From the IMG/VR virus record IMGVR_UViG_3300035188_000277, positions 82,588 through 146,587 of that record: 64,000 nt of DNA. The stretch is one strand, 5' to 3'. Below, piece by piece: positions 1-64,000 of the stretch. Below the pieces are notes generated by a model. The model did not search any database and had not been told where the DNA came from. It saw only the letters and a list, made by a program, of their open reading frames with translations. Source of the DNA: a virus. The translations under genes were made by a program, and so were the position numbers. Each line of letters opens with the position of its first letter. Within the stretch, counting starts at the first letter, position 1.

Positions 1-29
1 CATTAGATGGTCCTTTTGTTATTTTTATC

Positions 30-37
30 TATTTATT
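30..37 (-). promoter_or_regulatory. Late promoter box for a gene leaving the window
   Basis: On the minus strand this reads AATAAATA, the T4-type late -10 element seen elsewhere in this phage. About 25 bases further on there is an AAAGGA ribosome site and an ATG at position 3, so a leftward gene starts at the window edge and continues outside it. The box overlaps the 3' end of the preceding 86-aa gene. Confidence 0.55.
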
Positions 38-39
38 AT

Positions 40-300
40 TTAAAAAGTCCCACCGTCCAGGTCGCCCACGATATCGGTCATATTCAATTTCTGGACTATA
101 TATTTGTCGGTGACAGAATCGTATACTGGAACCGCTCCAGATGTTTCTCCGCTAGGAGATACGTCTTTAAGCGCATCTAGTCTATCGACTCCAGAATTAA
201 TAGTAGGGACGCTTTTTAACGTAACTGGGTTTGTGGGGTTAATCACCCCAGTAGAAGATTTTCTAGAAATAGAGACGTTTATGGTTTTGTTTATTGACAT
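40..300 (-). CDS. Small virion structural protein, 86 aa
   Basis: Last visible gene of the baseplate/tail operon. The C-terminal half (VPVYDSVTDKYIVQKL, then DLDGGTF at the very end) matches a pattern I associate with small conserved structural proteins of T4-like cyanophages and marine myoviruses. No enzyme motif. Its function is unknown; position beside the DUF4815 protein suggests a virion or fibre-attachment role. Confidence 0.6.
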   Translation of the reverse strand: MSINKTINVSISRKSSTGVINPTNPVTLKSVPTINSGVDRLDALKDVSPSGETSGAVPVYDSVTDKYIVQKLNMTDIVGDLDGGTF

Positions 301-302
301 CT

Positions 303-635
303 TTATCTCGTTACATTAGGCGTTACAGTTACGATACCTTCAATAATTCTAGAAGTTGTATTTCCCGCAGCTTCGGTGACTTCTACATCGTAGACATATC
401 TTCCAGCGGTTAGGTTTGCAGTCTGTCCGGCTGTTAAAGAAAGAGTTATAGTTCCTGCCACTGTGTTAACAGAAGAAGAAAAAGATATTGAATTAGAAGA
501 AGTATACCATTTTCTCATTTGAGAATTAGCAGTGTATCCTGCTAGATTTAAAATATCGCCGTTCTCGTCGGTCAAATCTAGAGTAACTTCGTATGTAGCG
601 CCTTGGTCTATTACTAGATTAGCTTTTGTTGCCAT
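303..635 (-). CDS. Small virion structural protein, Ig-like, 110 aa
   Basis: A beta-rich sequence rich in Thr, Ser and Val (for example ITLSLTAGQTANLTAGRYVY) of the kind that forms one immunoglobulin-like domain. Begins 1 base inside the stop of its upstream neighbour, so it is translationally coupled. Probably a decoration or fibre-connector protein; no specific family assigned. Confidence 0.55.
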   Translation of the reverse strand: MATKANLVIDQGATYEVTLDLTDENGDILNLAGYTANSQMRKWYTSSNSISFSSSVNTVAGTITLSLTAGQTANLTAGRYVYDVEVTEAAGNTTSRIIEGIVTVTPNVTR

Positions 636-1225
636 TACACTGTTAACCTTGTTGTCTTGACTGTTAATGGTGTCACAGCTGTATTAACATATAGTCTTAC
701 AGTACCAGCGCTAATATTAGCATTAAATACAACGAATGTGGTGTTAGAACCTATCGTAGCATATTCTGTAGAATAAACGCCAGATCCATCCTGTACCAAA
801 GTTATTTTGGTTGCCATAACTTTGCTGTTAGAAGAATCGTTTACAGCGATAACGTAGTCGGCAGCGGAATAATCAGCTGCAGAAAATGAGTCAATAAGAG
901 TCCAACCTGTAGAAGAAACAGCTGTAGTTATTTTGGATCCGCCAGTTTCCACCCAACTTCCGTTAGCGTTTAGGTAATATTTTCCAGCATTCTGAATAGT
1001 TGAGTTGGCAGGAATAATAGCTACGTTGACAGAAGAGTTACCAACAGAAACAACGTTAGCAGTAAATGTGCCGCTAAGAACAGCGTTACCAGAAGTAACG
1101 TTATTATTTCCGGTGCTATCAGAAGTTAATACAGCGCCAGAAGTATGATACGCTAATTCGTTTACTCTATTAATAAAGTATTCCCAAGTATTCGTATTGG
1201 CGGTATTAGCTACTGTAATTGACAT
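635..1225 (-). CDS. Virion structural protein, 196 aa
   Basis: Low-complexity Asn/Thr/Ser/Val-rich sequence like the neighbouring fibre and baseplate-edge proteins; no enzyme signature. Sits between a 66-aa coiled-coil gene and the Ig-like gene in the same operon. Likely an appendage protein; not recognised further. Confidence 0.5.
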   Translation of the reverse strand: MSITVANTANTNTWEYFINRVNELAYHTSGAVLTSDSTGNNNVTSGNAVLSGTFTANVVSVGNSSVNVAIIPANSTIQNAGKYYLNANGSWVETGGSKITTAVSSTGWTLIDSFSAADYSAADYVIAVNDSSNSKVMATKITLVQDGSGVYSTEYATIGSNTTFVVFNANISAGTVRLYVNTAVTPLTVKTTRLTV

Positions 1226-1228
1226 GTA

Positions 1229-1429
1229 TTATTTTCCGTTTTCTACCAGCTGCAGTAAAAGATTCTTAACTTCGTCTATGCTAGACTCAATTTTCTTAAT
1301 TCTATCTTCATGAGTGGTTACATTTCTCATGATTTCCCTTTGACGTTTATAAGCAGCCAATCCAGTATTATCCACATTTATCAGAGCGCCTGGATTGTTT
1401 TTCTGTCTAATGTACTCTTTAGTTTCCAT
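1229..1429 (-). CDS. Short coiled-coil protein, 66 aa
   Basis: The second half (HEDRIKKIESSIDEVKNLLL) has heptad-spaced hydrophobics predicting a coiled coil. N-terminal part carries KEYIRQKNNPGALINVDN. Lies 3 bases after the DUF4815 gene. Small proteins of this type are common in tail operons of T4-like phages; role unknown. Confidence 0.55.
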   Translation of the reverse strand: METKEYIRQKNNPGALINVDNTGLAAYKRQREIMRNVTTHEDRIKKIESSIDEVKNLLLQLVENGK

Positions 1430-1432
1430 TTA

Positions 1433-4400
1433 TTACACCATTAGGGCTATGCCACGAAGATCGTCAATCTTAGGTACAAAGACTCCGCTTGTACTTAGTA
1501 GAACGATTTTGATGGCGAAAGTTTTATAATCAATATATCTAGCGCCAGAGTCATTGTAATACTCAATCTGACCAAAATTAGCAGCGTTAGCAAATGCTCT
1601 GTTAACACGAGGACCAGAAATAGTATGAACTTCTCCTGCGCCAGTTCTTGACTCAGTCAAATTAACGTTAGCGCCGCCTGGAGTGTTTGCCAGAGCAATT
1701 GCCGAAGAATTAGCAAAAGAGATATAATAATAACTATTTGCTGTTAGTCCACCAATTGCAGTGTTTGATGCTGGTACAGCGTAGTATACCTTATCGCCCA
1801 CAGTAAATGTAGAATTAGCAGCTTCAAGAGCAATTGTTTCGTTTGTATTGCTTACACCAGTTGTATTAGCTGTAATGTTATACGAAGAATAACCTACAGA
1901 TGTTGGAAGAGTATAAACAAATTCCTTGAAATCAAAACGATCGATCGGGCTGCAATATAGCTCGGCGCTATCGTTTGTCATTTTTGTCCATGCCTTATCT
2001 TGTAGACCTTCTGGATCTGAAGAAGATAGGTATTTGACATAAACTTCAACGTCAGTGTTATATGGACGATATGCTGATAGATATAGTTTCATATCTTCAG
2101 AATCCTGACCATCAGCTAGAACAATTGGCTGGCTGATGTAACGACATACAGCGTTACCGTTTCCAGTGTCTTCGCCATAGCTGCTGAAGTTGATTGTGTT
2201 ATTAAGAATCTTTACGCCTTTTCTTGAAATATCAATAGCTGGCGAAACATACTTCTGAACACAAGTTAGTTCGTTCTTAATAGTTACAGATTTATCTGTT
2301 CCTAGAATTCCAGGCTCGTTTGAACGGCTGTAAACAACTCTTTCGTAGTCTAGCATTTCTCTTTCAACATCGAAATCTAGAGCGTTGTAATCTGTATCAA
2401 CGACTCCTGAATTAGAAGAGCCTTTGAACGAAGTTGTTATTGCTGTGCCAAGAGGAGTAATAGTTGAGAATCTTGGAACAATTGCATGATACGCTTTATT
2501 ATCAATGGTCGAAATAGTAGCAGTAGCAATCAATGTATTTGAATTTGCTGATGCTTCTGCAGTATTTCCAGCAGTTCTGAATCTGAAGAAACCAATCTTC
2601 TGACCAGCCGCAAAAGTTCCAGTAGAACTATCAAGTATCATCTGATTATTTGCGATATCAATTGACTGAAGCGAACCATGAATTAATGCTGGGCTATTAA
2701 TAATAGCGTTTGAAGAAGCATTAATTACATAAACTTCATCGCCACCAGCGGAAGATGGAATAACCAAAGAGTTAGCCAAAGCGACACCAGTATATGTAAT
2801 ATACTCGTCGTTTTCGTTGTTAAAATATGCCTGACCTGTACCAACAGTAAAGTTAGCAACGTAAAGGTTGAACTTTACGTCCTCTCTTGGTAGAGCTGTC
2901 CAAGTTCTGGCGTTTGATGAACGGAATGATTCGCCAGTATATGGATTTAGACCAATCTGCGATTTAGTTGTTACGTCGAAATCGCCAAGCTCTGCAACCC
3001 ACATTCTATAATCTGGGCTGCTTGATTCTGGTTCTACCCAGAAGGCGTAATCAGTGTTACCAGATAGATAAATTGGCTCGTTGAACGTAAAGGTTGTAGC
3101 TACGTTAGCTGTATCAGAAACATTAACATTATTAGCATCGAGACGACCCCAACCATAAATCTTATTGTTGTCTGGTAGCCCAGCGTTCATTCCACAGACA
3201 ACGACACGAATACCGTCGTTCTGATCTTTAGACTTGAAGAACAGATCAACCTTAGTTGCGAAAACGCCGCTTTCTTGTTGTGGTGATTCTACCTTGAATG
3301 ACTGAGCGATAGGATCACGGAAATAAGTTGTTGTGTAGTTATAGGCATAGCAAGTTCTTACATCAGGAGTAATAGTTGTGATTGTTGCTTCTTGACTTGT
3401 TGTTGTAATATTACTTGCAACATAAGTCCCTGATGCCTTAGAAAGAGCAGCATCGTCGCCGTAAACCAAGCTATCAGTGTCCATAACCATGAATCTTCTC
3501 TCACCAACACGGAACTGGTTGGCAGGAATATTGAAGACGCCGAATACGTTACCAAATTGGTCTGAGTAAATTGGATCGCCAAAGTTTGCAGTTCTTTTAA
3601 CAACAGCGGCTGGATTTGTTGTCTGCGCTGCTGCAGATACTATAGCTGAAGTAGTAATTCCTAGACCAACATTAAGAGTTCCTGCTGCACAATAGGCGTC
3701 AACAGGGGTCTCGTCAAAATAACAATACATTCTTGACGAAGGCTTAACGCCAGTAGCAATAAATGCGATTGTCTTAGACTTAATATATGGCTGAACAGCA
3801 ATATCAGTTAGGAACTTGCCTAGCTCCACAGTATTAGTCATTGGAACATACCAATGAGTTGTTACTAGCTGTTGCCAATAAGTTGTTTGACCTGAATAGA
3901 TATTACCAGTCTGAGCGTAAACTTGCCATGGTCCGTAATGTGAACCCCAGATGTTACCAGCTTCGCCCAATTCTACGAATGGCTGCATCAAATCTAAAAC
4001 AGCATCAGCGTTCGGAATCTGAGTTTCATCTTTATTCATATCATAATTTGGATAAAGATTTAGAGTTCCATTCCAAGACCAAATATCTTGGTTGTTGTTT
4101 CTAAATTTCGTAGCATATGGCTGTAGAATATATGCTTCGTGAGTGTATGGTCTAGTAACAAGTTTACCAGTTAATGTTACACCAGTGCTTGTGGTATTGT
4201 TATATGCTAGATCAATATCGTATTGAGAATATGTTGGACGACCGTGACCGTAACGAACATCAATCGACCATCTGTATCCAGGATCGTCTGCCTGAGCGAA
4301 CAGGTGAGAAGTCATAGGATCAGCAAATATACCGTTCTTGAAACGATTTAGACCAGCAGCGTCTGGAACCTGGATATTCTGTGTTTTCTGTTCCAACTGG

Positions 4401-7400
4401 TTTAGAGTTGTATAATATTCTAGTCTCTTAATTCTCTGATCAAGCTGTCCAATATCCTTCATAGTATAAACTCTATTTGAAGTGATAGTGGTTCTTACAG
4501 CTAGATCTTTTCTCTTGTAAGTTTCAAGTTCACGAGCATTTAGAGTTGGGAACGGAGCAACGTTAGCTGCTGCGATAACCATAGAATCAATTTCAGGATT
4601 TGGATTCTTTGGATCTTCTGAAGGAACGCCTTGAATAACACCAAGCTGACCAGACTGGCTGATAGTGATAAGATCCATACGCCCTAGGAAGTATTCGATA
4701 TCAGCCTGGAAATTAGAATCAGGCTCTGATAGATATGAGAATGTTCCGCTAATGAATGAGTTAGTTGTGGCTGGATTTACAGTGGCCCCAGCCATAGTGG
4801 TTGAACTGTTAGCAGTATTGGCTTTATACGCACGGAAATCTACTGAATCTCTTAGATCGTAAGTAGAGCTTCCAGTTTTATAAGTTGGTATTTCAGCCCA
4901 AGAAATAGTTGTATTGTTTACTGCTGAATTTGTAGTTGGATAAGAATCTACAGAGAAGAATCCAATACCGTTGTTTAGATTAGCAGTGAAGTGATCGACT
5001 TCGACTGTTAGATATGGAGTTGAAGCAAGATATCCAGTATATTCTGGTCTTAATATAAGAGTTCCGTGATCATAGTAATCATCTTTTTGACCAGAAGACA
5101 ACACGAAATATCTTGTAATATTTTCGGCTGTTGTATTTGAGTAAGAAGAATTCGTTGAACCCCAAACATTTCTTAACTTGATAACATCAGGAAGACCAAG
5201 AATCCATGGCCCTGTAAACCCAGAAGCGTTATTTGCTAGGTTTAGCTTAACATATCTATTTTTATTGACGTCTTTTTTAGCCTGTGTTGCTTGACTTCTT
5301 CTCATCTTATACTGAACTGTCATAGCAGTTGTAGATGTAGTCAATGGAAGAGAAGAATTAGCAGAACCAGTGCTAATATCGAAAGTTGTAGAGCTAGTGA
5401 TATTTACGTAACGACTACCTGGATAAGTTGCATCTAGAGGAACTTCATATCCAACTGGATAGAACTTAGCAACATTTGCAGAAGCATTAGTTACGGTACA
5501 ATTTGCATTTAAGGTCATAACAGTGCTATTTGTAGAAACAATTCTACGATAATCCACTGTTCCGGAACCACCAGAGAAAATCTTAATATATTCGCCGTTA
5601 GCAAAATAAGTTGTTAGATTTGTGCCAGTAAGAGTAGTAGTTGTGCTACTTACACCAAAAGAACCACCAATGTTGATAGTAGTAGCGTTTGCTTTGAATG
5701 TTACAATAAATTCATTTTCTAGCGTATCACCAAGTTGGAATGGATAAGACCCTTGATAGCCAAGAGTGTCTGTTCCACCAGCATAAGAAGAATTTGATGT
5801 TACAGAAAGAATACCAAGATTTGATAGATTGGCAGTTGATGTTGCTCTGAAATAGAACTCAGAAGCATTAACAGCGCCATTTGAACTTCTAAGAGTTCTT
5901 AATGCCTTTTTACCAAATGGGAATACTAGATTAGTTCTACCGCTTTGATTTAGAAACGCAGTTGTAGAAGAGTTAGCAATATCAGCACGGAATTCGCCAT
6001 ATGTATTAATTGACGAATTGGCGATAATAGCTTTGGCGTCGTTCATGAAGCTCTTGCCGCTATTCATTGCAATATCAGTCAAGTAAATACGGTAAGTTGT
6101 TCCTGGAAGACCTGGATCGCCTTCATCATGAACGACCTGTTTTACCTTGGCGGTGCCGATCTTAGAACCATTCAAAGTGTAATCTGCTACACCAACAGAG
6201 ATAGTTGACTGCTGAGTGTCATAAAGATCTACAGTAATGAAGTTAGAAAAGTCAAGCGCACCCATAACTTCATTTGCATATACGAAGTTGCCATAGTTTG
6301 TAGTGATTACCTGAGAGTTTGCTTCTCTTGTAGTGATAGCCTTATCGGTGTCAACTTTAAGAGAAGAAATAAAATCTACTCGTTTACCATGAACGTAGCC
6401 TGTGCCTGTTGAAACTTCATAGGCAAAAGCGTCTGTGTTTGAGGTGTTGGCTGCATAAGTTGCTTCCACCTGGAATGGTTTGGTTACATAATCACCAGAT
6501 TCTTCGAAAGTTCTGGTGTTAAGAAAATCACCAAGAACAGAATATGGATCTGATTCTCTGTTTAGAACGATTTCATTGGTGATATTTGAAAATTCGAAAG
6601 CAATAAAGAATGATTCGTTATTTGCTACTTCTGTTCTTAGTCTTGAAACCAACGTTGGTGTCAACTTTAGACGATGCGCTCCGGGAGCGTTTTCGTTAGA
6701 ATAACCAAGGGCGTTATCTAATAGTGATGTGTCTTCGTTTTCTGTTACAATTGATTCAGCTGTCTCGAACCCTACAACATATCCAGAAACGTTTGTACTA
6801 TAATCACTTACGACTACTGTCTGTTGGTTAACCTTTTGGAAGAAACCTTTTTGGAACACCCAACCATCTTCGATTGTTAATCCATATCCCTTACCAACAG
6901 CGTTAACAGAGGTGTTTGTTGAAATAACGTAAATTGAATTGATTAAATTGTTAGCGTCAATAACACCGAGTTTAGATTGATTTTCGTCGTAAATATTAAT
7001 CAATTCGCCATTAGCGAATGTAGTGTTTCCGTTAATACCAGTGTTTAAGTATTTTAAATGAAAACGATTAGTGTCTGGATAATTAACTTCTAGGCCAGCT
7101 GTGGTAACCATAGCCACAGCTCTAACGTTTGAAGACTGACCTACAAGAAGGCACTGATTGTTTACAGAAGTAAATACAGCGTTAGCGTTAGCAGTGAAAT
7201 TGTCAGCTACACGAACGAAATCGAAACTCTTAATTGTGGTTGGCGCACACCCGTCTACCACGCTACCGTCGCTAAGAATTCTATTACCAAATTTGTCAAT
7301 TTGGTTTTGGAGCATGGTCTGAACTTGTGTTAGCTCACGAGCCTGAACCGCTACAGTTGGGCGGAAAAGAATTCTATAATACTGCTTATTTTCGTTATAA

Positions 7401-7444
7401 TCGTCGAAATAAGGGGAAGTATTGAAATCAGTTTCTAAAGGCAT
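1433..7444 (-). CDS. Giant virion structural protein with DUF4815 domain, 2003 aa
   Basis: The longest protein in the window. Residues about 5-60 (SPYFDDYNENKQYYRILFRP, then QARELTQVQTMLQNQ) are the signature start of the DUF4815 family of large T4-like structural proteins. The rest is a long beta-rich, Asn/Thr/Ser-rich chain with WFVEPESSS- and YANEV-type segments, suggesting repeated beta domains. Located between gp8 and the small structural genes, it is probably a baseplate-peripheral or fibre-like component. It contains no recognised hydrolase motif. Family membership is fairly sure; the precise role is not known. Confidence 0.8.
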   Translation of the reverse strand: MPLETDFNTSPYFDDYNENKQYYRILFRPTVAVQARELTQVQTMLQNQIDKFGNRILSDGSVVDGCAPTTIKSFDFVRVADNFTANANAVFTSVNNQCLLVGQSSNVRAVAMVTTAGLEVNYPDTNRFHLKYLNTGINGNTTFANGELINIYDENQSKLGVIDANNLINSIYVISTNTSVNAVGKGYGLTIEDGWVFQKGFFQKVNQQTVVVSDYSTNVSGYVVGFETAESIVTENEDTSLLDNALGYSNENAPGAHRLKLTPTLVSRLRTEVANNESFFIAFEFSNITNEIVLNRESDPYSVLGDFLNTRTFEESGDYVTKPFQVEATYAANTSNTDAFAYEVSTGTGYVHGKRVDFISSLKVDTDKAITTREANSQVITTNYGNFVYANEVMGALDFSNFITVDLYDTQQSTISVGVADYTLNGSKIGTAKVKQVVHDEGDPGLPGTTYRIYLTDIAMNSGKSFMNDAKAIIANSSINTYGEFRADIANSSTTAFLNQSGRTNLVFPFGKKALRTLRSSNGAVNASEFYFRATSTANLSNLGILSVTSNSSYAGGTDTLGYQGSYPFQLGDTLENEFIVTFKANATTINIGGSFGVSSTTTTLTGTNLTTYFANGEYIKIFSGGSGTVDYRRIVSTNSTVMTLNANCTVTNASANVAKFYPVGYEVPLDATYPGSRYVNITSSTTFDISTGSANSSLPLTTSTTAMTVQYKMRRSQATQAKKDVNKNRYVKLNLANNASGFTGPWILGLPDVIKLRNVWGSTNSSYSNTTAENITRYFVLSSGQKDDYYDHGTLILRPEYTGYLASTPYLTVEVDHFTANLNNGIGFFSVDSYPTTNSAVNNTTISWAEIPTYKTGSSTYDLRDSVDFRAYKANTANSSTTMAGATVNPATTNSFISGTFSYLSEPDSNFQADIEYFLGRMDLITISQSGQLGVIQGVPSEDPKNPNPEIDSMVIAAANVAPFPTLNARELETYKRKDLAVRTTITSNRVYTMKDIGQLDQRIKRLEYYTTLNQLEQKTQNIQVPDAAGLNRFKNGIFADPMTSHLFAQADDPGYRWSIDVRYGHGRPTYSQYDIDLAYNNTTSTGVTLTGKLVTRPYTHEAYILQPYATKFRNNNQDIWSWNGTLNLYPNYDMNKDETQIPNADAVLDLMQPFVELGEAGNIWGSHYGPWQVYAQTGNIYSGQTTYWQQLVTTHWYVPMTNTVELGKFLTDIAVQPYIKSKTIAFIATGVKPSSRMYCYFDETPVDAYCAAGTLNVGLGITTSAIVSAAAQTTNPAAVVKRTANFGDPIYSDQFGNVFGVFNIPANQFRVGERRFMVMDTDSLVYGDDAALSKASGTYVASNITTTSQEATITTITPDVRTCYAYNYTTTYFRDPIAQSFKVESPQQESGVFATKVDLFFKSKDQNDGIRVVVCGMNAGLPDNNKIYGWGRLDANNVNVSDTANVATTFTFNEPIYLSGNTDYAFWVEPESSSPDYRMWVAELGDFDVTTKSQIGLNPYTGESFRSSNARTWTALPREDVKFNLYVANFTVGTGQAYFNNENDEYITYTGVALANSLVIPSSAGGDEVYVINASSNAIINSPALIHGSLQSIDIANNQMILDSSTGTFAAGQKIGFFRFRTAGNTAEASANSNTLIATATISTIDNKAYHAIVPRFSTITPLGTAITTSFKGSSNSGVVDTDYNALDFDVEREMLDYERVVYSRSNEPGILGTDKSVTIKNELTCVQKYVSPAIDISRKGVKILNNTINFSSYGEDTGNGNAVCRYISQPIVLADGQDSEDMKLYLSAYRPYNTDVEVYVKYLSSSDPEGLQDKAWTKMTNDSAELYCSPIDRFDFKEFVYTLPTSVGYSSYNITANTTGVSNTNETIALEAANSTFTVGDKVYYAVPASNTAIGGLTANSYYYISFANSSAIALANTPGGANVNLTESRTGAGEVHTISGPRVNRAFANAANFGQIEYYNDSGARYIDYKTFAIKIVLLSTSGVFVPKIDDLRGIALMV

Positions 7445-7461
7445 ATTCGGCTAACCCTATC

Positions 7462-9018
7462 TTATAATTTGATTACCAGTCTAAATGTTTCTGACTGCGT
7501 ATTTGAACGTTCTGTGTTATTTATGTTCTGCACGTAAAGGGGATATAAATCTTCTACGAAAATATCGCCTCTACTTTCGATGGCTATAGAAGTCACAATC
7601 TGATTATTTGTATTTAATATATTTTCACCATCGATAAAATATTTATCACCGACATAATGAACTGTCGAACCGTTAGACCAGACGACAGTTGCTCTAGCTT
7701 TGCTGTTTGCTCCAATAATTACGTCTGCATTACTGAAAGTATATGCTGGAGTACAGGTAGATATTTGGATCTGACTGAACGTATTTGAGCTATATCTAGA
7801 ACCTTTAGATTGATTGTTTGCGATCAACGAGTAAGGATTCTTTATCAAACCAATTTTGTTGTAAACAACATTCGAAGAAATAGTATTAGACTCAGTATTA
7901 GCAAAAGTAAAAGAGATAGAAATCCCTTGCATGCCTAATTCTGTTGCTGGATCTCTTCCATGACCACCAGGAGGAGGAACGATCGGATAAACCGTGGCCC
8001 CGGAACCATAAGAAGAATTACTTACAACAACTGCATTAGCCCAAGTAATCGAAGAGCCTTTATCAAGAACAACAACGCCAGAAATAGAATTGGTAACAGT
8101 GTTTACTGTAGTGTAAGCCGTAGGGTTATTACCAGAAGCAGTGTCGCTCGTAAATAAAATTCTAGGAGAAATTTTATACAGAGAAGCTCCTGCGGTAAGA
8201 GCAGTAGTGTTAGCTGCAGAATCAAGAATTACAGTTCTAACGGGACCGTTTACTGTATAGCCAGTAATGTTAAAAATCTGGTATGCATTATTAGAAGAAC
8301 TGTATAGATAAATGCTGTTATTTACATAATGACCTGGACTGATAGATGCATTAGATTCAATAACGAGAGCTGTTGAATTGGTGATGCCTTGTAAAGTCCC
8401 ATTATGGTAAGTTTCGTAACCTGCACCAACGTTAGAAACAACCACAGTTTCGATTCCTGAATACGTTAAAGACGCAGCTTGGATTGTGGTGTTTGGATAT
8501 ACAGGAGCGTAGTGGGTTGTAGAGAACCTATCAAAATCTTCTGTAGAAACAGAAGTCAAATAACGCCATTTATAACCATCTTCTGTTGTTTCGAATGTAG
8601 TTGATTGAGTTGGTGTTCCAATCGAAGAAGGGTTTTTAATAGAAGCTGCACCGTTAGCGTTATCTATGCACTTATACACATGATAAGCCCCGCCGATAGC
8701 TGTAGGCGGAGCAATAACATAAAACATACTATTGGCCATATCTTTAGTATTGTCGTATCTATCGTAAACGGTGTTTGATGTCCAAACATATTTTTTAACA
8801 ATAGATGAAAAATTATTAGCTAATAATCTTTTTCCAAAATGCATTTGCCAATCGTTTTCAAAATACACATCATAATCTGTATTAGCTAAAGTTGGTGTAT
8901 CTCCTGGCCATGGTTCTGCGCCAGCAGCAAATGCATAATAATGAGAAGTATTTGATGAAATATTATCAACAATTTCGTCAAAAATAGATTTTCTGAATGA
9001 TGATGTAAGTTTACCCAT
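7462..9018 (-). CDS. 8: Baseplate wedge protein gp8
   Basis: 518 aa against 334 in T4. The N-terminal region has the gp8 arrangement: YYAFAAGAEPWPGDTPTLAN, a WQMHFGKRL stretch, then YHVYKCIDN and DGYKWRYLTSVS, matching T4 gp8 YRCLDV and GDGYVWEYLF by position. The middle (about 200-340) is an expanded beta-rich insertion. Its neighbours are gp7 and gp6 on one side and the DUF4815 protein on the other, the expected wedge cluster. Overlaps the fibre gene by 1 base. Confidence 0.8.
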   Translation of the reverse strand: MGKLTSSFRKSIFDEIVDNISSNTSHYYAFAAGAEPWPGDTPTLANTDYDVYFENDWQMHFGKRLLANNFSSIVKKYVWTSNTVYDRYDNTKDMANSMFYVIAPPTAIGGAYHVYKCIDNANGAASIKNPSSIGTPTQSTTFETTEDGYKWRYLTSVSTEDFDRFSTTHYAPVYPNTTIQAASLTYSGIETVVVSNVGAGYETYHNGTLQGITNSTALVIESNASISPGHYVNNSIYLYSSSNNAYQIFNITGYTVNGPVRTVILDSAANTTALTAGASLYKISPRILFTSDTASGNNPTAYTTVNTVTNSISGVVVLDKGSSITWANAVVVSNSSYGSGATVYPIVPPPGGHGRDPATELGMQGISISFTFANTESNTISSNVVYNKIGLIKNPYSLIANNQSKGSRYSSNTFSQIQISTCTPAYTFSNADVIIGANSKARATVVWSNGSTVHYVGDKYFIDGENILNTNNQIVTSIAIESRGDIFVEDLYPLYVQNINNTERSNTQSETFRLVIKL

Positions 9019-10808
9019 TATTTAACGTCCGTTAGGTATGAACCATACATATTTGTTCCATCGCTTATAAACATTATAATATCTCTAGCGTTAGCATCGG
9101 TAGTTAACACTGGAGCCACTCCAGCCGTCCATTTGAACACAGAATTCCATGTCAATGATTTGTTTCCAGTACCATCTTGGATGACATGAAGTATATAAGT
9201 TCCAATCTTAAGATTGGTTGGCGCCGCCATGGCTCTGTTCCCGCCAAGAGTTACAGTGGCTACTTGCCCCGAAGATGTATCCCAATTAATAGTAGATGCA
9301 TCTGTTAGGGTTTGAGAGAGAACATTGGCTTGGGCGACACTAACTGTTCCCTTAAAAATAGTATTGGCGTTGAAATTAGATACACCATTGCAATTAACCA
9401 CACCAGTAAAAGTGGAATTACCAGTAACATTTAAATTACCAGCAACATTAGCTGTGTTAGAAAGGATAGCAGCCCCAACTACCGAAATAGTATTACTAAA
9501 ATATGTTGCTTTGGTAAATGAAGCGTTTGATGTAAAAGAAACGTTTCCATTAAATGTAGCAGTGTTATTGAACGCCGCCGTTCCAACAATGTTAGCAGAA
9601 GCTGTGTTTTCTATCAATACGTTTGCAGCGAAAGAAGTTATGTTTGATATATAAACTGGGCCAAGGGTGTATAAATTAGTGTTTGTGACAACGTTGGCGG
9701 CAAAAACAACATTTCCATTAAATGTAGCAGAATTGCTCCAAGTATAAGTTGCGTTTGTATTAACGCCAGGAACAGTAGACCAATAAACTGTAGAACCATT
9801 AGAAGTAAGTAGCTGACCTGATGTGCCTACGCTACCATTCGCTTCAAGCGTGATAGTGCTTGGAATTTTGAATATCGAAGAGTTTACTGTAACATTTCCG
9901 ACAGTAACCGAAACTGCATTAACAGTGTTTGCTTGGATATCTTTATTAAAGATATGAGTGTTCGACCAAACAAAATAACCAGCAGTGTTAACAGAGGCAA
10001 CGCCTGGAGAAGACCAATAAACCTTTGAACTTCCATCAGAAGTTAGATACTGCCCTGCAGTACCAGTACTACCATTGGCTTCAACGGGTAATGCGCTTCC
10101 AAACGAGAACTGGGAACTGTTGACAACGAGTTTACCGCCAACCTGAAGTATAGCAGCATTAGCTGTTCCTGAAGTGAACACGCCAGTGCTATTAGCAACT
10201 GTGCTAGTTCCAACAGTATGGGAAGCAGCGTTTACTGTCCCTGTATGATAAGCACCAGTAGAATTAGCAACGAAATTAGAGCCAACAGTGTGCGATGCAG
10301 AATTGATCGTTCCTGTATGGTAGATACCAGTGCTATTGCCAACAAGACTAGAACCGACTGTATGAGAAGCTGCATTAATTACTCCTGTGTGATAAACGCC
10401 TGAAGCATTACCAACAAGGTCTGAACCTACAGTAAAAGATGAGGCATTAGCCGAACCGTTTACAGTAAGAACTGTGGAATTTACGAATAGATACTGGGCT
10501 ACGTTTAATAGACCACTGATATTTACGTTTGCTGCAGCGTTAACAAGGGAAGAATTAACGCTGAAGTTCGTAATAGCAATTCTACTATTATTAGCTGTGA
10601 ACGTGGCGGTAGAGTTACCGAAATAATAACCAACTGCATTAGATACAGAAGCATTGACAGTAGAATTACCGACTGTAACCATACCAGTCATAGTGTATGT
10701 GGTATATATTTCAGTAAAATTATTATTGATCTTGATCATACCGTTTCGAACGGTATCACCAGTTCCATCGTTTGGCGCTGAACCTACGTTAACAACCTGT
10801 TGTACCAA
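9018..10808 (-). CDS. Tail fibre or appendage protein with tandem repeats, 596 aa
   Basis: Starts VNVGSAPNDGTGDTVRNGM and then INNNFTEIYTTY, the N-terminal virion-attachment motif seen in many T4-like fibre proteins. Residues about 125-235 hold five near-identical units around NASHTVGSSLVGNSTGIYHTG, each about 21-22 residues, followed by paired GTAGQYLTSDGSSKVYWS and GTSGQLLTSNGSTVYWS elements. The Asn/Thr/Val-rich remainder is fibrous beta. Inserted between gp7 and gp8. Likely a trimeric fibre; the receptor is unknown. Confidence 0.7.
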   Translation of the reverse strand: MVQQVVNVGSAPNDGTGDTVRNGMIKINNNFTEIYTTYTMTGMVTVGNSTVNASVSNAVGYYFGNSTATFTANNSRIAITNFSVNSSLVNAAANVNISGLLNVAQYLFVNSTVLTVNGSANASSFTVGSDLVGNASGVYHTGVINAASHTVGSSLVGNSTGIYHTGTINSASHTVGSNFVANSTGAYHTGTVNAASHTVGTSTVANSTGVFTSGTANAAILQVGGKLVVNSSQFSFGSALPVEANGSTGTAGQYLTSDGSSKVYWSSPGVASVNTAGYFVWSNTHIFNKDIQANTVNAVSVTVGNVTVNSSIFKIPSTITLEANGSVGTSGQLLTSNGSTVYWSTVPGVNTNATYTWSNSATFNGNVVFAANVVTNTNLYTLGPVYISNITSFAANVLIENTASANIVGTAAFNNTATFNGNVSFTSNASFTKATYFSNTISVVGAAILSNTANVAGNLNVTGNSTFTGVVNCNGVSNFNANTIFKGTVSVAQANVLSQTLTDASTINWDTSSGQVATVTLGGNRAMAAPTNLKIGTYILHVIQDGTGNKSLTWNSVFKWTAGVAPVLTTDANARDIIMFISDGTNMYGSYLTDVK

Positions 10809-10823
10809 TTTCTATCCCCTTAA

Positions 10824-13601
10824 TTAAGAAATTCTATCTACTGTTGTCGCTGAATCGCAAAGCAATACACCGCTCGAAGACAAGAACTGATATCCAATAG
10901 GTAGAATATCTGCTTCTGTAGGCTCTTCTAGGATTCCCAGTAATTCCTGTTCTTCGCTTATTAATAAGAACTTTCCGAACAATTCAGAGCCTGAAGAATG
11001 GAAAGTTTCGTATAAGATATTCTTATATTTATCTAAAGTTCTAGCAACTTGTATTTCATAAGAATAATCTTGATAATAATGACTATCTTGAATATATTTA
11101 TTAGAATTCAAGAAACCTTGAGTGTTAAGCCAATAACCCCTTCCTTTACCATAACCTCTCAAAACCACTCTACCAGTTATTTCTGCAGAAACGTTAAAAG
11201 AAGAAATAGTGGCTTCGAGTTTTGCGCCAGAACCGTTAGTTGTCTGAATAGATATATTTGGAATAACATCGTATCCAGACCCAGCAGTGGTCAGAGTTGT
11301 AGAAACAATAGAACCGTTGGCGTCGGTTGTGATATAACCTTGCGCCGTAAGACTAGGAAACCCTCCCGAAAAAATCATTTTTTCATTATTAGCGTAACCT
11401 TGCCCAGATTTAATAATGTTAACATTATTTGAAATAGCGCCATAAAGATACGCTTTTACATATTCTTCTTCTGTATATCCTTTACCAGAACTGTATAGTC
11501 TTACTTGCGCAACAACACCATTACCGCCTGTATAGTTGGCGTCAATACTCTGATTTTCACCATATACTTCTCCTGCAGGATTAGCCATCAAGGATTCGTA
11601 AGTAGCAAACTGAGAAGGAAGGATAGTTGGCATAACTCTATAAACTGCGGCTGCAGTAGAGTTTAATGTAGGTTTACCATACAAAAACATGCTTGTTGAG
11701 TTAACAACTTCTTTGATTACAAGAAGCTGTTTGGTGCTTGATAAGCTAGAATTGGCTTGAACTTGAATTACACTATTACCACTGAAAATTGTAGTAAAGG
11801 CTGTGTTAACGCCAGTTATATAAGGTAAGAATGTAGCTTCGAATTGCGCACCAGATCCAGAAGAATTTCCTCCGGTTGAATTTGAAATCATAATATTAGA
11901 AGTTGGAGCAGAGAAATTTGCTCCGTAATTCGAAACAACTAAACTAGTAATACCACCGCTAGAATTAGTAGAAACAGTGGCAGTGGCGTTTGTGCCTGTT
12001 GGATTAACTACAGTAACATAATCGGTGTTACTGTATCCTGACATTGTTCCTACCGCAGAAACTGTATAAACTCTAGTATTTGTTGAACTGTAAGAAACAT
12101 TTCCTCTCATGGTATTTGAAGCGAGAGTAGATCTTACGAAAGTGTTTGCTCTCTGGACATAGCTGTTACCAATTTTTACATTAGAAAGACTAGCTATTTT
12201 TCCGAAAACGCTATTTGTAAAAGACAAACATCCATTGGTAGTATTAAACGTATATGTCAGTATTGATGTATTGGTGTTTCCATAAGCTGATCCATGAGCT
12301 ACGTTTGTAATAACAACTGAAGGATTAGTATTAACGAAAGCTGATCCAACATTAGAAATTGTAAAATATAAAGCTCCACCAGTAGCGTTTGTTAACATGG
12401 TAACAACAGCGTTAACACCACCTGGTTGGTCGTTCACGAAAATAATAACATCGTTATTGTTGTAACCTAATGGAGTTCCGGAATAAGAAATAGCGTTCAA
12501 ACTCACATTTGAACCTATAGCGGAAACTAAATTGGCTCCTGGGTTGTTTGGGAATCCATAAGAAGTTGCATTAATGGCTGTATTAACGTCAACCATATTA
12601 CAAATGAGGTCAGTGTTATAGGTAACTTCTTGAGGAGAGATAATTGAACCTATATCAAAAGAAGCGCCCTGCCCGTAATTGTCTCTTAAACCTCTATATG
12701 TAAATGTTGATGCATTGGCGGTAAAGCCCCAGCCGCCTTCCAATATATCAAAATACAAAGAACCGTATCCAAGAGCAGTTTCGGTAACTTTGACCATACC
12801 TTCCACGCCCTCTGAGATACGAACACCCGTATCAAGGTCGTTAGAAGCGATTTTTAGAATATCACCATTTTTGAAACTCTGGCCACCAGAAGTAATTTCC
12901 AAATAATCAAGCGACCCCAAAACATGAGAAGCTGCAGCTACTGCAGTAGCATTTGCTTCTTGTCCTTTTAGTACAATAGGCTCGTCTACAACGAAATCAA
13001 TACCTCTTGGTAAAATATTGCTTATATAAAGAACGCTAGATATTTTACCAGAAAATGATTCTCTTACGTAATTCTCAACAACAGCAGTTGCGCCAGAAGT
13101 AATACCAATAATAGTTTTACCAACGTAATTTTGAAGAGCTGGTGAATCGGAAAGTTCTAGATATTTTGGTTCTAACCAAATGCCATCAGAAGCTCTAAGA
13201 ATATCTTTTCCTGGAAGATATACTTCAACATCTTCTCCATAAACAAGTTTGAATAGCAAACGATAACATTGAATTGTACCCTTAGAACGATAAACGTCCA
13301 AGATGTGTTTTAATAGGAATCTTTTACTTGTAATGGTTTTGAATGGAATACCGTAAAGATATTTTTGTTGGAAATGAATAAGAAAACGCTCTAGTGTGCT
13401 ATCGATATCACGATAACCCATAAGCTCACGTGCTTCTACTATTGGACCACCATCAGCCGCTTCGTGAGTTGAACTCTCGGTTTCCATCCATTCGTAATAC
13501 GCTTTAATGAATAGAATAAAGTTCTCACCATCTTCCTGATAAAACGCAGGAAGCTGAGACTCAATAAAATTTGATATAAATTTTTCTTGTGAAAAATCCA
13601 T
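10824..13601 (-). CDS. 7: Baseplate wedge initiator gp7
   Basis: 925 aa (T4 gp7 is about 1030). Residues 95-135 (FLLKHILDVYRSKGTIQCYR then LLFKLVYGEDVEV) align with the T4 gp7 segment YSTKGIEASYKFLFKVLYNEEVEIEI-type motif. The following VGKTIIGITSGATAVVENYV matches T4 VGQTIYTATGRCNVTYIERS. The long Asn/Ser/Thr-rich middle is an expansion. Sits between gp6 and the fibre and is 1 base from gp6, as expected for wedge genes. Confidence 0.78.
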   Translation of the reverse strand: MDFSQEKFISNFIESQLPAFYQEDGENFILFIKAYYEWMETESSTHEAADGGPIVEARELMGYRDIDSTLERFLIHFQQKYLYGIPFKTITSKRFLLKHILDVYRSKGTIQCYRLLFKLVYGEDVEVYLPGKDILRASDGIWLEPKYLELSDSPALQNYVGKTIIGITSGATAVVENYVRESFSGKISSVLYISNILPRGIDFVVDEPIVLKGQEANATAVAAASHVLGSLDYLEITSGGQSFKNGDILKIASNDLDTGVRISEGVEGMVKVTETALGYGSLYFDILEGGWGFTANASTFTYRGLRDNYGQGASFDIGSIISPQEVTYNTDLICNMVDVNTAINATSYGFPNNPGANLVSAIGSNVSLNAISYSGTPLGYNNNDVIIFVNDQPGGVNAVVTMLTNATGGALYFTISNVGSAFVNTNPSVVITNVAHGSAYGNTNTSILTYTFNTTNGCLSFTNSVFGKIASLSNVKIGNSYVQRANTFVRSTLASNTMRGNVSYSSTNTRVYTVSAVGTMSGYSNTDYVTVVNPTGTNATATVSTNSSGGITSLVVSNYGANFSAPTSNIMISNSTGGNSSGSGAQFEATFLPYITGVNTAFTTIFSGNSVIQVQANSSLSSTKQLLVIKEVVNSTSMFLYGKPTLNSTAAAVYRVMPTILPSQFATYESLMANPAGEVYGENQSIDANYTGGNGVVAQVRLYSSGKGYTEEEYVKAYLYGAISNNVNIIKSGQGYANNEKMIFSGGFPSLTAQGYITTDANGSIVSTTLTTAGSGYDVIPNISIQTTNGSGAKLEATISSFNVSAEITGRVVLRGYGKGRGYWLNTQGFLNSNKYIQDSHYYQDYSYEIQVARTLDKYKNILYETFHSSGSELFGKFLLISEEQELLGILEEPTEADILPIGYQFLSSSGVLLCDSATTVDRIS

Positions 13602-15463
13602 TAGTTTCTTTTCTCTTCTATGGTAACCGTAACATCATTTGGATCGATCACAAGAATATTTTTTGGGCCAGCAAAAATATCCCTATCAGCTGTTCTAGCG
13701 TAAACAGAAATATGACTAGTATAAGAAGCTATATTAATGCTGTTAAGTTTTACAATACCAGAAATATAATCTACAGTGCCAATAGTTGCTAATTTAGTTA
13801 CCTGATTACCGACTAGAGTATATATGTCCATATTTCCATGAGAATCGTCTTCAAAATAACTAAATGGATACGCTACACCGTCAGTATGATTATATGTAAA
13901 CTGTGAAGAAATCACTGATGCATGAGCGTAATGAACATTATAATCAGATCCATGAAATGCAATATGACTCTGAGAATACGTTGGTTGATTCTCTAAGTAA
14001 ATTGTATTATTGAAATAGAGCGTCTCATTATAAGTTCTATTCACAAGAGGAGCCATTCTCTTAATAATACGGAAATCTGTCTGATTGCTTACGACGCTAC
14101 TATCGCTGTCGTCAATATGAGCCACAAGACGGCTGTATCTGAGATCGGCAGCAAACATTTCTAAGTGTTGATCGCTGTAAACATTAATAGCCGACAAAAC
14201 AATATTTCTAAGATCAGAAACTGTTTTATCTGTTGAATACGGGTCATATTGAACAGATGAATCCAAACGAACATAAAGATAGTCAGGATCGGCTGTTTCT
14301 ACTCTATTTGGCAGAGCAATATAATCCTGAAGATATCTTACGATAGTTTCTTTTACATAATTTGGTGCAATTTCGCCCGCTGTTGGTTTCAGACAAATAA
14401 TAACTCTACCATATTTCTTTTCTGGAAGCGTTTCTCCGCCGAACACAGCAACGTCAGCTATCTGACCTTGGAAATTGTTTTTAACTAGCGAAGCGTAATC
14501 GTCTGATGAAACTGCTCTTTGCTGAGTTGCAAAATATCTTGGAGCATTGAAACGAACAGAATCGATACTCTCTTGATTGGCTCCACCAGAAGAATTAGCT
14601 GAGACTGTTACTGGAGCAGAAACAATAGTTCCACCATTGGAAGGACCAATGTCGTCTGAAATTGTAAGCTCGGAAATACCATTACCATCAGAACCGTTTG
14701 TTACGATGTATTCCACAAGAACTGTTGAAGCGTTTAATGGTTTTCTACCGAAATTGCCATCACCGAAAAGAATTTCGTATTGACCGTTTTGAGTAGATTG
14801 TAAGAAGTAAACGTTAGATGTAGAATCTAGACCAAACAATGTTGGCTTTTTGGTAAATAGTGTGTTTGAAGCTCCAAAATTTTCTACAACATAAACGTTG
14901 ATAGTGTCAGTGTCAATTTTTGGGTCTGATAAAATGAATCTTTGATTTTCGATATCGTAATTTACCAAGAATGATTCGTTATTATATGAACCTTCTTTAA
15001 TTTGTAGATTAGCTACAGAAAATGTATCATTAGTTGAAGCATAAGTTTGAGTGTCTGTGGTAACGAATTGGAATGTACCGTTTGAGTTTGTCCCAAAAAA
15101 TCTAGTTCCTTTTGGAACTGAAAGAATACCAGTAGTGGTTGAAATACCTGTGGTCTCGAACGCAATATTAACGTTAGAAACAGCAGCAGAATAAGATCTT
15201 GGGGTGTAATTTAATTCTTTGGCGTGAGAAATAATAGAGTCATATTTCTGAGCGGAATCCAAAAACATTTCGGATCCGATCATATTAAGGTAAAACGAAT
15301 TCAAATATGTGTTATATGATAGAACGTCCAAGAGAACGTTCATGTTTGAACCTTCGTAATCGTAGTCTTTAAGAACTGACTGCGACTTTAGAAAGGTTTT
15401 TAAATTCTGTTTTAGCGTATCGAAATCGAGAGAGCTAAGATTTAGTGAGCTGTTTGCTGCCAT
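13601..15463 (-). CDS. 6: Baseplate wedge protein gp6
   Basis: 620 aa, close to T4 gp6 (660). The start (LSSLDFDTLKQNLKTFLKSQ, then DYDYEGSNMNVLLDVLSYNT) and SEMFLDSAQKYDSIISHAKE are hallmark gp6/baseplate-J features. Forms the dimeric inner wedge ring with gp7 and gp53. Directly abuts gp25 upstream (stop and start separated by no base) and overlaps gp7 by 1 base. Confidence 0.92.
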   Translation of the reverse strand: MAANSSLNLSSLDFDTLKQNLKTFLKSQSVLKDYDYEGSNMNVLLDVLSYNTYLNSFYLNMIGSEMFLDSAQKYDSIISHAKELNYTPRSYSAAVSNVNIAFETTGISTTTGILSVPKGTRFFGTNSNGTFQFVTTDTQTYASTNDTFSVANLQIKEGSYNNESFLVNYDIENQRFILSDPKIDTDTINVYVVENFGASNTLFTKKPTLFGLDSTSNVYFLQSTQNGQYEILFGDGNFGRKPLNASTVLVEYIVTNGSDGNGISELTISDDIGPSNGGTIVSAPVTVSANSSGGANQESIDSVRFNAPRYFATQQRAVSSDDYASLVKNNFQGQIADVAVFGGETLPEKKYGRVIICLKPTAGEIAPNYVKETIVRYLQDYIALPNRVETADPDYLYVRLDSSVQYDPYSTDKTVSDLRNIVLSAINVYSDQHLEMFAADLRYSRLVAHIDDSDSSVVSNQTDFRIIKRMAPLVNRTYNETLYFNNTIYLENQPTYSQSHIAFHGSDYNVHYAHASVISSQFTYNHTDGVAYPFSYFEDDSHGNMDIYTLVGNQVTKLATIGTVDYISGIVKLNSINIASYTSHISVYARTADRDIFAGPKNILVIDPNDVTVTIEEKRN

Positions 15464-15886
15464 TTATCGGACTCTTTTTAGGACTAAATTAAGAGTAATA
15501 GGTTCTGGGTTATTTATTACTTGATAAATCAATGTTATCTCAACAGAATTTTCGTCTTGAGGGTCAGGAAAAAGAACTTCAATTACTTCGGCTCGAGGCT
15601 CAAAATTTGATATTGTGCTTCTAACAAACAATTCTATCTCTGAAGCATAATCTCTGTAATTTGGTTCGAATAACATAGAAGTAATATCGCAACCAACCGT
15701 TGGTTGGAACAATCTTTCGCCAAGGTTAGTGTAAACTAGGTTCTTGATAGATTGTGTTATCGAACGTTCATTGACAACTTTTGTAAGTTCATTGCCAAAT
15801 ATAGTTTTTGTGAACCCATTAGGAACATCAGAAAAATATTCTATTTTCTTATTAGAACCTATTAGCGTTTCTGCTCTAGTGACCAT
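15464..15886 (-). CDS. 25: Baseplate wedge protein gp25 (GPW/gp25 family)
   Basis: 140 aa, the usual length. Contains the family core: KNLVYTNLGERLFQPTVGCD followed by ITSMLFEP, and a C-terminal ITLIYQVINNPEPITLNLVL strand pair. gp25 joins wedge and sheath and is the homologue of T6SS TssE. Position between PAAR and gp6 is typical. Confidence 0.95.
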   Translation of the reverse strand: MVTRAETLIGSNKKIEYFSDVPNGFTKTIFGNELTKVVNERSITQSIKNLVYTNLGERLFQPTVGCDITSMLFEPNYRDYASEIELFVRSTISNFEPRAEVIEVLFPDPQDENSVEITLIYQVINNPEPITLNLVLKRVR

Positions 15887-16174
15887 TTAGTTTACCTCTA
15901 CGAAACCGCTAGTAGAAACGGCTTTAGGATTACAATGCTCACCGCCCGCTGTGGGGCACAAATTATCTTGCTGGGCGCTATCGTTATTAATAATGATAGA
16001 TTTGCCACCTATTTTAATAAACGTCTTAGAAGCTATCAGTTCCCCATGACCATGGGTATTTTGATCGTTCTCGACCGCCCACAACTGCCCACCAATCGTA
16101 ACAAACGACTGTCCGGAAACCACCGTAGTGGCTCCGCATGATCTTTGATCGCCGTGTTTATGAGCGTATGACAT
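15887..16174 (-). CDS. PAAR-domain spike tip protein
   Basis: 95 aa with the small PAAR cone pattern: start MSYAHKHGDQRSCGA, repeated short FVTIGGQ and FIKIGGKS strands, and His/Cys residues (H5, H7, H43, C73, H80, C81) that could bind the tip metal. In T4 the equivalent is gp5.4, which caps the gp5 beta-helix. Here it follows the beta-helix gene directly, which fits. Confidence 0.85.
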   Translation of the reverse strand: MSYAHKHGDQRSCGATTVVSGQSFVTIGGQLWAVENDQNTHGHGELIASKTFIKIGGKSIIINNDSAQQDNLCPTAGGEHCNPKAVSTSGFVEVN

Positions 16175-16181
16175 ATATTTA

Positions 16182-17030
16182 TTATCCTTGCTCGAATTTT
16201 ATCTGTGGAGACTTGATAGTAATTGAACCACTTTCGATAGTAATTGTAGAACTACCAACTTTGAGTTCGATTTTAGTATCGCTCTCTATTTTTGTATCGC
16301 TTTTAGATTTGGTGCTTATTTTCGCCCCAGAATTAGCAGTCATGTCCTGATCGGACTGGAACAGCATGGTGTCCTGAGAAAACGCCTTGAATGCTTGTTT
16401 AGACTCTAATTTGATTTTCTGCTTGGCAAAAGCGTCCCAGTTTTCATTGAAATAATATGCGGTGTCTTTGTTGTTCATTTGGACATATTTGCCCTCATGA
16501 CCATCTACTGTATCGCCTTCGACCTTAGTATATTTGTTCTTTTTGAAGGTTTGTCTATGATCGCCATTAACGCCAACATCGTTTGTACCTGAAGATCCAC
16601 CAGCAATAATTTTTGCAGAGCCGTCTTTCACAAGCTCGATTTTCTTACCACCGATACCGAACATGCCGTTCATTTTGGCTACAAAAGAACCATCACCACC
16701 AGACTCTAATCTAAAAGTTGACTCTGTATTAAAATCGTAATGACCGTCGACGTGAACAGAATGACCTGCTCCAGCATATGAGTGTTTATTTCCTGGAGTT
16801 ATTTCAAAATGACCTTCTTTGACATCATCATCTGCTTCAGTTACTTGATAACCACCAGAAGGGTTTAATTTCTGACGAAAAGTTTTCTTTCCTTCTTCAG
16901 CGTTTACATATACCCAATCATGACCACCACATTCGTCCCAATTACCATGAACGAAACCGTATTTTGGTTTGGTTTTCTGGTTACAGACTTTAGACTTTGG
17001 TGCTTTTTTGTTATAATCCTTATGCGCCAT
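16182..17030 (-). CDS. 5: Central spike beta-helix (C-terminal half of gp5)
   Basis: 282 aa from ATG at 17030; an in-frame TTG at 17045 is a weaker start because a GAAGAG site sits before the ATG. The C-terminal part has short alternating repeats (SDTKIESDTKIELKVGSSTI, TIESGSITIKSPQIKFEQ) typical of the gp5/VgrG triple-stranded beta-helix needle. No lysozyme domain and no OB fold are present; the OB fold is a separate gene at 18.6-18.9 kb. The N-terminal 70 residues are unlike T4 gp5. Overlaps its upstream gene by 11 bases. Confidence 0.75.
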   Translation of the reverse strand: MAHKDYNKKAPKSKVCNQKTKPKYGFVHGNWDECGGHDWVYVNAEEGKKTFRQKLNPSGGYQVTEADDDVKEGHFEITPGNKHSYAGAGHSVHVDGHYDFNTESTFRLESGGDGSFVAKMNGMFGIGGKKIELVKDGSAKIIAGGSSGTNDVGVNGDHRQTFKKNKYTKVEGDTVDGHEGKYVQMNNKDTAYYFNENWDAFAKQKIKLESKQAFKAFSQDTMLFQSDQDMTANSGAKISTKSKSDTKIESDTKIELKVGSSTITIESGSITIKSPQIKFEQG

Positions 17031-18636
17031 TTGTAGTCTCTTCAATTCCTAGTAGTGTTAGTAATGTTTGCATATCTGATATTTCAGTGTTAGAAAGACC
17101 GCTGTTGGTTTGTTCCGACCATGCACCAGATCCACCAATAGTTGCGTCGGGGAAGCCAGAACCTGCTCCTCCTCCACCACCACCAGAGCCTCCTCCAAGG
17201 CCACCAAAACCACCCATTAGACTGCCCATCATTCCACCAATATCACCTCCGCCCAAAATTCCTCCGAGTGTTCCAAAACCACCCATACCGCCGATTTGAG
17301 CAAGACTACCCAATCCGCCAAGTGCGCCACCGAGCCCACCACCGCCGAGTGCTTGCATTCCGACTTGTAGAATTTGATTGTTCATTCCCATTTGTTTCTG
17401 GAAATCTTCCATAACACTGGCTGTGCTTCCCGCAACCGTTCCGTTTTTTGATCCGATTTGTTCTTGTTGGAACATCTGAATAAGCTGCATCAACAGACCG
17501 ATTAACATACCCATCATAGCAGCCATGTTGTTTCCGCCGCCTCCGCCACCAGCATTATTACCAATAATTAAGTTTCCTTGTTGAACTTCAATCTGTTTAA
17601 TCCATTTATCAAGAACATCGTTCAAATAACGTGGGAATAATGGATCTGCTCCCTGACTAATAGTATATTGGGTTGGATCAACATAGAAATATTTGTCAAG
17701 ATCAGCAGCAATACCACGTTCAACATTTGAGTAAATTTCCTCTTGTGCAGAAGCAAACGTATAAGTTCCCAATTCTCTTCTAACGTAATAAATTGTAGCT
17801 GTTAGGTCGTTGGGATCGATCCATTGATCGTAGCCTGGATATGGTTCGTTAGCAGGAGAACCATAATATTGTTTCTGGTAAAAGTCTGGAACTTCTTCTA
17901 GTGTAACTAGATTAGTTGGAACGATATCTCCATAATACGTTTCGTCATAAGAAGAAACTGGAATATTCAATGGTCCATAATAAATTGCTACTTTTAACAG
18001 AGCAGAAATCGCTTTAATGACGATTGGTTGATACCAGCTGTCTAATTGTTGTAATCCGCCATTAGGTAGAGTAATAAGAACGAACATTTTAATTACTCGT
18101 TCGAATCCAAATTTCTTGATAAGAATAGCGAGCGCCCCAACGAAACCATCAGTAAGAACGATACTCATTCCTGATGGTGTTCCTGTGACTGTGAAACCGC
18201 TATTACCACCACCAGAACCACCACCAAGACCAGCGCCCATACTCATAATGCCCATAATCATAGACATGTTTTGGTATAATTGAGGTATTTGCTGTGCTTG
18301 ACCTTGAGGGTCTACTTCTTTAACAGCTTTTGGTAGATCTTTAGTTCCCTTTTTAGCAGCAGCCGTTGTTGGTTTGTCACCACTCGGTGCAACTTTCTTT
18401 CTTACATCTTCGAGCTTTTTGGCTTTGTTTTTTTCAACTCCTGGAGACTCTGGATATTTTGGATCTTCGGTTTTTGGTTTTTCCTGACCAAGAAATTGAT
18501 TAAAGAAAATAGTTAAATCTTTGTCAAAGAAATTTTCTTCGTCTGTGCTAGAAAAACCAGGAGTATCTGGACCTGCATTTTTAGGTTCGATCTTACCACC
18601 AGTCTTTTGGTCTTTTTGTTTAATCTTATTTGCCAT
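17020..18636 (-). CDS. Unrecognised baseplate-hub-region protein, 538 aa, Gly-rich tail
   Basis: Three parts are visible. Residues 1-110 are Lys/Glu/Pro-rich and probably disordered. Residues 115-390 form a folded-looking core with a hydrophobic stretch (FVGALAILIKKFGFERVIKM) and a Tyr-rich segment (PVSSYDETYYGDIVPTNLV). Residues 395-515 are Gly/Met-rich, with GMGGFGTLGGILGGGDIGG-type runs. The gene separates the OB-fold and beta-helix halves of gp5, with overlaps at both ends, so its product is probably part of or acts on the spike. Not recognised. Confidence 0.6.
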   Translation of the reverse strand: MANKIKQKDQKTGGKIEPKNAGPDTPGFSSTDEENFFDKDLTIFFNQFLGQEKPKTEDPKYPESPGVEKNKAKKLEDVRKKVAPSGDKPTTAAAKKGTKDLPKAVKEVDPQGQAQQIPQLYQNMSMIMGIMSMGAGLGGGSGGGNSGFTVTGTPSGMSIVLTDGFVGALAILIKKFGFERVIKMFVLITLPNGGLQQLDSWYQPIVIKAISALLKVAIYYGPLNIPVSSYDETYYGDIVPTNLVTLEEVPDFYQKQYYGSPANEPYPGYDQWIDPNDLTATIYYVRRELGTYTFASAQEEIYSNVERGIAADLDKYFYVDPTQYTISQGADPLFPRYLNDVLDKWIKQIEVQQGNLIIGNNAGGGGGGNNMAAMMGMLIGLLMQLIQMFQQEQIGSKNGTVAGSTASVMEDFQKQMGMNNQILQVGMQALGGGGLGGALGGLGSLAQIGGMGGFGTLGGILGGGDIGGMMGSLMGGFGGLGGGSGGGGGGAGSGFPDATIGGSGAWSEQTNSGLSNTEISDMQTLLTLLGIEETTNGA

Positions 18637-18932
18637 TATGCGTCGTCCAATTCTCCACGTGCAATCGAACCTAATACGATTGGATACAATTCTTCGGTGT
18701 CATGTTCCATATAACCAACAATAACTCTAGAACCCACCTTCAGCCCGAACGGTGTTGGACCAATTTTATGAGTAGATGCATGAGTTACTGGTTGCATAAG
18801 AATAGCCCAAGGAAGGTCTTCGTCCTTGACTTTCTGTGTGTCGTCTTGATGACCATGTAAACGTATTTTTACACGACCAGATTTTGTTGGGTCTTTCTTA
18901 TATTCAACTACATAACCTGTTCTTAATTTCAC
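18636..18932 (-). CDS. 5: Hub spike OB-fold protein (N-terminal domain of gp5)
   Basis: 98 aa. The sequence begins TGYVVEYKKDPTKSGRVKIR and continues LHGHQDD, DLPWAILMQPVTHA, then GLKVGSRVIVGYMEH and LYPIVLGSIA. This is the Gp5/VgrG OB-fold pattern (V.DP...GRV+V+...G, PWA, P..G..V.V.F..GD...PI..G). In T4 this domain plugs the gp27 trimer. Here it is a stand-alone protein that ends where T4 gp5 would continue into lysozyme. Overlaps the gp27-like gene by 4 bases. Confidence 0.85.
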   Translation of the reverse strand: MKLRTGYVVEYKKDPTKSGRVKIRLHGHQDDTQKVKDEDLPWAILMQPVTHASTHKIGPTPFGLKVGSRVIVGYMEHDTEELYPIVLGSIARGELDDA

Positions 18933-20176
18933 GGTTGACCTCCACCACTTTGATCAAATGCACCACCTTTAATAACTCTAAGAATCATAGTAGCTCTTGG
19001 GGTTTGTCCCAGCGGTTTAATTTTTGTTCTAATTGCAACAACACAAACCTGACCGTTGAATTGTTTTTCTTTACCTGAACCATCAGCAGTTCTCGCAGGA
19101 ATATCAAGTTTAATCATAGAACCCAATTTAATCTTTGGGTTGAAATAGGTTTCCAGCTCTGCAGAATTTTGCATCAAATAAGAAAGAAAATTTGCTCTAT
19201 TATCTCTGGCATCTGCTGTTTTGTGTTTATCTTTGTCGTTCGCTTTGTCAAAAGTTGTATAATGATGGACAGCGTCAGCGTGTTGAGCCTGACCAGTATA
19301 TTCTGGCTGTCCAGGAAGTTTAAACTGTTGAGGCTGATCTGGATCTGGCGAAGAAACTTTATGTGTTGTCAAATTAAACGTTTTCTGCGCTGATTTAGTT
19401 AACACTCGAGTCGGGGTAAAAAACGAATCAGAAGCCTTGAACCACATTATAGAGTTTTGTCTATCTTGATCGCTTGCATTAGAAGCGTCGAGTGTTGTTG
19501 TTTGTTTTAATGTAACGACTGGTTGTTCTTTGAACAGTTTTTCGAAAGTAGAAAATACATACTTTTGCTGATCGCCTGTTTCCTGAAACAAAACATAACA
19601 AGAAGATTTATCTTCCTGGGAAACGTGTAGACGATTTAAGTGTTTTAATGCATCTAGAGGATGTTTATTATTAAGAATAACTCTTCTTTTACCGTCTGTC
19701 TTACTCTTTTTGTCGATTTGTAATTTGGTCTTGAAACCTTTTTTCACAACATCTTCTACAATATTGTCAGTCGTGTCGTTATAGCTTTTCTGCATATAAT
19801 TACCTTGAGCGTTTAATAGCTCAGGACATACTGCACGGATATCATATTGTTTGTGTTTTAGGTTGGAAATATTATGAATCGACTGATCGTTCAGATTTTT
19901 ATTCTGATACATTTTCAACTTATATTTCTTTTGACCGCCGCTGAAACCACTGTCGGCTCCGGACAATGTTATCTCTATGTCTTTATCATACGCTCCTTGG
20001 ATATTATTTTTACCAAGAGCGTCACTATGATCTAGGACTCTAACTTCTGCAACTGGACCATATGGATTTAGAATGTCTTCATAGATATTCAAACCAACAT
20101 AACTAGCTTGTTTGAAATTTGTTAAATCCAAATCTCCAATTTTTAGAGAAGATATTTTAATATCACCAGCTGGCAT
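18929..20176 (-). CDS. 27: Baseplate hub protein, gp27-like
   Basis: 415 aa (T4 gp27 is 391). N-terminal IKISSLKIGDLDLTNFKQAS with YEDILNPYGPVAEVRVLDHS is the domain-I strand arrangement of hub proteins related to gp27 and gpD. The C-terminal KLGSMIKLDIPAR...NGQVCVVAIRTKI is the second hub barrel. It precedes and overlaps the OB-fold spike gene, which is its physical partner. Assignment is by fold-type motifs and position rather than strong identity. Confidence 0.7.
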   Translation of the reverse strand: MPAGDIKISSLKIGDLDLTNFKQASYVGLNIYEDILNPYGPVAEVRVLDHSDALGKNNIQGAYDKDIEITLSGADSGFSGGQKKYKLKMYQNKNLNDQSIHNISNLKHKQYDIRAVCPELLNAQGNYMQKSYNDTTDNIVEDVVKKGFKTKLQIDKKSKTDGKRRVILNNKHPLDALKHLNRLHVSQEDKSSCYVLFQETGDQQKYVFSTFEKLFKEQPVVTLKQTTTLDASNASDQDRQNSIMWFKASDSFFTPTRVLTKSAQKTFNLTTHKVSSPDPDQPQQFKLPGQPEYTGQAQHADAVHHYTTFDKANDKDKHKTADARDNRANFLSYLMQNSAELETYFNPKIKLGSMIKLDIPARTADGSGKEKQFNGQVCVVAIRTKIKPLGQTPRATMILRVIKGGAFDQSGGGQP

Positions 20177-20177
20177 A

Positions 20178-21155
20178 TTAGAAAGGTTCCTTCATCAAGT
20201 TAATTAAATTGTCAACAGCGACTTCTGAAAGATTCTTTTCCATCACTCTGATGGTTTTGTTGTATTCGTTCTTTTCTTCTTCATAATCGTAATATGAAAC
20301 GCTTTCCCAATATCTTTCTTCATCGGCTGCAATGTTATTTGCTACAACTATCACAGAATCATTTGTTGATTCGTTCTCAACAATAGTTATAGCTACGTTT
20401 ATTTGGCTTTCTGTTCCATAAATGTAACTATTACCAGTGACCACAATACCAGCTGTATTATTAGTTTCGTATTGCCCTCTCATGTGTTGCAAATAAACGA
20501 AATTAAGGTTAGTGTTAGTCAAAAGCGAAGAATTGACATATACATTTACTGTGTTCGACATAACAAATTGACCGTTACCAGTATTATAATTATCAAAAAC
20601 AACTTCAACAATTTCGTTATTGACAAATGCGCTTAACTGGTATGCATTAGCAGATACGGAATATCTAACTATCTTATTCGTATCTTTATTCCAATTTGAC
20701 TCTTTTCTTTTATAAGAATATACAACGCCGTTTTTGTAAATTGGTTCCCAGTAATATTGTTGCGCAACAGTTAGTGAGTTATATTCAGCTGTACCAATAT
20801 TATTACCTTTATCAGACTCCCAATTATTTCTATAATATTTTATTTTTTGTTGGGCGTCTGGGATAGATCCATATTTCTTTGTTATGAAATCTGTAAATTG
20901 TTGGTTGTCTAGATACCATTCGTAATAAGGGTCAATTATTTTATTGGAAATGTAGAGAATCCAGCTTTTATAACTGTCCTCATAATATCGATGTGAGAAA
21001 TGATCAGCCCTTTCAGCGTTAGAAATATCGTATGGATAAAACACGTATGGGCTTTCAGATACTCTATCCAATAGAGTTACTCTTTTGGTGATATCAACGA
21101 CTTGATTGTTACTGTAAGTTATTACAGGAAATTTTTCGAAATATCTTTCTGGCAT
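20178..21155 (-). CDS. 53: Baseplate wedge protein gp53
   Basis: 325 aa. The N-terminal part has the gp53 pattern: RYFEKFPVITYSNNQVVDIT, RVTLLDRV, FYPYDISNAERADHFSHRYY, SYKSWILYISNKIIDPYYEW and FITKKYGS. T4 gp53 is 196 aa; the C-terminal 150 residues here are an extension that includes VNNEIVEV and a repeat-like NTNLNFVYLQHMRGQ. It is a wedge connector. Sits directly after gp48 with no gap. Confidence 0.9.
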   Translation of the reverse strand: MPERYFEKFPVITYSNNQVVDITKRVTLLDRVSESPYVFYPYDISNAERADHFSHRYYEDSYKSWILYISNKIIDPYYEWYLDNQQFTDFITKKYGSIPDAQQKIKYYRNNWESDKGNNIGTAEYNSLTVAQQYYWEPIYKNGVVYSYKRKESNWNKDTNKIVRYSVSANAYQLSAFVNNEIVEVVFDNYNTGNGQFVMSNTVNVYVNSSLLTNTNLNFVYLQHMRGQYETNNTAGIVVTGNSYIYGTESQINVAITIVENESTNDSVIVVANNIAADEERYWESVSYYDYEEEKNEYNKTIRVMEKNLSEVAVDNLINLMKEPF

Positions 21156-21854
21156 TTATGGATCCATCATTCTTATTTGATCTTCTGTCCATAGCTGAAT
21201 CTCTCTCAGCCTTAGTGTAAGACCTACTACTGTGGGTGCACCGCTTTTATAAAATGATGGTCCGCCAGCGGCTGTATAATCTGCTGAAACTGTGATTACG
21301 GCGCAAGGTTTAAGTGCGAACAAATAATCTTTTGGGTTAAATGTAACTTGACAAATTTTAGGATATTTATAGGCAGCTCCCATGAGAGCTAATTTTGGCG
21401 CTGCACTAGCCTTAAACTCTTTAATCATTTTCTTCAAATTATTCGATTCAGTTTTATTCGAAGCAGAAAGAGTCCATTGTAACTCGTGTTCTTTATAAGT
21501 TGGTCTTTTATAAGTCATGAACACTAATGGACTAAGATAAGATGTTCCGCCACCAGCAGCGCCGCCAATTTGAGCCATCTGAAGCAAAGAACTACCCATC
21601 GTCGAAGCGTCATATTCGCTCCATATTTGAGAATTGTTATCAACTATTCTTTTTGGTAAAGGTAGTTTAAATTGACCACCAAAACTGAAATTATATCCTG
21701 AACCTCCCCCCAAAAGAGCTCCTGGATTGGCAGAATAATCAGAGAACGAAATACTAGTGTAATATTGTCTATCGCCTTGAAGCAAATCTGAAGGAAAAAC
21801 ATTACCTCCATTATTTTGTTTCTGAGGTTGAGTTGGAAAATTAAAGTTGGCCAT
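21156..21854 (-). CDS. 48: Tail-tube cap / baseplate protein gp48-like
   Basis: 232 aa. FMTYKRPTYKEHELQWTLSA followed by SNKTESNNLKKMIKEFK is the gp48/gp54 family core, and the C-terminal PTVVGLTLRLREIQLWTEDQ fits too. It joins hub to tail tube. First gene of the leftward late operon, starting 34-41 bases downstream of a late AATAAATA box. Confidence 0.75.
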   Translation of the reverse strand: MANFNFPTQPQKQNNGGNVFPSDLLQGDRQYYTSISFSDYSANPGALLGGGSGYNFSFGGQFKLPLPKRIVDNNSQIWSEYDASTMGSSLLQMAQIGGAAGGGTSYLSPLVFMTYKRPTYKEHELQWTLSASNKTESNNLKKMIKEFKASAAPKLALMGAAYKYPKICQVTFNPKDYLFALKPCAVITVSADYTAAGGPSFYKSGAPTVVGLTLRLREIQLWTEDQIRMMDP

Positions 21855-21867
21855 CTTTACCCTTTTT

Positions 21868-21895
21868 AATAAATAAGGTTTTATCTTTATTTATT
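21868..21895. promoter_or_regulatory. Divergent pair of late promoters
   Basis: Bases 21868-21875 read AATAAATA on the plus strand and 21888-21895 read AATAAATA on the minus strand, so two T4-type late -10 boxes face away from each other in the 53-base gap between gp48 and gp4. Each lies 30-40 bases from its start codon. T4 late promoters consist of this box alone, read by the phage sigma and gp33; a gp33 gene is present at 29.5 kb. Confidence 0.75.
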
Positions 21896-21907
21896 AGAAA
21901 TCTGAGA

Positions 21908-22354
21908 ATGGCTACTCACAAAGGTTATTTTAATCCAAGAAACCCGAACAAATACAAGGGCGATCCAACAAACATAATCTATAGATCTAGATGGGAATCC
22001 GTTCTCATGGCTCGGTTGGATAAGGATCCCAACGTTATATGGTGGCAAAGCGAAGAAACGATAGTCCCATATCGTTCGCCTCTGGATAATAGAATTCATC
22101 GTTATTATGTTGATTTCACCGCTAGGTTAAAAACACCGAACGGCGGAACGAGAACTGTTTTGATTGAAGTGAAACCAGCTGCTCAGTGCAGACCACCTCC
22201 GCTCATGGAAGGGCGCAAAACAAAACGATATATAAATGAGGTAATGCGTTGGGGTGTGAACTCTGCTAAATGGAAAGCTGCTCGTGAATACTGTAAAGAC
22301 AGGGGTTACGAGTTTATTATTATGACCGAAAAAGAACTAGGAATCAAATTTTAA
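21908..22354 (+). CDS. 4: Head completion protein gp4
   Basis: 148 aa, the usual size. MATHKGYFNPRNPNKYKGDP, IYRSRWESVLMARLD, WQSEETIVPYRSPLDNRIHR, YYVDFTA and LIEVKPAAQ form the gp4 family pattern. It includes the TnsA-like nuclease-fold residues E30, D89 and E105-x-K107. gp4 acts with gp13/gp14 at the portal before tail joining. Overlaps the next gene by 1 base. Confidence 0.92.
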   Translation: MATHKGYFNPRNPNKYKGDPTNIIYRSRWESVLMARLDKDPNVIWWQSEETIVPYRSPLDNRIHRYYVDFTARLKTPNGGTRTVLIEVKPAAQCRPPPLMEGRKTKRYINEVMRWGVNSAKWKAAREYCKDRGYEFIIMTEKELGIKF

Positions 22355-22917
22355 TGTCAAACAGATTTAGTAAACTTCTGAGATCTACCGCTATGGACTT
22401 ATCGAATAAGTCCAAAGATTCTTCTCAGTGGTATCAAGACACTGTATCGAATATGGGTAAAAGAGACCCTAACAAGATATTCGAGAAAAGCAGCAGCCCT
22501 CAAATTGGCGCTCTGATGTTATTTCTGTATGATCCCAAATATAAAAACACTCTCCCTTTTTATGACGCTCATCCTTTAGTATTTCCTGTTGAGATGTATC
22601 ATGACGGTTTTCTAGGAATCAACCTTCATTATCTGCCTCCTTTGGCCAGAGTTAATATGATGAAGGGATTAGTCGATATTAATGATAACGATAAATATAT
22701 ACAAAATAAAAAATTGGTTCTTACGTATAGTTTACTAAAATACTATTCTAACCAATTAAGAGGCGTTGAGAACTGCATAAAGAGATATCTCTTCAATCAT
22801 GTAAGAAGTTCTTTTTATCAGGTTGATCCGCAAGATTGGGAAAAGGCTGCATTATTGCCTCTACAAAAATGGAATGTTAACCCAAATAGGCGATATGCAG
22901 GTTCGCCTCCATATTAG
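22354..22917 (+). CDS. Conserved T4-like virion protein, 187 aa
   Basis: Contains LMLFLYDPKYKNTLPFYDAH, PLVFPVEMYHDGFLGINLHY and LPPLARVNMMKGL, a pattern I associate with a conserved gene of marine T4-like phages that lies beside gp4. No function is established to my knowledge. Translationally coupled to gp4. A role at the head-tail junction is inferred from position only. Confidence 0.6.
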   Translation: MSNRFSKLLRSTAMDLSNKSKDSSQWYQDTVSNMGKRDPNKIFEKSSSPQIGALMLFLYDPKYKNTLPFYDAHPLVFPVEMYHDGFLGINLHYLPPLARVNMMKGLVDINDNDKYIQNKKLVLTYSLLKYYSNQLRGVENCIKRYLFNHVRSSFYQVDPQDWEKAALLPLQKWNVNPNRRYAGSPPY

Positions 22918-22925
22918 GATCAGAA

Positions 22926-23618
22926 ATGCCATTTAATATACAAGGCTTCAAAGAAAACCTTAATTCCTACGGTTATTTGGATAACAACAGTTTTGATGTA
23001 ATAATCAAAACTCCAAATATTCTTCAGAATAAAGTTCTAAACAATCAGGGTACTGATAGCGATATTCAAAGAATCGCCAAGAATTTAAAGTTGAGAGTTG
23101 AACAGGTCAGAGCTCCTGGTATTAATTTAATGACATCGCAAATACAAAGATATGGTATCGGCTCAGTACAAAATATGCCTATTAACGCTCAATTTCAAGA
23201 CATAAACATGACGTTATTGATGGATCATTATGGCGAAATATGGCAGTATTGGTATAACTGGTTGAACCTAATATTTGGGTTTAACGGTCTAGAATCCGCT
23301 AATGGACCAACAAGTAATTCTTTTCCGAATTATCAAGCTGAGTATAAAGATAATTACTCAACTGTAATGCAAATTATAGTCTACGATCATTTTGGTAATT
23401 CTATTCAGAAAATAAACCTCTATGAAGCATTTCCTGTAGCAATGAGAGAAATGCCTCTTTCCTGGGGCGATGGTAGTTTAATGAGATTGAATTTGTCAAT
23501 TTCTTATACTAGCTATGCATTGGTTGGAAGTTCTGTCCAACCACAACCAGCACCACAACCACAAAGACCTTTCAGATCGATCAGAAATACAACTACGATT
23601 AGACCTGGCGTAAATTAA
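22926..23618 (+). CDS. Tail tube or tube-initiator protein of the gp19/gp54 family
   Basis: 230 aa. Features of the gp19-like tube fold: LKLRVEQVRAPGINLMTSQI, NAQFQDINMTLLMDHYGEIW, YNWLNLIF, STVMQIIVYDHFGNSIQKIN and YEAFPVAMREMPLSWGDGSL. It lies in the gp26/tape-measure operon rather than with a sheath gene, so gp54 (tube initiator) is more likely than the bulk tube protein. The Pro/Gln-rich tail (residues 203-220) is unusual. Confidence 0.65.
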   Translation: MPFNIQGFKENLNSYGYLDNNSFDVIIKTPNILQNKVLNNQGTDSDIQRIAKNLKLRVEQVRAPGINLMTSQIQRYGIGSVQNMPINAQFQDINMTLLMDHYGEIWQYWYNWLNLIFGFNGLESANGPTSNSFPNYQAEYKDNYSTVMQIIVYDHFGNSIQKINLYEAFPVAMREMPLSWGDGSLMRLNLSISYTSYALVGSSVQPQPAPQPQRPFRSIRNTTTIRPGVN

Positions 23619-23635
23619 AATAATGGAGATATAAT

Positions 23636-24349
23636 ATGTCAACTTTGCCAAAACTTGACCACCCTATTCACAATATTGAAATACCTTCTTTGAAGAAAAA
23701 TTATAAGTTTAGACCATTTCTTGTAAAAGAAGAAAAACTGTTGCTTATGGCAAAAGAAGGCGGCAGCGATGTTGATGTTTTAGCCGCCATCAAACAAATC
23801 GTTAACAATTGTTCGCTTGATCCAAAGTTAGATATCAGCAAGTTGGCTGTGTTTGATTTAGAGTATATCTTTCTTAAGCTAAGAGCTGTTTCGGTTGACA
23901 ACATAATCAAAGCATCATACAAAGATAATGAAGATGAAACGGTTTATGAATTCGAAATCAACCTAGACGATGTGAAGGTAGAGTTTCCAGAGAAAATGGA
24001 TAACAATATCAAGATCACTAATAAATCTGGGATATCTCTGAAATACCCATCAGCAGCCCTTTACGAAGATAAAGAGTTTTTGAGTCTGGATAAAGATTAT
24101 CTGTTTCAATTAATCATTCGTTGTATCGAAAATATTTACTACGAAGATCAAGTTTATGCAGCGAAAGAATATAAAAAGGCTGACCTAGAAGAATTCCTAG
24201 AAAATTTGGATATCAAGACATTCCAGAAAATCCAGGACTTTCTAGTTAATGTTCCTAAGATGAAATATGTAATCAATTATAAGAATTCGTTGGAGCACGA
24301 TCGAGAAATCGTTCTGTCGTCGTTAAACGATTTTTTTACGTGGCGCTGA
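23636..24349 (+). CDS. 26: Baseplate hub/tail assembly chaperone gp26
   Basis: 237 aa (T4 gp26 is 208). LDHPIHNIEIPSLKKNYKFR, PFLVKEEKLLLMAKE and SISLKYP-type GISLKYPSAA are the family signature, and the helical C-terminus ends FFTWR. Preceded by GGAG 8 bases before the ATG. The last codons hold a T-TTT-TTT slippery heptamer whose -1 frame continues into the 59-codon ORF downstream, an arrangement typical of tail-assembly chaperones upstream of a tape-measure gene. Confidence 0.85.
   Translation: MSTLPKLDHPIHNIEIPSLKKNYKFRPFLVKEEKLLLMAKEGGSDVDVLAAIKQIVNNCSLDPKLDISKLAVFDLEYIFLKLRAVSVDNIIKASYKDNEDETVYEFEINLDDVKVEFPEKMDNNIKITNKSGISLKYPSAALYEDKEFLSLDKDYLFQLIIRCIENIYYEDQVYAAKEYKKADLEEFLENLDIKTFQKIQDFLVNVPKMKYVINYKNSLEHDREIVLSSLNDFFTWR
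24331..24337 (+). promoter_or_regulatory. Candidate -1 programmed frameshift site
   Basis: In the gp26 frame the codons are GAT TTT TTT ACG, giving a perfect slippery heptamer T_TTT_TTT at these bases, ten bases before the gp26 stop. A -1 slip reads on as TAC GTG GCG CTG, which is exactly the frame of the downstream short ORF. That ORF has no ATG near its start and no ribosome site before its only GTG. Confidence 0.7.
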
Positions 24350-24519
24350 GTCATAACTCTTTAGCGAATTACTATAAAACAATATTTTCGTTAGCTCAGC
24401 ACCATAAATATTCTATTACAGAATTAGAAAATTTAATTCCGTTTGAGAGAGATATCTATGTTGAATTGTTGATGGAGTATTTGAAGGAATTAGAGGACGC
24501 TAAACAGAGAAGCAAGTAA
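24340..24519 (+). CDS. Short gp51-like hub assembly ORF, probably a frameshift extension of gp26
   Basis: 59 codons from GTG 24340; the frame is open upstream to 24283 with no ATG. Product is helical: HNSLANYYKTIFSLAQHHKY, SITELENLIPFERDIYVELL, then MEYLKELEDAKQ. I associate ELENLIPFERDIYV-like helices with the short protein that follows gp26 and precedes the tape-measure gene in T4-like phages. Lacks a Shine-Dalgarno, so it is more likely made as a gp26-ORF fusion after -1 slippage. Its stop is immediately followed by the next ATG. Confidence 0.7.
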   Translation: MALSHNSLANYYKTIFSLAQHHKYSITELENLIPFERDIYVELLMEYLKELEDAKQRSK

Positions 24520-26613
24520 ATGGCATTAGCACCAGAACTTAAAGAAATAACAAGAAACATTTCGTCCGAAATGGGCGGCGTTGTTGGTAATATAAGAAAA
24601 ACTGCCAGCGATAACCAAAAAATGTTTTCTGTTATTTTGAAAGACATCGGAAAACATTTCGAAGTCCAAAATAACGGTTTAACAGAAGTTTCCGAATCTG
24701 TAGAACAATCTTCTAATAAAGTTGCTGCAAAGGTAGACTCAACAAATAGTCTGTTACAGGATTCTCTTGGGCTCCTTTCGAACACTTATGCAGAATTAAG
24801 AACAATGAACAGCAACATCAAGGTTATGAATAATAACCTTGGTGACAATAATAAAAGCCTATTAGAAAGACTGGGTTCTGGTTTCAAAGGGCTTCAGAAC
24901 GTAATTCTTGGGGCTGCTGCTTCTGCCGCTCCAGCCATGCTGGGTCTCGCTGGTGGAATGGCTGGTAGTTTTGGAACTGATATTTTTGGCGGCAAAGCCA
25001 ATCCAATGGACCATAACGGTAGTTCCAGTGAAGCTATGAGTTTCTTCCAATCAAAAGGTTGGTCAAAAGAACAATCTGCTGGTATAGTTGGAAACTTGCA
25101 AGTAGAGTCTGACAATTTTTCATCTGATGTAATAAGTGGAAGAAGAAAAGGCGACGGCGGACAAGCTGTTGGTATAGCTCAATGGCATCCAGACAGACAA
25201 GCAAGATTCCAACAAGTAATGGGTAAACCTATAGCTGGATCTTCTTTCAAAGAACAATTAGCATTCGTCGACTGGGAACTTAAAAACAGCGAGAGTAAAG
25301 CTGGTGATATATTAAAATCCAAAACGGATGCATCTTCTGCCGCAAGCGCAGTAGATGAATTTTATGAGAGATCAAGCGGCGAACATAGAGCCAAAAGAAT
25401 AGCAAACGCTGTTTCTTTATCGGACCAAAAAGGCGATGTAACGCCAGTAAGCGGTGGATCTGGATCAACACCAAAAGCTGATGCAACTCCAGCGTCAAAA
25501 CCAGAACCAATAACTCCTGGTTCTGCAGAACAAGCCGAGAGCACAAAAGAACATAATGGTCATAGCGGTCATGAAGGTATTATTTCTGGTAAAACTAAAG
25601 AAAGATCCGCAGACGCAGGCAAAGTAACACAATCGCAATCGGGCACTCGTAATATGCCAATTAACGATAGGTTATTGGGTGTGTTGCAAAAAGCAGCGTC
25701 TGAAGCTGGTGTTGCCGTTGATATTACTTCTGGAGCTCAACCAAACTACCCACAAGGTCCAAGAACAGGCTCTACCAGACACGATATTGGCGTTGGTGCA
25801 GCTGATCTAGATCTTATGCAAAACGGAAGAGTCCTAACGGATCATAATCCTGAAGATGTAAAAGTAAAAAGAAAATTCGTTGAAGCCGCTGCAGCTGCTG
25901 GTGCTACTGGTATTGGCGCTGGCGAAGGTTATATGGGAGCTTCAAAGATTCATGTTGGGTTTGGAAAACCAGCAACATGGGGTGGAGCAGGATGGTTAAG
26001 TGGTCTTAATCTTGGTTCTGCTACAAGCCCAGAATCCGAAAAAGGAACTTCTGGTGCAACTCCATATAGTGGCGGATCTGCTGTGACTCCAGGAATGGGC
26101 GGTGGATCGTATGATCAGAGACTCGCTGCTATTCAAGAAAACATCAATAAACTTGGTGGTGGTGTTACAGGAATCGGGGCTGAAGAATCTTCAGCGCCTG
26201 TTGGTCCAAGTCTTGAGAGTTTACAAATGGGTATACCTGCACATGGAATGATGGGTGCGCCAGTAAACATGCAAAGTTTTATTGAGAACTTAAAATCTCA
26301 AGCTGTTCCGCCAGCGCCATCTCCTACTGCCAGTATGGTACCAACCCCAGCAGTAACACCATCTCAGACTATTGAACAATCAAGAATTAATGATGAAATA
26401 GAAGATTACGAACAAAAACAAAAAATGGTTGCGTTCGCAGAACAAACCAAAAAACAAACTACTGATATTATATCAAACCAAAATTCTAGTGGTACACCTT
26501 CTAGTTTCGATTACAATAATGCTGCTGACACTGGATGGCCTGATTGGGCTGCATTAATTGGTGGTTGGAATTGGGAAGAGACTAAAAAGATAAAACAGAA
26601 TATGCACTTCTAA
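24520..26613 (+). CDS. Tape-measure/hub protein with tail lysozyme and M15-like peptidase domains, 697 aa
   Basis: Residues 1-120 are coiled coil, followed by a hydrophobic segment around 125-150 (VILGAAASAAPAMLGLAGGM). Residues 172-300 form a phage tail lysozyme domain: FFQSKGWSKEQSAGIVGNLQ-VES with candidate catalytic E196, then VGIAQWHPDRQARF. Residues 378-495 look like a D-Ala-D-Ala carboxypeptidase (M15) fold, with zinc-ligand candidates H421, D429 and H478 (STRHDIGVGAADLD, SKIHVGFG). Position directly after gp26 and the short ORF is that of gp29. The lysozyme missing from gp5 appears to be here. Confidence 0.75.
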   Translation: MALAPELKEITRNISSEMGGVVGNIRKTASDNQKMFSVILKDIGKHFEVQNNGLTEVSESVEQSSNKVAAKVDSTNSLLQDSLGLLSNTYAELRTMNSNIKVMNNNLGDNNKSLLERLGSGFKGLQNVILGAAASAAPAMLGLAGGMAGSFGTDIFGGKANPMDHNGSSSEAMSFFQSKGWSKEQSAGIVGNLQVESDNFSSDVISGRRKGDGGQAVGIAQWHPDRQARFQQVMGKPIAGSSFKEQLAFVDWELKNSESKAGDILKSKTDASSAASAVDEFYERSSGEHRAKRIANAVSLSDQKGDVTPVSGGSGSTPKADATPASKPEPITPGSAEQAESTKEHNGHSGHEGIISGKTKERSADAGKVTQSQSGTRNMPINDRLLGVLQKAASEAGVAVDITSGAQPNYPQGPRTGSTRHDIGVGAADLDLMQNGRVLTDHNPEDVKVKRKFVEAAAAAGATGIGAGEGYMGASKIHVGFGKPATWGGAGWLSGLNLGSATSPESEKGTSGATPYSGGSAVTPGMGGGSYDQRLAAIQENINKLGGGVTGIGAEESSAPVGPSLESLQMGIPAHGMMGAPVNMQSFIENLKSQAVPPAPSPTASMVPTPAVTPSQTIEQSRINDEIEDYEQKQKMVAFAEQTKKQTTDIISNQNSSGTPSSFDYNNAADTGWPDWAALIGGWNWEETKKIKQNMHF

Positions 26614-26615
26614 CG

Positions 26616-26644
26616 AAAAAAGGGAGCCGAAGCTCCCTTTCTTT
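26616..26644. terminator. Bidirectional terminator between convergent operons
   Basis: AAAGGGAGC-CGAA-GCTCCCTTT, a 9-bp stem with a stable CGAA tetraloop, flanked by an A-run on the left and TTTCTTT on the right. It works for the rightward tape-measure operon and for the leftward transcript arriving through gp32. Confidence 0.9.
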
Positions 26645-27539
26645 ACTTTGCTAGATTCTTAAAGAATTCCAACGACTCGTCATCATCTTCATCGGAAGAT
26701 TCAAACTTTGGAGCAGTCTTTGCCTTGGCAACTGGAGCAGCTTCCTCTTCCTGCCATGGAGCCTCTTCCTCTGCACGAGCACGCTTGGCTGGAGCAGAAT
26801 CCTCTGCAAGAACCTTTGCTAGACGAGCAGATAGCTCTTCATAGGTCTTGAAGTTAGATGGAGCAAGGAATTCCTGTAGGGAATGCTCTGACTTCCAAAC
26901 CTTCTCGAGTTCTTTGTCGTCATCAAGTAGTGGCGCTGCCTTTTCAAACTCAGACTTATCGTAATTACGATATCCTTCAAGATTACGAATCTTTAGCTTG
27001 AAGTTGGCGCCAGCCCAAAGATCGAATGGGTTTACTGCTTCTTCATCAGCAAACTGTGGTTCCATTGCTTCCTTTAGACGATCAAAGATCTTCTTACCAT
27101 ACTTGAATAGGAAAACCTTACCTTCGTTTGCAGGATTACCTGAATCGCTAACAACATAAATGTTTGAGATAAAATGCAAACGGCGCTTCTGCTTACGAAC
27201 AATTTCCTTGTTAGCTTCGATACCAGAATTCCACAGCTTTGAGTTATACTCTGAAACTGGGTCGTTCTTACCGAGAGTTGTTAGTGAGTTCTCGATATAC
27301 CAGCCACCTGGACCCTGGAAACCATGGTCAAACATACGAACGAACGGAACATCTTCGTTCTCTGGCGGAGGAAGGAAACGAATAACAGCATAACCATTAC
27401 CAGCCTTATCGACTGTTGGCGACCAGAAACGATCGTCTGAAGACTTACCTTCTCCGCCAGATAGCTTATTGAGTTCGGCTGTTAGTGATTCGAGGGATTT
27501 CTTGCCTGAAGCGGCTTTGAGGGACTTAAAATCTACCAT
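26643..27539 (-). CDS. 32: Single-stranded DNA-binding protein gp32
   Basis: 298 aa, near T4 gp32 (301). The core has AVIRFLPPPENEDVPFVRMF, DHGFQGPGGWYIENSLTTLG, KRRLHFISNIYVV, GKVFLFKYGKKIFDRL, NFKLKIRNLEGYRNYDKSEF and an acidic C-terminus (SSDEDDDESLEFF) that recruits partners. T4 gp32 binds zinc with one His and three Cys; here there is no cysteine at all, and the corresponding region reads IENSLTTLGKNDPVSEYNSK. The helicase loader gp59, its partner, is encoded 1.4 kb upstream. It has its own TTGACA promoter. Confidence 0.95.
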   Translation of the reverse strand: MVDFKSLKAASGKKSLESLTAELNKLSGGEGKSSDDRFWSPTVDKAGNGYAVIRFLPPPENEDVPFVRMFDHGFQGPGGWYIENSLTTLGKNDPVSEYNSKLWNSGIEANKEIVRKQKRRLHFISNIYVVSDSGNPANEGKVFLFKYGKKIFDRLKEAMEPQFADEEAVNPFDLWAGANFKLKIRNLEGYRNYDKSEFEKAAPLLDDDKELEKVWKSEHSLQEFLAPSNFKTYEELSARLAKVLAEDSAPAKRARAEEEAPWQEEEAAPVAKAKTAPKFESSDEDDDESLEFFKNLAK

Positions 27540-27603
27540 GTATATTTCTCCGTATTACGATGTATAACAATTGTATGGGCTACGTATAACGCCCAATATA
27601 TTT

Positions 27604-27632
27604 AGTTTACTGCAATAGCTTATTTTTGTCAA
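27604..27632 (-). promoter_or_regulatory. Sigma70-like promoter of gene 32
   Basis: Minus strand TTGACA (27632-27627), 17-base spacer, TAAACT (27609-27604), about 65 bases before the gp32 start codon. The leader between contains the hairpin TGGGCGTTATACGTAGCCCA and a CGGAGAAATATACATG start site. Gives gp32 early expression independent of the upstream late genes. Confidence 0.7.
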
Positions 27633-27635
27633 GTT

Positions 27636-28130
27636 CTATTTTAGGTTTGTCAAATCGTAAGTTACTACAGTCTTTCTTTTCATAGAATTATTGATTGGAC
27701 TTCTATGAAAGAAATTCGATGGGAAGGTAAGTATATCACCTTCTTCCAATTTCGGGATAATGATTTCGTCGCTGAATGGCATTTTAATTTCGATGGGAGG
27801 ACCATCTTCTGGGAATTCCAAATAATATACATTAGACCATCCACAAAGAGGATGTGTATGCCAAGGATGCTCGCTATTATGTTCGTATTGTTGAAACCAA
27901 TACGTTTCTATTTGACACTCTTTATGCCCTAGTTCTCTGACGACATCCTCGATATATGGGCCAATATAAGGCAAAAGAAACCGAAAATATTCTTTCTGGA
28001 TTCCTTTACCTACATACCAATCTGTTCTGGTAATATCGCCACTAGATTCACCAACACTACTCTTAATAAGATCAAGAACTTTATCTTTAACTAATTTGTG
28101 TTCTTTAAATTTATTGATTTTATAAAACAT
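27636..28130 (-). CDS. 2OG-Fe(II) oxygenase-like protein, 164 aa
   Basis: Start chosen at ATG 28130, preceded by TTTGGA; an in-frame TTG lies 12 bases earlier. The motif PWHTHPLCGWSNVYYLEFPE supplies the HxH/HxD iron ligands, followed by GDILTFPSNFFHRSPIN (distal His) and KRKTVVTYDL (2OG-binding Arg/Lys). The same HxH layout is seen in the 202-aa oxygenase at 37.8 kb. The substrate is unknown. Confidence 0.7.
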   Translation of the reverse strand: MFYKINKFKEHKLVKDKVLDLIKSSVGESSGDITRTDWYVGKGIQKEYFRFLLPYIGPYIEDVVRELGHKECQIETYWFQQYEHNSEHPWHTHPLCGWSNVYYLEFPEDGPPIEIKMPFSDEIIIPKLEEGDILTFPSNFFHRSPINNSMKRKTVVTYDLTNLK

Positions 28131-28140
28131 TATACATTCC

Positions 28141-28166
28141 AAAGAAACAGGGACCGAAGTCCCTGT
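28141..28166 (-). terminator. Rho-independent terminator
   Basis: On the minus strand CAGGGAC-TTCG-GTCCCTG (7-bp stem, TTCG loop) followed by TTTCTTT. It ends the transcript of the 54-aa gene just before the 2OG oxygenase gene, so the oxygenase is read through or served by an unseen promoter. Confidence 0.85.
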
Positions 28167-28169
28167 ATA

Positions 28170-28334
28170 TTAAACTGAAATTTCTTTGTCTGTATCTACG
28201 TGAACTACTTTATCTTTAATGATTCTGTAATTATTGTGATCCATCCAAAGAACCCAAATCAATTCAGCCGCTAGTTTGGGTTTGTTAGCTTTAACAATCA
28301 ATTCCATTGAGTCGATTAGATCTTCTTTAGTCAT
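28170..28334 (-). CDS. Small hypothetical protein, 54 aa
   Basis: Found by reading the strand directly. Product begins MTKEDLIDSMELIVKANKPK and ends VHVDTDKEISV, mostly helical with Trp-rich centre (LIWVLWMDHNNY). Excellent AGGAG ribosome site 6 bases before the ATG, a late promoter box upstream and a terminator downstream, so it forms a single-gene late unit. Function unknown. Confidence 0.7.
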   Translation of the reverse strand: MTKEDLIDSMELIVKANKPKLAAELIWVLWMDHNNYRIIKDKVVHVDTDKEISV

Positions 28335-28391
28335 CTTTTTCTCCTATAAGATGTGTTTTAAGTATCCCACAAGAAAAACATCATAAAACAT

Positions 28392-28399
28392 TATTTATT
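28392..28399 (-). promoter_or_regulatory. Late promoter box
   Basis: AATAAATA on the minus strand inside the last codons of the gp59 gene, about 58 bases before the start of the 54-aa gene, which has its own terminator. Confidence 0.55.
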
Positions 28400-28976
28400 C
28401 GTCGTAAAATTCTAAGATGATTTTTCGGAACTTGTCTTTATCATATTTTATGAAAGGAGTATACTTTTTAACCTTCAGAGAAATTTCGTCCCAGATAAGA
28501 TCGTATTCCATTTTCTTATCGAAATATGGAAGGGCTTCTGTTAACTCCAACAATATACAAAATGTTTCTAAACACAATGCATTTCTAAGATACAGCTTCA
28601 ATAGAATTGGATGTTCGTTTGGCTTACATACAAAATTGTAATTGAAAGGCTTGCAGAGATGTTTGTTAGTCTCTTGTTTGAAAACATACGATAGAGACTG
28701 ATTACGCTTCTTCCATTGAAGATACGTTTCTTGGGCTACTTCGGAATAAGCGAGATCACGTATCCATAATTTTGGATTAACACTAAAATTAGCAACAAGA
28801 AACTCGCATACATTTTCATTCTTAGCAAGTTTTTCAAAAAACACCTTATCTTTACGTTTGGCAAATGAAGCTGGTTTTAATCCGGTTTTGCCGTTGTATT
28901 TAATGTAGTCGTAGTCGCTTTTGGTAAAGTGGTTTTTGAGGGCGACATAATTTTGATACGCTTCGAAGGCTGACAT
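28395..28976 (-). CDS. 59: Helicase loader gp59
   Basis: 193 aa against 217 in T4. FTKSDYDYIKYNGKTGLKPA followed by SFAKRKDKVFFEKLAKN matches T4 gp59 (KYDVIKYNW, then YQKRRDKYFFQKLSEK), and LVANFSVNPKLWIRDL matches the T4 NLVANQDAWIGDI segment. gp59 loads the gp41 helicase onto gp32-covered forks. The gene start lies 100 bases inside the end of the SprT-like gene in another frame. Confidence 0.85.
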   Translation of the reverse strand: MSAFEAYQNYVALKNHFTKSDYDYIKYNGKTGLKPASFAKRKDKVFFEKLAKNENVCEFLVANFSVNPKLWIRDLAYSEVAQETYLQWKKRNQSLSYVFKQETNKHLCKPFNYNFVCKPNEHPILLKLYLRNALCLETFCILLELTEALPYFDKKMEYDLIWDEISLKVKKYTPFIKYDKDKFRKIILEFYDE

Positions 28977-29446
28977 TTTAACTCTGGCTCACCATCTCTT
29001 AAATAATTTAAGAACTTGAAATAAAGTCCTTTTTCACGTCCATAAGCCTCGATCTCCCAAGGCTGTTCCCAATAATCCATTTGTTCGTGAAGATATCTCT
29101 CGCCTTGCCACTTGACCATTCTGGTTGGTCGCCAAATGTCTTTCATTTCACCTTTGGCGTATTGCTTGAGGTGGACCATTTCATGGGCTAGGGCGAGCAA
29201 AGTCTCTTTTTTATTAAGAGCTCTGTCAATACCTATTACGAATTCTCTGGTATGATGATGGTCATCAGTCCAGTCGCAATAGGCGTAATCGCCCTCGGCT
29301 GAATCCATTTTTTCGAACTGAAGTGTCAACTTTATATTATTAAAAAGTTTACCCCCTCCAATAAGATATTTTCCGTAGAAATTCGCCGCTTTTTTCACCA
29401 TAGGCAGAGATATATGCGAGGGTTTACCAATTGTTTTAATGTGCAT
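28877..29446 (-). CDS. SprT-like zinc metalloprotease, 189 aa
   Basis: Start at ATG 29446 with GGAGG 5 bases upstream; the frame is open for 18 more codons but without a better site. LLALAHEMVHLKQYAKGEMK is the HExxH zinc motif, with the third-ligand region PWEIEAYGREKGLYFKFL. The C-terminal 35 residues are Thr/Pro/Lys-rich and lie over the gp59 start. SprT-like proteases cleave DNA-protein crosslinks in cells; the phage role is not known. Confidence 0.8.
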   Translation of the reverse strand: MHIKTIGKPSHISLPMVKKAANFYGKYLIGGGKLFNNIKLTLQFEKMDSAEGDYAYCDWTDDHHHTREFVIGIDRALNKKETLLALAHEMVHLKQYAKGEMKDIWRPTRMVKWQGERYLHEQMDYWEQPWEIEAYGREKGLYFKFLNYLRDGEPELKCQPSKRIKIMSPSKTTLPKATTTTLNTTAKPD

Positions 29447-29474
29447 ATTAGCCTCCAACAATGGTTTAACCCTG

Positions 29475-29482
29475 TATTTATA
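29475..29482 (-). promoter_or_regulatory. Perfect late promoter box TATAAATA
   Basis: Minus strand GATATAAATACAG at the end of gp33, with the SprT-like start codon about 28 bases further on. This is the exact T4 late consensus. Confidence 0.7.
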
Positions 29483-29696
29483 TCGGAAGGCGTGCTCCAC
29501 GCTTAAGAATATTCAAATTCTCGGCTTCTGCCTGGATTTTAGCTCTCATAGCTGGATCCTTTTTAATCCAGTATGCAGCCGTCTCGATCTCCAGATTGTT
29601 CTTTTCGCACCAGAAAACCACGGCGTCGATATATTCGATGTTCTTTTCTCGACAGAGCTTTTCTACTTCCTCTACGAAGCCTGAATTTTTAAGCAT
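29478..29696 (-). CDS. 33: Late transcription co-activator gp33
   Basis: 72 aa, short as in cyanophages (T4 gp33 is 112). IEYIDAVVFWCEKNNLEIET, AAYWIKKDPAMRAKIQAEAE and the C-terminal NLNILKRGARLPI are the conserved gp33 pattern. gp33 bridges RNA polymerase flap and the sliding clamp to activate AATAAATA promoters, many of which are visible in this window. Overlaps the upstream gene by 25 bases. Confidence 0.8.
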   Translation of the reverse strand: MLKNSGFVEEVEKLCREKNIEYIDAVVFWCEKNNLEIETAAYWIKKDPAMRAKIQAEAENLNILKRGARLPI

Positions 29697-29857
29697 TGTT
29701 TTTCGTGTTCCTTCAGTTCGGCGATCCGACGAGTAAGGTACTCTTCTACATGGTTATCATTAAATCTTCGAGCCTTATGTCTATTCAGTTCCTGCTGCAG
29801 AGACCAGAGTATAGTGCTGGCATGTGAATACGAATAATTCTCTTTGATTGTGTCCAT
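29672..29857 (-). CDS. Small helical protein, 61 aa
   Basis: Start at ATG 29857 (MDTIKENYSYSHASTILWSL) behind AAGGAC; the longer frame would run into the transpeptidase gene. Charged C-terminus (EYLTRRIAELKEHEKQ) suggests a coiled coil. In the same operon as gp33. Function unknown. Confidence 0.55.
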   Translation of the reverse strand: MDTIKENYSYSHASTILWSLQQELNRHKARRFNDNHVEEYLTRRIAELKEHEKQCLKIQAS

Positions 29858-29861
29858 AGAG

Positions 29862-30311
29862 TTAGTCCTTAATTGTGATCGTCGTATATTCACCTTTGGT
29901 CATTTTATAGAGAGTAGCAGAATTAGTGGGAGATAGACGAACGCAGCCGTGAGAAGCAGGACGCCCAAGAGCACCAACATGAGGAGTAGCATGGATAGCA
30001 TATCCTCCAGAAAAGAAAATAGAATTTGGCATAGGAGCGTTATCGTATTTCTTACTGTAGTGCATAAGCTGGTAAGAATATGGATGAAACGATCCCGTAG
30101 GAGTATAATACCCTTTACGGGCAGTAGAGACAGGCCATTGGTCAATTAACTCTCCATCTTGAAGAACTGTCATAGTCTGATGACGTTTCGAAACAATAAT
30201 ATCGTAATCTGCTTTTACTGGAGTAGAGAAGAACATAGATACAAGAACCAATAAAACTCCAACAACCATAAGTATAACTCCTGCTATGTTAGCAACTCTA
30301 TCGTTTATCAT
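29862..30311 (-). CDS. L,D-transpeptidase (YkuD family), membrane anchored, 149 aa
   Basis: Residues 10-30 form one membrane segment (GVILMVVGVLLVLVSMFF). After it comes a YkuD catalytic domain with YAIHATPHVGALGRPASHGC then VRLSPTNS; the active-site HGCxR is intact with catalytic Cys about 127. Such enzymes form 3-3 peptidoglycan cross-links or attach lipoproteins in the periplasm. In a phage it could remodel or protect the wall, or act as a lysis-timing factor. Overlaps the next upstream gene by 4 bases (ATGA). Confidence 0.85.
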   Translation of the reverse strand: MINDRVANIAGVILMVVGVLLVLVSMFFSTPVKADYDIIVSKRHQTMTVLQDGELIDQWPVSTARKGYYTPTGSFHPYSYQLMHYSKKYDNAPMPNSIFFSGGYAIHATPHVGALGRPASHGCVRLSPTNSATLYKMTKGEYTTITIKD

Positions 30312-30514
30312 GAAAGATACCCAAGAATAGCGCCAATAGGGCCAACGAAAACACCAATACAGCGAAGAATGAACTTAGCTGTAATTGGATTATCCATTGT
30401 GTTCCAGATTGAGATAATGTTCATCACCCAACCTACGGCAAAAACGAGCCAGATTGCGATTAGCGTAAGATAATAGCCAATACCATAATCTTCATGACCA
30501 TAATGACGTGCCAT
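30308..30514 (-). CDS. Small two-segment membrane protein, 68 aa
   Basis: Two hydrophobic segments, residues 14-36 (YYLTLIAIWLVFAVGWVM) and 50-67 (RCIGVFVGPIGAILGYL). TGGAG precedes its ATG. It is translationally coupled to the L,D-transpeptidase, so the pair may act together in the envelope. Family not recognised; an immunity or holin-like role is conceivable but unsupported. Confidence 0.6.
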   Translation of the reverse strand: MARHYGHEDYGIGYYLTLIAIWLVFAVGWVMNIISIWNTMDNPITAKFILRCIGVFVGPIGAILGYLS

Positions 30515-30532
30515 AATATACTCCAGTTAGAA

Positions 30533-30609
30533 TGGCGGTCCCGGAAGGATTCGAACCCTCGACCTTGGGAGTAGAAATCCCCTGCTCTATCCAGCTGAGC
30601 TACGGAACC
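30533..30609 (-). tRNA. tRNA-Arg(UCU)
   Basis: 77 bases with encoded CCA. Acceptor stem GGTTCCG/CGGGACC (7 bp, one G-T), D stem GCTC/GAGC, anticodon loop TTTCTAC giving anticodon TCT, T arm GAGGG-TTCGAAT-CCTTC. The top pair of the anticodon stem (27/43) is a G-A mismatch. It decodes AGA, the arginine codon heavily used in this AT-rich genome. Has its own promoter just upstream. Confidence 0.95.
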
Positions 30610-30618
30610 ATTATTAGT

Positions 30619-30647
30619 ATTATAACCTAGCAGAATTGAAAAGGCAA
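30619..30647 (-). promoter_or_regulatory. Sigma70-like promoter for tRNA-Arg
   Basis: Minus strand TTGCCT (30647-30642), 17-base spacer, TATAAT (30624-30619), about 10-15 bases before the mature 5' end of the tRNA. The -35 element lies inside the terminal hairpin of the tmRNA gene. Confidence 0.6.
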
Positions 30648-30675
30648 GTTGTTTCTGTTTCTAGGGACAACTTGC
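30644..30675 (-). terminator. Terminal hairpin of the tmRNA gene
   Basis: GCAAGTTGT and ACAACTTGC form a 9-bp stem with a 14-base loop, followed on the minus strand by CTTTTCAATT. It comes after the tag ORF and may end the coding piece or terminate transcription; the T-run is short. Confidence 0.55.
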
Positions 30676-30688
30676 GAACCCCAATGGA

Positions 30689-30736
30689 TCATGCAGCTAG
30701 TGCATAAGCTCCAAATGATGCATCATTATCGTTTGC
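30689..30736 (-). other. tmRNA tag reading frame
   Basis: 15 sense codons from the resume GCA to TGA: ANDNDASFGAYALAA. The end of the frame lies in a small hairpin (ATGCA/TGCAT) as usual for the helix holding the tag stop. The ANDN start is typical of alphaproteobacterial tags, as opposed to ANNIV-type cyanobacterial tags. Confidence 0.9.
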
Positions 30737-30954
30737 ATCTACGTTTCGCCTTTGGTCTCCTTACGACCTTACTGAATCCTGTCGAACCTGAATCGCCCCC
30801 ATCAAAGATACACCGATTATCATATCCCATCGGCTAGCACGATATAAGACCACACAAACGACCTCGGTGGCTGATGTATCTATGGTGGAGGCGGTGGGAA
30901 CTGCCCCCACGTCCAAGAAACCTATGTTTCGTCTCTCAACGACCTCGGCAAACT

Positions 30955-32520
30955 TTATTTATAAATGTTATCTCTAAGGTATTCGTAGTGATTGGGAAGA
31001 GTTTTAATGTATTGTTTCAACGCTGCTTGATGATTAAGCCAACTATATTTGATATCATGTAACTCATTAGCTAATTTTGGGTTTCGTTTCATATCGATAT
31101 TATGATCCATCTTAGTAACAAAACTGTAATTACCTGCCGCCAGAACTCTATGATAACTAAAGTTGCCTTCTTTCATTTTCAATTTTTCTGGATCAGTTGA
31201 TTGGTTTTGATCATAAAGATCTCTAAACAATTTACTAAAATAATCCCCTTCATGGTTATGATTCATAGCATTGGTTCTATGCTTCCAATAAGGAGAATCT
31301 TCTCTTTGAGAGAGAAAATATTGCGCTGTTACCCAATCTTTGGCTTCTGAGGCTTCTTTAATTACGTAATGGTTATAATATTCTCTATCAAAGTTTTTTA
31401 CATGACAATCCGTATTAAGGAGGATACGAGCAATATTCTCAATCATAGATTGAGTCAAAAATAACCCTGTAGATCTCAGAGGTCCAATGAACGCACAAGA
31501 AAGCCCAACTGCAATAACATTTTTATACCAAGGAGCCTTTCTAACTCCTGGAGTGAATTTCATAGAACGAAATTCTAAACCGTCCGCCCTTGAACCATAT
31601 CTTTTTCTTATACTTTCACGTAGTTCCTCTTTAGCCGATTCTTCGTTGGTATGATTACTGCTATAAACATAGCCAGAACCAATTCTATCCCAAATTGGAA
31701 TATTCCACTCCCATCCACTATCTAACGCTACACAATCTGTGAAACTAACCATTTCTTCTTTTTTACATTCGTAAGGAATATTGGTCGCAATCGCTCTATC
31801 GTTTACAAGAACTTCTGAAAAATCTATTAATCCTATTTTCAACCCTTGTTCTAATAGAATAGATCTAAACCCAGAACAGTCAATATAAAGATCTGCAGTT
31901 AGTGGTCCATTCTCATTAGTCTCTAAACATGTGATACCATTGTCATCAGTCCGAATAGCATAAATGTCATCGATGATATGTTTAACACCGTTCGGAATAG
32001 CGACAAGGTCTTTTAACATCAATCCAAATTTATAAGCGTCGAAATGATACGCTTTTTCTATATTAGGATTCCATTTCATTGGTCCTGGTTTGTCAGTATA
32101 TTTGTTTTGAAGAACCATATGATAGTTGTCATCAAAAAATTCAGGAAAATCAAAAGGCTGGAATAAATCTGGATATTGATGACAAAGGTTATAGAATAAT
32201 TTAATATCTCTCATAGGGACTGGAGGCGTAATCCCCTTAGTCAAATCATAAAAACTTTTACCCTTCTGATAAAAGTCTGTTAGCCTAATGGTTGTTTTAT
32301 AAACAGCGTCACACTTTGGCATCCAAATTTGTTCTGGGATACCAAATGGTTTCATAAACCTATTGATGTTTACTAAACTTGATTCTCCAACGCCAATAAT
32401 TGGAACGTTTGTGGACTCTATCAGAGTAATGTTAACATTAGGTACATTTTTAGACAAAAGGGCAGCAGTCATCCAACCAGATGATCCGCCGCCCACAATC
32501 ATAATACTTTTAACTTTCAT
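30955..32520 (-). CDS. Flavin-dependent halogenase family protein no. 1, catalytic Glu replaced
   Basis: 521 aa, standard length for Trp-halogenase family. FAD site IMIVGGGSSGWMTAALLSK (7-25); catalytic-Lys position K75 in DAVYKTTIRL; halogenase signature W270-E-W-N-I-P275 (WxWxIP). In PrnA the second catalytic residue is Glu in the PLEST segment; here the segment is GPLRST with Arg349 in its place. The enzyme may therefore be altered in activity or have another role. Needs reduced FAD from a reductase, presumably the host's. Its start overlaps a 38-codon ORF by ATGA. Confidence 0.85.
   Translation of the reverse strand: MKVKSIMIVGGGSSGWMTAALLSKNVPNVNITLIESTNVPIIGVGESSLVNINRFMKPFGIPEQIWMPKCDAVYKTTIRLTDFYQKGKSFYDLTKGITPPVPMRDIKLFYNLCHQYPDLFQPFDFPEFFDDNYHMVLQNKYTDKPGPMKWNPNIEKAYHFDAYKFGLMLKDLVAIPNGVKHIIDDIYAIRTDDNGITCLETNENGPLTADLYIDCSGFRSILLEQGLKIGLIDFSEVLVNDRAIATNIPYECKKEEMVSFTDCVALDSGWEWNIPIWDRIGSGYVYSSNHTNEESAKEELRESIRKRYGSRADGLEFRSMKFTPGVRKAPWYKNVIAVGLSCAFIGPLRSTGLFLTQSMIENIARILLNTDCHVKNFDREYYNHYVIKEASEAKDWVTAQYFLSQREDSPYWKHRTNAMNHNHEGDYFSKLFRDLYDQNQSTDPEKLKMKEGNFSYHRVLAAGNYSFVTKMDHNIDMKRNPKLANELHDIKYSWLNHQAALKQYIKTLPNHYEYLRDNIYK
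30956..30963 (-). promoter_or_regulatory. Perfect late promoter in front of the tmRNA
   Basis: Minus strand TATAAATA followed by AAGTTTGCCGAGG. In T4 late promoters transcription starts about six bases past the box, which here is the expected 5' end of the acceptor piece. The box is embedded in the last codons of the halogenase gene. Confidence 0.75.
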
Positions 32521-32633
32521 TGAGTTTGTATCTCGTTTTCAAATTCCTCTATTAAAGGAACAGGTGGTTCTTTAGTGGCACGGTCTATTAGAACTGTCCC
32601 GTACAATGCACTTACCGATGGTCGCCAACTCAT
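32517..32633 (-). CDS. Possible 38-aa ORF overlapping the lipoprotein gene
   Basis: ATG 32633 to TGA overlapping the halogenase ATG. Product MSWRPSVSALYGTVLIDRAT, then KEPPVPLIEEFENEIQTQ. It lies in another frame of the 40-aa lipoprotein gene and extends past it. The Pro-rich tail looks like real coding, but there is no clear ribosome site. It may instead be the continuation of the lipoprotein through a frameshift. Confidence 0.35.
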   Translation of the reverse strand: MSWRPSVSALYGTVLIDRATKEPPVPLIEEFENEIQTQ

Positions 32634-32694
32634 TACAACCAGTGACGCCCAAACTAAGAAACACCAATGCAATTGATAGATATACTTTCTTCAT
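32572..32694 (-). CDS. Small lipoprotein, 40 aa
   Basis: MKKVYLSIALVFLSLGVTGC is a complete lipoprotein signal with lipobox VTG-C20; the mature part has only 21 residues (CNELATIGKCIVRDSSNRPC). Start overlaps the stop of the upstream gene (ATGA). Short phage lipoproteins can be entry-exclusion factors or outer-membrane spanins. The embedded second frame is reminiscent of Rz/Rz1 nesting, but no inner-membrane partner is seen. Confidence 0.6.
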   Translation of the reverse strand: MKKVYLSIALVFLSLGVTGCNELATIGKCIVRDSSNRPCH

Positions 32695-32915
32695 CCTAAG
32701 ATCCTTTTTATATCATCTAGAGTCCCGATATAATGACCATTTCGAAAGGCTACTGGACGAGCTTCGTCGATACCAGCATGCCTGATGAATGCGGCCATGG
32801 TAGAATACATAGCAAAGTATTTCGGTTCAATACCTGTTTTCTGTATAATATACTGAGATAATTGATCGGTTTCTTCGTTATAAACTTGACCGATAACTGA
32901 CCATCTATCTGACAC
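32691..32915 (-). CDS. Hypothetical protein, 74 aa
   Basis: MSDRWSVIGQVYNEETDQLS followed by a helix and the ending RNGHYIGTLDDIKRILG, a thioredoxin/glutaredoxin-like tail phrase but without a CxxC. Coupled to the lipoprotein gene. Not recognised. Confidence 0.5.
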   Translation of the reverse strand: MSDRWSVIGQVYNEETDQLSQYIIQKTGIEPKYFAMYSTMAAFIRHAGIDEARPVAFRNGHYIGTLDDIKRILG

Positions 32916-32916
32916 G

Positions 32917-33174
32917 TTACTCTCCTACACCACCTTCTATATTAGGTTCATGATTTTCCAACTGAACACCGTTTATTGAAAACCACTCATCAGAACCTTG
33001 ACGCTGATACTGGATATCCTGCATAGGAACCATTACCATTTCCTTGGTCTGTGGGTGAACCATCATCTTCTGAAATACAACCATTCGCAAATCAACGATT
33101 GGATTCTTTTTATTTAATCCTCCCACTGGAAGTCCACTAGCGGCGACAGCGCCATCTGGTCCTAGAATACTCAT
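32917..33174 (-). CDS. Hypothetical protein, 85 aa
   Basis: Start overlaps the upstream stop (ATGA) and has AAAGGAC before it. Met-rich middle (VVFQKMMVHPQTKEMVMVPM); no known domain. Member of the small-gene run before the halogenase. Confidence 0.5.
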   Translation of the reverse strand: MSILGPDGAVAASGLPVGGLNKKNPIVDLRMVVFQKMMVHPQTKEMVMVPMQDIQYQRQGSDEWFSINGVQLENHEPNIEGGVGE

Positions 33175-33533
33175 GTCTTTTGTCCTTTATACTTTTCAAG
33201 TAGATTCGAGAGAAACTCAATAGCTGAGTCATTAAATGTTACATCGTTTAGAATACCGGTAACGCAATATTGCTTTGCCTTCAGCGCATTGCCATCCGAA
33301 GCCTTATCATATTCAACGATATACAGATGACGATCCTTAGACATCATTGCTTCGTTAATCTTACCATTCTTTTCGCCATTATAAAGAGTAACCAACGCCT
33401 TCTCGTCGATCATCTTCATCATCTCTGCATTAGGATAGCATTTTAAATCTTCCGCCTTGGCCATATTATGGACAACCATAAACCCTAGCGCAAAGAAAAA
33501 AATAGCAATCAAACTTTCTTTAGTTCTGCTCAT
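33171..33533 (-). CDS. Exported hypothetical protein, 120 aa
   Basis: Start at ATG 33533 behind GGAG. Residues 8-28 (SLIAIFFFALGFMVVHNMAK) form a signal peptide or anchor with an AKA-ED cleavage-like site. The mature part has two Cys (LKCYPNAEMM and KQYCVTGIL) that could form a disulfide. Likely periplasmic; function unknown. Confidence 0.6.
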   Translation of the reverse strand: MSRTKESLIAIFFFALGFMVVHNMAKAEDLKCYPNAEMMKMIDEKALVTLYNGEKNGKINEAMMSKDRHLYIVEYDKASDGNALKAKQYCVTGILNDVTFNDSAIEFLSNLLEKYKGQKT

Positions 33534-33705
33534 TGTCAACTCCAGATATAGATTTCATCAGGTTAATATCATAGTCTATTAGTCTAGACAAAGACTGGAT
33601 TGCATTTTCTTTACTAACACCACCAGCAACCTTATCTCTAGACCACATAACATACTTAATTAGCATGTTAACGTCAATCGCATTTTGATCCTTCAATTCA
33701 TTCAT
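33520..33705 (-). CDS. Hypothetical protein, 61 aa
   Basis: Helical product (MNELKDQNAIDVNMLIKYVM...). Overlaps the next gene by about 14 bases. No domain recognised. Confidence 0.5.
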   Translation of the reverse strand: MNELKDQNAIDVNMLIKYVMWSRDKVAGGVSKENAIQSLSRLIDYDINLMKSISGVDNEQN

Positions 33706-33706
33706 G

Positions 33707-33874
33707 CTACTTATCTAGCCTCATAACTGCTGATGGGTGCAAACAAACTGCACTACTAAGAGTCAGTGCTGACATACCACCAGCATCATTACACTTTTTT
33801 ACGAAATTATCATTATAGCTAACAAAGATGCCAACCATAAAAATAAACGTTCCCCATACTAATAGTTTTGTCAT
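33707..33874 (-). CDS. Small membrane protein with CxxAGG motif, 55 aa
   Basis: Read directly from the strand: MTKLLVWGTFIFMVGIFVSY is a membrane segment, then KKCNDAGGMSALTLSSAVCL. The pattern of one N-terminal anchor followed by C-x2-AG(G/Y) and a later Cys recurs in two other genes of this phage (54968-55201 and 55676-55867). Start overlaps the upstream stop (ATGA). Confidence 0.6.
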   Translation of the reverse strand: MTKLLVWGTFIFMVGIFVSYNDNFVKKCNDAGGMSALTLSSAVCLHPSAVMRLDK

Positions 33875-35004
33875 GTCACCACCCTTAACAAAATCGTGTT
33901 TTCGTTGATACGATACGCAAGAGGCTTCTCCGTCTTGATCTCATCAAAGACTTTTCGTAGGACAAGTTTGCCACCCTCGAGTATGCGCTTGAGAAACTCA
34001 TTTGGATCTTTCCGTCCCACAGACCTGGTAATAGAATTAGATTCGCAATAGTTCGTAATGCTAGTGCCCTTGACCTGGAGCCCACCACGATCAATCGCTG
34101 TAAGCCTCGTAATCGTCTTATACTTTGTATTGAAAGTCCAGAGCTCCATTGCGCCGATGACTTTCTCCGGAGATACTGATGCAATCTTGTAAGTTGCATC
34201 TTCCTTCTGGTACTTGAGATTTTTGATTTTCTTTTCGACCGACACTGCTCTTGGCTTGCGAGTCTTTTTAATTTTCTTTGTGTTCGAAGAATATCTCTCC
34301 GCATCCTCGATAAGCGTGTTGTAGAACGATACAAGATTCTTGATTTCAGCTTTTTTGAGGTGGCGATATCCCTCTTTGAGTTGTTCATCTTTACCCTCAT
34401 ATGCCTCAAGCAATTCATCTAATACTGGGGTAAATTTAGAGATGATAGAAGTAGCGTAGGCGGCAGGAATGTTATTCGACTGCAGCCATTCATACAAAGA
34501 AAACTCTACATTGTCGTAGATGTAATCGTCTATCATACCCTCAATTTCGCCAAGAATGTCATGTGTACGCTCACGCATACGGTCTTGAATGGAAACTACT
34601 GGCTTACTATCTTCTTCCTTAGTCTCCTGAACATATTTATATGTTTCTTTGATACGATCGTTTATATAATCTTGTGTATCAGTAGGTAACGTAAACCCTC
34701 GAGATAAGAGACGACAAACCCAAGCAACAGTAGTAGGTATAAGATTATCTGGAACAGATTTGATTTTCTTGGCGTCATTAACACGTCCTAGATTTTTAAG
34801 ATAGGTAACAATATACTCTTTGGCTTCTGAATTGGTGCACATGTAGTTATACCAATTCAAAGCATTGATGTAATCAGTTTTTGACAGAGGCTTTGTAAAA
34901 TTAGGCTCGTCGCCCAGATGCTTCTTATTAACAATGTAAGCCTCCGACTTCGTAACACGAATAGTTTTTGGTTTACGTTTAACAAGAGCAGGGCGACGAG
35001 CCAT
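33871..35004 (-). CDS. Conserved phage protein, 377 aa, unrecognised
   Basis: Start at ATG 35004 with GGAGG upstream; the in-frame TTG further up is part of that ribosome site. Very basic ends (MARRPALVKRKPKTIRVTKS; KKIKKTRKPRAVSVEKK around 250) and a helical centre. The C-terminal 100 residues (YKIASVSPEKVIGAMELWTF, TITRLTAIDRGGLQVKGTSI) look like a compact beta domain. First gene after a strong early promoter. A DNA- or RNA-binding role is plausible from the charge only. Confidence 0.6.
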   Translation of the reverse strand: MARRPALVKRKPKTIRVTKSEAYIVNKKHLGDEPNFTKPLSKTDYINALNWYNYMCTNSEAKEYIVTYLKNLGRVNDAKKIKSVPDNLIPTTVAWVCRLLSRGFTLPTDTQDYINDRIKETYKYVQETKEEDSKPVVSIQDRMRERTHDILGEIEGMIDDYIYDNVEFSLYEWLQSNNIPAAYATSIISKFTPVLDELLEAYEGKDEQLKEGYRHLKKAEIKNLVSFYNTLIEDAERYSSNTKKIKKTRKPRAVSVEKKIKNLKYQKEDATYKIASVSPEKVIGAMELWTFNTKYKTITRLTAIDRGGLQVKGTSITNYCESNSITRSVGRKDPNEFLKRILEGGKLVLRKVFDEIKTEKPLAYRINENTILLRVVT

Positions 35005-35026
35005 ATTATCCTCCAAGGTTACATAT

Positions 35027-35055
35027 ATTGTACCCTAGTTTTTATAAAAAGTCAA
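35027..35055 (-). promoter_or_regulatory. Early sigma70-like promoter
   Basis: Minus strand TTGACT-N17-TACAAT, 25 bases before the start of the 377-aa gene. Belongs to a family of near-identical intergenic promoters in this phage that share TTGACTTTTTTAAAA-like spacers. Confidence 0.8.
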
Positions 35056-36020
35056 GCTGCTTCTGCCATTTCGACAGCGAGCTCAAGAGCCTTAGTCTTC
35101 AGATTCTTGTTGTATCCATACCAAGCAGACTGGATACGAGAATCAGCCGAACGACCAATCACGTGATCAGTCATGAAAGTAACAGCGTTGAACGGTTGCC
35201 ACCAAGTTCCCTCGGCGTATTCATGTCCAGGCTGAGTATTGATAATGCTCAGAGCAATATCAGCATTCTTCGAACGCTTACCTTCTTCTGGATTCTTCGT
35301 ATTAAGAGGAAACACACGTTCAAAGTATTCAACGATAGATTCAGTCTTAGCCTTCTTAGAACCAAGGAACTGAGCCATCTCCTTATACTTCTGCAACTTG
35401 TCGGTAGCAATGCCAAGCATATCCTTCACATTAGCAGGATTAAACTGCTTACGGTGGGAAATCTTGACCATACGCTCTACAGTCGACGAGAGAGAAAGTG
35501 TAAGAGTATTATTGCACACAACACGAATGGGAGTGAAGCGCACGTCAGTAGAAAAACCATACTTATGAAAATTAGAAAAGAGTAGATAAGAGTCAATCTG
35601 ATCTCCCTTAAAGAGCTCAAACGACTCCTTAACCTTAGCCAAACCCCAAACGATCTGACCATCCTTCAGAGAGCCAGCAGTATGCATCTCCATATCACCA
35701 GCCATAACGAATTCATTGAAGAAGTCAAACGCCTCGGCATTCTGGACAGGATTCCAGTCGTCAGAAACAACGTCAAGCAATTTCTTGTCCTTACTACGAA
35801 CAAGAGCAGACTGTTTCGTCTCAATCACACTGTCCGGATCGTTATCATCAAGAATAGCAAACGTAGGATACTTGCGGACTTCCCAATTCAGACCAGCAGC
35901 CTCGAGCATCTGTTCGGGCGTAAGATCCGCAGGAACCTTAACACCAAGACCGTGCCACGGAACGTCGCCAGCATAAGCCATCTGAGCAACGCCATCAATC
36001 TCTTCAATCATATGAGCCAT
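35052..36020 (-). CDS. DUF932 / phage-plasmid-like protein, 322 aa
   Basis: Family features: MAYAGDVPWHGLGVKVP near residue 14, QSALVRSKDKKLLDVVSDDW, FTPIRVVCNNTLTLSL and a helical C-terminus with WWQPFNAVTFMTDHVIGRS. These proteins are widespread on phages and plasmids, with no firmly established function known to me. Transcribed from its own TTGACT promoter; RBS GGAGAT before the ATG. Confidence 0.85.
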   Translation of the reverse strand: MAHMIEEIDGVAQMAYAGDVPWHGLGVKVPADLTPEQMLEAAGLNWEVRKYPTFAILDDNDPDSVIETKQSALVRSKDKKLLDVVSDDWNPVQNAEAFDFFNEFVMAGDMEMHTAGSLKDGQIVWGLAKVKESFELFKGDQIDSYLLFSNFHKYGFSTDVRFTPIRVVCNNTLTLSLSSTVERMVKISHRKQFNPANVKDMLGIATDKLQKYKEMAQFLGSKKAKTESIVEYFERVFPLNTKNPEEGKRSKNADIALSIINTQPGHEYAEGTWWQPFNAVTFMTDHVIGRSADSRIQSAWYGYNKNLKTKALELAVEMAEAA

Positions 36021-36051
36021 TTTAGATCTCCTTCACATCAACCATAAACAT

Positions 36052-36080
36052 AGTATAGCTCTATCTTTTAAAAAAGTCAA
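36052..36080 (-). promoter_or_regulatory. Early sigma70-like promoter
   Basis: Minus strand TTGACT-N17-TATACT, 32 bases ahead of the DUF932 start codon. Confidence 0.85.
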
Positions 36081-36089
36081 ACTCTTTTT

Positions 36090-36314
36090 TTAGACCGCAG
36101 AGGAGATAATAAGAGCTTTGTCAAGAGTATCTTTATATTGGAATCTAAACCCTTCTAGCCACTCTTTTTGTCTATAAAGCTCGTTTTGAACTAGTTTCTC
36201 ATCCTCCTGATCGACAGAAAGATAATCGTAAGGGCAATCGTCAACAGATCCGCCGTTAGTGTAATGTAGTTTACCTTCTTCGAAGAACTGATTAGTATAT
36301 TGCCAGTCGTTCAT
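36090..36314 (-). CDS. Ribosome-modulation-factor-like small protein, 74 aa
   Basis: The stretch GKLHYTNGGSVDDCPYDYLS followed by RQKEWLEGFRFQ recalls the RMF/CrpP pattern (G..GRS..DCPY......R..WL.GWR), with a longer spacer here. RMF dimerises 70S ribosomes in stationary phase. The resemblance is short, so this is a lead rather than an assignment. Otherwise a small acidic protein. Confidence 0.5.
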   Translation of the reverse strand: MNDWQYTNQFFEEGKLHYTNGGSVDDCPYDYLSVDQEDEKLVQNELYRQKEWLEGFRFQYKDTLDKALIISSAV

Positions 36315-36317
36315 CTT

Positions 36318-36533
36318 TTACTCCTCTACGGGCTGCTCTTCTTTTTTAGCGGATTTACGATCTACATCTTTAAAATTTTCTGGATGCTTTAAGACACCAG
36401 CCAGAAATTCAACAGCTTCTTTAATTTCTTCGCTGTTATAATTAGCAGCGATTCTTTCTTCTCTTAGATATGCACTCAAAAGACAATAAGCCTCGTTGAC
36501 TGCATAATAACTAATCTTGTCATCAATAAACAT
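36318..36533 (-). CDS. Hypothetical helical protein, 71 aa
   Basis: MFIDDKISYYAVNEAYCLLS with a charged C-terminus (KSAKKEEQPVEE). Lies in a tight operon with the RMF-like gene. Not recognised. Confidence 0.5.
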   Translation of the reverse strand: MFIDDKISYYAVNEAYCLLSAYLREERIAANYNSEEIKEAVEFLAGVLKHPENFKDVDRKSAKKEEQPVEE

Positions 36534-36544
36534 GAACCCTCCTG

Positions 36545-36865
36545 TTACTTCTTAAAAGAGAAATAAGAATCTATTACTTTGCATAACTGGGGTTCAAGTG
36601 CATCATAATGCTCTTTGTCCATAATACCGCAAAGAATATCTTGATAATCGTCTATATCTAAGAACTGTTTACATAGTTCTAAGAAATCTTGTCTCGTTTT
36701 TGGTTCCTCAACAGGCACACCATGAATGTTGGGGCCAGAATAAAATTTAAGATCTTCTGCAATATGTCTAGCAATAACAAGTTTTGCTTTATCGACATAC
36801 TCTTTCATTGCCTGTAGTTCTAGTTCTTTTTTAGATTTAGGAAAAGGAATAACCTCTGCAGTCAT
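36545..36865 (-). CDS. Hypothetical protein, 106 aa
   Basis: Begins MTAEVIPFPKSKKELELQAM, a common opening of small phage proteins, then helical. Overlaps the upstream gene by 4 bases. Not recognised. Confidence 0.55.
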   Translation of the reverse strand: MTAEVIPFPKSKKELELQAMKEYVDKAKLVIARHIAEDLKFYSGPNIHGVPVEEPKTRQDFLELCKQFLDIDDYQDILCGIMDKEHYDALEPQLCKVIDSYFSFKK

Positions 36866-37098
36866 CGCCCGAACTCCTTAGTGTCTTTGGCGACACATCT
36901 CACTTTAATATAATAATTATCGCCTATTTTTGGCGAAAAGGCAAGTTTTGCGGCTCGCTCATAAGATTCCTGGATGCATGACATCGGCGTGTTTTTGATC
37001 TCTCCCATAACAATCGTCGTGTCTCTTCCGCCTTCTTTACATTCCACAGGAGAGAGTAGAGAGTTACAAATAAGAATAACTGGAACATATTCGATCAT
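36862..37098 (-). CDS. Exported hypothetical protein, 78 aa
   Basis: Start at ATG 37098, which overlaps the upstream stop as ATGA. N-terminus MIEYVPVILICNSLLSPVEC is signal-like and could be lipid-modified at C20, though the lipobox is poor. Four cysteines in all. Function unknown. Confidence 0.55.
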   Translation of the reverse strand: MIEYVPVILICNSLLSPVECKEGGRDTTIVMGEIKNTPMSCIQESYERAAKLAFSPKIGDNYYIKVRCVAKDTKEFGR

Positions 37099-37247
37099 CC
37101 TTGACACTTAACGCCGAATTTAGCTTCGACACCCATTACTTTACCATGAAGGGTGCCAATATGACAAGCCTTCGGTTCAATCTCTACATGTTGTTCTTGG
37201 CAAACACCACTAACGCACATGAATACAATCGCTGCAACTAACTTCAT
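37095..37247 (-). CDS. Small exported protein, 50 aa
   Basis: Read from the strand: MKLVAAIVFMCVSGVCQEQH is a signal peptide; the mature part has two Cys (ACHIGTLHGK and VKCQG). AGGAG precedes the start, which overlaps the oxygenase stop (ATGA). Function unknown. Confidence 0.6.
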   Translation of the reverse strand: MKLVAAIVFMCVSGVCQEQHVEIEPKACHIGTLHGKVMGVEAKFGVKCQG

Positions 37248-37771
37248 AATAAATCTCCTAATACACGGAACTTGTAAGCAATACTTATCCTCATAGATTT
37301 ACAATGAACCGTGGGTTCGAGTGGACAATGCGGCATTTTAGAATCAAACAATACTGCCGAATTGCTTTTTGGAAAGATGTTTTCTATAATCTTTCCGCCA
37401 TATTCCATAAGAATTAAATGCCCACCGTATTCTGGCTTCCAGTTCTTATGGTAATAATACACCAAAGTATAATACTCGCCCTCTGCATTTTCTAACACAT
37501 CAACATGAGGATGACCACATTGACCATGAGTGTTACCATTAGCGTATATCTTAATAGTTTCTATTTGTTTGTTTAAAAACTTTTGTATTTTTGATTTGAA
37601 TAGATTTTCTATTATTTCTGAAGGCAGGGTTTTATCCCAATGGTAAGTAGGCTCTGGGATCTCAGGCACTGATGAGCCCACCAATTCCCAATTATATTTT
37701 TTGAATTCTTCGTCGAGAAGAACCATTTCTTCTTGTGAAAAGAATTCCTCATCGACGAAGATGTTTCGCAT
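37244..37771 (-). CDS. 2OG-Fe(II) oxygenase, 175 aa
   Basis: Iron ligands H89-V-D91 (CGHPHVDVLENA) and H148 (FDSKMPHCP), 2OG-binding Arg161 (KSMRISIAYKF), double-stranded beta-helix strands between. A P4H-like small oxygenase. Last oxygenase of the 37-44 kb late cassette; 1-base overlap with the previous gene. Substrate unknown. Confidence 0.85.
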   Translation of the reverse strand: MRNIFVDEEFFSQEEMVLLDEEFKKYNWELVGSSVPEIPEPTYHWDKTLPSEIIENLFKSKIQKFLNKQIETIKIYANGNTHGQCGHPHVDVLENAEGEYYTLVYYYHKNWKPEYGGHLILMEYGGKIIENIFPKSNSAVLFDSKMPHCPLEPTVHCKSMRISIAYKFRVLGDLL

Positions 37772-38379
37772 TAGACTTGAAACTTAAACGTTCCTGTAAT
37801 ACTTGTTCTATATGTATCATTCGCAAAACAAGGTCTAACGCCATGTTGCATTTCACAAGGAAATAAGATAAAATTATTTTCCCAATCTTCATTAACAGGA
37901 ATAATATATTCCTTCGGACGCCCCAAAACATCTGTATAATATAACGAGAAATTAGAAGTCATTTCTTCTGTTGGTTTGACAAAAGAAGGAGGAGCCTTAA
38001 TACCTAAATTCATCCAAATAATGAACGAAAAGATACCATCATGTTTATGTGGGAGATTACATTCATGTCTATCGAGAAAATTAGCCATCAAAGTGTCCAA
38101 AACCAATGGCGCTCCATTCGTTAGGTAATTGATTTCTTTCTCGTAGCCAAACGTGTTAAGATAAGCGGAAACGTATGGCAGCAATAACTTTTCTGCATGA
38201 TGCTTTGTTCTTTCGAGATAGTAATCTTTTTGGATTACTCTTCTTCCAGTAGATCTTAGTTCTTCTTTTACATCCGGTAATTCTAAAATTTCATTCTTAA
38301 TCGGAGCTAGATCTCCATCAGAAAACTCTGACTGAATGAATCCGTAATTAGGAAACGTATTAACAACATATTCTTGCAT
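37771..38379 (-). CDS. 2OG-Fe(II) oxygenase-like protein, 202 aa
   Basis: ECNLPHKHDGIFSFIIWMNL gives the H111/H113-D114 ligands, ILFPCEMQHGVRPCF the distal H179, and YRTSITGTFKF the Arg191. Shares the LPHKHDG/PWHTHP type of ligand motif with the 27.6-kb oxygenase, unlike its cassette neighbours. Substrate unknown. Confidence 0.75.
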   Translation of the reverse strand: MQEYVVNTFPNYGFIQSEFSDGDLAPIKNEILELPDVKEELRSTGRRVIQKDYYLERTKHHAEKLLLPYVSAYLNTFGYEKEINYLTNGAPLVLDTLMANFLDRHECNLPHKHDGIFSFIIWMNLGIKAPPSFVKPTEEMTSNFSLYYTDVLGRPKEYIIPVNEDWENNFILFPCEMQHGVRPCFANDTYRTSITGTFKFQV

Positions 38380-38381
38380 AA

Positions 38382-38567
38382 TTATTTTACCTCATTTTTA
38401 ATTTGCACAAAATACTTTTTCAGTTCAGGAGAAGCATTAGATAATGTAGATCCACAAACTCCTATACGAATCAATTCTGACAATTCAATTATGTCTTTAA
38501 CTGTGATAGTATCATCTGGTTTAAACTCAAACAAATTAGATTGGTTGTATTTTGTTGGTTTCTTCAC
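38382..38567 (-). CDS. Hypothetical protein, 61 aa
   Basis: GTG start behind AGGAT. MKKPTKYNQSNLFEFKPDDT then VKDIIELSELIRIGVCGSTL. Lies directly after the tRNA-Thr. Not recognised. Confidence 0.5.
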   Translation of the reverse strand: MKKPTKYNQSNLFEFKPDDTITVKDIIELSELIRIGVCGSTLSNASPELKKYFVQIKNEVK

Positions 38568-38582
38568 AATATATCCTTTTAG

Positions 38583-38658
38583 TGGTGCTGCCGGAGAGAT
38601 TCGAACTCCCGACCTGATGATTACTAATCAACTGCTCTACCAACTGAGCTACGGCAGC
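38583..38658 (-). tRNA. tRNA-Thr with anticodon AGU
   Basis: 76 bases including CCA. Acceptor GCTGCCG/CGGCAGC perfect, D stem GCTC/GAGC, T arm GGGAG-TTCGAAT-CTCTC, anticodon loop TTAGTAA giving AGT. Threonine identity elements G1-C72, C2-G71, G35 and U36 are present. Bacterial threonine tRNAs normally start the anticodon with G, U or C; A34 is unusual. The anticodon stem has a T-T mismatch (28/42). The stop codon of the preceding oxygenase gene lies inside the tRNA at positions 8-10. Confidence 0.93.
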
Positions 38659-39236
38659 ATTAACACGTCGTCGCTTTTGACCGTCATATCAATTTTATTA
38701 AAAAACGCAGTAAAAGTCAATCTTGAATTTTCATTTTCTCCGAAACCACACATAGCACTATGATTAAATTTAGATTTATACAAGACTAATCTATTATAGA
38801 TGTTTTCAATATACTCTACTTTATTATCGTCTTTAAATATCATCGTTCCGCTATTCAAAGGAGGATTTTTATTAAGATATACCACTCCCGCATATATACA
38901 TCTAGCGTCTGTGTGTATCCAAGAATTCTCAAAAATACAATCTTTATCTAATCTATGGAAGTAAAAAGTCCCTTCCCAATTGTAATTATATGAGAATTTA
39001 TCATATGCTCCTAAGAAACAACCATTAAAAATGTCATGTACCAGAAGATCAGTTTTTTCTTTATTTTCTAAAGAAGTTTTGTGTAAAGGGTATGTTCTTT
39101 TACCTTTCCAATATGTTCTTCTTTCATCATTAAATTTCTGAGTATCATTCTGAAAAAATTTTAAAGTGTTCGCCCACTTAACAATCTCATCAGGATAAAG
39201 AAAGACATTATCAATCACATATATGTCTTTTAGCAT
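38649..39236 (-). CDS. 2OG-Fe(II) oxygenase-like protein, 195 aa
   Basis: Ligands H108-T-D110 (SWIHTDARCIYAGVVYLN) and H159 (YKSKFNHSAMCGFG), with Arg172 (NSRLTFTAFF). Resembles the small 2OG-like phage family in which a flexible loop (NKNPPLNSGTMIFKD) follows the first ligands. Its TAG stop lies inside tRNA-Thr, so mRNA and tRNA share a transcript. Overlaps the kinase-like gene by 26 bases. Confidence 0.75.
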   Translation of the reverse strand: MLKDIYVIDNVFLYPDEIVKWANTLKFFQNDTQKFNDERRTYWKGKRTYPLHKTSLENKEKTDLLVHDIFNGCFLGAYDKFSYNYNWEGTFYFHRLDKDCIFENSWIHTDARCIYAGVVYLNKNPPLNSGTMIFKDDNKVEYIENIYNRLVLYKSKFNHSAMCGFGENENSRLTFTAFFNKIDMTVKSDDVLMLP

Positions 39237-39648
39237 CTATCAACCTTAATACATTTTCAATGTCGTCTTGATCAAATTTCGTAATACGTATCTCGTATTT
39301 ATCTGGCTCTTCAAATATCTTGTTGGTGTCTTCGTATCTACCTTCTTTGATAGTATCCATCCAGATAGTTATGTCTGGTTGGAAGAAACTTCTATACAGA
39401 TTTCTTGGACAAACAAAATCACAAATAGCAATAATATCATTCTTACAACAAATCTCAGCATTCTGGGTCATACGACACAACTGACGAAATCTACCGATGT
39501 CTGAGAAATCCCAATCATCGTAGAATTCTCTCATCTCATCGCCATTGTATAAAGCGACTAATTCGTTTTTATCGTTAAGGACATCAAACAATTTGTTAGC
39601 AAATGTGGTCTTCCCGCTTCCAGGAAGTCCAGTCACAAGTATTTTCAT
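39211..39648 (-). CDS. APS-kinase-like P-loop kinase, 145 aa
   Basis: Walker A ILVTGLPGSGKTTFANKLF; then ALYNGDEMREFYDDWDFSD, matching the adenylylsulfate-kinase D-G-D-x-R and the DFS segment; then IAICDFVCPRNLYRSFF and IWMDTIKEGRYEDTN. Shorter than true APS kinases (about 180 aa) and lacking part of the lid. It could phosphorylate a small molecule or the product of the neighbouring enzymes. Abuts halogenase no. 2. Confidence 0.75.
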   Translation of the reverse strand: MKILVTGLPGSGKTTFANKLFDVLNDKNELVALYNGDEMREFYDDWDFSDIGRFRQLCRMTQNAEICCKNDIIAICDFVCPRNLYRSFFQPDITIWMDTIKEGRYEDTNKIFEEPDKYEIRITKFDQDDIENVLRLIDAKRHICD

Positions 39649-41252
39649 CAGTCTGTACCGTGGATATGTTCTTTTAGATAATCATACATTGTAGGACAAT
39701 CTTTGACTATTTCCTTCCACTCAGCCTTTTTCTTATCTAGGTTATCAGCAGCTAATTTATATTTTTCTTTCCACTCTTCTTTGCATATATCATTATACGC
39801 ATACAAAGAATTGTTATCAGTTGGAAAATAATTCATACCAGAAGAAATAAATGGTATACCGCCCAAACCAGTAAAACCATAATTTTCCATTCTAGCGTCT
39901 GCAGCCCTAGTAAAACCACTTACTTCGCTTGTGTCTACCTTCTTTGTTATTGATCCAAAGTCTCTTTTACCGATATCTCTCCAATATGGAGTATCGTCTC
40001 TGTGAGACAAAGCGTAGTGTAATGCAACGAAATCTGCAAAAGCCTTGAAGTATCTTCTACAAGCATAATTATAAACGTCAATGTCCCACTGGCTCACATA
40101 ACCTTCTGAATCTCTACCAAGAATACGAATCATTCTCATCAAAAATTCATGAATGCTAAGAAGTCCATTACTCTCAAGCGGCTCAATGAATCCCGCAGAC
40201 AATCCAATAGCTGCTACGTTCTTGACCCAAATGCGCTCGTGGATACCAACACGTGATTTGATATTCTTAAATTTAATTCCTTGGTTATTAAAATCCATCT
40301 CGTCATCAAAATGACCAGTGCTACGGAGATATTGTTTAAACTCTTCTAGAGCATCTTCATCACTGATGTATTTGTCTGAATAAACATATCCTGTTCCCAA
40401 ACGATTCCACAATGGGATTGTCCACACCCAACCATTATTAATAGCGTGGCAGTTGGTATATGTAATCATTTCCTTACGCTTATCAACATAAGGAATCTGA
40501 GCAGCCCAAGCAGAATTGTTTGGTAGAATATCGCTCATAGAAATGAACGGTTCGTTTAGAGCTCCAGCTAAAAGAATAGATTTGAAACCAGTGCAATCAA
40601 TGAACAAATCGGCGGTGACTTTTTCGCCATTATCTAGCTGAAGAAAGTTGATACCGTTCTCATCATCAAAATCAACCATCTTTACTTCAGCTAGTATATT
40701 CTTAACACCACGTGGAATAGCGTATTCTGTTCTTAACCAATTAGCAAACTTGACAGCATTAAAATGATAAGCTGTGTCTTTTCTGAAATTGAAGTTTGGT
40801 AATACACCTTCTGAGTTTTCAAAAATTTTATTTTCATTAACCAACGCCATGATTGGACACATACAATCTGCATAATCACTATTAGGCGTTTCTGGGTAAA
40901 GGAACTTTTTAAAATACCAATCATTTAATACAGCAACATTACCATCAGTATTGGTAGAACCAAACGGATAATGAAACGCTCCAGCGCCTTTTTTATAAAA
41001 GTCCTCGAATCTAATAGAAAGTTTATACGTTGCATCTGTAATTTTCATGAAATCTTTGTCTTCGATCTCAAGAAGTTTTAACCAAGAATTAATAAAACCT
41101 AATGTTGACTCTCCAACACCAACAGTTGGAATATTTGGCGATTCAATTAGAGTAATATTTTTATTAGGAAAAACTTTGATCAAAGTGGCTGCAGCCATCC
41201 ATCCAGCTGAACCACCACCAACGATGACAATCTTATCAATTTTCTTAGTCAT
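39648..41252 (-). CDS. Flavin-dependent halogenase no. 2 (Trp-halogenase family)
   Basis: 534 aa. FAD motif IVIVGGGSAGWMAAATLIK (8-26), VGVGESTLGF, catalytic Lys77 in DATYKLSIRF, signature W275-V-W-T-I-P280, and catalytic Glu360 in FIEPLESNGLL. All key residues are intact, unlike halogenase no. 1. Members chlorinate or brominate tryptophan and other aromatic substrates, free or in peptides, with FADH2, O2 and halide. Operon neighbours are radical SAM, kinase-like and 2OG oxygenase genes. Confidence 0.9.
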   Translation of the reverse strand: MTKKIDKIVIVGGGSAGWMAAATLIKVFPNKNITLIESPNIPTVGVGESTLGFINSWLKLLEIEDKDFMKITDATYKLSIRFEDFYKKGAGAFHYPFGSTNTDGNVAVLNDWYFKKFLYPETPNSDYADCMCPIMALVNENKIFENSEGVLPNFNFRKDTAYHFNAVKFANWLRTEYAIPRGVKNILAEVKMVDFDDENGINFLQLDNGEKVTADLFIDCTGFKSILLAGALNEPFISMSDILPNNSAWAAQIPYVDKRKEMITYTNCHAINNGWVWTIPLWNRLGTGYVYSDKYISDEDALEEFKQYLRSTGHFDDEMDFNNQGIKFKNIKSRVGIHERIWVKNVAAIGLSAGFIEPLESNGLLSIHEFLMRMIRILGRDSEGYVSQWDIDVYNYACRRYFKAFADFVALHYALSHRDDTPYWRDIGKRDFGSITKKVDTSEVSGFTRAADARMENYGFTGLGGIPFISSGMNYFPTDNNSLYAYNDICKEEWKEKYKLAADNLDKKKAEWKEIVKDCPTMYDYLKEHIHGTD

Positions 41253-42452
41253 TTAATTTCCTTTATAATCTATAGAACTTTTACGGCTACGTCTAGTTTC
41301 TTCAACGCCATTAGTGTCGGAATCGTATTCTTCATTAACTGATTTTAAAATTGAAACTTTATAATACTGTTCGTTTGGTTTGGATACAGGAACGTTCTCG
41401 CCACAAGTTCGGGCGCAAACTTTCAATTTTTCTTCTCCCCAATATTCTTTATGCCAATCAATAGATTGCCACTCATAGCCATCCAAAACATCTTTTAAGG
41501 ATTTAACCCTCAAGTCATTTCCAAAATTTTTCTCAATTCTTTCAATAAACTTTAACTTTTGATTATCTATTTCTCTAATCATATTAATAAATCTAGAGTC
41601 ACGATCATCGTTATTTGGTAATTTCTTTACTGGAAATTTAGCGCCAACTCCAATATAACAACATGGGAACATTTTCTGCCAAGCATCAATATATACTTCT
41701 TTGTTCTGGAGAACAGGACAATTAATAACAGATCTATCGATGTAGTCATTATATCTATCACTGAACTCAAAATCAAGATATTTCATGTCTTGATCGGAGG
41801 AAGAAGGTTCTAGATAATGCGTAACATTTCCTTGTTTATCTACTACTTTCATTTTCTTGGTGTTAAAAAACCTTAGAGTTTTTCTGGCGACAAATCTAGC
41901 AAATCCTAATTCTTTGGCTATTTTCTCACATTCTTGTTCTTGATGTTCGTTATGTTTAAACGATAGAAACACCCATACAGCGTTTCCGCCAGCTTCTATG
42001 AAAGATTTAGCATTACGTATAATTGTTTCGTATTTTGTTCCGATACGATGTAGATGGTGAGTGTCCTCTAGTCCATCAATTGCGAAATAAACGTCGCTAA
42101 CCTTTGGCATAACTTTGGCTAATTGAGCCCACCACTCTGGTTTACGGGCACCACCATTTGTATGGATTCTTATATTAATCTTTGGATTGACAAATGAAGT
42201 ATATTCGATCATATCAATTAGATCGTCGTTTAACATAGGGTCTCCATAATTTCCAGAGAACCTAAGAAATTCCATCTGTTTTAAAACGTCTTCATTGAGA
42301 ATTCTTCTATAATCTTCAAATTTCCAAGAAATAATAGGCAAGCCAGGATTTACAATTTCACCATTAATATTTCTGGCGCACATTGGACATGCAGCCTGAC
42401 AATTACTAGTAATCTCTAAATGCGCTGCTCGAAGTTGATCAAATCTAAACAT
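41253..42452 (-). CDS. Radical SAM protein with C-terminal cysteine-rich extension, 399 aa
   Basis: AHLEITSNCQAACPMCARN carries the CxxxCxxC cluster motif (C18, C22, C25), followed by the SAM-barrel strands MEFLRFSGNYGDPMLN and INIRIHTNGGARKPEWW. The C-terminal region has the SPASM-like pattern NCPVLQNKEVYIDAWQKMFP-CC and later CARTCGE, which can hold extra Fe-S clusters. Such enzymes usually modify peptides or proteins. Sits between halogenase no. 2 and the 245-aa gene without gaps. Confidence 0.88.
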   Translation of the reverse strand: MFRFDQLRAAHLEITSNCQAACPMCARNINGEIVNPGLPIISWKFEDYRRILNEDVLKQMEFLRFSGNYGDPMLNDDLIDMIEYTSFVNPKINIRIHTNGGARKPEWWAQLAKVMPKVSDVYFAIDGLEDTHHLHRIGTKYETIIRNAKSFIEAGGNAVWVFLSFKHNEHQEQECEKIAKELGFARFVARKTLRFFNTKKMKVVDKQGNVTHYLEPSSSDQDMKYLDFEFSDRYNDYIDRSVINCPVLQNKEVYIDAWQKMFPCCYIGVGAKFPVKKLPNNDDRDSRFINMIREIDNQKLKFIERIEKNFGNDLRVKSLKDVLDGYEWQSIDWHKEYWGEEKLKVCARTCGENVPVSKPNEQYYKVSILKSVNEEYDSDTNGVEETRRSRKSSIDYKGN

Positions 42453-42454
42453 TT

Positions 42455-43192
42455 TTATTCACCGCTGAATGGACACCCTCGTTTTTCATTTCTTTTTAAG
42501 ATGGTTTTGATTTTTCTCCATCCATAGAAACTATATGCTGGGGAGTTGACCTTTTTCTGATATTCGCCCTTAGTTAATAGATGAACTTTATGTTTGAGTT
42601 TCTTTTCACTAAGTGGTATGACATGCACCATAGGCGTACCTATAGGAATTATATACTGATCTTGTTTTCTAGGAACCATAATAAAGAAATTGCCAGAAGA
42701 AGCCAAATTAAAATTAACAACGCCTGGTAAAACTTTTATATCATATTCACCAAGAGCCCATTCCGCTCCAACAAATAGAAAATTTATGTTTTCTTTACAA
42801 TTAAACAACCATGGAGATCTCATCTTTAAATTGAAATATTTTGAAAATGCATTTCCGTATTGTTCAGGGTTGTGAGAAACTGGATCAGGTGGTGAAGAGA
42901 AAAAACACTGAAAGTTGTTTACGTCAGTCTTAAACCCCATATCACACCATGATTCAATCACAACGCCTTTCTTATAGAATTCTAAAAATCCATAACAAGA
43001 CCTTAAATTTCTATGTCTTGATTCTAGATTATCAAAATCTAAATCGACCGGAGTTTCTGGAATTGGAATATTGTTAAACCATTCAGGTTTAGTTAATGAA
43101 GCATTCACAATGGGAGTATATTTGTTGACATTCCCATCGCTTGTGAAACAATCTAAATGAATTACTGGAGTTTTGTGAAAAAATGTAAACAT
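42455..43192 (-). CDS. Unrecognised cassette protein, 245 aa
   Basis: Has Trp/Phe-rich segments (PEWFNNIPIPETPVDLD, SCYGFLEFYKKGVVIESWCD, MRSPWLFNCKENINFLFVGA) and a cupin-like C-terminal phrase IPIGTPMVHVIPLSEKKLKH. The general layout reminds me of DUF6065-type proteins that occur near oxygenases, but I cannot confirm it. Encoded between the radical SAM and the 271-aa gene with overlapping ends. Confidence 0.5.
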   Translation of the reverse strand: MFTFFHKTPVIHLDCFTSDGNVNKYTPIVNASLTKPEWFNNIPIPETPVDLDFDNLESRHRNLRSCYGFLEFYKKGVVIESWCDMGFKTDVNNFQCFFSSPPDPVSHNPEQYGNAFSKYFNLKMRSPWLFNCKENINFLFVGAEWALGEYDIKVLPGVVNFNLASSGNFFIMVPRKQDQYIIPIGTPMVHVIPLSEKKLKHKVHLLTKGEYQKKVNSPAYSFYGWRKIKTILKRNEKRGCPFSGE

Positions 43193-44007
43193 TAGTAAGC
43201 ACTTATCTTCACTGTTGGTTTGGTTTCATTATCTTTTTGTTTACCGAAATAAATTTCAGCAGGTTTATGATCTCTTAATAATTTAAACTTATTGATACCT
43301 AGTTCCATGAATGGTTCTTTTTCCCAGGTATGATTAACCCCATCATAATTGTAGTCATACTTAGGGTCTTTTTGTGAACATTCGTATCGAATACCTTTGT
43401 CCCCTCTATTAAACTTAGAGAAAAACCCATAACACAATTTAGCTGGACATGTAAATGCGCATCCAGTAACTAGAAACAATCTAAGTCGCTGTCTAACTTC
43501 CTTATCTAAGGAAGAAAGCAATTCTAAATTAGTATTAAATGCTGCTGGTAGAGGAACAACAGTATCATATAATTCCAGAGATTTGTGTAGAGTGTAAACG
43601 TCTGAAATTTCTTTAATGACTGATGCTTCTAGTTTATAGAGAGGAAAATCTCTTCGTATCCATTTGGCCAAATTATTTTTAACACAAATGATTGAATTGC
43701 CTTCACGATGATATTTTTCAAGAAACGGAATGGCTTCTTTATAAAGGTCTTCTGTAACCAACGAGGAAGTCAGCGGAATGCGATAACCAATTCCTTGATT
43801 ATACATCCACTGTATATCTTGTTCTACCAATTCTGGTGAATTTTCTAGATAAGGTCTGCCACCGTATATTCTGCACGGAAAATCTGAGAATGCAAATACT
43901 GAATCGATTCTATTCAATTCAATATCTGGAAATCCTTTTGAAAGGAAATCACTTATATGTTGATTTGGTAATTTAGCTCGACCAGATACGGTATACGTAT
44001 AATCCAT
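43192..44007 (-). CDS. First gene of the halogenase cassette, TIM-barrel-like, 271 aa
   Basis: The order of strands (IDSVFAFSDFPCRIYGG, GIGYRIPLTSSLV, SIICVKNNLAKWIRRDFP, KLEASVIKEISDVYTLHKSL, YDTVVPLPAAFN) resembles a U32-peptidase-like or cluster-less SAM-type barrel. A Cys group CAFTCPAKLC follows, which could hold an Fe-S cluster. No family assigned with confidence. It starts about 30 bases after a late promoter and leads the operon. Confidence 0.5.
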   Translation of the reverse strand: MDYTYTVSGRAKLPNQHISDFLSKGFPDIELNRIDSVFAFSDFPCRIYGGRPYLENSPELVEQDIQWMYNQGIGYRIPLTSSLVTEDLYKEAIPFLEKYHREGNSIICVKNNLAKWIRRDFPLYKLEASVIKEISDVYTLHKSLELYDTVVPLPAAFNTNLELLSSLDKEVRQRLRLFLVTGCAFTCPAKLCYGFFSKFNRGDKGIRYECSQKDPKYDYNYDGVNHTWEKEPFMELGINKFKLLRDHKPAEIYFGKQKDNETKPTVKISAY

Positions 44008-44031
44008 TCACTGCCTCCATTGAATATATCA

Positions 44032-44039
44032 TATTTATT
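44032..44039 (-). promoter_or_regulatory. Late promoter of the halogenase/oxygenase cassette
   Basis: Minus strand GAATAAATATG, with ATG of the 271-aa gene about 25 bases further and GGAGG in between. It overlaps the stop of the preceding small membrane protein gene. Implies late expression of everything from 44.0 down to about 37.2 kb. Confidence 0.7.
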
Positions 44040-44223
44040 CCTCGAGGCGCTGGACCATAATATGCGAACTCATTGCTCCACAAAGAGCAATCATTGCACA
44101 TACGAAGTTAATAGTTGATTCTGGTAACACAAGCATGAAAAATGCATTGGTTGTCAGAAAGAATACATTAATACGGAACATCCAACGATGGAACCTTGGA
44201 TCGTTTAGCAATTCTTCCTCCAT
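44035..44223 (-). CDS. Small two-segment membrane protein, 62 aa
   Basis: Hydrophobic stretches at residues 15-33 (FRINVFFLTTNAFFMLVL) and 38-55 (INFVCAMIALCGAMSSHI) with acidic ends. Overlaps the previous gene by 1 base. Function unknown. Confidence 0.6.
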   Translation of the reverse strand: MEEELLNDPRFHRWMFRINVFFLTTNAFFMLVLPESTINFVCAMIALCGAMSSHIMVQRLEE

Positions 44224-44426
44224 TACAGGTCAATATCTTCGAAAAAGTCTTCAAGAAGAGCCTGGAACTTCTCAGTAAAGCCATATGCCTTGTAATCTTT
44301 ATACAGTTCTTTTAACTCATGGACGTCACCAAGCTCACCACGAATGACCGTATAACCACGATCCTGGAGCTCATCAACCAGATCATTATCGTCGAATTCG
44401 GTCATACTAACTTCTACATAAGCCAT
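44223..44426 (-). CDS. Small acidic protein, 67 aa
   Basis: FDDNDLVDELQDRGYTVIRG then a helical acidic C-terminus (LLEDFFEDIDL). The phrase resembles short conserved phage proteins of unknown function. GGAGAAATAAT precedes its ATG and a promoter lies 30 bases further up. Confidence 0.55.
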   Translation of the reverse strand: MAYVEVSMTEFDDNDLVDELQDRGYTVIRGELGDVHELKELYKDYKAYGFTEKFQALLEDFFEDIDL

Positions 44427-44454
44427 ATTATTTCTCCTTCAAGAAAGATAACCA

Positions 44455-44483
44455 ATCATACTATAGTTTTTGAGAAATTTCAA
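44455..44483 (-). promoter_or_regulatory. Sigma70-like promoter
   Basis: Minus strand TTGAAA-N17-TATGAT ahead of the 67-aa gene, overlapping the last codons of the Asp/Asn-hydroxylase-like gene. Confidence 0.55.
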
Positions 44484-45082
44484 ATATATTTTTTCCAATC
44501 ATACTCAACATCTCCATAATAAAGATCGTCTTTTTCTCCGTAATCAATTATTAGATGAATACGGTTTTGATCGGAATCGTTTCTACCAGAGTGAGGTATG
44601 TTATTATTGAATTCGACGAGATCTCCAACTTTCATATTCAGAGATTCGTTAACAGAGGGAAACTTAAAAATAACATTTTCGTTTGTAAAAATGGGAATAT
44701 GAATACGAATTGTGTTTTCATAATGATACATATAATCTATGTGCTCGGGAATAACGCTATGAGCTTTCATATTATTGAGGGTAATTCTTTTTATCTGTTT
44801 ATTAGAATAATGACGATTGAATATTTCTGTAATCTTATCGATTTCATACTCAAAAAGTATTAACAGCTGTTTGTTAACAATAGTATTCTGAAGTATTATA
44901 TTTTGTTTCTCAGGAAGTGTGAACAGAAAGATCATATCCAATGATTGGATTTTATTCATCTCATTCCAAGGAGGGCCAGGATCGTAGCAATAACTTTCCC
45001 AGCCCTTATTTAATATGTAATTGGTTTTATCGATCAACGATTTAGGGTCAATATGTCCTAAAATATTATAAGCAGAATTCAC
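44480..45082 (-). CDS. Aspartyl/asparaginyl beta-hydroxylase-like 2OG oxygenase, 200 aa
   Basis: HSVIPEHIDYMYHYENTIRI holds H114-x-D116; LNMKVGDLVEFNNNIPHSGR supplies distal H164 and N-rich loop; NRIHLIIDY has Arg174. This GDLVEFNNNIPHSGxN layout is characteristic of the Asp/Asn beta-hydroxylase group, which acts on protein side chains. Lies just after the adhesin pair, outside the main cassette. Confidence 0.78.
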   Translation of the reverse strand: MNSAYNILGHIDPKSLIDKTNYILNKGWESYCYDPGPPWNEMNKIQSLDMIFLFTLPEKQNIILQNTIVNKQLLILFEYEIDKITEIFNRHYSNKQIKRITLNNMKAHSVIPEHIDYMYHYENTIRIHIPIFTNENVIFKFPSVNESLNMKVGDLVEFNNNIPHSGRNDSDQNRIHLIIDYGEKDDLYYGDVEYDWKKYI

Positions 45083-45085
45083 AGA

Positions 45086-45661
45086 TTACTTTCCTATTGT
45101 AATCATTCCAACCAACTTCTTCATCAATTGTTCGTCTGGGACATCTGGCTTTCCACCAGAAGCGCTATGAAGGTCGATACCGATAACTTTGGCCAAATCC
45201 ATAACTTCATCAAAATACAAGTTTGGTTTACTTTCCTGCCATGCTTTTACGTCAACATTCCAGTAGTAAGTTTTACCATCTTCTGGTTTCGGAATTGGTG
45301 GAACAAGAGATAAAGTATTTTCATCAAAAACCCAATCGCTTAGATCTGGGTTAATACGTTTGTATTTTTTAATTATTTCATCTCTTTCTTCTTTGTTCAT
45401 TCTATGGATGTGGTGCACTTCATGCCATGTTTCTTGACCATATTCCTCTGAGAGTTCTGGACTATGTTCGTAATCCAAATATTCATATTTTTCGTATGGG
45501 TGTAATTCTGGAACAGGAACCTTAACGAACTTAACAAATCCTTTTGGTGGATTAGTAGGATCAAACCCTTCGATCAAATCTGCAAGGTTTTGCTCTAGAA
45601 TTGGATGTGACTCTGGTCTACCATTTTCATCCAGTTTTATGAATAGTGATTGTTCTGACAT
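45086..45661 (-). CDS. Adhesin/fibre partner protein, 191 aa
   Basis: Start at ATG 45661 (MSEQSLFIKLDENGRPESHP) behind GGAG. The opening motif and the middle PEDGKTYYWNVDVKAWQE resemble tail-fibre assembly and fibre-associated proteins of T4-like phages. The ending PDVPDEQLMKKLVGMITIGK is helical. Follows the poly-Gly adhesin gene by 2 bases, so a chaperone or attachment role is likely. Confidence 0.5.
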   Translation of the reverse strand: MSEQSLFIKLDENGRPESHPILEQNLADLIEGFDPTNPPKGFVKFVKVPVPELHPYEKYEYLDYEHSPELSEEYGQETWHEVHHIHRMNKEERDEIIKKYKRINPDLSDWVFDENTLSLVPPIPKPEDGKTYYWNVDVKAWQESKPNLYFDEVMDLAKVIGIDLHSASGGKPDVPDEQLMKKLVGMITIGK

Positions 45662-45663
45662 TT

Positions 45664-46350
45664 TTAACTCCAAACTGATACGTATACTGCGCCAGTGCCA
45701 CCTGTGCCGCCATTATGATAGCCTCCGCCACCACCTCCACCAACGTAGATGCTAGCTGTTGTAGCGTATCCAGGACCATTAACACCCTTTGTCCAAGAAG
45801 CAGTTACACGACCACCACCGCCACCAGCACTTCCATTACCTCCAGAACAACCGAAAGCAGTTCCACCAGAACCACCTCCGCCTCCACCACCAGTAATTAC
45901 ATCTCCGCCATAACCGCCACCAGCACCACCACCAGAGCCACCATAAGCTGTTACATCAATACCACCAACACGATAGTAACTAGAACCTCCGGCACCACCG
46001 CCTTCACCACCACGTCCATTACAGCAGTATGCAAAGAAACAGAATTGCCCACACCATCCAGTACAAGTGTCGGATCCGGAACCTCCATTTCCTCCACCAC
46101 CGCCACCTCTGACGTCAGCACTCATATATTGATATGAAGGTACAACAAGAGAATACGCTCCTGAAGAAGTATACGAATAACTGTTATTAGCTGGTTTTGA
46201 GTAACCGTCTGTTATTGCTATTTGTCCAGAAGTCTTTTCCAACAAATATCTGATATCAGAATCATTTAGCCCAGACGCTGCTCCAGCATTGGCATATACA
46301 ATAGCCGCTATTTGAGAAAACGATATTTGGCCAGAAGATGGTAATGCCAT
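45664..46350 (-). CDS. Poly-glycine adhesin-like virion protein, 228 aa
   Basis: N-terminus MALPSSGQISFSQIAAIVYA is a typical virion-attachment start of phage appendage proteins. From residue 80 the chain is dominated by poly-Gly blocks (GGGGGGNGGSGSD, GGSGGGAGGGYGG, GGGGGGGSGG), like the gp38-type poly-Gly-II adhesins that tip T-even long fibres. A cysteine-rich loop CTGWCGQFCFFAYCC interrupts them. Candidate receptor-binding protein. Confidence 0.7.
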   Translation of the reverse strand: MALPSSGQISFSQIAAIVYANAGAASGLNDSDIRYLLEKTSGQIAITDGYSKPANNSYSYTSSGAYSLVVPSYQYMSADVRGGGGGGNGGSGSDTCTGWCGQFCFFAYCCNGRGGEGGGAGGSSYYRVGGIDVTAYGGSGGGAGGGYGGDVITGGGGGGGSGGTAFGCSGGNGSAGGGGGRVTASWTKGVNGPGYATTASIYVGGGGGGGYHNGGTGGTGAVYVSVWS

Positions 46351-46560
46351 TTAATTATCCTTATTGGTGTTTTCTGTATCAGCACCCCATTTATTTAAAG
46401 GACATGTCGAATTCGGTAAAAAGGTCTTAAACAACATGACACAACCACATTCTTTACATTGTGTGGTTGTGTCATTATATTTGTCACATTCTAGACAGAT
46501 CAGCAAACGTTTTTTTGCTATAGCCTTACGATGCTTCACTGTTTCGTCAATAATAGTCAT
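46351..46560 (-). CDS. Zinc-ribbon protein, 69 aa
   Basis: ICLECDKYNDTTTQCKECGC (two CxxC pairs), then LPNSTCPLNKWG, the pattern of small zinc-ribbon proteins often placed beside tail adhesin genes in T4-like phages. First gene of the adhesin operon. Function unknown. Confidence 0.65.
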   Translation of the reverse strand: MTIIDETVKHRKAIAKKRLLICLECDKYNDTTTQCKECGCVMLFKTFLPNSTCPLNKWGADTENTNKDN

Positions 46561-46595
46561 AACCGCCCTATACAGAAGAGTCTTATTTTATAGAC

Positions 46596-46603
46596 TATTT
46601 ATT
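46596..46603 (-). promoter_or_regulatory. Late promoter of the adhesin operon
   Basis: Minus strand GAATAAATAGTC about 37 bases before the zinc-ribbon start codon. Confidence 0.7.
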
Positions 46604-46708
46604 CACAGTTCTTACTCTTAGAGACGGTCTACGCCTTAAACCCTATAATCAACTCGCAATCACTGACACCACTAAAGGTGCAGTAATTGACAACCCCGAC
46701 ACAGCACC

Positions 46709-46742
46709 AATGGTTCCTAGAAAGGGATCCATAGGGACCATT
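46709..46742. other. Imperfect-loop hairpin between early and late units
   Basis: An 11-bp stem (AATGGTTCCTA with TAGGGACCATT, one G-T) and a 12-base loop, followed on the plus strand by TTTCT. It marks the 200-base gap between the early small-gene operon and the adhesin operon. No gene seen in that gap. A terminator function on the minus strand is not obvious because no T-run follows on that side. Confidence 0.45.
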
Positions 46743-46762
46743 TTCTAGATCATGGTAATAGA

Positions 46763-46876
46763 TCATTTCTTAACAGTCCTAAGAAACTCAAGATATTTGG
46801 CAAGAGAGATATATCCCTGGACCATCAAGAGTTCCATAGCAGCGATTTTAGCTTCAATCTTTTCTTTATCAGTCAT
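46763..46876 (-). CDS. Small helical protein, 37 aa
   Basis: Read from the strand: MTDKEKIEAKIAAMELLMVQ, ending EFLRTVKK. Start overlaps the stop of the upstream gene (ATGA). End of the 46.8-50 kb operon. Confidence 0.5.
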   Translation of the reverse strand: MTDKEKIEAKIAAMELLMVQGYISLAKYLEFLRTVKK

Positions 46877-47064
46877 GATTCAAACTCCATATTACGATTC
46901 TTCATTTCAGTAACCAGAGCCCAGTATTCCTTTTCAGTCTCACCACGTTCTTTGGCTTCGGCAGACCAATTACCTTCTGCGGCCATATAATACATATGGA
47001 GACGCCAGAGACGATCATATTCAGTTTCAAGTTCTTCGTTAGTTAGAACAGTAAGATCTTTCAT
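46873..47064 (-). CDS. Hypothetical protein, 63 aa
   Basis: MKDLTVLTNEELETEYDRLW, charged and helical throughout. ATGA-coupled at both ends. Not recognised. Confidence 0.55.
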   Translation of the reverse strand: MKDLTVLTNEELETEYDRLWRLHMYYMAAEGNWSAEAKERGETEKEYWALVTEMKNRNMEFES

Positions 47065-47219
47065 CGCTTATCATCCAGTCTATTAAAGATTGCAGTAAGC
47101 AGCATAACAATACCCCAGAGCAAATTAACAACCGCACTGGCCTGATCATGCCTATACCATTCATTATACCATGCCAGACCTAGAAAGGCAGTTGAGAAAA
47201 GTTGGAAGAATTGAGCCAT
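47061..47219 (-). CDS. Small membrane protein, 52 aa
   Basis: MAQFFQLFSTAFLGLAWYNE, then VVNLLWGIVMLLTAIFNRLD as a membrane segment. TGATG coupling with the upstream gene and ATGA with the downstream one. Read directly; function unknown. Confidence 0.55.
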   Translation of the reverse strand: MAQFFQLFSTAFLGLAWYNEWYRHDQASAVVNLLWGIVMLLTAIFNRLDDKR

Positions 47220-47521
47220 CATTGTGACATTCCTTTCGCAATACGTGCTTTAATTTCCATACGATCACGGATATCCTTTAGCATCCGCACATGTTCATCC
47301 CGAGCAGTATAGTGGTCAGCAAGAATTTCGAAGGCATGTATGACGTTCATGCTGTCTCGCATATCCTCCATCTTAAAATCATACCTCTTAGGATCGCTAT
47401 CATAATCTTTTTTGGCATCTAGATACGCCCAGTAGGTTGTTTCATAACCTTCAAGAAGCATATCGAGGAAGAGCTTGTCGTATTCTTCCCATTCCATTGA
47501 AATCTTAATCTCTGGTTTCAC
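47219..47521 (-). CDS. Hypothetical helical protein, 100 aa
   Basis: GTG start. Acidic/aromatic N-half (MEWEEYDKLFLDMLLEGYET) and a basic C-half (MLKDIRDRMEIKARIAKGM). Overlaps both neighbours. Not recognised. Confidence 0.55.
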   Translation of the reverse strand: MKPEIKISMEWEEYDKLFLDMLLEGYETTYWAYLDAKKDYDSDPKRYDFKMEDMRDSMNVIHAFEILADHYTARDEHVRMLKDIRDRMEIKARIAKGMSQ

Positions 47522-47793
47522 TTATAGATCTCCTCTAGAACAACATCAAGAAAGCCACGAACTTCTGAGTCGAAGGCACCATAACGAGTCCACTGAGAAA
47601 GATAATTGAACATACCATCATGGGTATCTTTCTTGGAGTAATCATTATTGACATAGTCATTCAGCTGACTGTTCAGCTTATTAGCAACTTCCTCGATCTC
47701 ATCACGAGGGAACGAATTTGTAAGTAAACCCCACTGATCAGCAGAGAAGTTGCAGGTAATATCCTTCTTGATGACAATAGTAAGATTATGCAT
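47518..47793 (-). CDS. Hypothetical protein, 91 aa
   Basis: Start at ATG 47793 (MHNLTIVIKKDITCNFSADQ) inside the end of the previous gene, where GGGG supplies a ribosome site; an earlier ATG at 47808 is possible. Ends FLDVVLEEIYK. Not recognised. Confidence 0.5.
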   Translation of the reverse strand: MHNLTIVIKKDITCNFSADQWGLLTNSFPRDEIEEVANKLNSQLNDYVNNDYSKKDTHDGMFNYLSQWTRYGAFDSEVRGFLDVVLEEIYK

Positions 47794-48079
47794 TGCGCTG
47801 CCCCACATTATCCAGCATGTCCATTATTGACGGGCGATCTTTATCTCTTAGGAACATAGAACGCTCGATATCATGATCGTGCTTATCACTGAACCTATGG
47901 CATTTATCATAGCCAAGAGCATCATTGATACCATTATAGATACCAGAAGTCACCTTACGCCAATCATGATTGCCACCAATATTACCAACAATCTTACAAA
48001 GGATCAGCGCTTCGCTCTCATCAAGCTCAAGCGTAACGATCTTCTTGGTGACAACCTTTTCTTTAAACTTAACTTCCAT
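47786..48079 (-). CDS. Hypothetical protein, 97 aa
   Basis: Start at ATG 48079 with AGGAGATCTAAT upstream. MEVKFKEKVVTKKIVTLELD followed by ESEALILCKIVGNIGG, a beta-then-helix layout common among small early phage proteins. Not recognised. Confidence 0.6.
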   Translation of the reverse strand: MEVKFKEKVVTKKIVTLELDESEALILCKIVGNIGGNHDWRKVTSGIYNGINDALGYDKCHRFSDKHDHDIERSMFLRDKDRPSIMDMLDNVGQRNA

Positions 48080-48080
48080 A

Positions 48081-48260
48081 TTAGATCTCCTTCTCATGCC
48101 AATCGACGAGGATGCTTTCCTTGCAATGCATGTCTCTTTGCCATTGTATGGCATGGTTAAAATCCCAAAGCACACCGGTGGTCGCCTCAAGAGAACTATC
48201 CGTGGTAACTACATAAACGTATTTGCGTTCTTCCACTAGTGTCACTTCATAAGTCGTCAT
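48081..48260 (-). CDS. Hypothetical protein, 59 aa
   Basis: Start at ATG 48260 (MTTYEVTLVEERKYVYVVTT) behind GGAGTTGGAG. Two-strand plus helix pattern, ending ILVDWHEKEI. Not recognised. Confidence 0.55.
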   Translation of the reverse strand: MTTYEVTLVEERKYVYVVTTDSSLEATTGVLWDFNHAIQWQRDMHCKESILVDWHEKEI

Positions 48261-48270
48261 CTCCAACTCC

Positions 48271-48498
48271 TTATACCATAGGTTCCGGTGATTTCCACAT
48301 CTCAGTGATACCATAGTCACCATTATATTTCGATGATAATCTAATACCATTAAGAAGAGCCTTGGCCATATCTTCATCATAGGTGGCTGCTACGATATAG
48401 CCATGAGTCTTATTATAGACTAGCCATGTAAACTCACCACACAATGCTCGTGTAGTATAAGGTTCTATGTTTTTACACTTAATCGGTTGTGGTGCCAT
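48271..48498 (-). CDS. Hypothetical protein, 75 aa
   Basis: Start at ATG 48498 coupled to the upstream stop (TGATG). Contains FTWLVYNKTHGYIVAATYDE and DMAKALLNGIRLSSKYNGDY, the layout of a small alpha/beta domain. Not recognised. Confidence 0.55.
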   Translation of the reverse strand: MAPQPIKCKNIEPYTTRALCGEFTWLVYNKTHGYIVAATYDEDMAKALLNGIRLSSKYNGDYGITEMWKSPEPMV

Positions 48499-48698
48499 CA
48501 CTCTTCTACCTTCATGACCTCTAGAGTAATATTGGCATGCTCAGCAAAATACTCTGCCCAATATAGTCCACTAAAGATAGCCAAAATCTTGCCATGAAAC
48601 AATACAGCATACTTGGGCTCTGGATCAACGGCGTCTTTCTCCCAAGTGTATGTCTTGGCTTTCTCTTTCAGTGGTGTTAATTTAAACTCAGTCTGCAT
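48498..48698 (-). CDS. Small protein related to the 55.9-kb gene, 66 aa
   Basis: Start at ATG 48698 behind GGAG. YTWEKDAVDPEPKYAVLFHG, KILAIFSGLYWAEYFAEHAN and EVMKVEE align with TWEK...YAVVYS, VVIAVFDNTYWAEFFVNSSA and SVMEVKR of the 67-aa gene at 55864-56067, so the two are paralogues. Function unknown. Confidence 0.6.
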   Translation of the reverse strand: MQTEFKLTPLKEKAKTYTWEKDAVDPEPKYAVLFHGKILAIFSGLYWAEYFAEHANITLEVMKVEE

Positions 48699-48834
48699 AG
48701 TGAACTTCTCCAGTGTGAAAATATTTTTGCGGATTTTTTTAGATCTAAGTACCTTAACCTTTTTGGTCGTTGGTGGTGGGCGGAATATTTGTTTAAGTCC
48801 GGGTCCCCCGACAGCCAAGCACTAGCTCCTGCAA

Positions 48835-48844
48835 GGGGGGGGGG
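48835..48844. repeat. Ten-base G homopolymer
   Basis: An uninterrupted run of ten G in the 170-base non-coding gap between 48698 and 48874. Non-coding leader of the 66-aa gene on the minus strand. I see no gene in this gap. Confidence 0.8.
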
Positions 48845-48873
48845 AGGCTTGACTTTTCCTCTATCTTGGCGTA

Positions 48874-48972
48874 TTACTTAAAATTGGCACGACGATATCG
48901 CACCAAGTCCACATACAACTCGATCCAAACTCCATAAGCCACACCAAGCACGAACAGAGCAATAAACTCCAT
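48874..48972 (-). CDS. Small membrane protein, 32 aa
   Basis: Read from the strand: MEFIALFVLGVAYGVWIELY then VDLVRYRRANFK, one membrane segment with a basic tail. GAGGAGAAGGATC precedes the ATG. Confidence 0.5.
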   Translation of the reverse strand: MEFIALFVLGVAYGVWIELYVDLVRYRRANFK

Positions 48973-48984
48973 GATCCTTCTCCT

Positions 48985-49128
48985 CTAACAGTCCGTTTCA
49001 AAACCCTCATAGCCATCATACCACCAAAACTTGGCGATGTCAAGCAAACTCTTCTCCGTAGCCACACCCAGAGCTTGACCATGCATTAATGCCTTCCAGA
49101 GCAGATAGTGTGACAAATGATCAGCCAC
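48985..49128 (-). CDS. Hypothetical protein, 47 aa
   Basis: GTG start nested in the end of the 49-aa gene. Product VADHLSHYLLWKALMHGQAL, GVATEKSLLDIAKFWWYDGY, then EGFETDC. Internal ATG at residue 15 is an alternative. Fills what would otherwise be a gap in the operon. Confidence 0.45.
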   Translation of the reverse strand: MADHLSHYLLWKALMHGQALGVATEKSLLDIAKFWWYDGYEGFETDC

Positions 49129-49270
49129 GACGATACATCTCCCTACACCACAGTTCTAGGTCACGCACCTCTTGGTCATAGGTCGCCTGGTCAATGATGC
49201 CATTGAGCAGCTGGTAGTCGAATCGATCCATTTCTTGGTCGGCGATACGTTCAATGGTTTCTTCGGTCAT
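49121..49270 (-). CDS. Hypothetical acidic helical protein, 49 aa
   Basis: Start at ATG 49270 (MTEETIERIADQEMDRFDYQ) behind GGAGAAGCG and overlapping the upstream stop as TAATG. Ends ELWCREMYRRG. Not recognised. Confidence 0.55.
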   Translation of the reverse strand: MTEETIERIADQEMDRFDYQLLNGIIDQATYDQEVRDLELWCREMYRRG

Positions 49271-49416
49271 TAGCGCTTCTCCAATACCACAGTGTACTTC
49301 CCGTCGGACCATTGCTTGGTCTTGACAATAGAATATCCAGCATGAACCCACTCACGGGTCAGACGTCGCACATAGTGTAGGTCACCAGATATGATCTTCT
49401 GCGGTTTGTTAGACAT
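49270..49416 (-). CDS. Hypothetical basic protein, 48 aa
   Basis: Read from the strand: MSNKPQKIISGDLHYVRRLT, REWVHAGYSIVKTKQWSDGK, YTVVLEKR. GGAGATCTA precedes the ATG. Small beta-rich protein; function unknown. Confidence 0.5.
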   Translation of the reverse strand: MSNKPQKIISGDLHYVRRLTREWVHAGYSIVKTKQWSDGKYTVVLEKR

Positions 49417-49598
49417 TAGATCTCCTCCCCGCAGCCACCGAATTCGTATATACAGTTAAGTTCTACCTTGCGTATGTGAACGTTACCGTCATCACCACCA
49501 GCAAGCTGAAACTCTCGGGCCTTCACATAATCAGAGAACACACCCAAGAGCTGCTCGCCCTCATATTCCATCGACCAGATAACAGCGAATACTTCCAT
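49416..49598 (-). CDS. Hypothetical protein, 60 aa
   Basis: MEVFAVIWSMEYEGEQLLGV, FSDYVKAREFQLAGGDDGNV, a beta-alpha-beta layout similar to the other 60-75-aa early proteins here. AAGGAGATAAGTC precedes the ATG. First gene behind the 49.6-kb promoter. Confidence 0.6.
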   Translation of the reverse strand: MEVFAVIWSMEYEGEQLLGVFSDYVKAREFQLAGGDDGNVHIRKVELNCIYEFGGCGEEI

Positions 49599-49622
49599 GA
49601 CTTATCTCCTTATCGTATTCTC

Positions 49623-49650
49623 AGTATACCACATTCGGAGGATATGTCAA
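49623..49650 (-). promoter_or_regulatory. Early sigma70-like promoter
   Basis: Minus strand TTGACA-N16-TATACT, about 25 bases before the 60-aa gene. Confidence 0.85.
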
Positions 49651-49670
49651 CACTTATTTTCAAAAAATAT

Positions 49671-49729
49671 GCCGTTTACTATCAGAACCTGGAGGTGCGC
49701 ACACACAACGATCCGTAATAGTAAACGGC
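49671..49729. other. Long hairpin I in a non-coding gap
   Basis: Perfect 12-bp inverted repeat GCCGTTTACTAT / ATAGTAAACGGC with a 35-base loop, followed by GCAATATTGACTTTTTG. Lies in the 259-base gap between the 60-aa gene and the 176-aa gene, upstream of the 49.6-kb promoter. Could be a terminator for the 176-aa gene or an RNA element. Confidence 0.6.
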
Positions 49730-49764
49730 AGCAATATTGACTTTTTGTCGCAATTAGAATAGAA

Positions 49765-49820
49765 TGGGTGGATATAGGTACGTAGTCTTAAGACCCACCC
49801 TCTGGTGCTATATCCACCCA
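49765..49820. other. Long hairpin II in the same gap
   Basis: Perfect 13-bp inverted repeat TGGGTGGATATAG / CTATATCCACCCA with a 30-base loop that itself contains a third ACCCACCC copy, so the left arm has two possible partners. Just downstream of the 176-aa gene. No gene is seen in the rest of this gap. Confidence 0.6.
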
Positions 49821-49857
49821 ACCAAGCCACAGGATCAAGAGCCTGCACTCAGTTCGA

Positions 49858-50388
49858 TTAGACCAATGCCTTCACATCGGCCATATTCAGGAACTTCGGA
49901 GCCTTGAAGCTATCGAGTTCTGCCTCGAGATTGGCAACTTCAGCACGAGCTTCCTCGGCCGTATGGATACAACCACGAGCACCATCGGCAGCTTGGCCCT
50001 TGGCATACTTACGACCGACAGCCTTCAGGCGAGCAAGGTTCTTGTTACGAATGTCTGCGATTTCCTCGGCAGTCTTATCCGTAATGGGCTTGCGATCCTT
50101 AATACCAGACATATCCAGCTTCGGCTTAATCAGCTTGGGCTTCGCAGCCTTCGGAGCAGCCTTCGCCTTGGGAGCACGAACACTCTTCGTGGCACCAACG
50201 CCATTCGCAAGACCGTTCTTGATAGCCAGATTGTAATAAGCCTTCGCACGCTTCAGATCACAAACCTTACCAGGAATACCAGACACAGCATCGGCAGCAA
50301 CAATCTTCACCAAGACTTCGTCCATCGGGAGCGAAGCATTAGCATCCATCACACTATGGACCAGACCAGCACGAGTCAACTTCGTCAT
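49858..50388 (-). CDS. Basic Ala/Lys-rich protein, 176 aa
   Basis: N-terminal 60 residues are folded-looking (MTKLTRAGLVHSVMDANASL ... LKRAKAYYNLAIKNGLANG), followed by a disordered basic linker (APKAKAAPKAAKPKLIKPKL) and a helical C-terminus with EEARAEVANLEAELDSFKAP. Higher GC and different codon choice from its neighbours. Probably nucleic-acid binding; family not recognised. Confidence 0.6.
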   Translation of the reverse strand: MTKLTRAGLVHSVMDANASLPMDEVLVKIVAADAVSGIPGKVCDLKRAKAYYNLAIKNGLANGVGATKSVRAPKAKAAPKAAKPKLIKPKLDMSGIKDRKPITDKTAEEIADIRNKNLARLKAVGRKYAKGQAADGARGCIHTAEEARAEVANLEAELDSFKAPKFLNMADVKALV

Positions 50389-50432
50389 TTCACTTCTCCA
50401 TCATATAAGAGGTCTCATCCGACCGTATTACC

Positions 50433-50460
50433 ATTCTACCGTATTTCGAGGATTTGTCAA
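50433..50460 (-). promoter_or_regulatory. Early sigma70-like promoter
   Basis: Minus strand TTGACA-N16-TAGAAT ahead of the 176-aa gene, about 45 bases from its start. Confidence 0.8.
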
Positions 50461-50495
50461 CACCTATCCTCAACTTTTTTGTTTATCGTGCCAGA

Positions 50496-50663
50496 TCAAG
50501 CAGTTACTAACGAACCATGTCTAGCCCACACTGCATCAACGTAGTCTGTGTGATTGTCCCTAAACCACAGCAAATAACGCTTGACTGCAACAAGAGATAT
50601 ATTAGTATAGGTGATAGTGCCATTGTCGAATTGCACTGTGAGATCATATGTTTCGATTCTCAT
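50496..50663 (-). CDS. Hypothetical protein, 55 aa
   Basis: Read from the strand: MRIETYDLTVQFDNGTITYT, NISLVAVKRYLLWFRDNHTD, ending HGSLVTA. Start overlaps the stop of the upstream gene (ATGA). Compact alpha/beta protein; function unknown. Confidence 0.55.
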   Translation of the reverse strand: MRIETYDLTVQFDNGTITYTNISLVAVKRYLLWFRDNHTDYVDAVWARHGSLVTA

Positions 50664-50761
50664 TGGATCACATCCAGGATTTGAGTAAGAACAACGAACA
50701 CAGAGAGACCAACAATCACCAGCATCATACCAATGACATTCTGCATTTCAGTATTAGACAT
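50660..50761 (-). CDS. Single-span membrane protein, 33 aa
   Basis: MSNTEMQNVIGMMLVIVGLS then VFVVLTQILDVIQ. Read directly. Lies just behind a TTGACT/TATAAT promoter. Confidence 0.5.
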   Translation of the reverse strand: MSNTEMQNVIGMMLVIVGLSVFVVLTQILDVIQ

Positions 50762-50783
50762 GTTTATCATCCTCACAGTAATG

Positions 50784-50811
50784 ATTATACCAGTATTCTC
50801 GAAATAGTCAA
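50784..50811 (-). promoter_or_regulatory. Early sigma70-like promoter
   Basis: Minus strand TTGACT-N16-TATAAT; the spacer is one base shorter than the 17-base group. Confidence 0.85.
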
Positions 50812-50814
50812 CAC

Positions 50815-50955
50815 TTATTTTGTCTCAACTACCATTTCTGTTACTTCTACGTATTCGCCCTCTTCATACATGCACTCGGCATAATTATAAGCCAGAGTTT
50901 CATTGGCGAACACTCGCATTTTACCTTCATTGGAGACACAGACGAATACGATCAT
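50815..50955 (-). CDS. Hypothetical protein, 46 aa
   Basis: Read from the strand: MIVFVCVSNEGKMRVFANET, LAYNYAECMYEEGEYVEVTE, ending MVVETK. Similar in layout to the paralogous 60-75-aa early proteins (strand, strand, helix with YAE). AAGGAGTTTTGAAA precedes the start. Confidence 0.55.
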   Translation of the reverse strand: MIVFVCVSNEGKMRVFANETLAYNYAECMYEEGEYVEVTEMVVETK

Positions 50956-50977
50956 TTTCAAAACTCCTTATATTCTC

Positions 50978-51005
50978 AGTATACCGTATTCTGGATATAT
51001 GACAA
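50978..51005 (-). promoter_or_regulatory. Early sigma70-like promoter
   Basis: Minus strand TTGTCA-N16-TATACT, about 25 bases before the 46-aa gene. Confidence 0.75.
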
Positions 51006-51086
51006 GCGGAAACTGGACCATTACTCCACTTTTTTTGAAAATAATTTTGGGCTGGTGGTGGCCTCCACCCTCCCGCCTTCCCTATT

Positions 51087-51115
51087 ACTATACCTGATCC
51101 CAGCCAAAATGTCAA
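51087..51115 (-). promoter_or_regulatory. Second, upstream sigma70-like promoter
   Basis: Minus strand TTGACA-N17-TATAGT. Its transcript would begin with a G/C-rich leader (GGGAAGGCGGGAGGGTGGAG) and run into the 51.0-kb promoter. I see no gene between 50955 and 51225 on either strand. Confidence 0.75.
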
Positions 51116-51224
51116 GCGACGACTCGACCATACGAGCAAAAATAAAACTGCGCCCTACAGCACAGTCTTAGCTTGCTTTATTATTGGATTGTAGTAATAT
51201 TATAATAGAAATAAGGAGAGCAAA

Positions 51225-51401
51225 ATGTTAAAACTCCACCGTTTAAATAAAGCCGAAAATATTAATGATGAATATAATAATATTAATAACGTGGTGGCTT
51301 ATATAGTTAGTGAGGGTTTTATGGGCCATGATACGGTCGTCGGTTACGTTTATTTAAATGAAAATAATAAACTCCGACGGGAATATTGCGGCTGGCTTTA
51401 A
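51225..51401 (+). CDS. Hypothetical protein, 58 aa, plus-strand island
   Basis: Read directly: MLKLHRLNKAENINDEYNNI, NNVVAYIVSEGFMGHDTVVG, ending REYCGWL. AAGGAGAG precedes the ATG and a TATAAT-like box (TATTATAATAG) lies at about 51200-51210. Opposite in direction to its neighbours. Function unknown. The 147 bases after it hold AATTACT-type inverted repeats only. Confidence 0.55.
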   Translation: MLKLHRLNKAENINDEYNNINNVVAYIVSEGFMGHDTVVGYVYLNENNKLRREYCGWL

Positions 51402-51548
51402 TATAATAAAATAGTAATTCACCGGAGCTAATAGTTTAATTACTATGGCTCTTGGTGATTACTGGGGCTTTATAATAATTAATAAACACACCGACCAAAC
51501 AACGATTACATTTCTAAAACGGGATTTAAATTCCCCCTAAATATTCCC

Positions 51549-51818
51549 CTAATTACTCCCCTCCTCTCGTTTTAATTCCTCTACGATTTCATTCGCCAAA
51601 TCTATTTGTTCAAAGTAATCTAATATCTTATTCTCCCATTCCATAATATCAGCGTAATCAGCCCCGAATATAGCGGCAAACGATAGAGTAACTTCCTCTT
51701 CTAATAGTTTATTCCCATTAGTAGTATCAATTACGGTTAATAGGCCAGCGTATTCGTGTACCCTAGTAACCTTACAGGCGTAACGATTATCTAATTCCGC
51801 TTCCCATATTGGTTTCAT
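51549..51818 (-). CDS. Hypothetical acidic protein, 89 aa
   Basis: MKPIWEAELDNRYACKVTRV, beta N-half; acidic helical C-half (DYADIMEWENKILDYFEQID). Coupled to the 45-aa membrane protein gene by ATGA. Not recognised. Confidence 0.55.
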   Translation of the reverse strand: MKPIWEAELDNRYACKVTRVHEYAGLLTVIDTTNGNKLLEEEVTLSFAAIFGADYADIMEWENKILDYFEQIDLANEIVEELKREEGSN

Positions 51819-51952
51819 TTAAACCATTCCTTTCTCAATTCCCCTAGTATATCAATAAACCATTTTGGCCCGAATACTAATACGCCTATTGCTAGTAATA
51901 TAGAGCCGAATGATAGAATTAGACGGGAGGCGATATTTAATAGTAGTTTCAT
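51815..51952 (-). CDS. Single-span membrane protein, 45 aa
   Basis: Read from the strand: MKLLLNIASRLILSFGSILL, AIGVLVFGPKWFIDILGELR, KEWFK. ATGA overlaps at both ends show that it belongs to the operon. Function unknown. Confidence 0.55.
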   Translation of the reverse strand: MKLLLNIASRLILSFGSILLAIGVLVFGPKWFIDILGELRKEWFK

Positions 51953-52134
51953 TTAGGCTTATCCTTATTCATTTCTATATTATGGAGGTCAATAATCAAT
52001 TGGAGCAATTGTAATTGAGTTCTATCATATCCTATTCCGGCATATGTTTTACTCTTTTCTTTTGCTTCAACTAATCTAGTATAATGACGCTTTTCGTTAT
52101 TAATCCATTCTATTTGTTTGGGCGTTAATATCAT
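51949..52134 (-). CDS. Hypothetical helical protein, 61 aa
   Basis: Start at ATG 52134 (MILTPKQIEWINNEKRHYTR) behind GAGGGGGAT. Ends LIIDLHNIEMNKDKPK. Not recognised. Confidence 0.55.
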   Translation of the reverse strand: MILTPKQIEWINNEKRHYTRLVEAKEKSKTYAGIGYDRTQLQLLQLIIDLHNIEMNKDKPK

Positions 52135-52135
52135 T

Positions 52136-52321
52136 TTAATCCCCCTCAATCTTAATATTCTTCCAATCCGGGAGTAATTCGAATAATACCCGTTTCGCCT
52201 CTTTAATTGATTTACTCTCTACTATTTCCTCTACCCTTACCGGATAATAATCATTATCATATAAAGCGGCAATTAAACGGTAATATTCGCCGTATTTCTC
52301 TATAGTAACTCGCTTTTCCAT
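52136..52321 (-). CDS. Hypothetical protein, 61 aa
   Basis: MEKRVTIEKYGEYYRLIAAL, YDNDYYPVRVEEIVESKSIK, a beta-strand pair then helix. First gene behind the 52.35-kb promoter with GAGGAGAAACGAA before its ATG. Confidence 0.6.
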   Translation of the reverse strand: MEKRVTIEKYGEYYRLIAALYDNDYYPVRVEEIVESKSIKEAKRVLFELLPDWKNIKIEGD

Positions 52322-52344
52322 TTCGTTTCTCCTCTTATATTATC

Positions 52345-52372
52345 ATTCTACCCTATTCCGGGAAAATGACAA
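52345..52372 (-). promoter_or_regulatory. Early sigma70-like promoter
   Basis: Minus strand TTGTCA-N16-TAGAAT, spaced like the 51.0-kb copy. Confidence 0.75.
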
Positions 52373-52449
52373 GCGGCGACTGGAGTGTAGGAGACAAGTT
52401 GACTATCAAAATTATTTTAAAAAAAATGGAGTTATGGCTCAGTTAGCGC

Positions 52450-52477
52450 TTGCGTTTTTCGAGGATTGAGGTAATAT
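52450..52477 (+). promoter_or_regulatory. Rightward sigma70-like promoter
   Basis: Plus strand TTGCGT-N16-TAATAT, 30 bases before the 76-aa gene; divergent from the minus-strand promoter at 52.35 kb. Confidence 0.5.
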
Positions 52478-52508
52478 AAGAATATAAGCTGAAATGAAGG
52501 AAACTGAA

Positions 52509-52739
52509 ATGACCTATTCCTACCCGACTAAAACTGAGCTGTTCTCCGTTATGGCTCAGACTACGTTTAAGCCTTTTGATAAAATGGACTGGGACGCCTT
52601 TGCGGGCTGCGAAACTAAAAATCCGCTTATCGGTTACTACGGCGATTTTACTATTGTAATTGACGGCGGTTTAATTAATATAGTCCATTCCGAGGATATG
52701 TATGGCGGTCAATTGTTTGAATTAAACAAATTGGCCTAA
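52509..52739 (+). CDS. Hypothetical protein, 76 aa
   Basis: Start at ATG 52509 (MTYSYPTKTELFSVMAQTTF) with AAGGAA before it; an in-frame ATG at 52494 lacks a site. Contains PFDKMDWDAFAGCETKNPLI and a beta C-half. First gene of the rightward trio. Confidence 0.55.
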   Translation: MTYSYPTKTELFSVMAQTTFKPFDKMDWDAFAGCETKNPLIGYYGDFTIVIDGGLINIVHSEDMYGGQLFELNKLA

Positions 52740-52763
52740 TTCTAATATAATAGGAGAATTACT

Positions 52764-53015
52764 ATGGATAATATCAATAGAGAATGGGTTATTCGCACAA
52801 ACGAATTAGCCGATTTATATGATAATAAACAGGTTAATTTAGACGAATTCTCCGACGACCAGTTAGTATATCTGGCCTATTGGAATTGGGGTTATTCCGG
52901 TGCAGCTAAAGCCAAAGAGGCGCTAGAATGCGAGGCGGAATTAATTCGTCGTGGCAATCCTTATAATCAGGAATACGCCGATAAATTACTCGATTTATGC
53001 GAGGATTATCAATGA
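52764..53015 (+). CDS. Hypothetical protein, 83 aa
   Basis: MDNINREWVIRTNELADLYD, LAYWNWGYSGAAKAKEALEC, EAELIRRGNPYNQEYADKLL: helical with a TPR-like feel. AGGAGAATTACT before the ATG. Coupled to the next gene by ATGA. Confidence 0.55.
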   Translation: MDNINREWVIRTNELADLYDNKQVNLDEFSDDQLVYLAYWNWGYSGAAKAKEALECEAELIRRGNPYNQEYADKLLDLCEDYQ

Positions 53016-53230
53016 AATATAATCTATCTGAATGGGAATTACAGGATATTGTTGACTTACTAGAGCATTCAGGCTATAGTAGCGATGATATTACATTCGC
53101 TGATTATAAACATATGAATAGATACGGCCAAGCTGTGTTTACTATCGGCTACGACGATATTGACGGCGAGCCTGGAACTGGTCGAGTCTACGTTTCGATA
53201 AAAGATGGGCGCTTTGTAGCTGAGTTCTAG
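53012..53230 (+). CDS. Hypothetical protein, 72 aa
   Basis: Start at ATG 53012, overlapping the upstream stop (ATGA). MKYNLSEWELQDIVDLLEHS, GQAVFTIGYDDIDGEPGTGR, VYVSIKDGRFVAEF. Its TAG stop is the first TAG of the 12-bp array; the frame continues through four TAG codons directly into the next gene. Confidence 0.55.
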   Translation: MKYNLSEWELQDIVDLLEHSGYSSDDITFADYKHMNRYGQAVFTIGYDDIDGEPGTGRVYVSIKDGRFVAEF

Positions 53231-53272
53231 GTCATTCAGTAGGTCAACTCATAGGTCAGGAGATAGGTCATG
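53228..53272 (+). repeat. 12-bp amber-rich tandem array, part 1 (4 units)
   Basis: GGTC occurs at 53230, 53242, 53254 and 53266, exactly 12 bases apart. Units are TAG GTC ATT CAG, TAG GTC AAC TCA, TAG GTC AGG AGA, TAG GTC ATG AAG. All TAGs are in frame with the genes on both sides. The AGGAG inside unit 3 serves as ribosome site for the next gene. Confidence 0.9.
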
Positions 53273-53551
53273 AAGTTCCGTGTCACCAATAACTACCGTG
53301 ATTCTAATATGACTGGCTTCCTTGGCGAAGTCAATACTACCTACGCTCGCCTTGTTGAAGTGTTTGGTCAGCCACTAAGCGGCTCTGGCGACGGGAAGGT
53401 AAACTCCGAATGGATTATTAGGTTTGCCGACGGCAATGTAGCCACTATTTACGATTGGAAATTGCCGGAGACGCCTACCGAGGATTATTCCTGGCATATT
53501 GGCGGTCATAAGCGCTTCGTAGTGGCTCGGGTGGCGGCGTTGGTCGCCTAG
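53270..53551 (+). CDS. Hypothetical protein, 93 aa, flanked by repeat arrays
   Basis: MKFRVTNNYRDSNMTGFLGE, VNTTYARLVEVFGQPLSGSG, a beta-rich protein with VNSEWIIRFADGNVATIYDW and a Trp-rich turn. Its ATG is part of the last unit of array 1 and its TAG stop part of array 2. A short domain of this type (NTTY..L...FG.P.....KV..EW...F.DG....IYDW) recurs among small phage proteins. Function unknown. Confidence 0.65.
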   Translation: MKFRVTNNYRDSNMTGFLGEVNTTYARLVEVFGQPLSGSGDGKVNSEWIIRFADGNVATIYDWKLPETPTEDYSWHIGGHKRFVVARVAALVA

Positions 53552-53650
53552 TAGGTCAACGTGTAGGTCACAGCGTAGGTCATTCAGTTGGTCAACGGGT
53601 TGGTCAGGGTGTAGGTCAGCCCATTGGTCGTTGTCTAGGTCAGCTGTTAA
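53540..53650 (+). repeat. 12-bp amber-rich tandem array, part 2 (9 units)
   Basis: GGTC at 53542, 53554, 53566, 53578, 53590, 53602, 53614, 53626 and 53638, again every 12 bases. Unit form is T(A/T)G-GTC-NNN-NNN. The 12-mer TAGGTCATTCAG is shared with array 1. The phase is the same as array 1 (276 bases, 23 x 12, apart). In frame with the preceding gene it reads only TAG stops until a TAA at 53648-53650. Confidence 0.9.
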
Positions 53651-53732
53651 GCGTCTTAATTAATGCATCAACAATAGTAATTACAAATAGCCAATATACT
53701 AGGCCAATCATCATTCCTAATAATCTAGGCAT
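53640..53732 (-). CDS. Single-span membrane protein, 30 aa
   Basis: Start at the third of three consecutive ATGs (GGAGATGATGATG), which fits GGAG spacing. MPRLLGMMIGLVYWLFVITI then VDALIKTLNS. Overlaps the end of the 75-aa gene. Its stop touches the end of repeat array 2. Confidence 0.5.
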   Translation of the reverse strand: MPRLLGMMIGLVYWLFVITIVDALIKTLNS

Positions 53733-53952
53733 CATCATCTCCAATATATTTCTTCCACTCTTCACTAGTAATTCCAGTCTTAATAAACTCTCGCTGTCCC
53801 GCTGATAGGTCAGGGAATGCATCTTCAATATAAAGTTTACCGTGAGTCCAGGCCAGATAGCGGCGCTCAAACTCGTCCTGTTCGTATTGGTCAATCAGTA
53901 GGGTATGCCACTGGTCAGATATTGGTGATTGCTTGGTTATTCTAGCGGGCAT
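53725..53952 (-). CDS. Conserved small phage protein, 75 aa
   Basis: MPARITKQSPISDQWHTLLI, DEFERRYLAWTHGKLYIEDA, FPDLSAGQREFIKTGITSEE-W. The (A/D)FP-LS---REFI-TGIT-EEW ending is a phrase I have seen in many unrelated tailed phages. Function unknown. Overlaps the 2OG oxygenase gene by 16 bases. Confidence 0.65.
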   Translation of the reverse strand: MPARITKQSPISDQWHTLLIDQYEQDEFERRYLAWTHGKLYIEDAFPDLSAGQREFIKTGITSEEWKKYIGDDDA

Positions 53953-54536
53953 GGTAATAAATTCTCGCCTTGTTTCATAAACTGAAATACAATAGAATAT
54001 CTGGGCGTTGTAGCAATAGAGGAAATAGGAACTGGCTTATGCATTAGGCCAGAATCAAATATTACTATTCTTCCTGGCTTCGCTGCCACTGCAATCTCGC
54101 ACTCGCCATTCTTATTACAGAATAGAGTCTCGCCTTGCCAATCCTTATCCCAATTACTATTGGCGTAATAGAGCATTGTCTGGTCGCCTGTATCCCTCGG
54201 AGCTCCAGCGTCGACATGCCAGAAATACTTCGAGCCTTCCAGAATAGCATTACACCAGCATCGAGTTAATACTCTGGCTGTCAGAGTCTCGTCTAATAGA
54301 TGCATAATATTCTGTCCCTCGAAGAAAGACAGATTGACGATATCCTCTTTACTAAAAGACGAAGAGGGATATATGTATGCACTATGCTCTTGAAGAGTCG
54401 TAGAGGATGAACGGAATTGGAAATACGATTGGGTGAGGAATTTGTGTATGAAATAGACTTTCTGAGGATCGAATACGTCGTCGAATATACGTATTTTATC
54501 TCCTGTAGTCGTAATCAAAAAACTATATTTCATCAT
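53937..54536 (-). CDS. 2OG-Fe(II) oxygenase, 199 aa
   Basis: GSKYFWHVDAGAPRDTGDQT holds H107-V-D109; DWQGETLFCNKNG and IVIFDSGLMHKPVP the jelly-roll strand and H166; TTPRYSIVFQF the Arg179. P4H-like fold. It is separate from the 37-44 kb cassette but may share its purpose. Confidence 0.85.
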   Translation of the reverse strand: MMKYSFLITTTGDKIRIFDDVFDPQKVYFIHKFLTQSYFQFRSSSTTLQEHSAYIYPSSSFSKEDIVNLSFFEGQNIMHLLDETLTARVLTRCWCNAILEGSKYFWHVDAGAPRDTGDQTMLYYANSNWDKDWQGETLFCNKNGECEIAVAAKPGRIVIFDSGLMHKPVPISSIATTPRYSIVFQFMKQGENLLPCPLE

Positions 54537-54548
54537 ATCATCCTATAG

Positions 54549-54573
54549 GAAAAGAGGGGAATGAATCCCCTCT
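54549..54573 (-). terminator. Rho-independent terminator
   Basis: AGAGGGGA / TCCCCTCT, an 8-bp stem with 5-base loop, followed on the minus strand by TTTTCC. Ends the 116-aa gene before the oxygenase. Confidence 0.85.
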
Positions 54574-54575
54574 AA

Positions 54576-54926
54576 TTATTCGTTTGGAAAATTGTCAATT
54601 AGATTGACACCATTCTCAGTAAGAACATTGATGAGATCGTTTCTGTATTCTTCTAGCTTTGCTTTATCAGAGCCAGACAATGAACAATTGTAACCGTCTG
54701 CAAGCTGCGAATCTGGAATTACTCTGATTCCACCAGTGTTCTCTGTATTAGTGAAATTGTTAGACAATGGATTCTTAGGATTCAACGGAACAGAAGTGTA
54801 ATTGGTATAAATGATACGGAATCCATAAGAGTTTTCGCTATAAGTTACGACTGGCGTAATATATTCAATTGCAGATAGCTTAATAAGACCCTTTGCAACA
54901 GGAATTCTATAATATTTCTCAGCCAT
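54576..54926 (-). CDS. Hypothetical late protein, 116 aa
   Basis: Start at ATG 54926 (MAEKYYRIPVAKGLIKLSAI) with AAGGAGATTAAA upstream. Beta-rich (YGFRIIYTNYTSVPLNPKNP) then a helix. A late promoter box lies 36 bases upstream and a terminator follows, so it forms a single-gene late unit, perhaps a virion protein. Confidence 0.6.
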   Translation of the reverse strand: MAEKYYRIPVAKGLIKLSAIEYITPVVTYSENSYGFRIIYTNYTSVPLNPKNPLSNNFTNTENTGGIRVIPDSQLADGYNCSLSGSDKAKLEEYRNDLINVLTENGVNLIDNFPNE

Positions 54927-54961
54927 TTTAATCTCCTTGTATTGGCAGAACAATTATGGTG

Positions 54962-54969
54962 TATTTATT
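54962..54969 (-). promoter_or_regulatory. Late promoter box
   Basis: Minus strand TAATAAATACACC at the end of the 77-aa gene, ahead of the 116-aa gene. Confidence 0.6.
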
Positions 54970-55201
54970 AGAACTCTTGAATTACCATTTTCTTGTCAAC
55001 GCAGGTATATAGATGACCCGTGTTATTCTTACCGTAGGAATAAGTTCTATCGAGATAGACGCCACCAGCCTCTGCGCAGCGAATAGACTCTTGACTTACC
55101 TGTTCTTGACGACCACTATCGAGATAGATAGCAATTCCAATGAACACAATCAATCCAAATAATAAGCTGCCGACCATTAGACTTTCAGCTTTCGGTGTCA
55201 T
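54968..55201 (-). CDS. Small membrane protein with CxxAGG motif, 77 aa
   Basis: Membrane segment at residues 9-27 (MVGSLLFGLIVFIGIAIYL), then SIRCAEAGGVYLDRTYSYGK and YTCVDKK. Same layout as the genes at 33707 and 55676: anchor, C-x2-AG, later Cys. 1-base overlap with the upstream gene. Confidence 0.6.
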   Translation of the reverse strand: MTPKAESLMVGSLLFGLIVFIGIAIYLDSGRQEQVSQESIRCAEAGGVYLDRTYSYGKNNTGHLYTCVDKKMVIQEF

Positions 55202-55389
55202 TAGTATTTCTCCAGAGCGTCGAGCAGCAGCTTCGCCATATCAACTGATATTGCTACCTGCTCATATGTTCTATTTCTACTGACTATATCATCCAGCTTA
55301 TCACGGAGATAATCAATACTACGGAGATAGGTATCGTCGAGATGCGCCGCTCGTTGCGCCTCTTCAAACCACTGTTTCTCTTGCGTCAT
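55201..55389 (-). CDS. Hypothetical helical protein, 62 aa
   Basis: MTQEKQWFEEAQRAAHLDDT ... AKLLLDALEKY. Coupled at both ends. Not recognised. Confidence 0.55.
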   Translation of the reverse strand: MTQEKQWFEEAQRAAHLDDTYLRSIDYLRDKLDDIVSRNRTYEQVAISVDMAKLLLDALEKY

Positions 55390-55679
55390 TATTCGTGCAC
55401 CTCAAAGATATGCCAGACCAGCTGAGTAAGATGTCCAGTCTGGACTGTCTTAACATATTCATAATGCTTCTTATCGTAGTCTACCATCTCGAAGCCAGTA
55501 CCAAATACATGGAATACATACTTACGCTTCTCTTTCTTAGGATTAACAATCGCCCAGATCATAGGCATTCCGCCCTGATTCTGAATATCGAGGATCTTTG
55601 CGCCCCTCGGCATTTCAATCTCATAAATGGCGTTGTGATGGATATCTACGCCCAGCGGATATTTGTATATCATTTTCAT
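55389..55679 (-). CDS. Conserved phage protein of the DUF7352 type, 96 aa
   Basis: MIYKYPLGVDIHHNAIYEIE, MPRGAKILDIQNQGGMPMIW, AIVNPKKEKRKYVFHVFGTG and a C-terminal TVQTGHLTQLVWHIFEV. The KYPL...MP+GA+ILD+Q pattern is common to many phages. Function unknown. Confidence 0.75.
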   Translation of the reverse strand: MKMIYKYPLGVDIHHNAIYEIEMPRGAKILDIQNQGGMPMIWAIVNPKKEKRKYVFHVFGTGFEMVDYDKKHYEYVKTVQTGHLTQLVWHIFEVHE

Positions 55680-55867
55680 TTTGTAACCTTCCTACATTCC
55701 ATTTCTGTAAAGTTAGGCAGATGCACCCACTCGTAACCAGCAGAGATACAATCCTTCTGTCTCATCGTAAACAGATAGTTGGAATATGATGTTGATGCCG
55801 CAATTGCGATCGCAGCAATAAGAAAACATCCAATAAAAATCAAAAACCCTTTGCCTTCGTCGCTCAT
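55676..55867 (-). CDS. Small membrane protein with CxxAG motif, 63 aa
   Basis: Membrane segment at residues 6-25 (GFLIFIGCFLIAAIAIAAST), then RQKDCISAGYEWVHLPNFTE and MECRKV. Third member of the anchor plus C-x2-AG family. ATGA coupling. Confidence 0.6.
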   Translation of the reverse strand: MSDEGKGFLIFIGCFLIAAIAIAASTSYSNYLFTMRQKDCISAGYEWVHLPNFTEMECRKVTK

Positions 55868-56067
55868 CGTTTTACTTCCATTACCGATAGTTGGTGTTTA
55901 ATGGCGCTGGAATTTACAAAGAATTCCGCCCAATAAGTATTATCAAACACTGCGATAACAACCTTATGACTACCCCAAGGGCTATAAACTACAGCATATA
56001 GTTTAGACTTCTTACCCTTTTCCCAGGTAACGTCGAATGATTCTTCTTTAACCTTTAAGAGTTTCAT
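55864..56067 (-). CDS. Small protein related to the 48.5-kb gene, 67 aa
   Basis: TWEKGKKSKLYAVVYSPWGS, VVIAVFDNTYWAEFFVNSSA, SVMEVKR. A paralogue of the gene at 48498-48698. The conserved TYWAEFF helix recalls the YAE helix of other small early proteins. Function unknown. Confidence 0.6.
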   Translation of the reverse strand: MKLLKVKEESFDVTWEKGKKSKLYAVVYSPWGSHKVVIAVFDNTYWAEFFVNSSAIKHQLSVMEVKR

Positions 56068-56339
56068 TTCTTTGTCTCATATACAATGATAGTCTTTTCC
56101 ACAGGAATTACCTCTGGACATTCTATTTCGTCAGGCTCATATTCATATGGGTCTTCGTCTTGATATTCAGTAGCACCTGTGCTATAGGAAGTTTTATATA
56201 ACTTATCCTCAAACTTGAAGATCATACTATATTTAAGTGACCATCTAGTATGACCAGTCATTTTTTGTTCAATGACTTCAAAGCCATCAACATAACATTC
56301 ATATGCTAATTCTTGTAGGAGTTCTTTCTTGAATTTCAT
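56064..56339 (-). CDS. Hypothetical protein, 91 aa
   Basis: Start at ATG 56339 (MKFKKELLQELAYECYVDGF) behind GGAGAAACCATA. Contains GHTRWSLKYSMIFKFEDKLY and an acidic region YQDEDPYEYEPDE. A small alpha/beta phage protein often seen in early regions. Function unknown. Confidence 0.6.
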   Translation of the reverse strand: MKFKKELLQELAYECYVDGFEVIEQKMTGHTRWSLKYSMIFKFEDKLYKTSYSTGATEYQDEDPYEYEPDEIECPEVIPVEKTIIVYETKK

Positions 56340-56494
56340 TATGGTTTCTCCACTACTACATAATTGGCGTTGATACGTTGATTTTGCAATGAATCTTTCC
56401 ATTGCCGACCTGCAACATTCGCTGCATTCTTATCAACGAAATCAATAGAGTGTATTGCGAGGCCACCATCTACATGGGTTGACTGTATTGTCAT
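56339..56494 (-). CDS. Hypothetical protein, 51 aa
   Basis: Read from the strand: MTIQSTHVDGGLAIHSIDFV, DKNAANVAGRQWKDSLQNQR, ending VVVEKP. TAATG coupling with the 91-aa gene. Fills the gap in the operon. Confidence 0.5.
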   Translation of the reverse strand: MTIQSTHVDGGLAIHSIDFVDKNAANVAGRQWKDSLQNQRINANYVVVEKP

Positions 56495-56508
56495 AATTAG
56501 AACATAAA

Positions 56509-56889
56509 TCATGCCGCTTCCTCTACTTCTCTAACATGAGAACAACTACGCCTATAGCCAAAACCAGTACAGTTGCAAGCGAGGCTCCCATCATCGCAAA
56601 GAGTGACAGTGTAGGATTTGTCACCCCGAGGGATACTGACCATTGTATTGCTGTTATCAGCAGAGATACCGCCAACGCCCAACCAGCCACAAATAATACT
56701 ATCCTTGTGAAGTATACGAAATGGAGCATCTTTATCACCAGTTGTTAGAACAAACCAATTGTCGTCCAGCCATGGGAACCGAGGGACGATATCGCCAGTA
56801 TAGTCATTATATTCAGGGATAACGCAGCTAGTAGCGTAACGATGTCGAACATCATAACGAGGATCCTTCATACGAACCGTGAGGCGCAT
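56509..56889 (-). CDS. SWIM-type zinc-finger protein, 126 aa
   Basis: The C-terminus reads LACNCTGFGYRRSCSHVREV: CxC-x8-CxH, the SWIM zinc-finger pattern, preceded by SYTVTLCDDGS. The N-half has PWLDDNWFVLTTGDK. SWIM domains bind DNA or proteins; role here unknown. RBS GGAGAT. Confidence 0.8.
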   Translation of the reverse strand: MRLTVRMKDPRYDVRHRYATSCVIPEYNDYTGDIVPRFPWLDDNWFVLTTGDKDAPFRILHKDSIICGWLGVGGISADNSNTMVSIPRGDKSYTVTLCDDGSLACNCTGFGYRRSCSHVREVEEAA

Positions 56890-56898
56890 AACAATCTC

Positions 56899-57189
56899 CT
56901 AAAGGGGAGCGAACTTGTATATCTTACCCTCTTTGGTGTATATTGTCAAGCCAGAAATGTAGTGGCAAGATTTCTGCGGAGGGATTGCCCAGTGATATCC
57001 CTCAGGTATAATACGGTAGAGAGTGTAGTCTGCACACTCTCCACCATTCTCTACGATACGAGTAATCGTCATTGTCTTATTGGCGTTGCAGTGGATCTGC
57101 CCGTCTGTATGTTTCTTAGCACACTCGATATCTTCTTTGCCGTAGGCTATTGACGGCAGAAGCAATAGAGCGTATACTAATCGTTTCAT
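56899..57189 (-). CDS. Exported protein, 96 aa
   Basis: Start at ATG 57189, nested in the HAD gene stop (TGATG). MKRLVYALLLLPSIAYGKED is a signal peptide with AYG cleavage. The mature part has four Cys (ECAKKH, HCNANK, ECADYT, SCHYIS), two likely disulfides. Periplasmic; function unknown. Confidence 0.6.
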   Translation of the reverse strand: MKRLVYALLLLPSIAYGKEDIECAKKHTDGQIHCNANKTMTITRIVENGGECADYTLYRIIPEGYHWAIPPQKSCHYISGLTIYTKEGKIYKFAPL

Positions 57190-57629
57190 CAGAAGTCTCC
57201 TGGCGCTACTTGGAAGCAGCGGAGTCCAGCGGCTCTCCACATCTTAACCACTCGATCACGATCGTCAAATACTAGCACAGGCTCGTATCCCATTTCATAG
57301 ATCTGCTCGAGCAATTCGAACTTTACGATATCGTCATCACGACGATCTCCCAGCTTACGCATAAAGAGAGCGTTGTATGGAATATCGTGTTCGTGTAGCC
57401 ATTCGAGCGTATCCTCTCGACACTTTTCGTCACGACCAGTGCAGAGAACAATCTTAATACCAGCGGCGGCAGCGAGATCGAGGATCTCTACCATCTGCTC
57501 GATTGGCTCGTCCTTATGCGCATTGGCGTGCCATTTATCCCAGTCTTTATGACCATTAGTGATGTAATGAATACGATGCTCGTTGTTGGCAATCGTTCCA
57601 TCAATATCCACGATATAACACTTCATCAT
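57189..57629 (-). CDS. HAD phosphatase, PseT-type 3'-phosphatase domain, 146 aa
   Basis: CYIVDIDGTIANNEHRIHYI (DxDGT nucleophile D8/D10), IVLCTGRDEKCREDTLEWL, FMRKLGDRRDDDIVKFELLE, PVLVFDDRDRVVKMWRAAGL, RCFQVAPGDF. This is the phosphatase half of T4 polynucleotide kinase-phosphatase; no P-loop kinase half is present. Removes 3'-phosphates from nucleic acid ends in T4 repair of cleaved tRNA. Confidence 0.85.
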   Translation of the reverse strand: MMKCYIVDIDGTIANNEHRIHYITNGHKDWDKWHANAHKDEPIEQMVEILDLAAAAGIKIVLCTGRDEKCREDTLEWLHEHDIPYNALFMRKLGDRRDDDIVKFELLEQIYEMGYEPVLVFDDRDRVVKMWRAAGLRCFQVAPGDF

Positions 57630-57637
57630 TTCACCTC

Positions 57638-58321
57638 TTATGACATAAACTCTTCGAACAGATTTACTACATCTTCAATCGTTTGGATATAGATAGCGAA
57701 CTTCTGTTCCTTGCCGTCGTCGTGGACTTTCGAGTAACCATTCTTCTTCAGCCACTCTCGCATTGTAGCCTTCTGCGTGTTCAACTCGTCACCATAGGCA
57801 TTGATCTCGAATGTAACCTTGATAGGATCGTCAGAGTCTGGGTTCCACCACCACATCATATACATTTTGTTTCGTGCAATGGACAGGAAGAATGCAGTCG
57901 TTGCATTCAGCTTAACCTCACGAAGTCGACCACGGAATGTGCTATAATTATCGAGATACCACGACGGGAAAGATTCAAACATATCATACTGTTCGCTCTT
58001 GAAGCTAGAGAACATTGACGATAGCGAAGCCATAACAAAACATTCCTTATAGTGACCAGAGACAGTATTGCCATCTGGAGATTGGGTGGCAATCAGATAT
58101 GATTCCAACAGAAAGGATTGCCAGTCTTTCTTGTTTTCAAACTTTTCAAGATTTCTTGCGACGATGTAACACTCTTCTGGGTTCAAACCCTTTTCAATCA
58201 CGTGAGCGTAACAACGGTCTCCATTACCCTTGCCAGTGTAATATGGTTTACCCTCTGAATCAATATACTGATATACATATTGACCTAGAGTCGCAAAGAA
58301 TTCTTGCGTGGGCTTTTCCAT
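57638..58321 (-). CDS. GIY-YIG-like (LEM-3 type) domain protein, 227 aa
   Basis: YVYQYIDSEGKPYYTGKGNG followed by DRCYAHVIEKG corresponds to the GIY-YIG core of LEM-3-like nucleases (YVY-Y-D---G-P-Y-GKG-G-R---H). The normal YIG is YTG here. The C-half (residues 110-225) is unrelated and unknown, with MYMMWWWNPDSDD. GAGGAACAA before the ATG. Endonuclease activity is likely but unproven. Confidence 0.65.
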   Translation of the reverse strand: MEKPTQEFFATLGQYVYQYIDSEGKPYYTGKGNGDRCYAHVIEKGLNPEECYIVARNLEKFENKKDWQSFLLESYLIATQSPDGNTVSGHYKECFVMASLSSMFSSFKSEQYDMFESFPSWYLDNYSTFRGRLREVKLNATTAFFLSIARNKMYMMWWWNPDSDDPIKVTFEINAYGDELNTQKATMREWLKKNGYSKVHDDGKEQKFAIYIQTIEDVVNLFEEFMS

Positions 58322-58373
58322 TTGTTCCTCTTCGGACGTCTATTCTTATTAACTCTACGGATATAGAATGACC

Positions 58374-58405
58374 ACGACCCTACGAAAAACTCATCATAGG
58401 GTCGT
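58374..58405. other. Hairpin in the leader of the GIY-YIG gene
   Basis: Perfect 9-bp stem ACGACCCTA / TAGGGTCGT with a 14-base loop containing AAAAAC/GTTTTT. On the minus strand it lies downstream of the AAA-ATPase gene and of the extended -10 at 58433-58438; it could terminate or regulate. Confidence 0.5.
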
Positions 58406-58432
58406 AGCCACGTATCCCTTCTGTACACATAG

Positions 58433-58438
58433 ATTATA
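58433..58438 (-). promoter_or_regulatory. Extended -10 promoter candidate
   Basis: Minus strand TGGTATAAT just before the end of the AAA gene, with no good -35. Would drive the 57-58 kb genes. Confidence 0.4.
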
Positions 58439-58442
58439 CCAT

Positions 58443-59264
58443 TTATCTGCAGCATGTAACCTTCGCAACAGTTTGCCAATTGGCGTTAGTCTTACGGATA
58501 GAGGCAATTTTAAGAGCCATACGCAGCGACAACTCACGGAGATTTTCGCTATACGCCTCGATGAACGTAAGAACATCCACCTGCTCGTCGAGATCGAGAT
58601 CAGAGAGCAATCCCTGAGCAACTACCTGACGAATACGCACCAGATAGTCACGACGGCTCTTCATCGCCAGATCCAGGTAATGAGCACGAGACACCATCGC
58701 CTGCAAATGCGGAGCCAGTTTATGGCCACGATCGATCATAGCGTCGAAGTCGTAGTTCGAGATAAACACGATTGTACCCTCGAACACAAACGAGCGAGGA
58801 ACAAGTTCGCCAGTCTCTTCTTCGAGCAGCCGACCCTCGGAAAGCCAAGACACGACACGACGCTCAGTCGTATCGCAAACCGCCTTCAGAAGATTGAGAG
58901 ACACGTCGTCAAAGAAAATGGCATCGGCGTCATCGAATACGAGAACCTGACCAGCCTCACGATAGGCGTAGAGCAGCTTGACGAGACCAGTCGCACGGAC
59001 GTATCCCTTCGTAATAGCGTAGTTGTTACCCGAAGGATCCCACGCCTCGAGTTTCTTCTCGACAGTATAGGATTTACCGAGTCCAGCCGGACCACTGACG
59101 ATAAGCGCACGGGAGTTACCAGCGATACAGCTGTCAGTCAATGCCTCGAGGATATCGAACCGTTCACTAATACGCTGTTCGATCTCGTCGTCTGTCTCGG
59201 CGACAGCGGCCAGAGCGGCAATAGCGTCAACATTATCTTTATGGGCACGAACACCACGAGGCAT
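58443..59264 (-). CDS. AAA-type phage ATPase, 273 aa
   Basis: Start at ATG 59264 (MPRGVRAHKDNVDAIAALAA) with AAGGAGATAGTC upstream. Walker A SGPAGLGKSYTVEKKL at about 75, Walker B GQVLVFDDADAIFFDD, sensor FEGTIVFISNYD (Asn). The C-terminal helical lid includes DLDLDEQVDVLTFIEAY. GC-rich relative to the small genes, suggesting a longer-established or better-expressed gene. Frequently found in large tailed phages; target unknown. Confidence 0.85.
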   Translation of the reverse strand: MPRGVRAHKDNVDAIAALAAVAETDDEIEQRISERFDILEALTDSCIAGNSRALIVSGPAGLGKSYTVEKKLEAWDPSGNNYAITKGYVRATGLVKLLYAYREAGQVLVFDDADAIFFDDVSLNLLKAVCDTTERRVVSWLSEGRLLEEETGELVPRSFVFEGTIVFISNYDFDAMIDRGHKLAPHLQAMVSRAHYLDLAMKSRRDYLVRIRQVVAQGLLSDLDLDEQVDVLTFIEAYSENLRELSLRMALKIASIRKTNANWQTVAKVTCCR

Positions 59265-59289
59265 GACTATCTCCTTCAAGCTATAAGAT

Positions 59290-59318
59290 ATTATACCCTA
59301 GATACGGATACTAGTCAA
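59290..59318 (-). promoter_or_regulatory. Early sigma70-like promoter
   Basis: Minus strand TTGACT-N17-TATAAT, about 25 bases before the AAA ATPase start. Confidence 0.85.
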
Positions 59319-59649
59319 CATCTTCCTCTTCCGGAGTCTCTACACCGAAGAACCGATCGATATGTTCTGCGATCCGACTCGACTCTCGAGAATAGAATAC
59401 GAAGTCGCCCATCTCCTGTCGATGATCCTTGTCTACGTATTCGAAGCCACCGTAGTATTCGATCGTTCCTGCACGGAACTTATCTACGGCGATATACTCC
59501 TGATTGATATAGATAGGGCCACAGCGACTGTCGAGTCCTACGTTGTCTCGCCCTGAGTATATCAGTTCGAAATGATCCTGAATATGGTTCTCGATCTTAC
59601 GATTGATCTCGTAGAGAAAGTCTCCCGTTTCGCACCAATCAGTATTCAT
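59311..59649 (-). CDS. Hypothetical protein, 112 aa
   Basis: Start at ATG 59649 (MNTDWCETGDFLYEINRKIE) behind GAGGAACTTGAC. Contains IYINQEYIAVDKFRAGTIEY and an acidic C-terminus (EEEDVD). Not recognised. The next promoter overlaps its last codons. Confidence 0.6.
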   Translation of the reverse strand: MNTDWCETGDFLYEINRKIENHIQDHFELIYSGRDNVGLDSRCGPIYINQEYIAVDKFRAGTIEYYGGFEYVDKDHRQEMGDFVFYSRESSRIAEHIDRFFGVETPEEEDVD

Positions 59650-59824
59650 TGTCAAGTTCCTCTCCTGAAGCAACAATACGGATACGATCAGCCCAAATAA
59701 GAGCCTCTCCGACTCGCTCGAGCATGTTGTTGTCTAGGTTATGACCACCCTCTTTGAGATATTCCCAGATAAGAGTGGATACTTCTCGAGCCTCTTCTCG
59801 AGTGATTGACCATTCCTCTTTCAT
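59639..59824 (-). CDS. Hypothetical acidic helical protein, 61 aa
   Basis: MKEEWSITREEAREVSTLIW, EYLKEGGHNLDNNMLERVGE. Overlaps neighbours on both sides. Not recognised. Confidence 0.6.
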   Translation of the reverse strand: MKEEWSITREEAREVSTLIWEYLKEGGHNLDNNMLERVGEALIWADRIRIVASGEELDNEY

Positions 59825-59997
59825 CAGATAGTCGCCTCTGTTAGATCTAGAGAATGAATATGCACCATCTCGAATTTAGTAGGATTTAACATTTGATAAA
59901 GATACCTATGATCGAATGCTTCCATATGGGAGTTGTAATATCCCAAGATTTTTGTTTGCATATCTTCATAGATACCAACGAGAACCCAGATTTTCAT
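59824..59997 (-). CDS. Hypothetical protein, 57 aa
   Basis: Start at ATG 59997 (MKIWVLVGIYEDMQTKILGY) with GGAGGGCATA before it. Ends EMVHIHSLDLTEATI. Strand-helix-strand like its relatives. Not recognised. Confidence 0.6.
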   Translation of the reverse strand: MKIWVLVGIYEDMQTKILGYYNSHMEAFDHRYLYQMLNPTKFEMVHIHSLDLTEATI

Positions 59998-60269
59998 TAT
60001 GCCCTCCGGAGCAGCGAGCCAGAAACCTTCCACTGGGAAGTAGACGTATTGACCGTAACAGTCTTCTGATTAATACGAGCCACAGTACCCGTGATAGTCT
60101 CGCCAGAGCGAGTCTCGAACTTAACCTTATCGCCCTTCGCAAAGAGAATAGTCGCACGACGCTGCATCTCCTTGAATTTAATAGAGACAGCCTGGGACAT
60201 AGAGCGGATCTCCTCCGGAGAGAAAGAACCAGAGAGAATAGCGGCATTAATCTGGGAAGCAGTCTTCAT
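59997..60269 (-). CDS. KOW/SH3-like phage protein, 90 aa
   Basis: Start at ATG 60269 (MKTASQINAAILSGSFSPEE) behind GAGGAGATTGAA. Helical N-half, then a small barrel: KGDKVKFETRSGETITGTVA, RINQKTVTVNT, WKVSGSLLRRA. The KOW/SH3-like half may bind RNA or DNA. Widespread in early regions of large phages. Confidence 0.7.
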   Translation of the reverse strand: MKTASQINAAILSGSFSPEEIRSMSQAVSIKFKEMQRRATILFAKGDKVKFETRSGETITGTVARINQKTVTVNTSTSQWKVSGSLLRRA

Positions 60270-60296
60270 TTCAATCTCCTCATCAACCATAGACAT

Positions 60297-60325
60297 AGTA
60301 TAGCCTGATCTTTTAAAAAAGTCAA
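60297..60325 (-). promoter_or_regulatory. Early sigma70-like promoter
   Basis: Minus strand TTGACT-N17-TATACT, 28 bases before the KOW-like gene; spacer almost identical to the 36.05- and 61.0-kb copies. Confidence 0.88.
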
Positions 60326-60966
60326 GCAGCCTTTTTCATTCGACGGATCTTGGCCATCATGCGAGATCCGTGAGCAGGATAGGCAACGACAGACACAGTC
60401 TTATCCCAGCAAGCACGGCACTCGCCACACTTACCGCCACGGGAATAGGCTCCACAGACCGTAGCAGTCGTCTCATCCTCGGCGTAGGAAATAACCGTAG
60501 CGCCGTGATCTTCCGTATACTCGCCAGTGATAGACGGCGAGGAATAGCGGACAGAGGCATTCTCGAGAGCCTTCATACGCTCAAGAACTGCACGGATTTT
60601 CGGGATATTGTAGGATTTGGTGGGAAGCCAATGTTTGACGTGCGGAGTCTTCTGCATAACCAGAAAGATCTTAAACGCCAGAGCAGGATGATAGACGTCT
60701 CCCGAGTCAAACCAGCGGAAATACTTCTGCTTCTTCAGAGCCTCGACCATCTCGTCGACCCATTCGGCTCGTTTCCAATCCTCACGGTTGGCATCACGGA
60801 CTCGCTTGGAGTTCGGCATATTATACATGCCATCTTTAGCATAGCAGCCAGCACAGACCGGAAGCGGCTGTTTCGAAACGGGATCAATGGATCCAGGACA
60901 GGTATTACCCGCTTGGAGAGACCAGGATTTAGCAGGCATCTTAGAGGCTTTAGACAGGGTGACCAT
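60322..60966 (-). CDS. GP88-family protein, 214 aa
   Basis: SWSLQAGNTCPGSIDPVSKQ, CAGCYAKDGMYNMPNSKRVR, YFRWFDSGDVYHPALAFKIF, HWLPTKSYNIPKIRAVLERM, SVRYSSPSITGEY and a C-terminal cluster CGAYSRGGKCGECRACWDK. This matches the gp88 family of phage proteins, whose Cys clusters suggest metal or Fe-S binding. Biochemical function unknown. GAGGAGATTGAA precedes the ATG. Confidence 0.8.
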   Translation of the reverse strand: MVTLSKASKMPAKSWSLQAGNTCPGSIDPVSKQPLPVCAGCYAKDGMYNMPNSKRVRDANREDWKRAEWVDEMVEALKKQKYFRWFDSGDVYHPALAFKIFLVMQKTPHVKHWLPTKSYNIPKIRAVLERMKALENASVRYSSPSITGEYTEDHGATVISYAEDETTATVCGAYSRGGKCGECRACWDKTVSVVAYPAHGSRMMAKIRRMKKAA

Positions 60967-60993
60967 TTCAATCTCCTCATCAAGTATACGTAT

Positions 60994-61022
60994 AGTATAC
61001 CCCGGATCTTTTAAAAAGTCAA
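60994..61022 (-). promoter_or_regulatory. Early sigma70-like promoter
   Basis: Minus strand TTGACT-N17-TATACT ahead of the GP88 gene, overlapping no coding sequence. Confidence 0.88.
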
Positions 61023-61025
61023 CAC

Positions 61026-61649
61026 CTATCTTATATCTAGAGCTAGACTGTTCAGGAAGGAGATTACATCATTAAAATTATATTCCTCGGCTAGAGTCCA
61101 TCGTATTCTTTCTCTCGGTGTATCGATTCCTTCTAATACGTAAATGATAGACTTTCCCATGTTGTTATTTGAAAGGTATTCTGCAACCATTCTGGGAGTA
61201 TTCTCGTCTCTGCAGAGGGATATTATTTTTGTTCCTGGTATTAAATGTGTTACAAACACATCAAATGGTCTGTCGTATAACGATAACAGTTTACAATCCT
61301 GCTGTTGCCATTTCATTCTAGAAGCAACAAGAGAGAATGCAGATGGTGCTGGAATAGAATATATTTCTTGTGAATTATAACGATCTAAGATTATTTTACC
61401 TATTCCATAGAAAAATGGATCGCCTTGCGTTAACAAGACTGTTTGTTTGCCTCTCCATTTGTCTATTTCTTCGAATACTGCCACTTTACGTTCTGGAAAA
61501 TATATCTTTTGTCCATTTATTTCAACTTGATCTAAATGAAATTTAGTTCCTGCGACAGCTTCTGCATGTTTGATTACGTTTTTAGCACGAGTGGATAAAT
61601 CGTCTACTCCAGCACCACCTACACCAATAATTGTAAGCCATGGTTTCAT
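61026..61649 (-). CDS. CbiE/CobL-N-like precorrin methyltransferase, 207 aa
   Basis: Length equals the CbiE subunit. WLTIIGVGGAGVDDLSTRAK (tetrapyrrole methylase SAM motif), IKHAEAVAGTKFHLD, VLLTQGDPFFYGIGKIILDR, PAPSAFSLVASRMKWQQQDC, SLYDRPFDVFVTHLIPGTKI, SLCRDENTPRMVAEYLSNNN, YVLEGIDTPRERI. In bacteria this enzyme methylates precorrin-6Y (C5/C15) in cobalamin synthesis. No other corrin gene is in view. 1-base overlap with the PaaK-like gene. Confidence 0.85.
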   Translation of the reverse strand: MKPWLTIIGVGGAGVDDLSTRAKNVIKHAEAVAGTKFHLDQVEINGQKIYFPERKVAVFEEIDKWRGKQTVLLTQGDPFFYGIGKIILDRYNSQEIYSIPAPSAFSLVASRMKWQQQDCKLLSLYDRPFDVFVTHLIPGTKIISLCRDENTPRMVAEYLSNNNMGKSIIYVLEGIDTPRERIRWTLAEEYNFNDVISFLNSLALDIR

Positions 61650-63022
61650 TATATCACCAAACTCTTAAATGGTATTTTCTTTTTAGATCCACCCCAATCG
61701 ATATTATCTAAAAGTTCTATTTCTATATTAAACGTGTTTTTACCTACCTGATCATAAACAACACCAGCCCATTGTTTTACTTCTTCTTCTGAAATGGAAT
61801 TAATGCCACCAATCTGTATTCTAATGGTATTCAGATCAGTTTGAATGAATCTGTATTCTTTGTAATTTGAAATGAATGTATGATTCTTTACTTGTACCAA
61901 AAATGGCCAAATAGATCCATCTGGTTTTCTAACTAAATTTTTAGTTCTACCGTGTAGATTACGAATTGTTGGTCCATCATGACCGCATGGACATTTATGC
62001 AATAATTCTCCTATGTCTCCAATATCATAACGAATAAATGGAGTAGCATGAGAACTCATTTTTGTAATTAATAGTCGTCCAAGTTTAGAATCGCCCATTT
62101 GCAAATCGTCTTCTGGTATAGATTCTACAATAACATTAGACATAGAAACATGATAATGATCCGGACATTCATTACACTCATATCCAATCAATCCAATTTC
62201 TTCTGAAGAATAATTTCCAGTAATTCTAACTCCTAGGTCTCTACATTCTTTCTTAGCCTCGTCGCTTGCTGTTCCGCCAATTGGCGTCCAAGCATTTAAT
62301 CCATCCTTTACCATGTCTTCGATAGGATAAACTTGAGTTCTTAGAGTATCCATCATATATGGATTGACAATGAGATAACCTATTTTCTCAGAACCAATAC
62401 ATTCACGGAATTTCTTTAGATCTGGATTAGAATAAGAAATAATTCGTCTTGGTCCAGTAGAAATGAAACCATATTTTGTAGCCACTTCTGCGTATTTTAC
62501 AGAAAACCCTGGATCCTCCATATATGAAGCAGCATGCAATCTGGTTGAATTATTTTTCAAATCAAAATCGCCGATAATGTATCGGGCAAATATTCTATAT
62601 TGATTTAATTTTTCATTAGCTTTTGCGTAATAAAATTTAATCGGTACACCAGAAGACCCAGATGTATGATGTGTGAATATGCCTTCTTCTGGAGGCAATA
62701 AACATCCATCTTTTGATACTTGTTCTTTTACATCTTGTCTTGTTTGAATGGGTAATTGTTTTAAATCTTCCAGAGAATTCAGTTCAACATTTGTTAATCT
62801 GTTTTTCCAGAATGGAGATTTCTCTGCCGCATGTTTTAACAAATGGTTCAATTGACATAATTGCCAAGTTTCGGTAGCCTTACGAGATCCAGTTTCTAGT
62901 AATATAACTTCGCATATCTTAGAAAAGAAATCTGTATGATCTTTATCTAAAAATCTCAAAGCATCTTTTTCTTTATTAAAGCAATTATCCATGATATTAA
63001 AATTACTAAAATCTATCTTCAT
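61649..63022 (-). CDS. PaaK/CapK-like adenylate-forming enzyme, 457 aa
   Basis: Start placed at ATG 63022 (after GGAGTGT) because the promoter and transcription start lie inside the longer frame. HHTSGSSGVPIKFYYAKANE is the ATP/AMP loop; PIGGTASDEAKKECRDLGVR, ITGNYSSEEIGLIGYECNEC and ATPFIRYDIGDIGELLHKCP (PxxRYxxGD with a CxC pair) are phenylacetate-CoA ligase-type motifs. It would activate a carboxylic acid as aden­ylate or thioester. Forms a two-gene operon with the CbiE-like gene. Confidence 0.85.
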   Translation of the reverse strand: MKIDFSNFNIMDNCFNKEKDALRFLDKDHTDFFSKICEVILLETGSRKATETWQLCQLNHLLKHAAEKSPFWKNRLTNVELNSLEDLKQLPIQTRQDVKEQVSKDGCLLPPEEGIFTHHTSGSSGVPIKFYYAKANEKLNQYRIFARYIIGDFDLKNNSTRLHAASYMEDPGFSVKYAEVATKYGFISTGPRRIISYSNPDLKKFRECIGSEKIGYLIVNPYMMDTLRTQVYPIEDMVKDGLNAWTPIGGTASDEAKKECRDLGVRITGNYSSEEIGLIGYECNECPDHYHVSMSNVIVESIPEDDLQMGDSKLGRLLITKMSSHATPFIRYDIGDIGELLHKCPCGHDGPTIRNLHGRTKNLVRKPDGSIWPFLVQVKNHTFISNYKEYRFIQTDLNTIRIQIGGINSISEEEVKQWAGVVYDQVGKNTFNIEIELLDNIDWGGSKKKIPFKSLVI

Positions 63023-63043
63023 CATACACTCCATTTTGTCTCT

Positions 63044-63072
63044 ATTATATATACATCTTCGGTAAAAATCAA
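63044..63072 (-). promoter_or_regulatory. Leftward promoter of the PaaK/CbiE operon
   Basis: Minus strand TTGATT-N17-TATAAT. Transcription would start about 12 bases before the GGAG of the PaaK-like gene. Confidence 0.75.
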
Positions 63073-63075
63073 GTG

Positions 63076-63103
63076 TTGTCTTTTTCGAAAGATACGGTAT
63101 AAT
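63076..63103 (+). promoter_or_regulatory. Rightward early promoter
   Basis: Plus strand TTGTCT-N16-TATAAT, 28 bases before the 37-aa gene; divergent from the PaaK promoter with the two -35 boxes 4 bases apart. Confidence 0.8.
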
Positions 63104-63131
63104 CATCATTGTGAATATGAAAGAGGAATAG

Positions 63132-63245
63132 ATGTCTAAGATAAATCCAATCGCTCTTGAGCTCCGCTCGAGCAAATATAAACAGCGTATTGTTCGCAAC
63201 AAGAAGAAATATGACCGTAAACGAATTATCCGGGAGAAATACTAA
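63132..63245 (+). CDS. Small basic phage protein (DUF7230-like), 37 aa
   Basis: Read directly: MSKINPIALELRSSKYKQRI, VRNKKKYDRKRIIREKY. The NP.A..LR...++.++V++KKKY+RK pattern is a frequent short phage ORF. GAGGAATAG before the ATG; stop overlaps the next start (TAATG). Confidence 0.7.
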   Translation: MSKINPIALELRSSKYKQRIVRNKKKYDRKRIIREKY

Positions 63246-63394
63246 TGTTCGGTTGGAATATTAGGATCGCTAGCCAACTAAAATATTGGGCTGTCCTTAA
63301 AAAGAGAAAAAGGGGGATGATTACTGGTCGTCCCTATATGCTTTATAAGTTTGGTCCTATAATTATCACGAGGTGGATAGATGAAAATACATAA
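63245..63394 (+). CDS. Small basic protein, 49 aa
   Basis: Read directly: MFGWNIRIASQLKYWAVLKK, RKRGMITGRPYMLYKFGPII, ITRWIDENT. Overlaps the next gene by 14 bases. Function unknown. Confidence 0.5.
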   Translation: MFGWNIRIASQLKYWAVLKKRKRGMITGRPYMLYKFGPIIITRWIDENT

Positions 63395-63815
63395 TGAATC
63401 TACGTTTCTCAAGCCAGACGGTATCGCCAAGGTAGAGAACATGTATAATGCCAAATACGTATTCGAGACATGTCTTAAGACTCGAACTGGTGGTTGGTCG
63501 GAGTTTCCTGTAGCGATCTTCTATACAGAGGAAGCGCATCCGGAAGGTTCGAACTATATGGGATTATATCGTAACGATTTTGGACAGTTTACCGTCTGTA
63601 ATGGTATCTCTGCTCTCGAAGAATTTACTGGTTTACAAATCGGCGAAGATATAGTATACTCTCGTTATCGTCATGATTACCGTGTCTTAGACGAAGAGAA
63701 CGATGGCTTCATCGACGGTGGTCGGGATTATACCAGATGCAATCCTAATGTCGGTAAGCTAGTAACGTTGAAGGTTGTTAAGGATCATTTGGAGGTGGTA
63801 GAAAATGCTGCTTAG
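63381..63815 (+). CDS. Hypothetical protein, 144 aa
   Basis: MKIHNESTFLKPDGIAKVEN, EFPVAIFYTEEAHPEGSNYM, GLYRNDFGQFTVCNGISALE, YSRYRHDYRVLDEENDGFID, a beta-rich protein with acidic loop. CGAGGTGGATAG before the ATG. Not recognised. Confidence 0.6.
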   Translation: MKIHNESTFLKPDGIAKVENMYNAKYVFETCLKTRTGGWSEFPVAIFYTEEAHPEGSNYMGLYRNDFGQFTVCNGISALEEFTGLQIGEDIVYSRYRHDYRVLDEENDGFIDGGRDYTRCNPNVGKLVTLKVVKDHLEVVENAA

Positions 63816-63936
63816 TCAGAGCCCAGAGTTCTTCTATTTGTTCTTGCTCCCATTGGGTATATTGGTATGGGGCGCTGTGATTTGGATCCTCTCAATGTTC
63901 GTTTATCTAATAAAGGATAATCTCCGTGACCGATGA
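63805..63936 (+). CDS. Single-span membrane protein, 43 aa
   Basis: Read directly: MLLSQSPEFFYLFLLPLGIL, VWGAVIWILSMFVYLIKDNL, RDR. GGAGGTGG before the ATG. Overlaps neighbours on both sides. Confidence 0.55.
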   Translation: MLLSQSPEFFYLFLLPLGILVWGAVIWILSMFVYLIKDNLRDR

Positions 63937-64000
63937 CCTTGTAAAACGAATATTGGAACAAGCCAATGCAGAGGGTGATATTGTCTGTGGTGATGATGGT
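63926..64000 (+). CDS. Partial hypothetical gene at the window edge
   Basis: GTG start at 63926 inside the previous gene; open to the window end: VTDDLVKRILEQANAEGDIV then CGDDG. Incomplete. Confidence 0.4.
   Translation, partial: MTDDLVKRILEQANAEGDIVCGDDG

Follow-up and report, generated by a model that had tools for sequence, protein, structure and literature searches.

A circularly permuted two-piece tmRNA gene with a putative late promoter in a T4-like phage, and HNH endonuclease-like reading frames in the spacers of related genes

The window, that is, the whole 64,000-nucleotide stretch of DNA analyzed here, corresponds to positions 82588-146587 of a virus record of 146,587 bases. The phage is T4-like, as shown by its genes for the T4 portal (582 bits), major head protein, tail sheath, tail tube, gp32 and gp59. 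Homologues of gp55 (52% over 108 amino acids) and gp45 (43% over 219 amino acids) are also encoded. A complete circularly permuted (two-piece) tmRNA gene is located at 30640-30963 on the minus strand of the window and is followed on its 3′ side by tRNA-Arg(UCU), gp33, gp59 and gp32, in that order (Table 1). Megablast of the whole region against phages returned a single 59-base match in the halogenase gene, and therefore no near relative can be named. No SmpB was recognisable in the 146.6-kb record.

Table 1. Features of the tmRNA locus and its surroundings, in window coordinates
Feature	Position	Strand	Basis
Tryptophan halogenase-like gene, directly upstream of the tmRNA	30955..32520	-	PF04820, 312.7 bits
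Putative late promoter TATAAATA, first base 81 nt before the CCA end, without a -35 box	30956..30963	-	motif position conserved among phage copies
Acceptor half of tmRNA: T arm, 3′ acceptor strand CGCCUCC and encoded ACCA with its end at 30883; 5′ end approximate	30883..30944	-	RF04321 alignment
Spacer, 82 nt, predicted to be removed on maturation	30801..30882	-	fold
Coding half of tmRNA: 5′ acceptor strand GGGGGCG from 30800, D-loop part, tag frame, 3′ hairpin	30640..30800	-	Rfam, ARAGORN, fold
Tag reading frame ANDNDASFGAYALAA, stop TGA	30689..30736	-	ARAGORN and fold
3′-terminal hairpin GCAAGUUGU...ACAACUUGC, then CUUUUC; possible 3′ end or weak terminator	30644..30675	-	fold, z -1.3
Sigma70-type promoter TTGCCT-17-TATAAT for tRNA-Arg(UCU)	30619..30647	-	kept before the tRNA in close relatives despite differing spacer sequence
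tRNA-Arg(UCU), conserved tmRNA partner in this phage clade	30533..30609	-	Rfam, ARAGORN, relatives
gp33, late-transcription coactivator, 72 aa	29478..29696	-	PF16805, 61.7 bits; phrog_254
gp59, DNA helicase loader	28395..28976	-	phrog_269, E 3e-54
gp32, single-strand DNA-binding protein	26643..27539	-	phrog_224, E 7.7e-113

The halogenase gene adjacent to the tmRNA is one of two diverged tryptophan-halogenase-like genes (phrog_2928), the other being located at 39648-41252, and its product shows 33-43% identity to the best cyanophage halogenases. A protein with an L,D-transpeptidase (YkuD) domain and an N-terminal hydrophobic stretch is encoded at 29862-30311, between tRNA-Arg and gp33. The products of 27636-28142, 38649-39236 and 39211-39648 are, respectively, 2OG-Fe(II) oxygenase-like, a DUF6445 match and APS-kinase-like.

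An earlier reading, made from the sequence alone, had proposed a permuted two-piece tmRNA of the alphaproteobacterial type at this locus, with no strand given, and had called for a covariance-model search. The search yielded matches above cut-off both to RF04321 tmRNA_permuted (30944-30689, 91.5 bits, E 2.5e-16, cut-off 47) and to RF01849 alpha_tmRNA (30981-30642, 81.6 bits, cut-off 50), and a permuted tmRNA with the tag ANDNDASFGAYALAA was called by ARAGORN at 30598-30975. Every element of such a gene is present, and the proposal was borne out with respect to both architecture and type. The acceptor half precedes the coding half, and the CCA is encoded. All seven acceptor pairs are formed, including a G3.U70 wobble, the mark of an alanine acceptor. 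This wobble is present in all 69 of the phage tmRNA copies that were scored, and acceptor pairs 5 and 6 co-vary. In the predicted fold of the window tmRNA, the spacer ends are complementary (AGAUACA/UGUAUCU) and lengthen the acceptor stem; the 82 nt between the halves contain neither an ORF nor an endonuclease gene. The tag frame ends in a degron followed by the stop codon and is open in relatives, most of whose tags end in an LAA-type degron. A standard terminator 3′ of the window tmRNA is unsupported, the z value of the 3′ hairpin being -1.3. The stop of the tag frame is TGA (30689-30691) in the window and TAA in the close relatives L140, L155 and L184, whose tags are nearly identical to it, and unusual tag starts and ends (AAKAANDNTPFEAMKIAA, AKKAHNDNINYSAMKIAA) occur among the phage tmRNAs L002, L066 and L074.

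Eighty loci were found via gp59, and relatives with at least 54% identity nearly all carry the tmRNA and/or tRNA-Arg(UCU) before gp59 where enough sequence is available. The close linkage of tmRNA and tRNA-Arg(UCU) would be compatible with a function at AGA/AGG codons that cause ribosomes to stall. In L036, L244, L245, L067 and L265 the tRNA promoter is missing, and the tRNA directly follows the tmRNA 3′ hairpin, as if the two were co-transcribed.

The sequence-only reading also implied novelty, phage ssrA being known to it in one-piece form only. This part has to be withdrawn: two-piece tmRNAs in phages, those of Melnitz and Mosig among them, were published in 2022 (PMC9004378), and the window gene is a further example. 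In the published survey of 18,146 phage genomes, 402 had tmRNA and 53 structures were putatively two-piece, mostly of marine or aquatic origin; the Melnitz tmRNA was assigned an early promoter, and early tagging of host proteins was suggested (PMC9004378). A blastn search with the window tmRNA retrieved only short matches, to Mosig, Melnitz, a Mesorhizobium phage and an Erythrobacter phage. Melnitz (MZ577097) and Mosig (MT647606) share with the window a two-piece tmRNA in a T4-like phage, presumably of the Kyanoviridae in the case of the window (PMC9004378 for the two isolates), and the order tmRNA, gp33, gp59, gp32, with other genes in between; both have an annotated SsrA, and their similarity to the window tmRNA is limited to short stretches. 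Like the window, Melnitz has TATAAATA, located 77 nt before the CCA end. Unlike the window, Melnitz (L212) has TTGACA-17-TATAAATA upstream of SsrA, a possible early plus late arrangement, and a reported glutamine riboswitch, whereas the window tmRNA lacks the -35 box of Melnitz and differs from both phages in being paired with tRNA-Arg(UCU). In Mosig (L211), a tmRNA is present and the late motif is absent. The genome of this Pelagibacter phage also contains a manA RNA motif (Rfam) at L211:8382-8589 (64 bits, cut-off 55.2), near a rubrerythrin gene.

Upstream of the window tmRNA, TATAAATA overlaps the stop codon (30955-30957) of the halogenase gene. There are four exact copies of this sequence in the 64-kb window. 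Since roughly 10 copies are expected there by chance (an estimate for the same composition), the 8-mer alone is weak evidence; its count in the window is not significant and was dropped in favor of a positional test. Only ARAGORN-confirmed loci were counted in this test, as spacer-pattern matches in viral contigs mixed true genes with chance ones. Of 73 distinct permuted tmRNA genes from phages, which are not phylogenetically independent, 50 have NATAAATA at a distance of 73-81 nt upstream of the CCA end; the tally varies by set, being 51 with a wider window and 49 of 72 with a stricter set. ATAAATA occupies that position in 49-51 of 72-73 distinct phage copies, compared with a median of 0 across 128 A/T 7-mers, and elsewhere in the upstream stretch NATAAATA is nearly absent (2 occurrences in 18,022 positions). 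None of 143 alphaproteobacterial ssrA genes (0/98 and 0/45) has the motif at the phage position. As the initial set of host genes had a high GC content (AT 0.45), an AT-rich host set was added; of the 143 ssrA genes, 24 have an AT content of at least 0.6, and 0 of these 24 have the motif at the phage position.

The presence of the motif follows that of gp33: it was found in 41 of 50 phage records with gp33 and in 9 of 23 without, many of the latter being short fragments, and among records of at least 80 kb in 8 of 10 with gp33 and 0 of 5 without (Fisher p 0.007). In the phage studied here, NATAAATA is also located 16-47 nt before the genes for the major head protein, tail sheath, tail tube, tail fibre, tail-tube cap, baseplate wedge and head closure. 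The late consensus of cyanophages is NATAAATA (PMC2984593). As for the features of a T4-type late promoter, TATAAATA is present in the window, a -35 element is absent, and gp55, gp33 and gp45 are all encoded. The earlier claim that a phage late promoter drives the window tmRNA is thus strongly supported by sequence comparison.

No -35 box was found before the window tmRNA or its closest kin (L155, L235, L246, L252, L260 and L266). Roughly half of the relatives with the motif, among them Melnitz, have a -35-like box (mostly TTGAC) ca. 17 nt upstream of the -10 element, in the hybrid forms TTGACA-17-TATAAATA or TTGACT-17-TATAATAAATA. These hybrids resemble promoters of RB49 and cyanophage S-PM2 in which early and late elements overlap (PMC2984593); the window copy retains the late element alone. 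Relatives with the -35-like box therefore probably carry an overlapping sigma70 promoter and would be expressed early plus late, while the window tmRNA, because it lacks the -35 box, looks late only.

One may suppose instead that TATAAATA is nothing but the -10 box of a sigma70 promoter and that expression of the same tmRNA is early or constitutive, the view put forward for Melnitz. TATAAA is indeed a good -10 element, TTGACA is found in many relatives at a distance of exactly 17 nt on its upstream side, and the Melnitz promoter was called early (PMC9004378). We nevertheless consider this unlikely, since a -35 box is lacking in the window copy and the six closest kin named above, conservation extends over the full ATAAATA rather than TATAAT, the late motif is retained beside a perfect TATAAT in TATAATAAATA, and structural genes are preceded by the same motif. 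As can be seen from its sequence, the Melnitz promoter that was called early contains the full late consensus. The comparison points to control of phage tmRNA that is late, or early plus late, contrary to the early promoter published for Melnitz. No report of late promoter control of a phage tmRNA was found in the open-licence literature searched.

We consider it likely that the gene is an intact phage permuted ssrA, transcribed from a late promoter, processed into two pieces and serving late ribosome rescue together with host SmpB. The RNA polymerase of the host, assisted by the phage proteins gp55 and gp33 and by the gp45 clamp, would start the transcript at the phage late promoter. The two halves would then fold into one tRNA-like domain, excision of the 82-nt spacer by host tRNA-processing enzymes would yield two pieces held together by base pairing, and the two-piece tmRNA, charged by AlaRS, would be delivered to stalled ribosomes by host SmpB, its presumed partner. 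Stalled ribosomes would be freed, and the nascent chain would receive the ...ALAA tag that marks it for proteolysis. The phage would probably benefit by sustained ribosome turnover late in infection. What the sequences show directly is the anatomy of the gene, the covariation of the acceptor stem, the statistics of the motif, the gene order, the separation from host tmRNAs in a tree and the lack of a recognisable smpB in the record; the time of transcription, the processing into two pieces, the charging, the use of host SmpB and the benefit for late protein synthesis are inferred.

A phage tmRNA might also be a host-takeover device that tags host proteins, as was suggested for Melnitz (PMC9004378). 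The window tag is unlike the tags of sampled host genes and has a canonical degron at its end, and a phage tmRNA of the DS6A type, consisting of the tRNA domain only, inhibits host tmRNA (PMC4131195). However, late timing is ill-suited to takeover, the tag frame of the window tmRNA is intact, unlike that of DS6A, and trans-translation targets stalled ribosomes rather than chosen proteins, so that we regard takeover as quite improbable. That the window tmRNA is an inert passenger or a decaying copy of a host gene, as its alpha_tmRNA score of 82 bits against 143-313 bits for nearly all sampled hosts might suggest, is hardly credible, since phages that have diverged strongly retain all the acceptor pairs, G3.U70, the tag frame and the promoter, with compensatory changes, and the lower score accompanies a shortened middle region and the loss of the 5′ leader hairpin seen in hosts. 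Late ribosome rescue is the preferred reading. A late promoter gives a testable timing to phage tmRNA and favors ribosome rescue during virion production over early takeover, contrary to the suggestion for Melnitz; the Melnitz gene itself bears the same late motif. Cultured relatives are available (Melnitz on OM43 and Mosig on SAR11), making direct testing possible.

Alphaproteobacterial ssrA genes (RF01849, e.g., that of Caulobacter) are similar to the window gene in their permuted order, tRNA-like domain and tag of the ANDN...AA type. Most of them differ from it in having a leader hairpin and a CTATATT-type -10 element farther upstream, and none has ATAAATA at the phage position. A tree was built from 70 phage and 107 host tmRNA cores, with 160 alignment columns. 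The T4-like phage tmRNAs fall outside the sampled host group, and only three copies, all from phages without gp33, group with hosts. The window tmRNA is nested in a phage clade of 22 rows (support 100/96). Because the alignment is short and its bootstrap unsettled, the tree is read as showing the separation of phage and host sequences and not the exact branching order. The gene looks like an old phage gene with no visible recent capture, and the proposal of the sequence-only reading that ssrA was taken from an alphaproteobacterial host finds no support. Recent host capture is likewise unsupported by this tree, whose host set consists of sampled alphaproteobacteria and may lack SAR11.

A distance of 520 nt separates the tmRNA halves in L240 and its near-copies, and within this spacer there is an ORF of 154 amino acids that matches the homing endonucleases of phrog_655 (E 6.8e-14), the Pfam HNH match being borderline (21.0 bits, cut-off 21.4). 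Protein searches with the L240 ORF, combined with inspection of the flanks for acceptor arms with G3.U70, a tag-like downstream sequence and Rfam matches, revealed an HNH homing-endonuclease-like ORF inside the predicted excised spacer in about 19 distinct lineages: L479 (the L240 group), L486, L487, L507, L509, L514, L515, L516, L517, L519, L521, L522, L523, L526, L528, L530, L531, L537 and L547. Examples are L240:2563-3255, L486:1381-2083 and L487:1112-1798. As one full-length match, L516 (45.8), L517 (42.7) and L519 (43.0) are below the Rfam cut-off in a scoring that covered the lineages other than L531. More distant, HNH-only relatives failed the flank test. The acceptor arms are diverse yet paired in each lineage (GGGGGTG/CACCTCC, GGGCCAG/CTGGTCC, GGGCTAG/CTAGTCC, GGGGCAG/CTGCTCC and others). 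The spacer ORF mostly starts 53-60 nt past the CCA; several ORFs stop in a conserved TTATGAT just before the mature 5′ end, and others extend shortly into the coding half. In most copies with a spacer ORF, a hairpin covering the RBS is located between the CCA and the ORF, with TATAAATA or CTAAATA in its loop. Its z values are -4.1, -6.9 and -5.8 with dinucleotide shuffling and -2.6 to -8.2 with mononucleotide shuffling, L509 being outside this test. T4 I-TevI is controlled by a layout of this kind, in which the loop of an RBS hairpin carries a late promoter.

It is likely, as judged from these comparisons, that the phage permuted tmRNAs form a separate late-controlled lineage whose spacer is a landing place for an HNH homing-endonuclease family of its own. 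The RBS-sequestering hairpin would keep the endonuclease silent on the pre-tmRNA, and its late promoter loop would allow expression only from the endonuclease's own late transcript; the window gene would be an empty-spacer member of this lineage. An endonuclease gene in the spacer would be harmless to the tmRNA, since the spacer would be removed during maturation. Homing activity of the spacer ORFs is presumed. No spacer-type endonuclease relative was recognisable in the phage studied here, and the family gave only two short HNH-only matches in 289 alphaproteobacterial genomes.

In a 2025 paper on a tmRNA database, homing endonuclease genes are mentioned solely for the group I introns of intron-form genes, and the only contents noted for permuted spacers are a tRNA-Ala and a repeat (PMC11915505). 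The tmRNA genes with group I introns bearing LAGLIDADG homing endonucleases (PMC11915505) have in common with the present ones an endonuclease gene in a part removed from the RNA, but the relatives of the window gene carry the HNH type, in the spacer of a permuted gene and not in an intron. The endonuclease-in-spacer arrangement is apparently unreported, no description of it having been found in the open-licence literature searched, and would, if true, represent a novel way for a selfish element to exploit gene permutation. At L485:1501-2234, an endonuclease ORF of the same type is located not within a tmRNA gene but immediately upstream of one that is intact, possibly a case of homing by a neighbouring gene.
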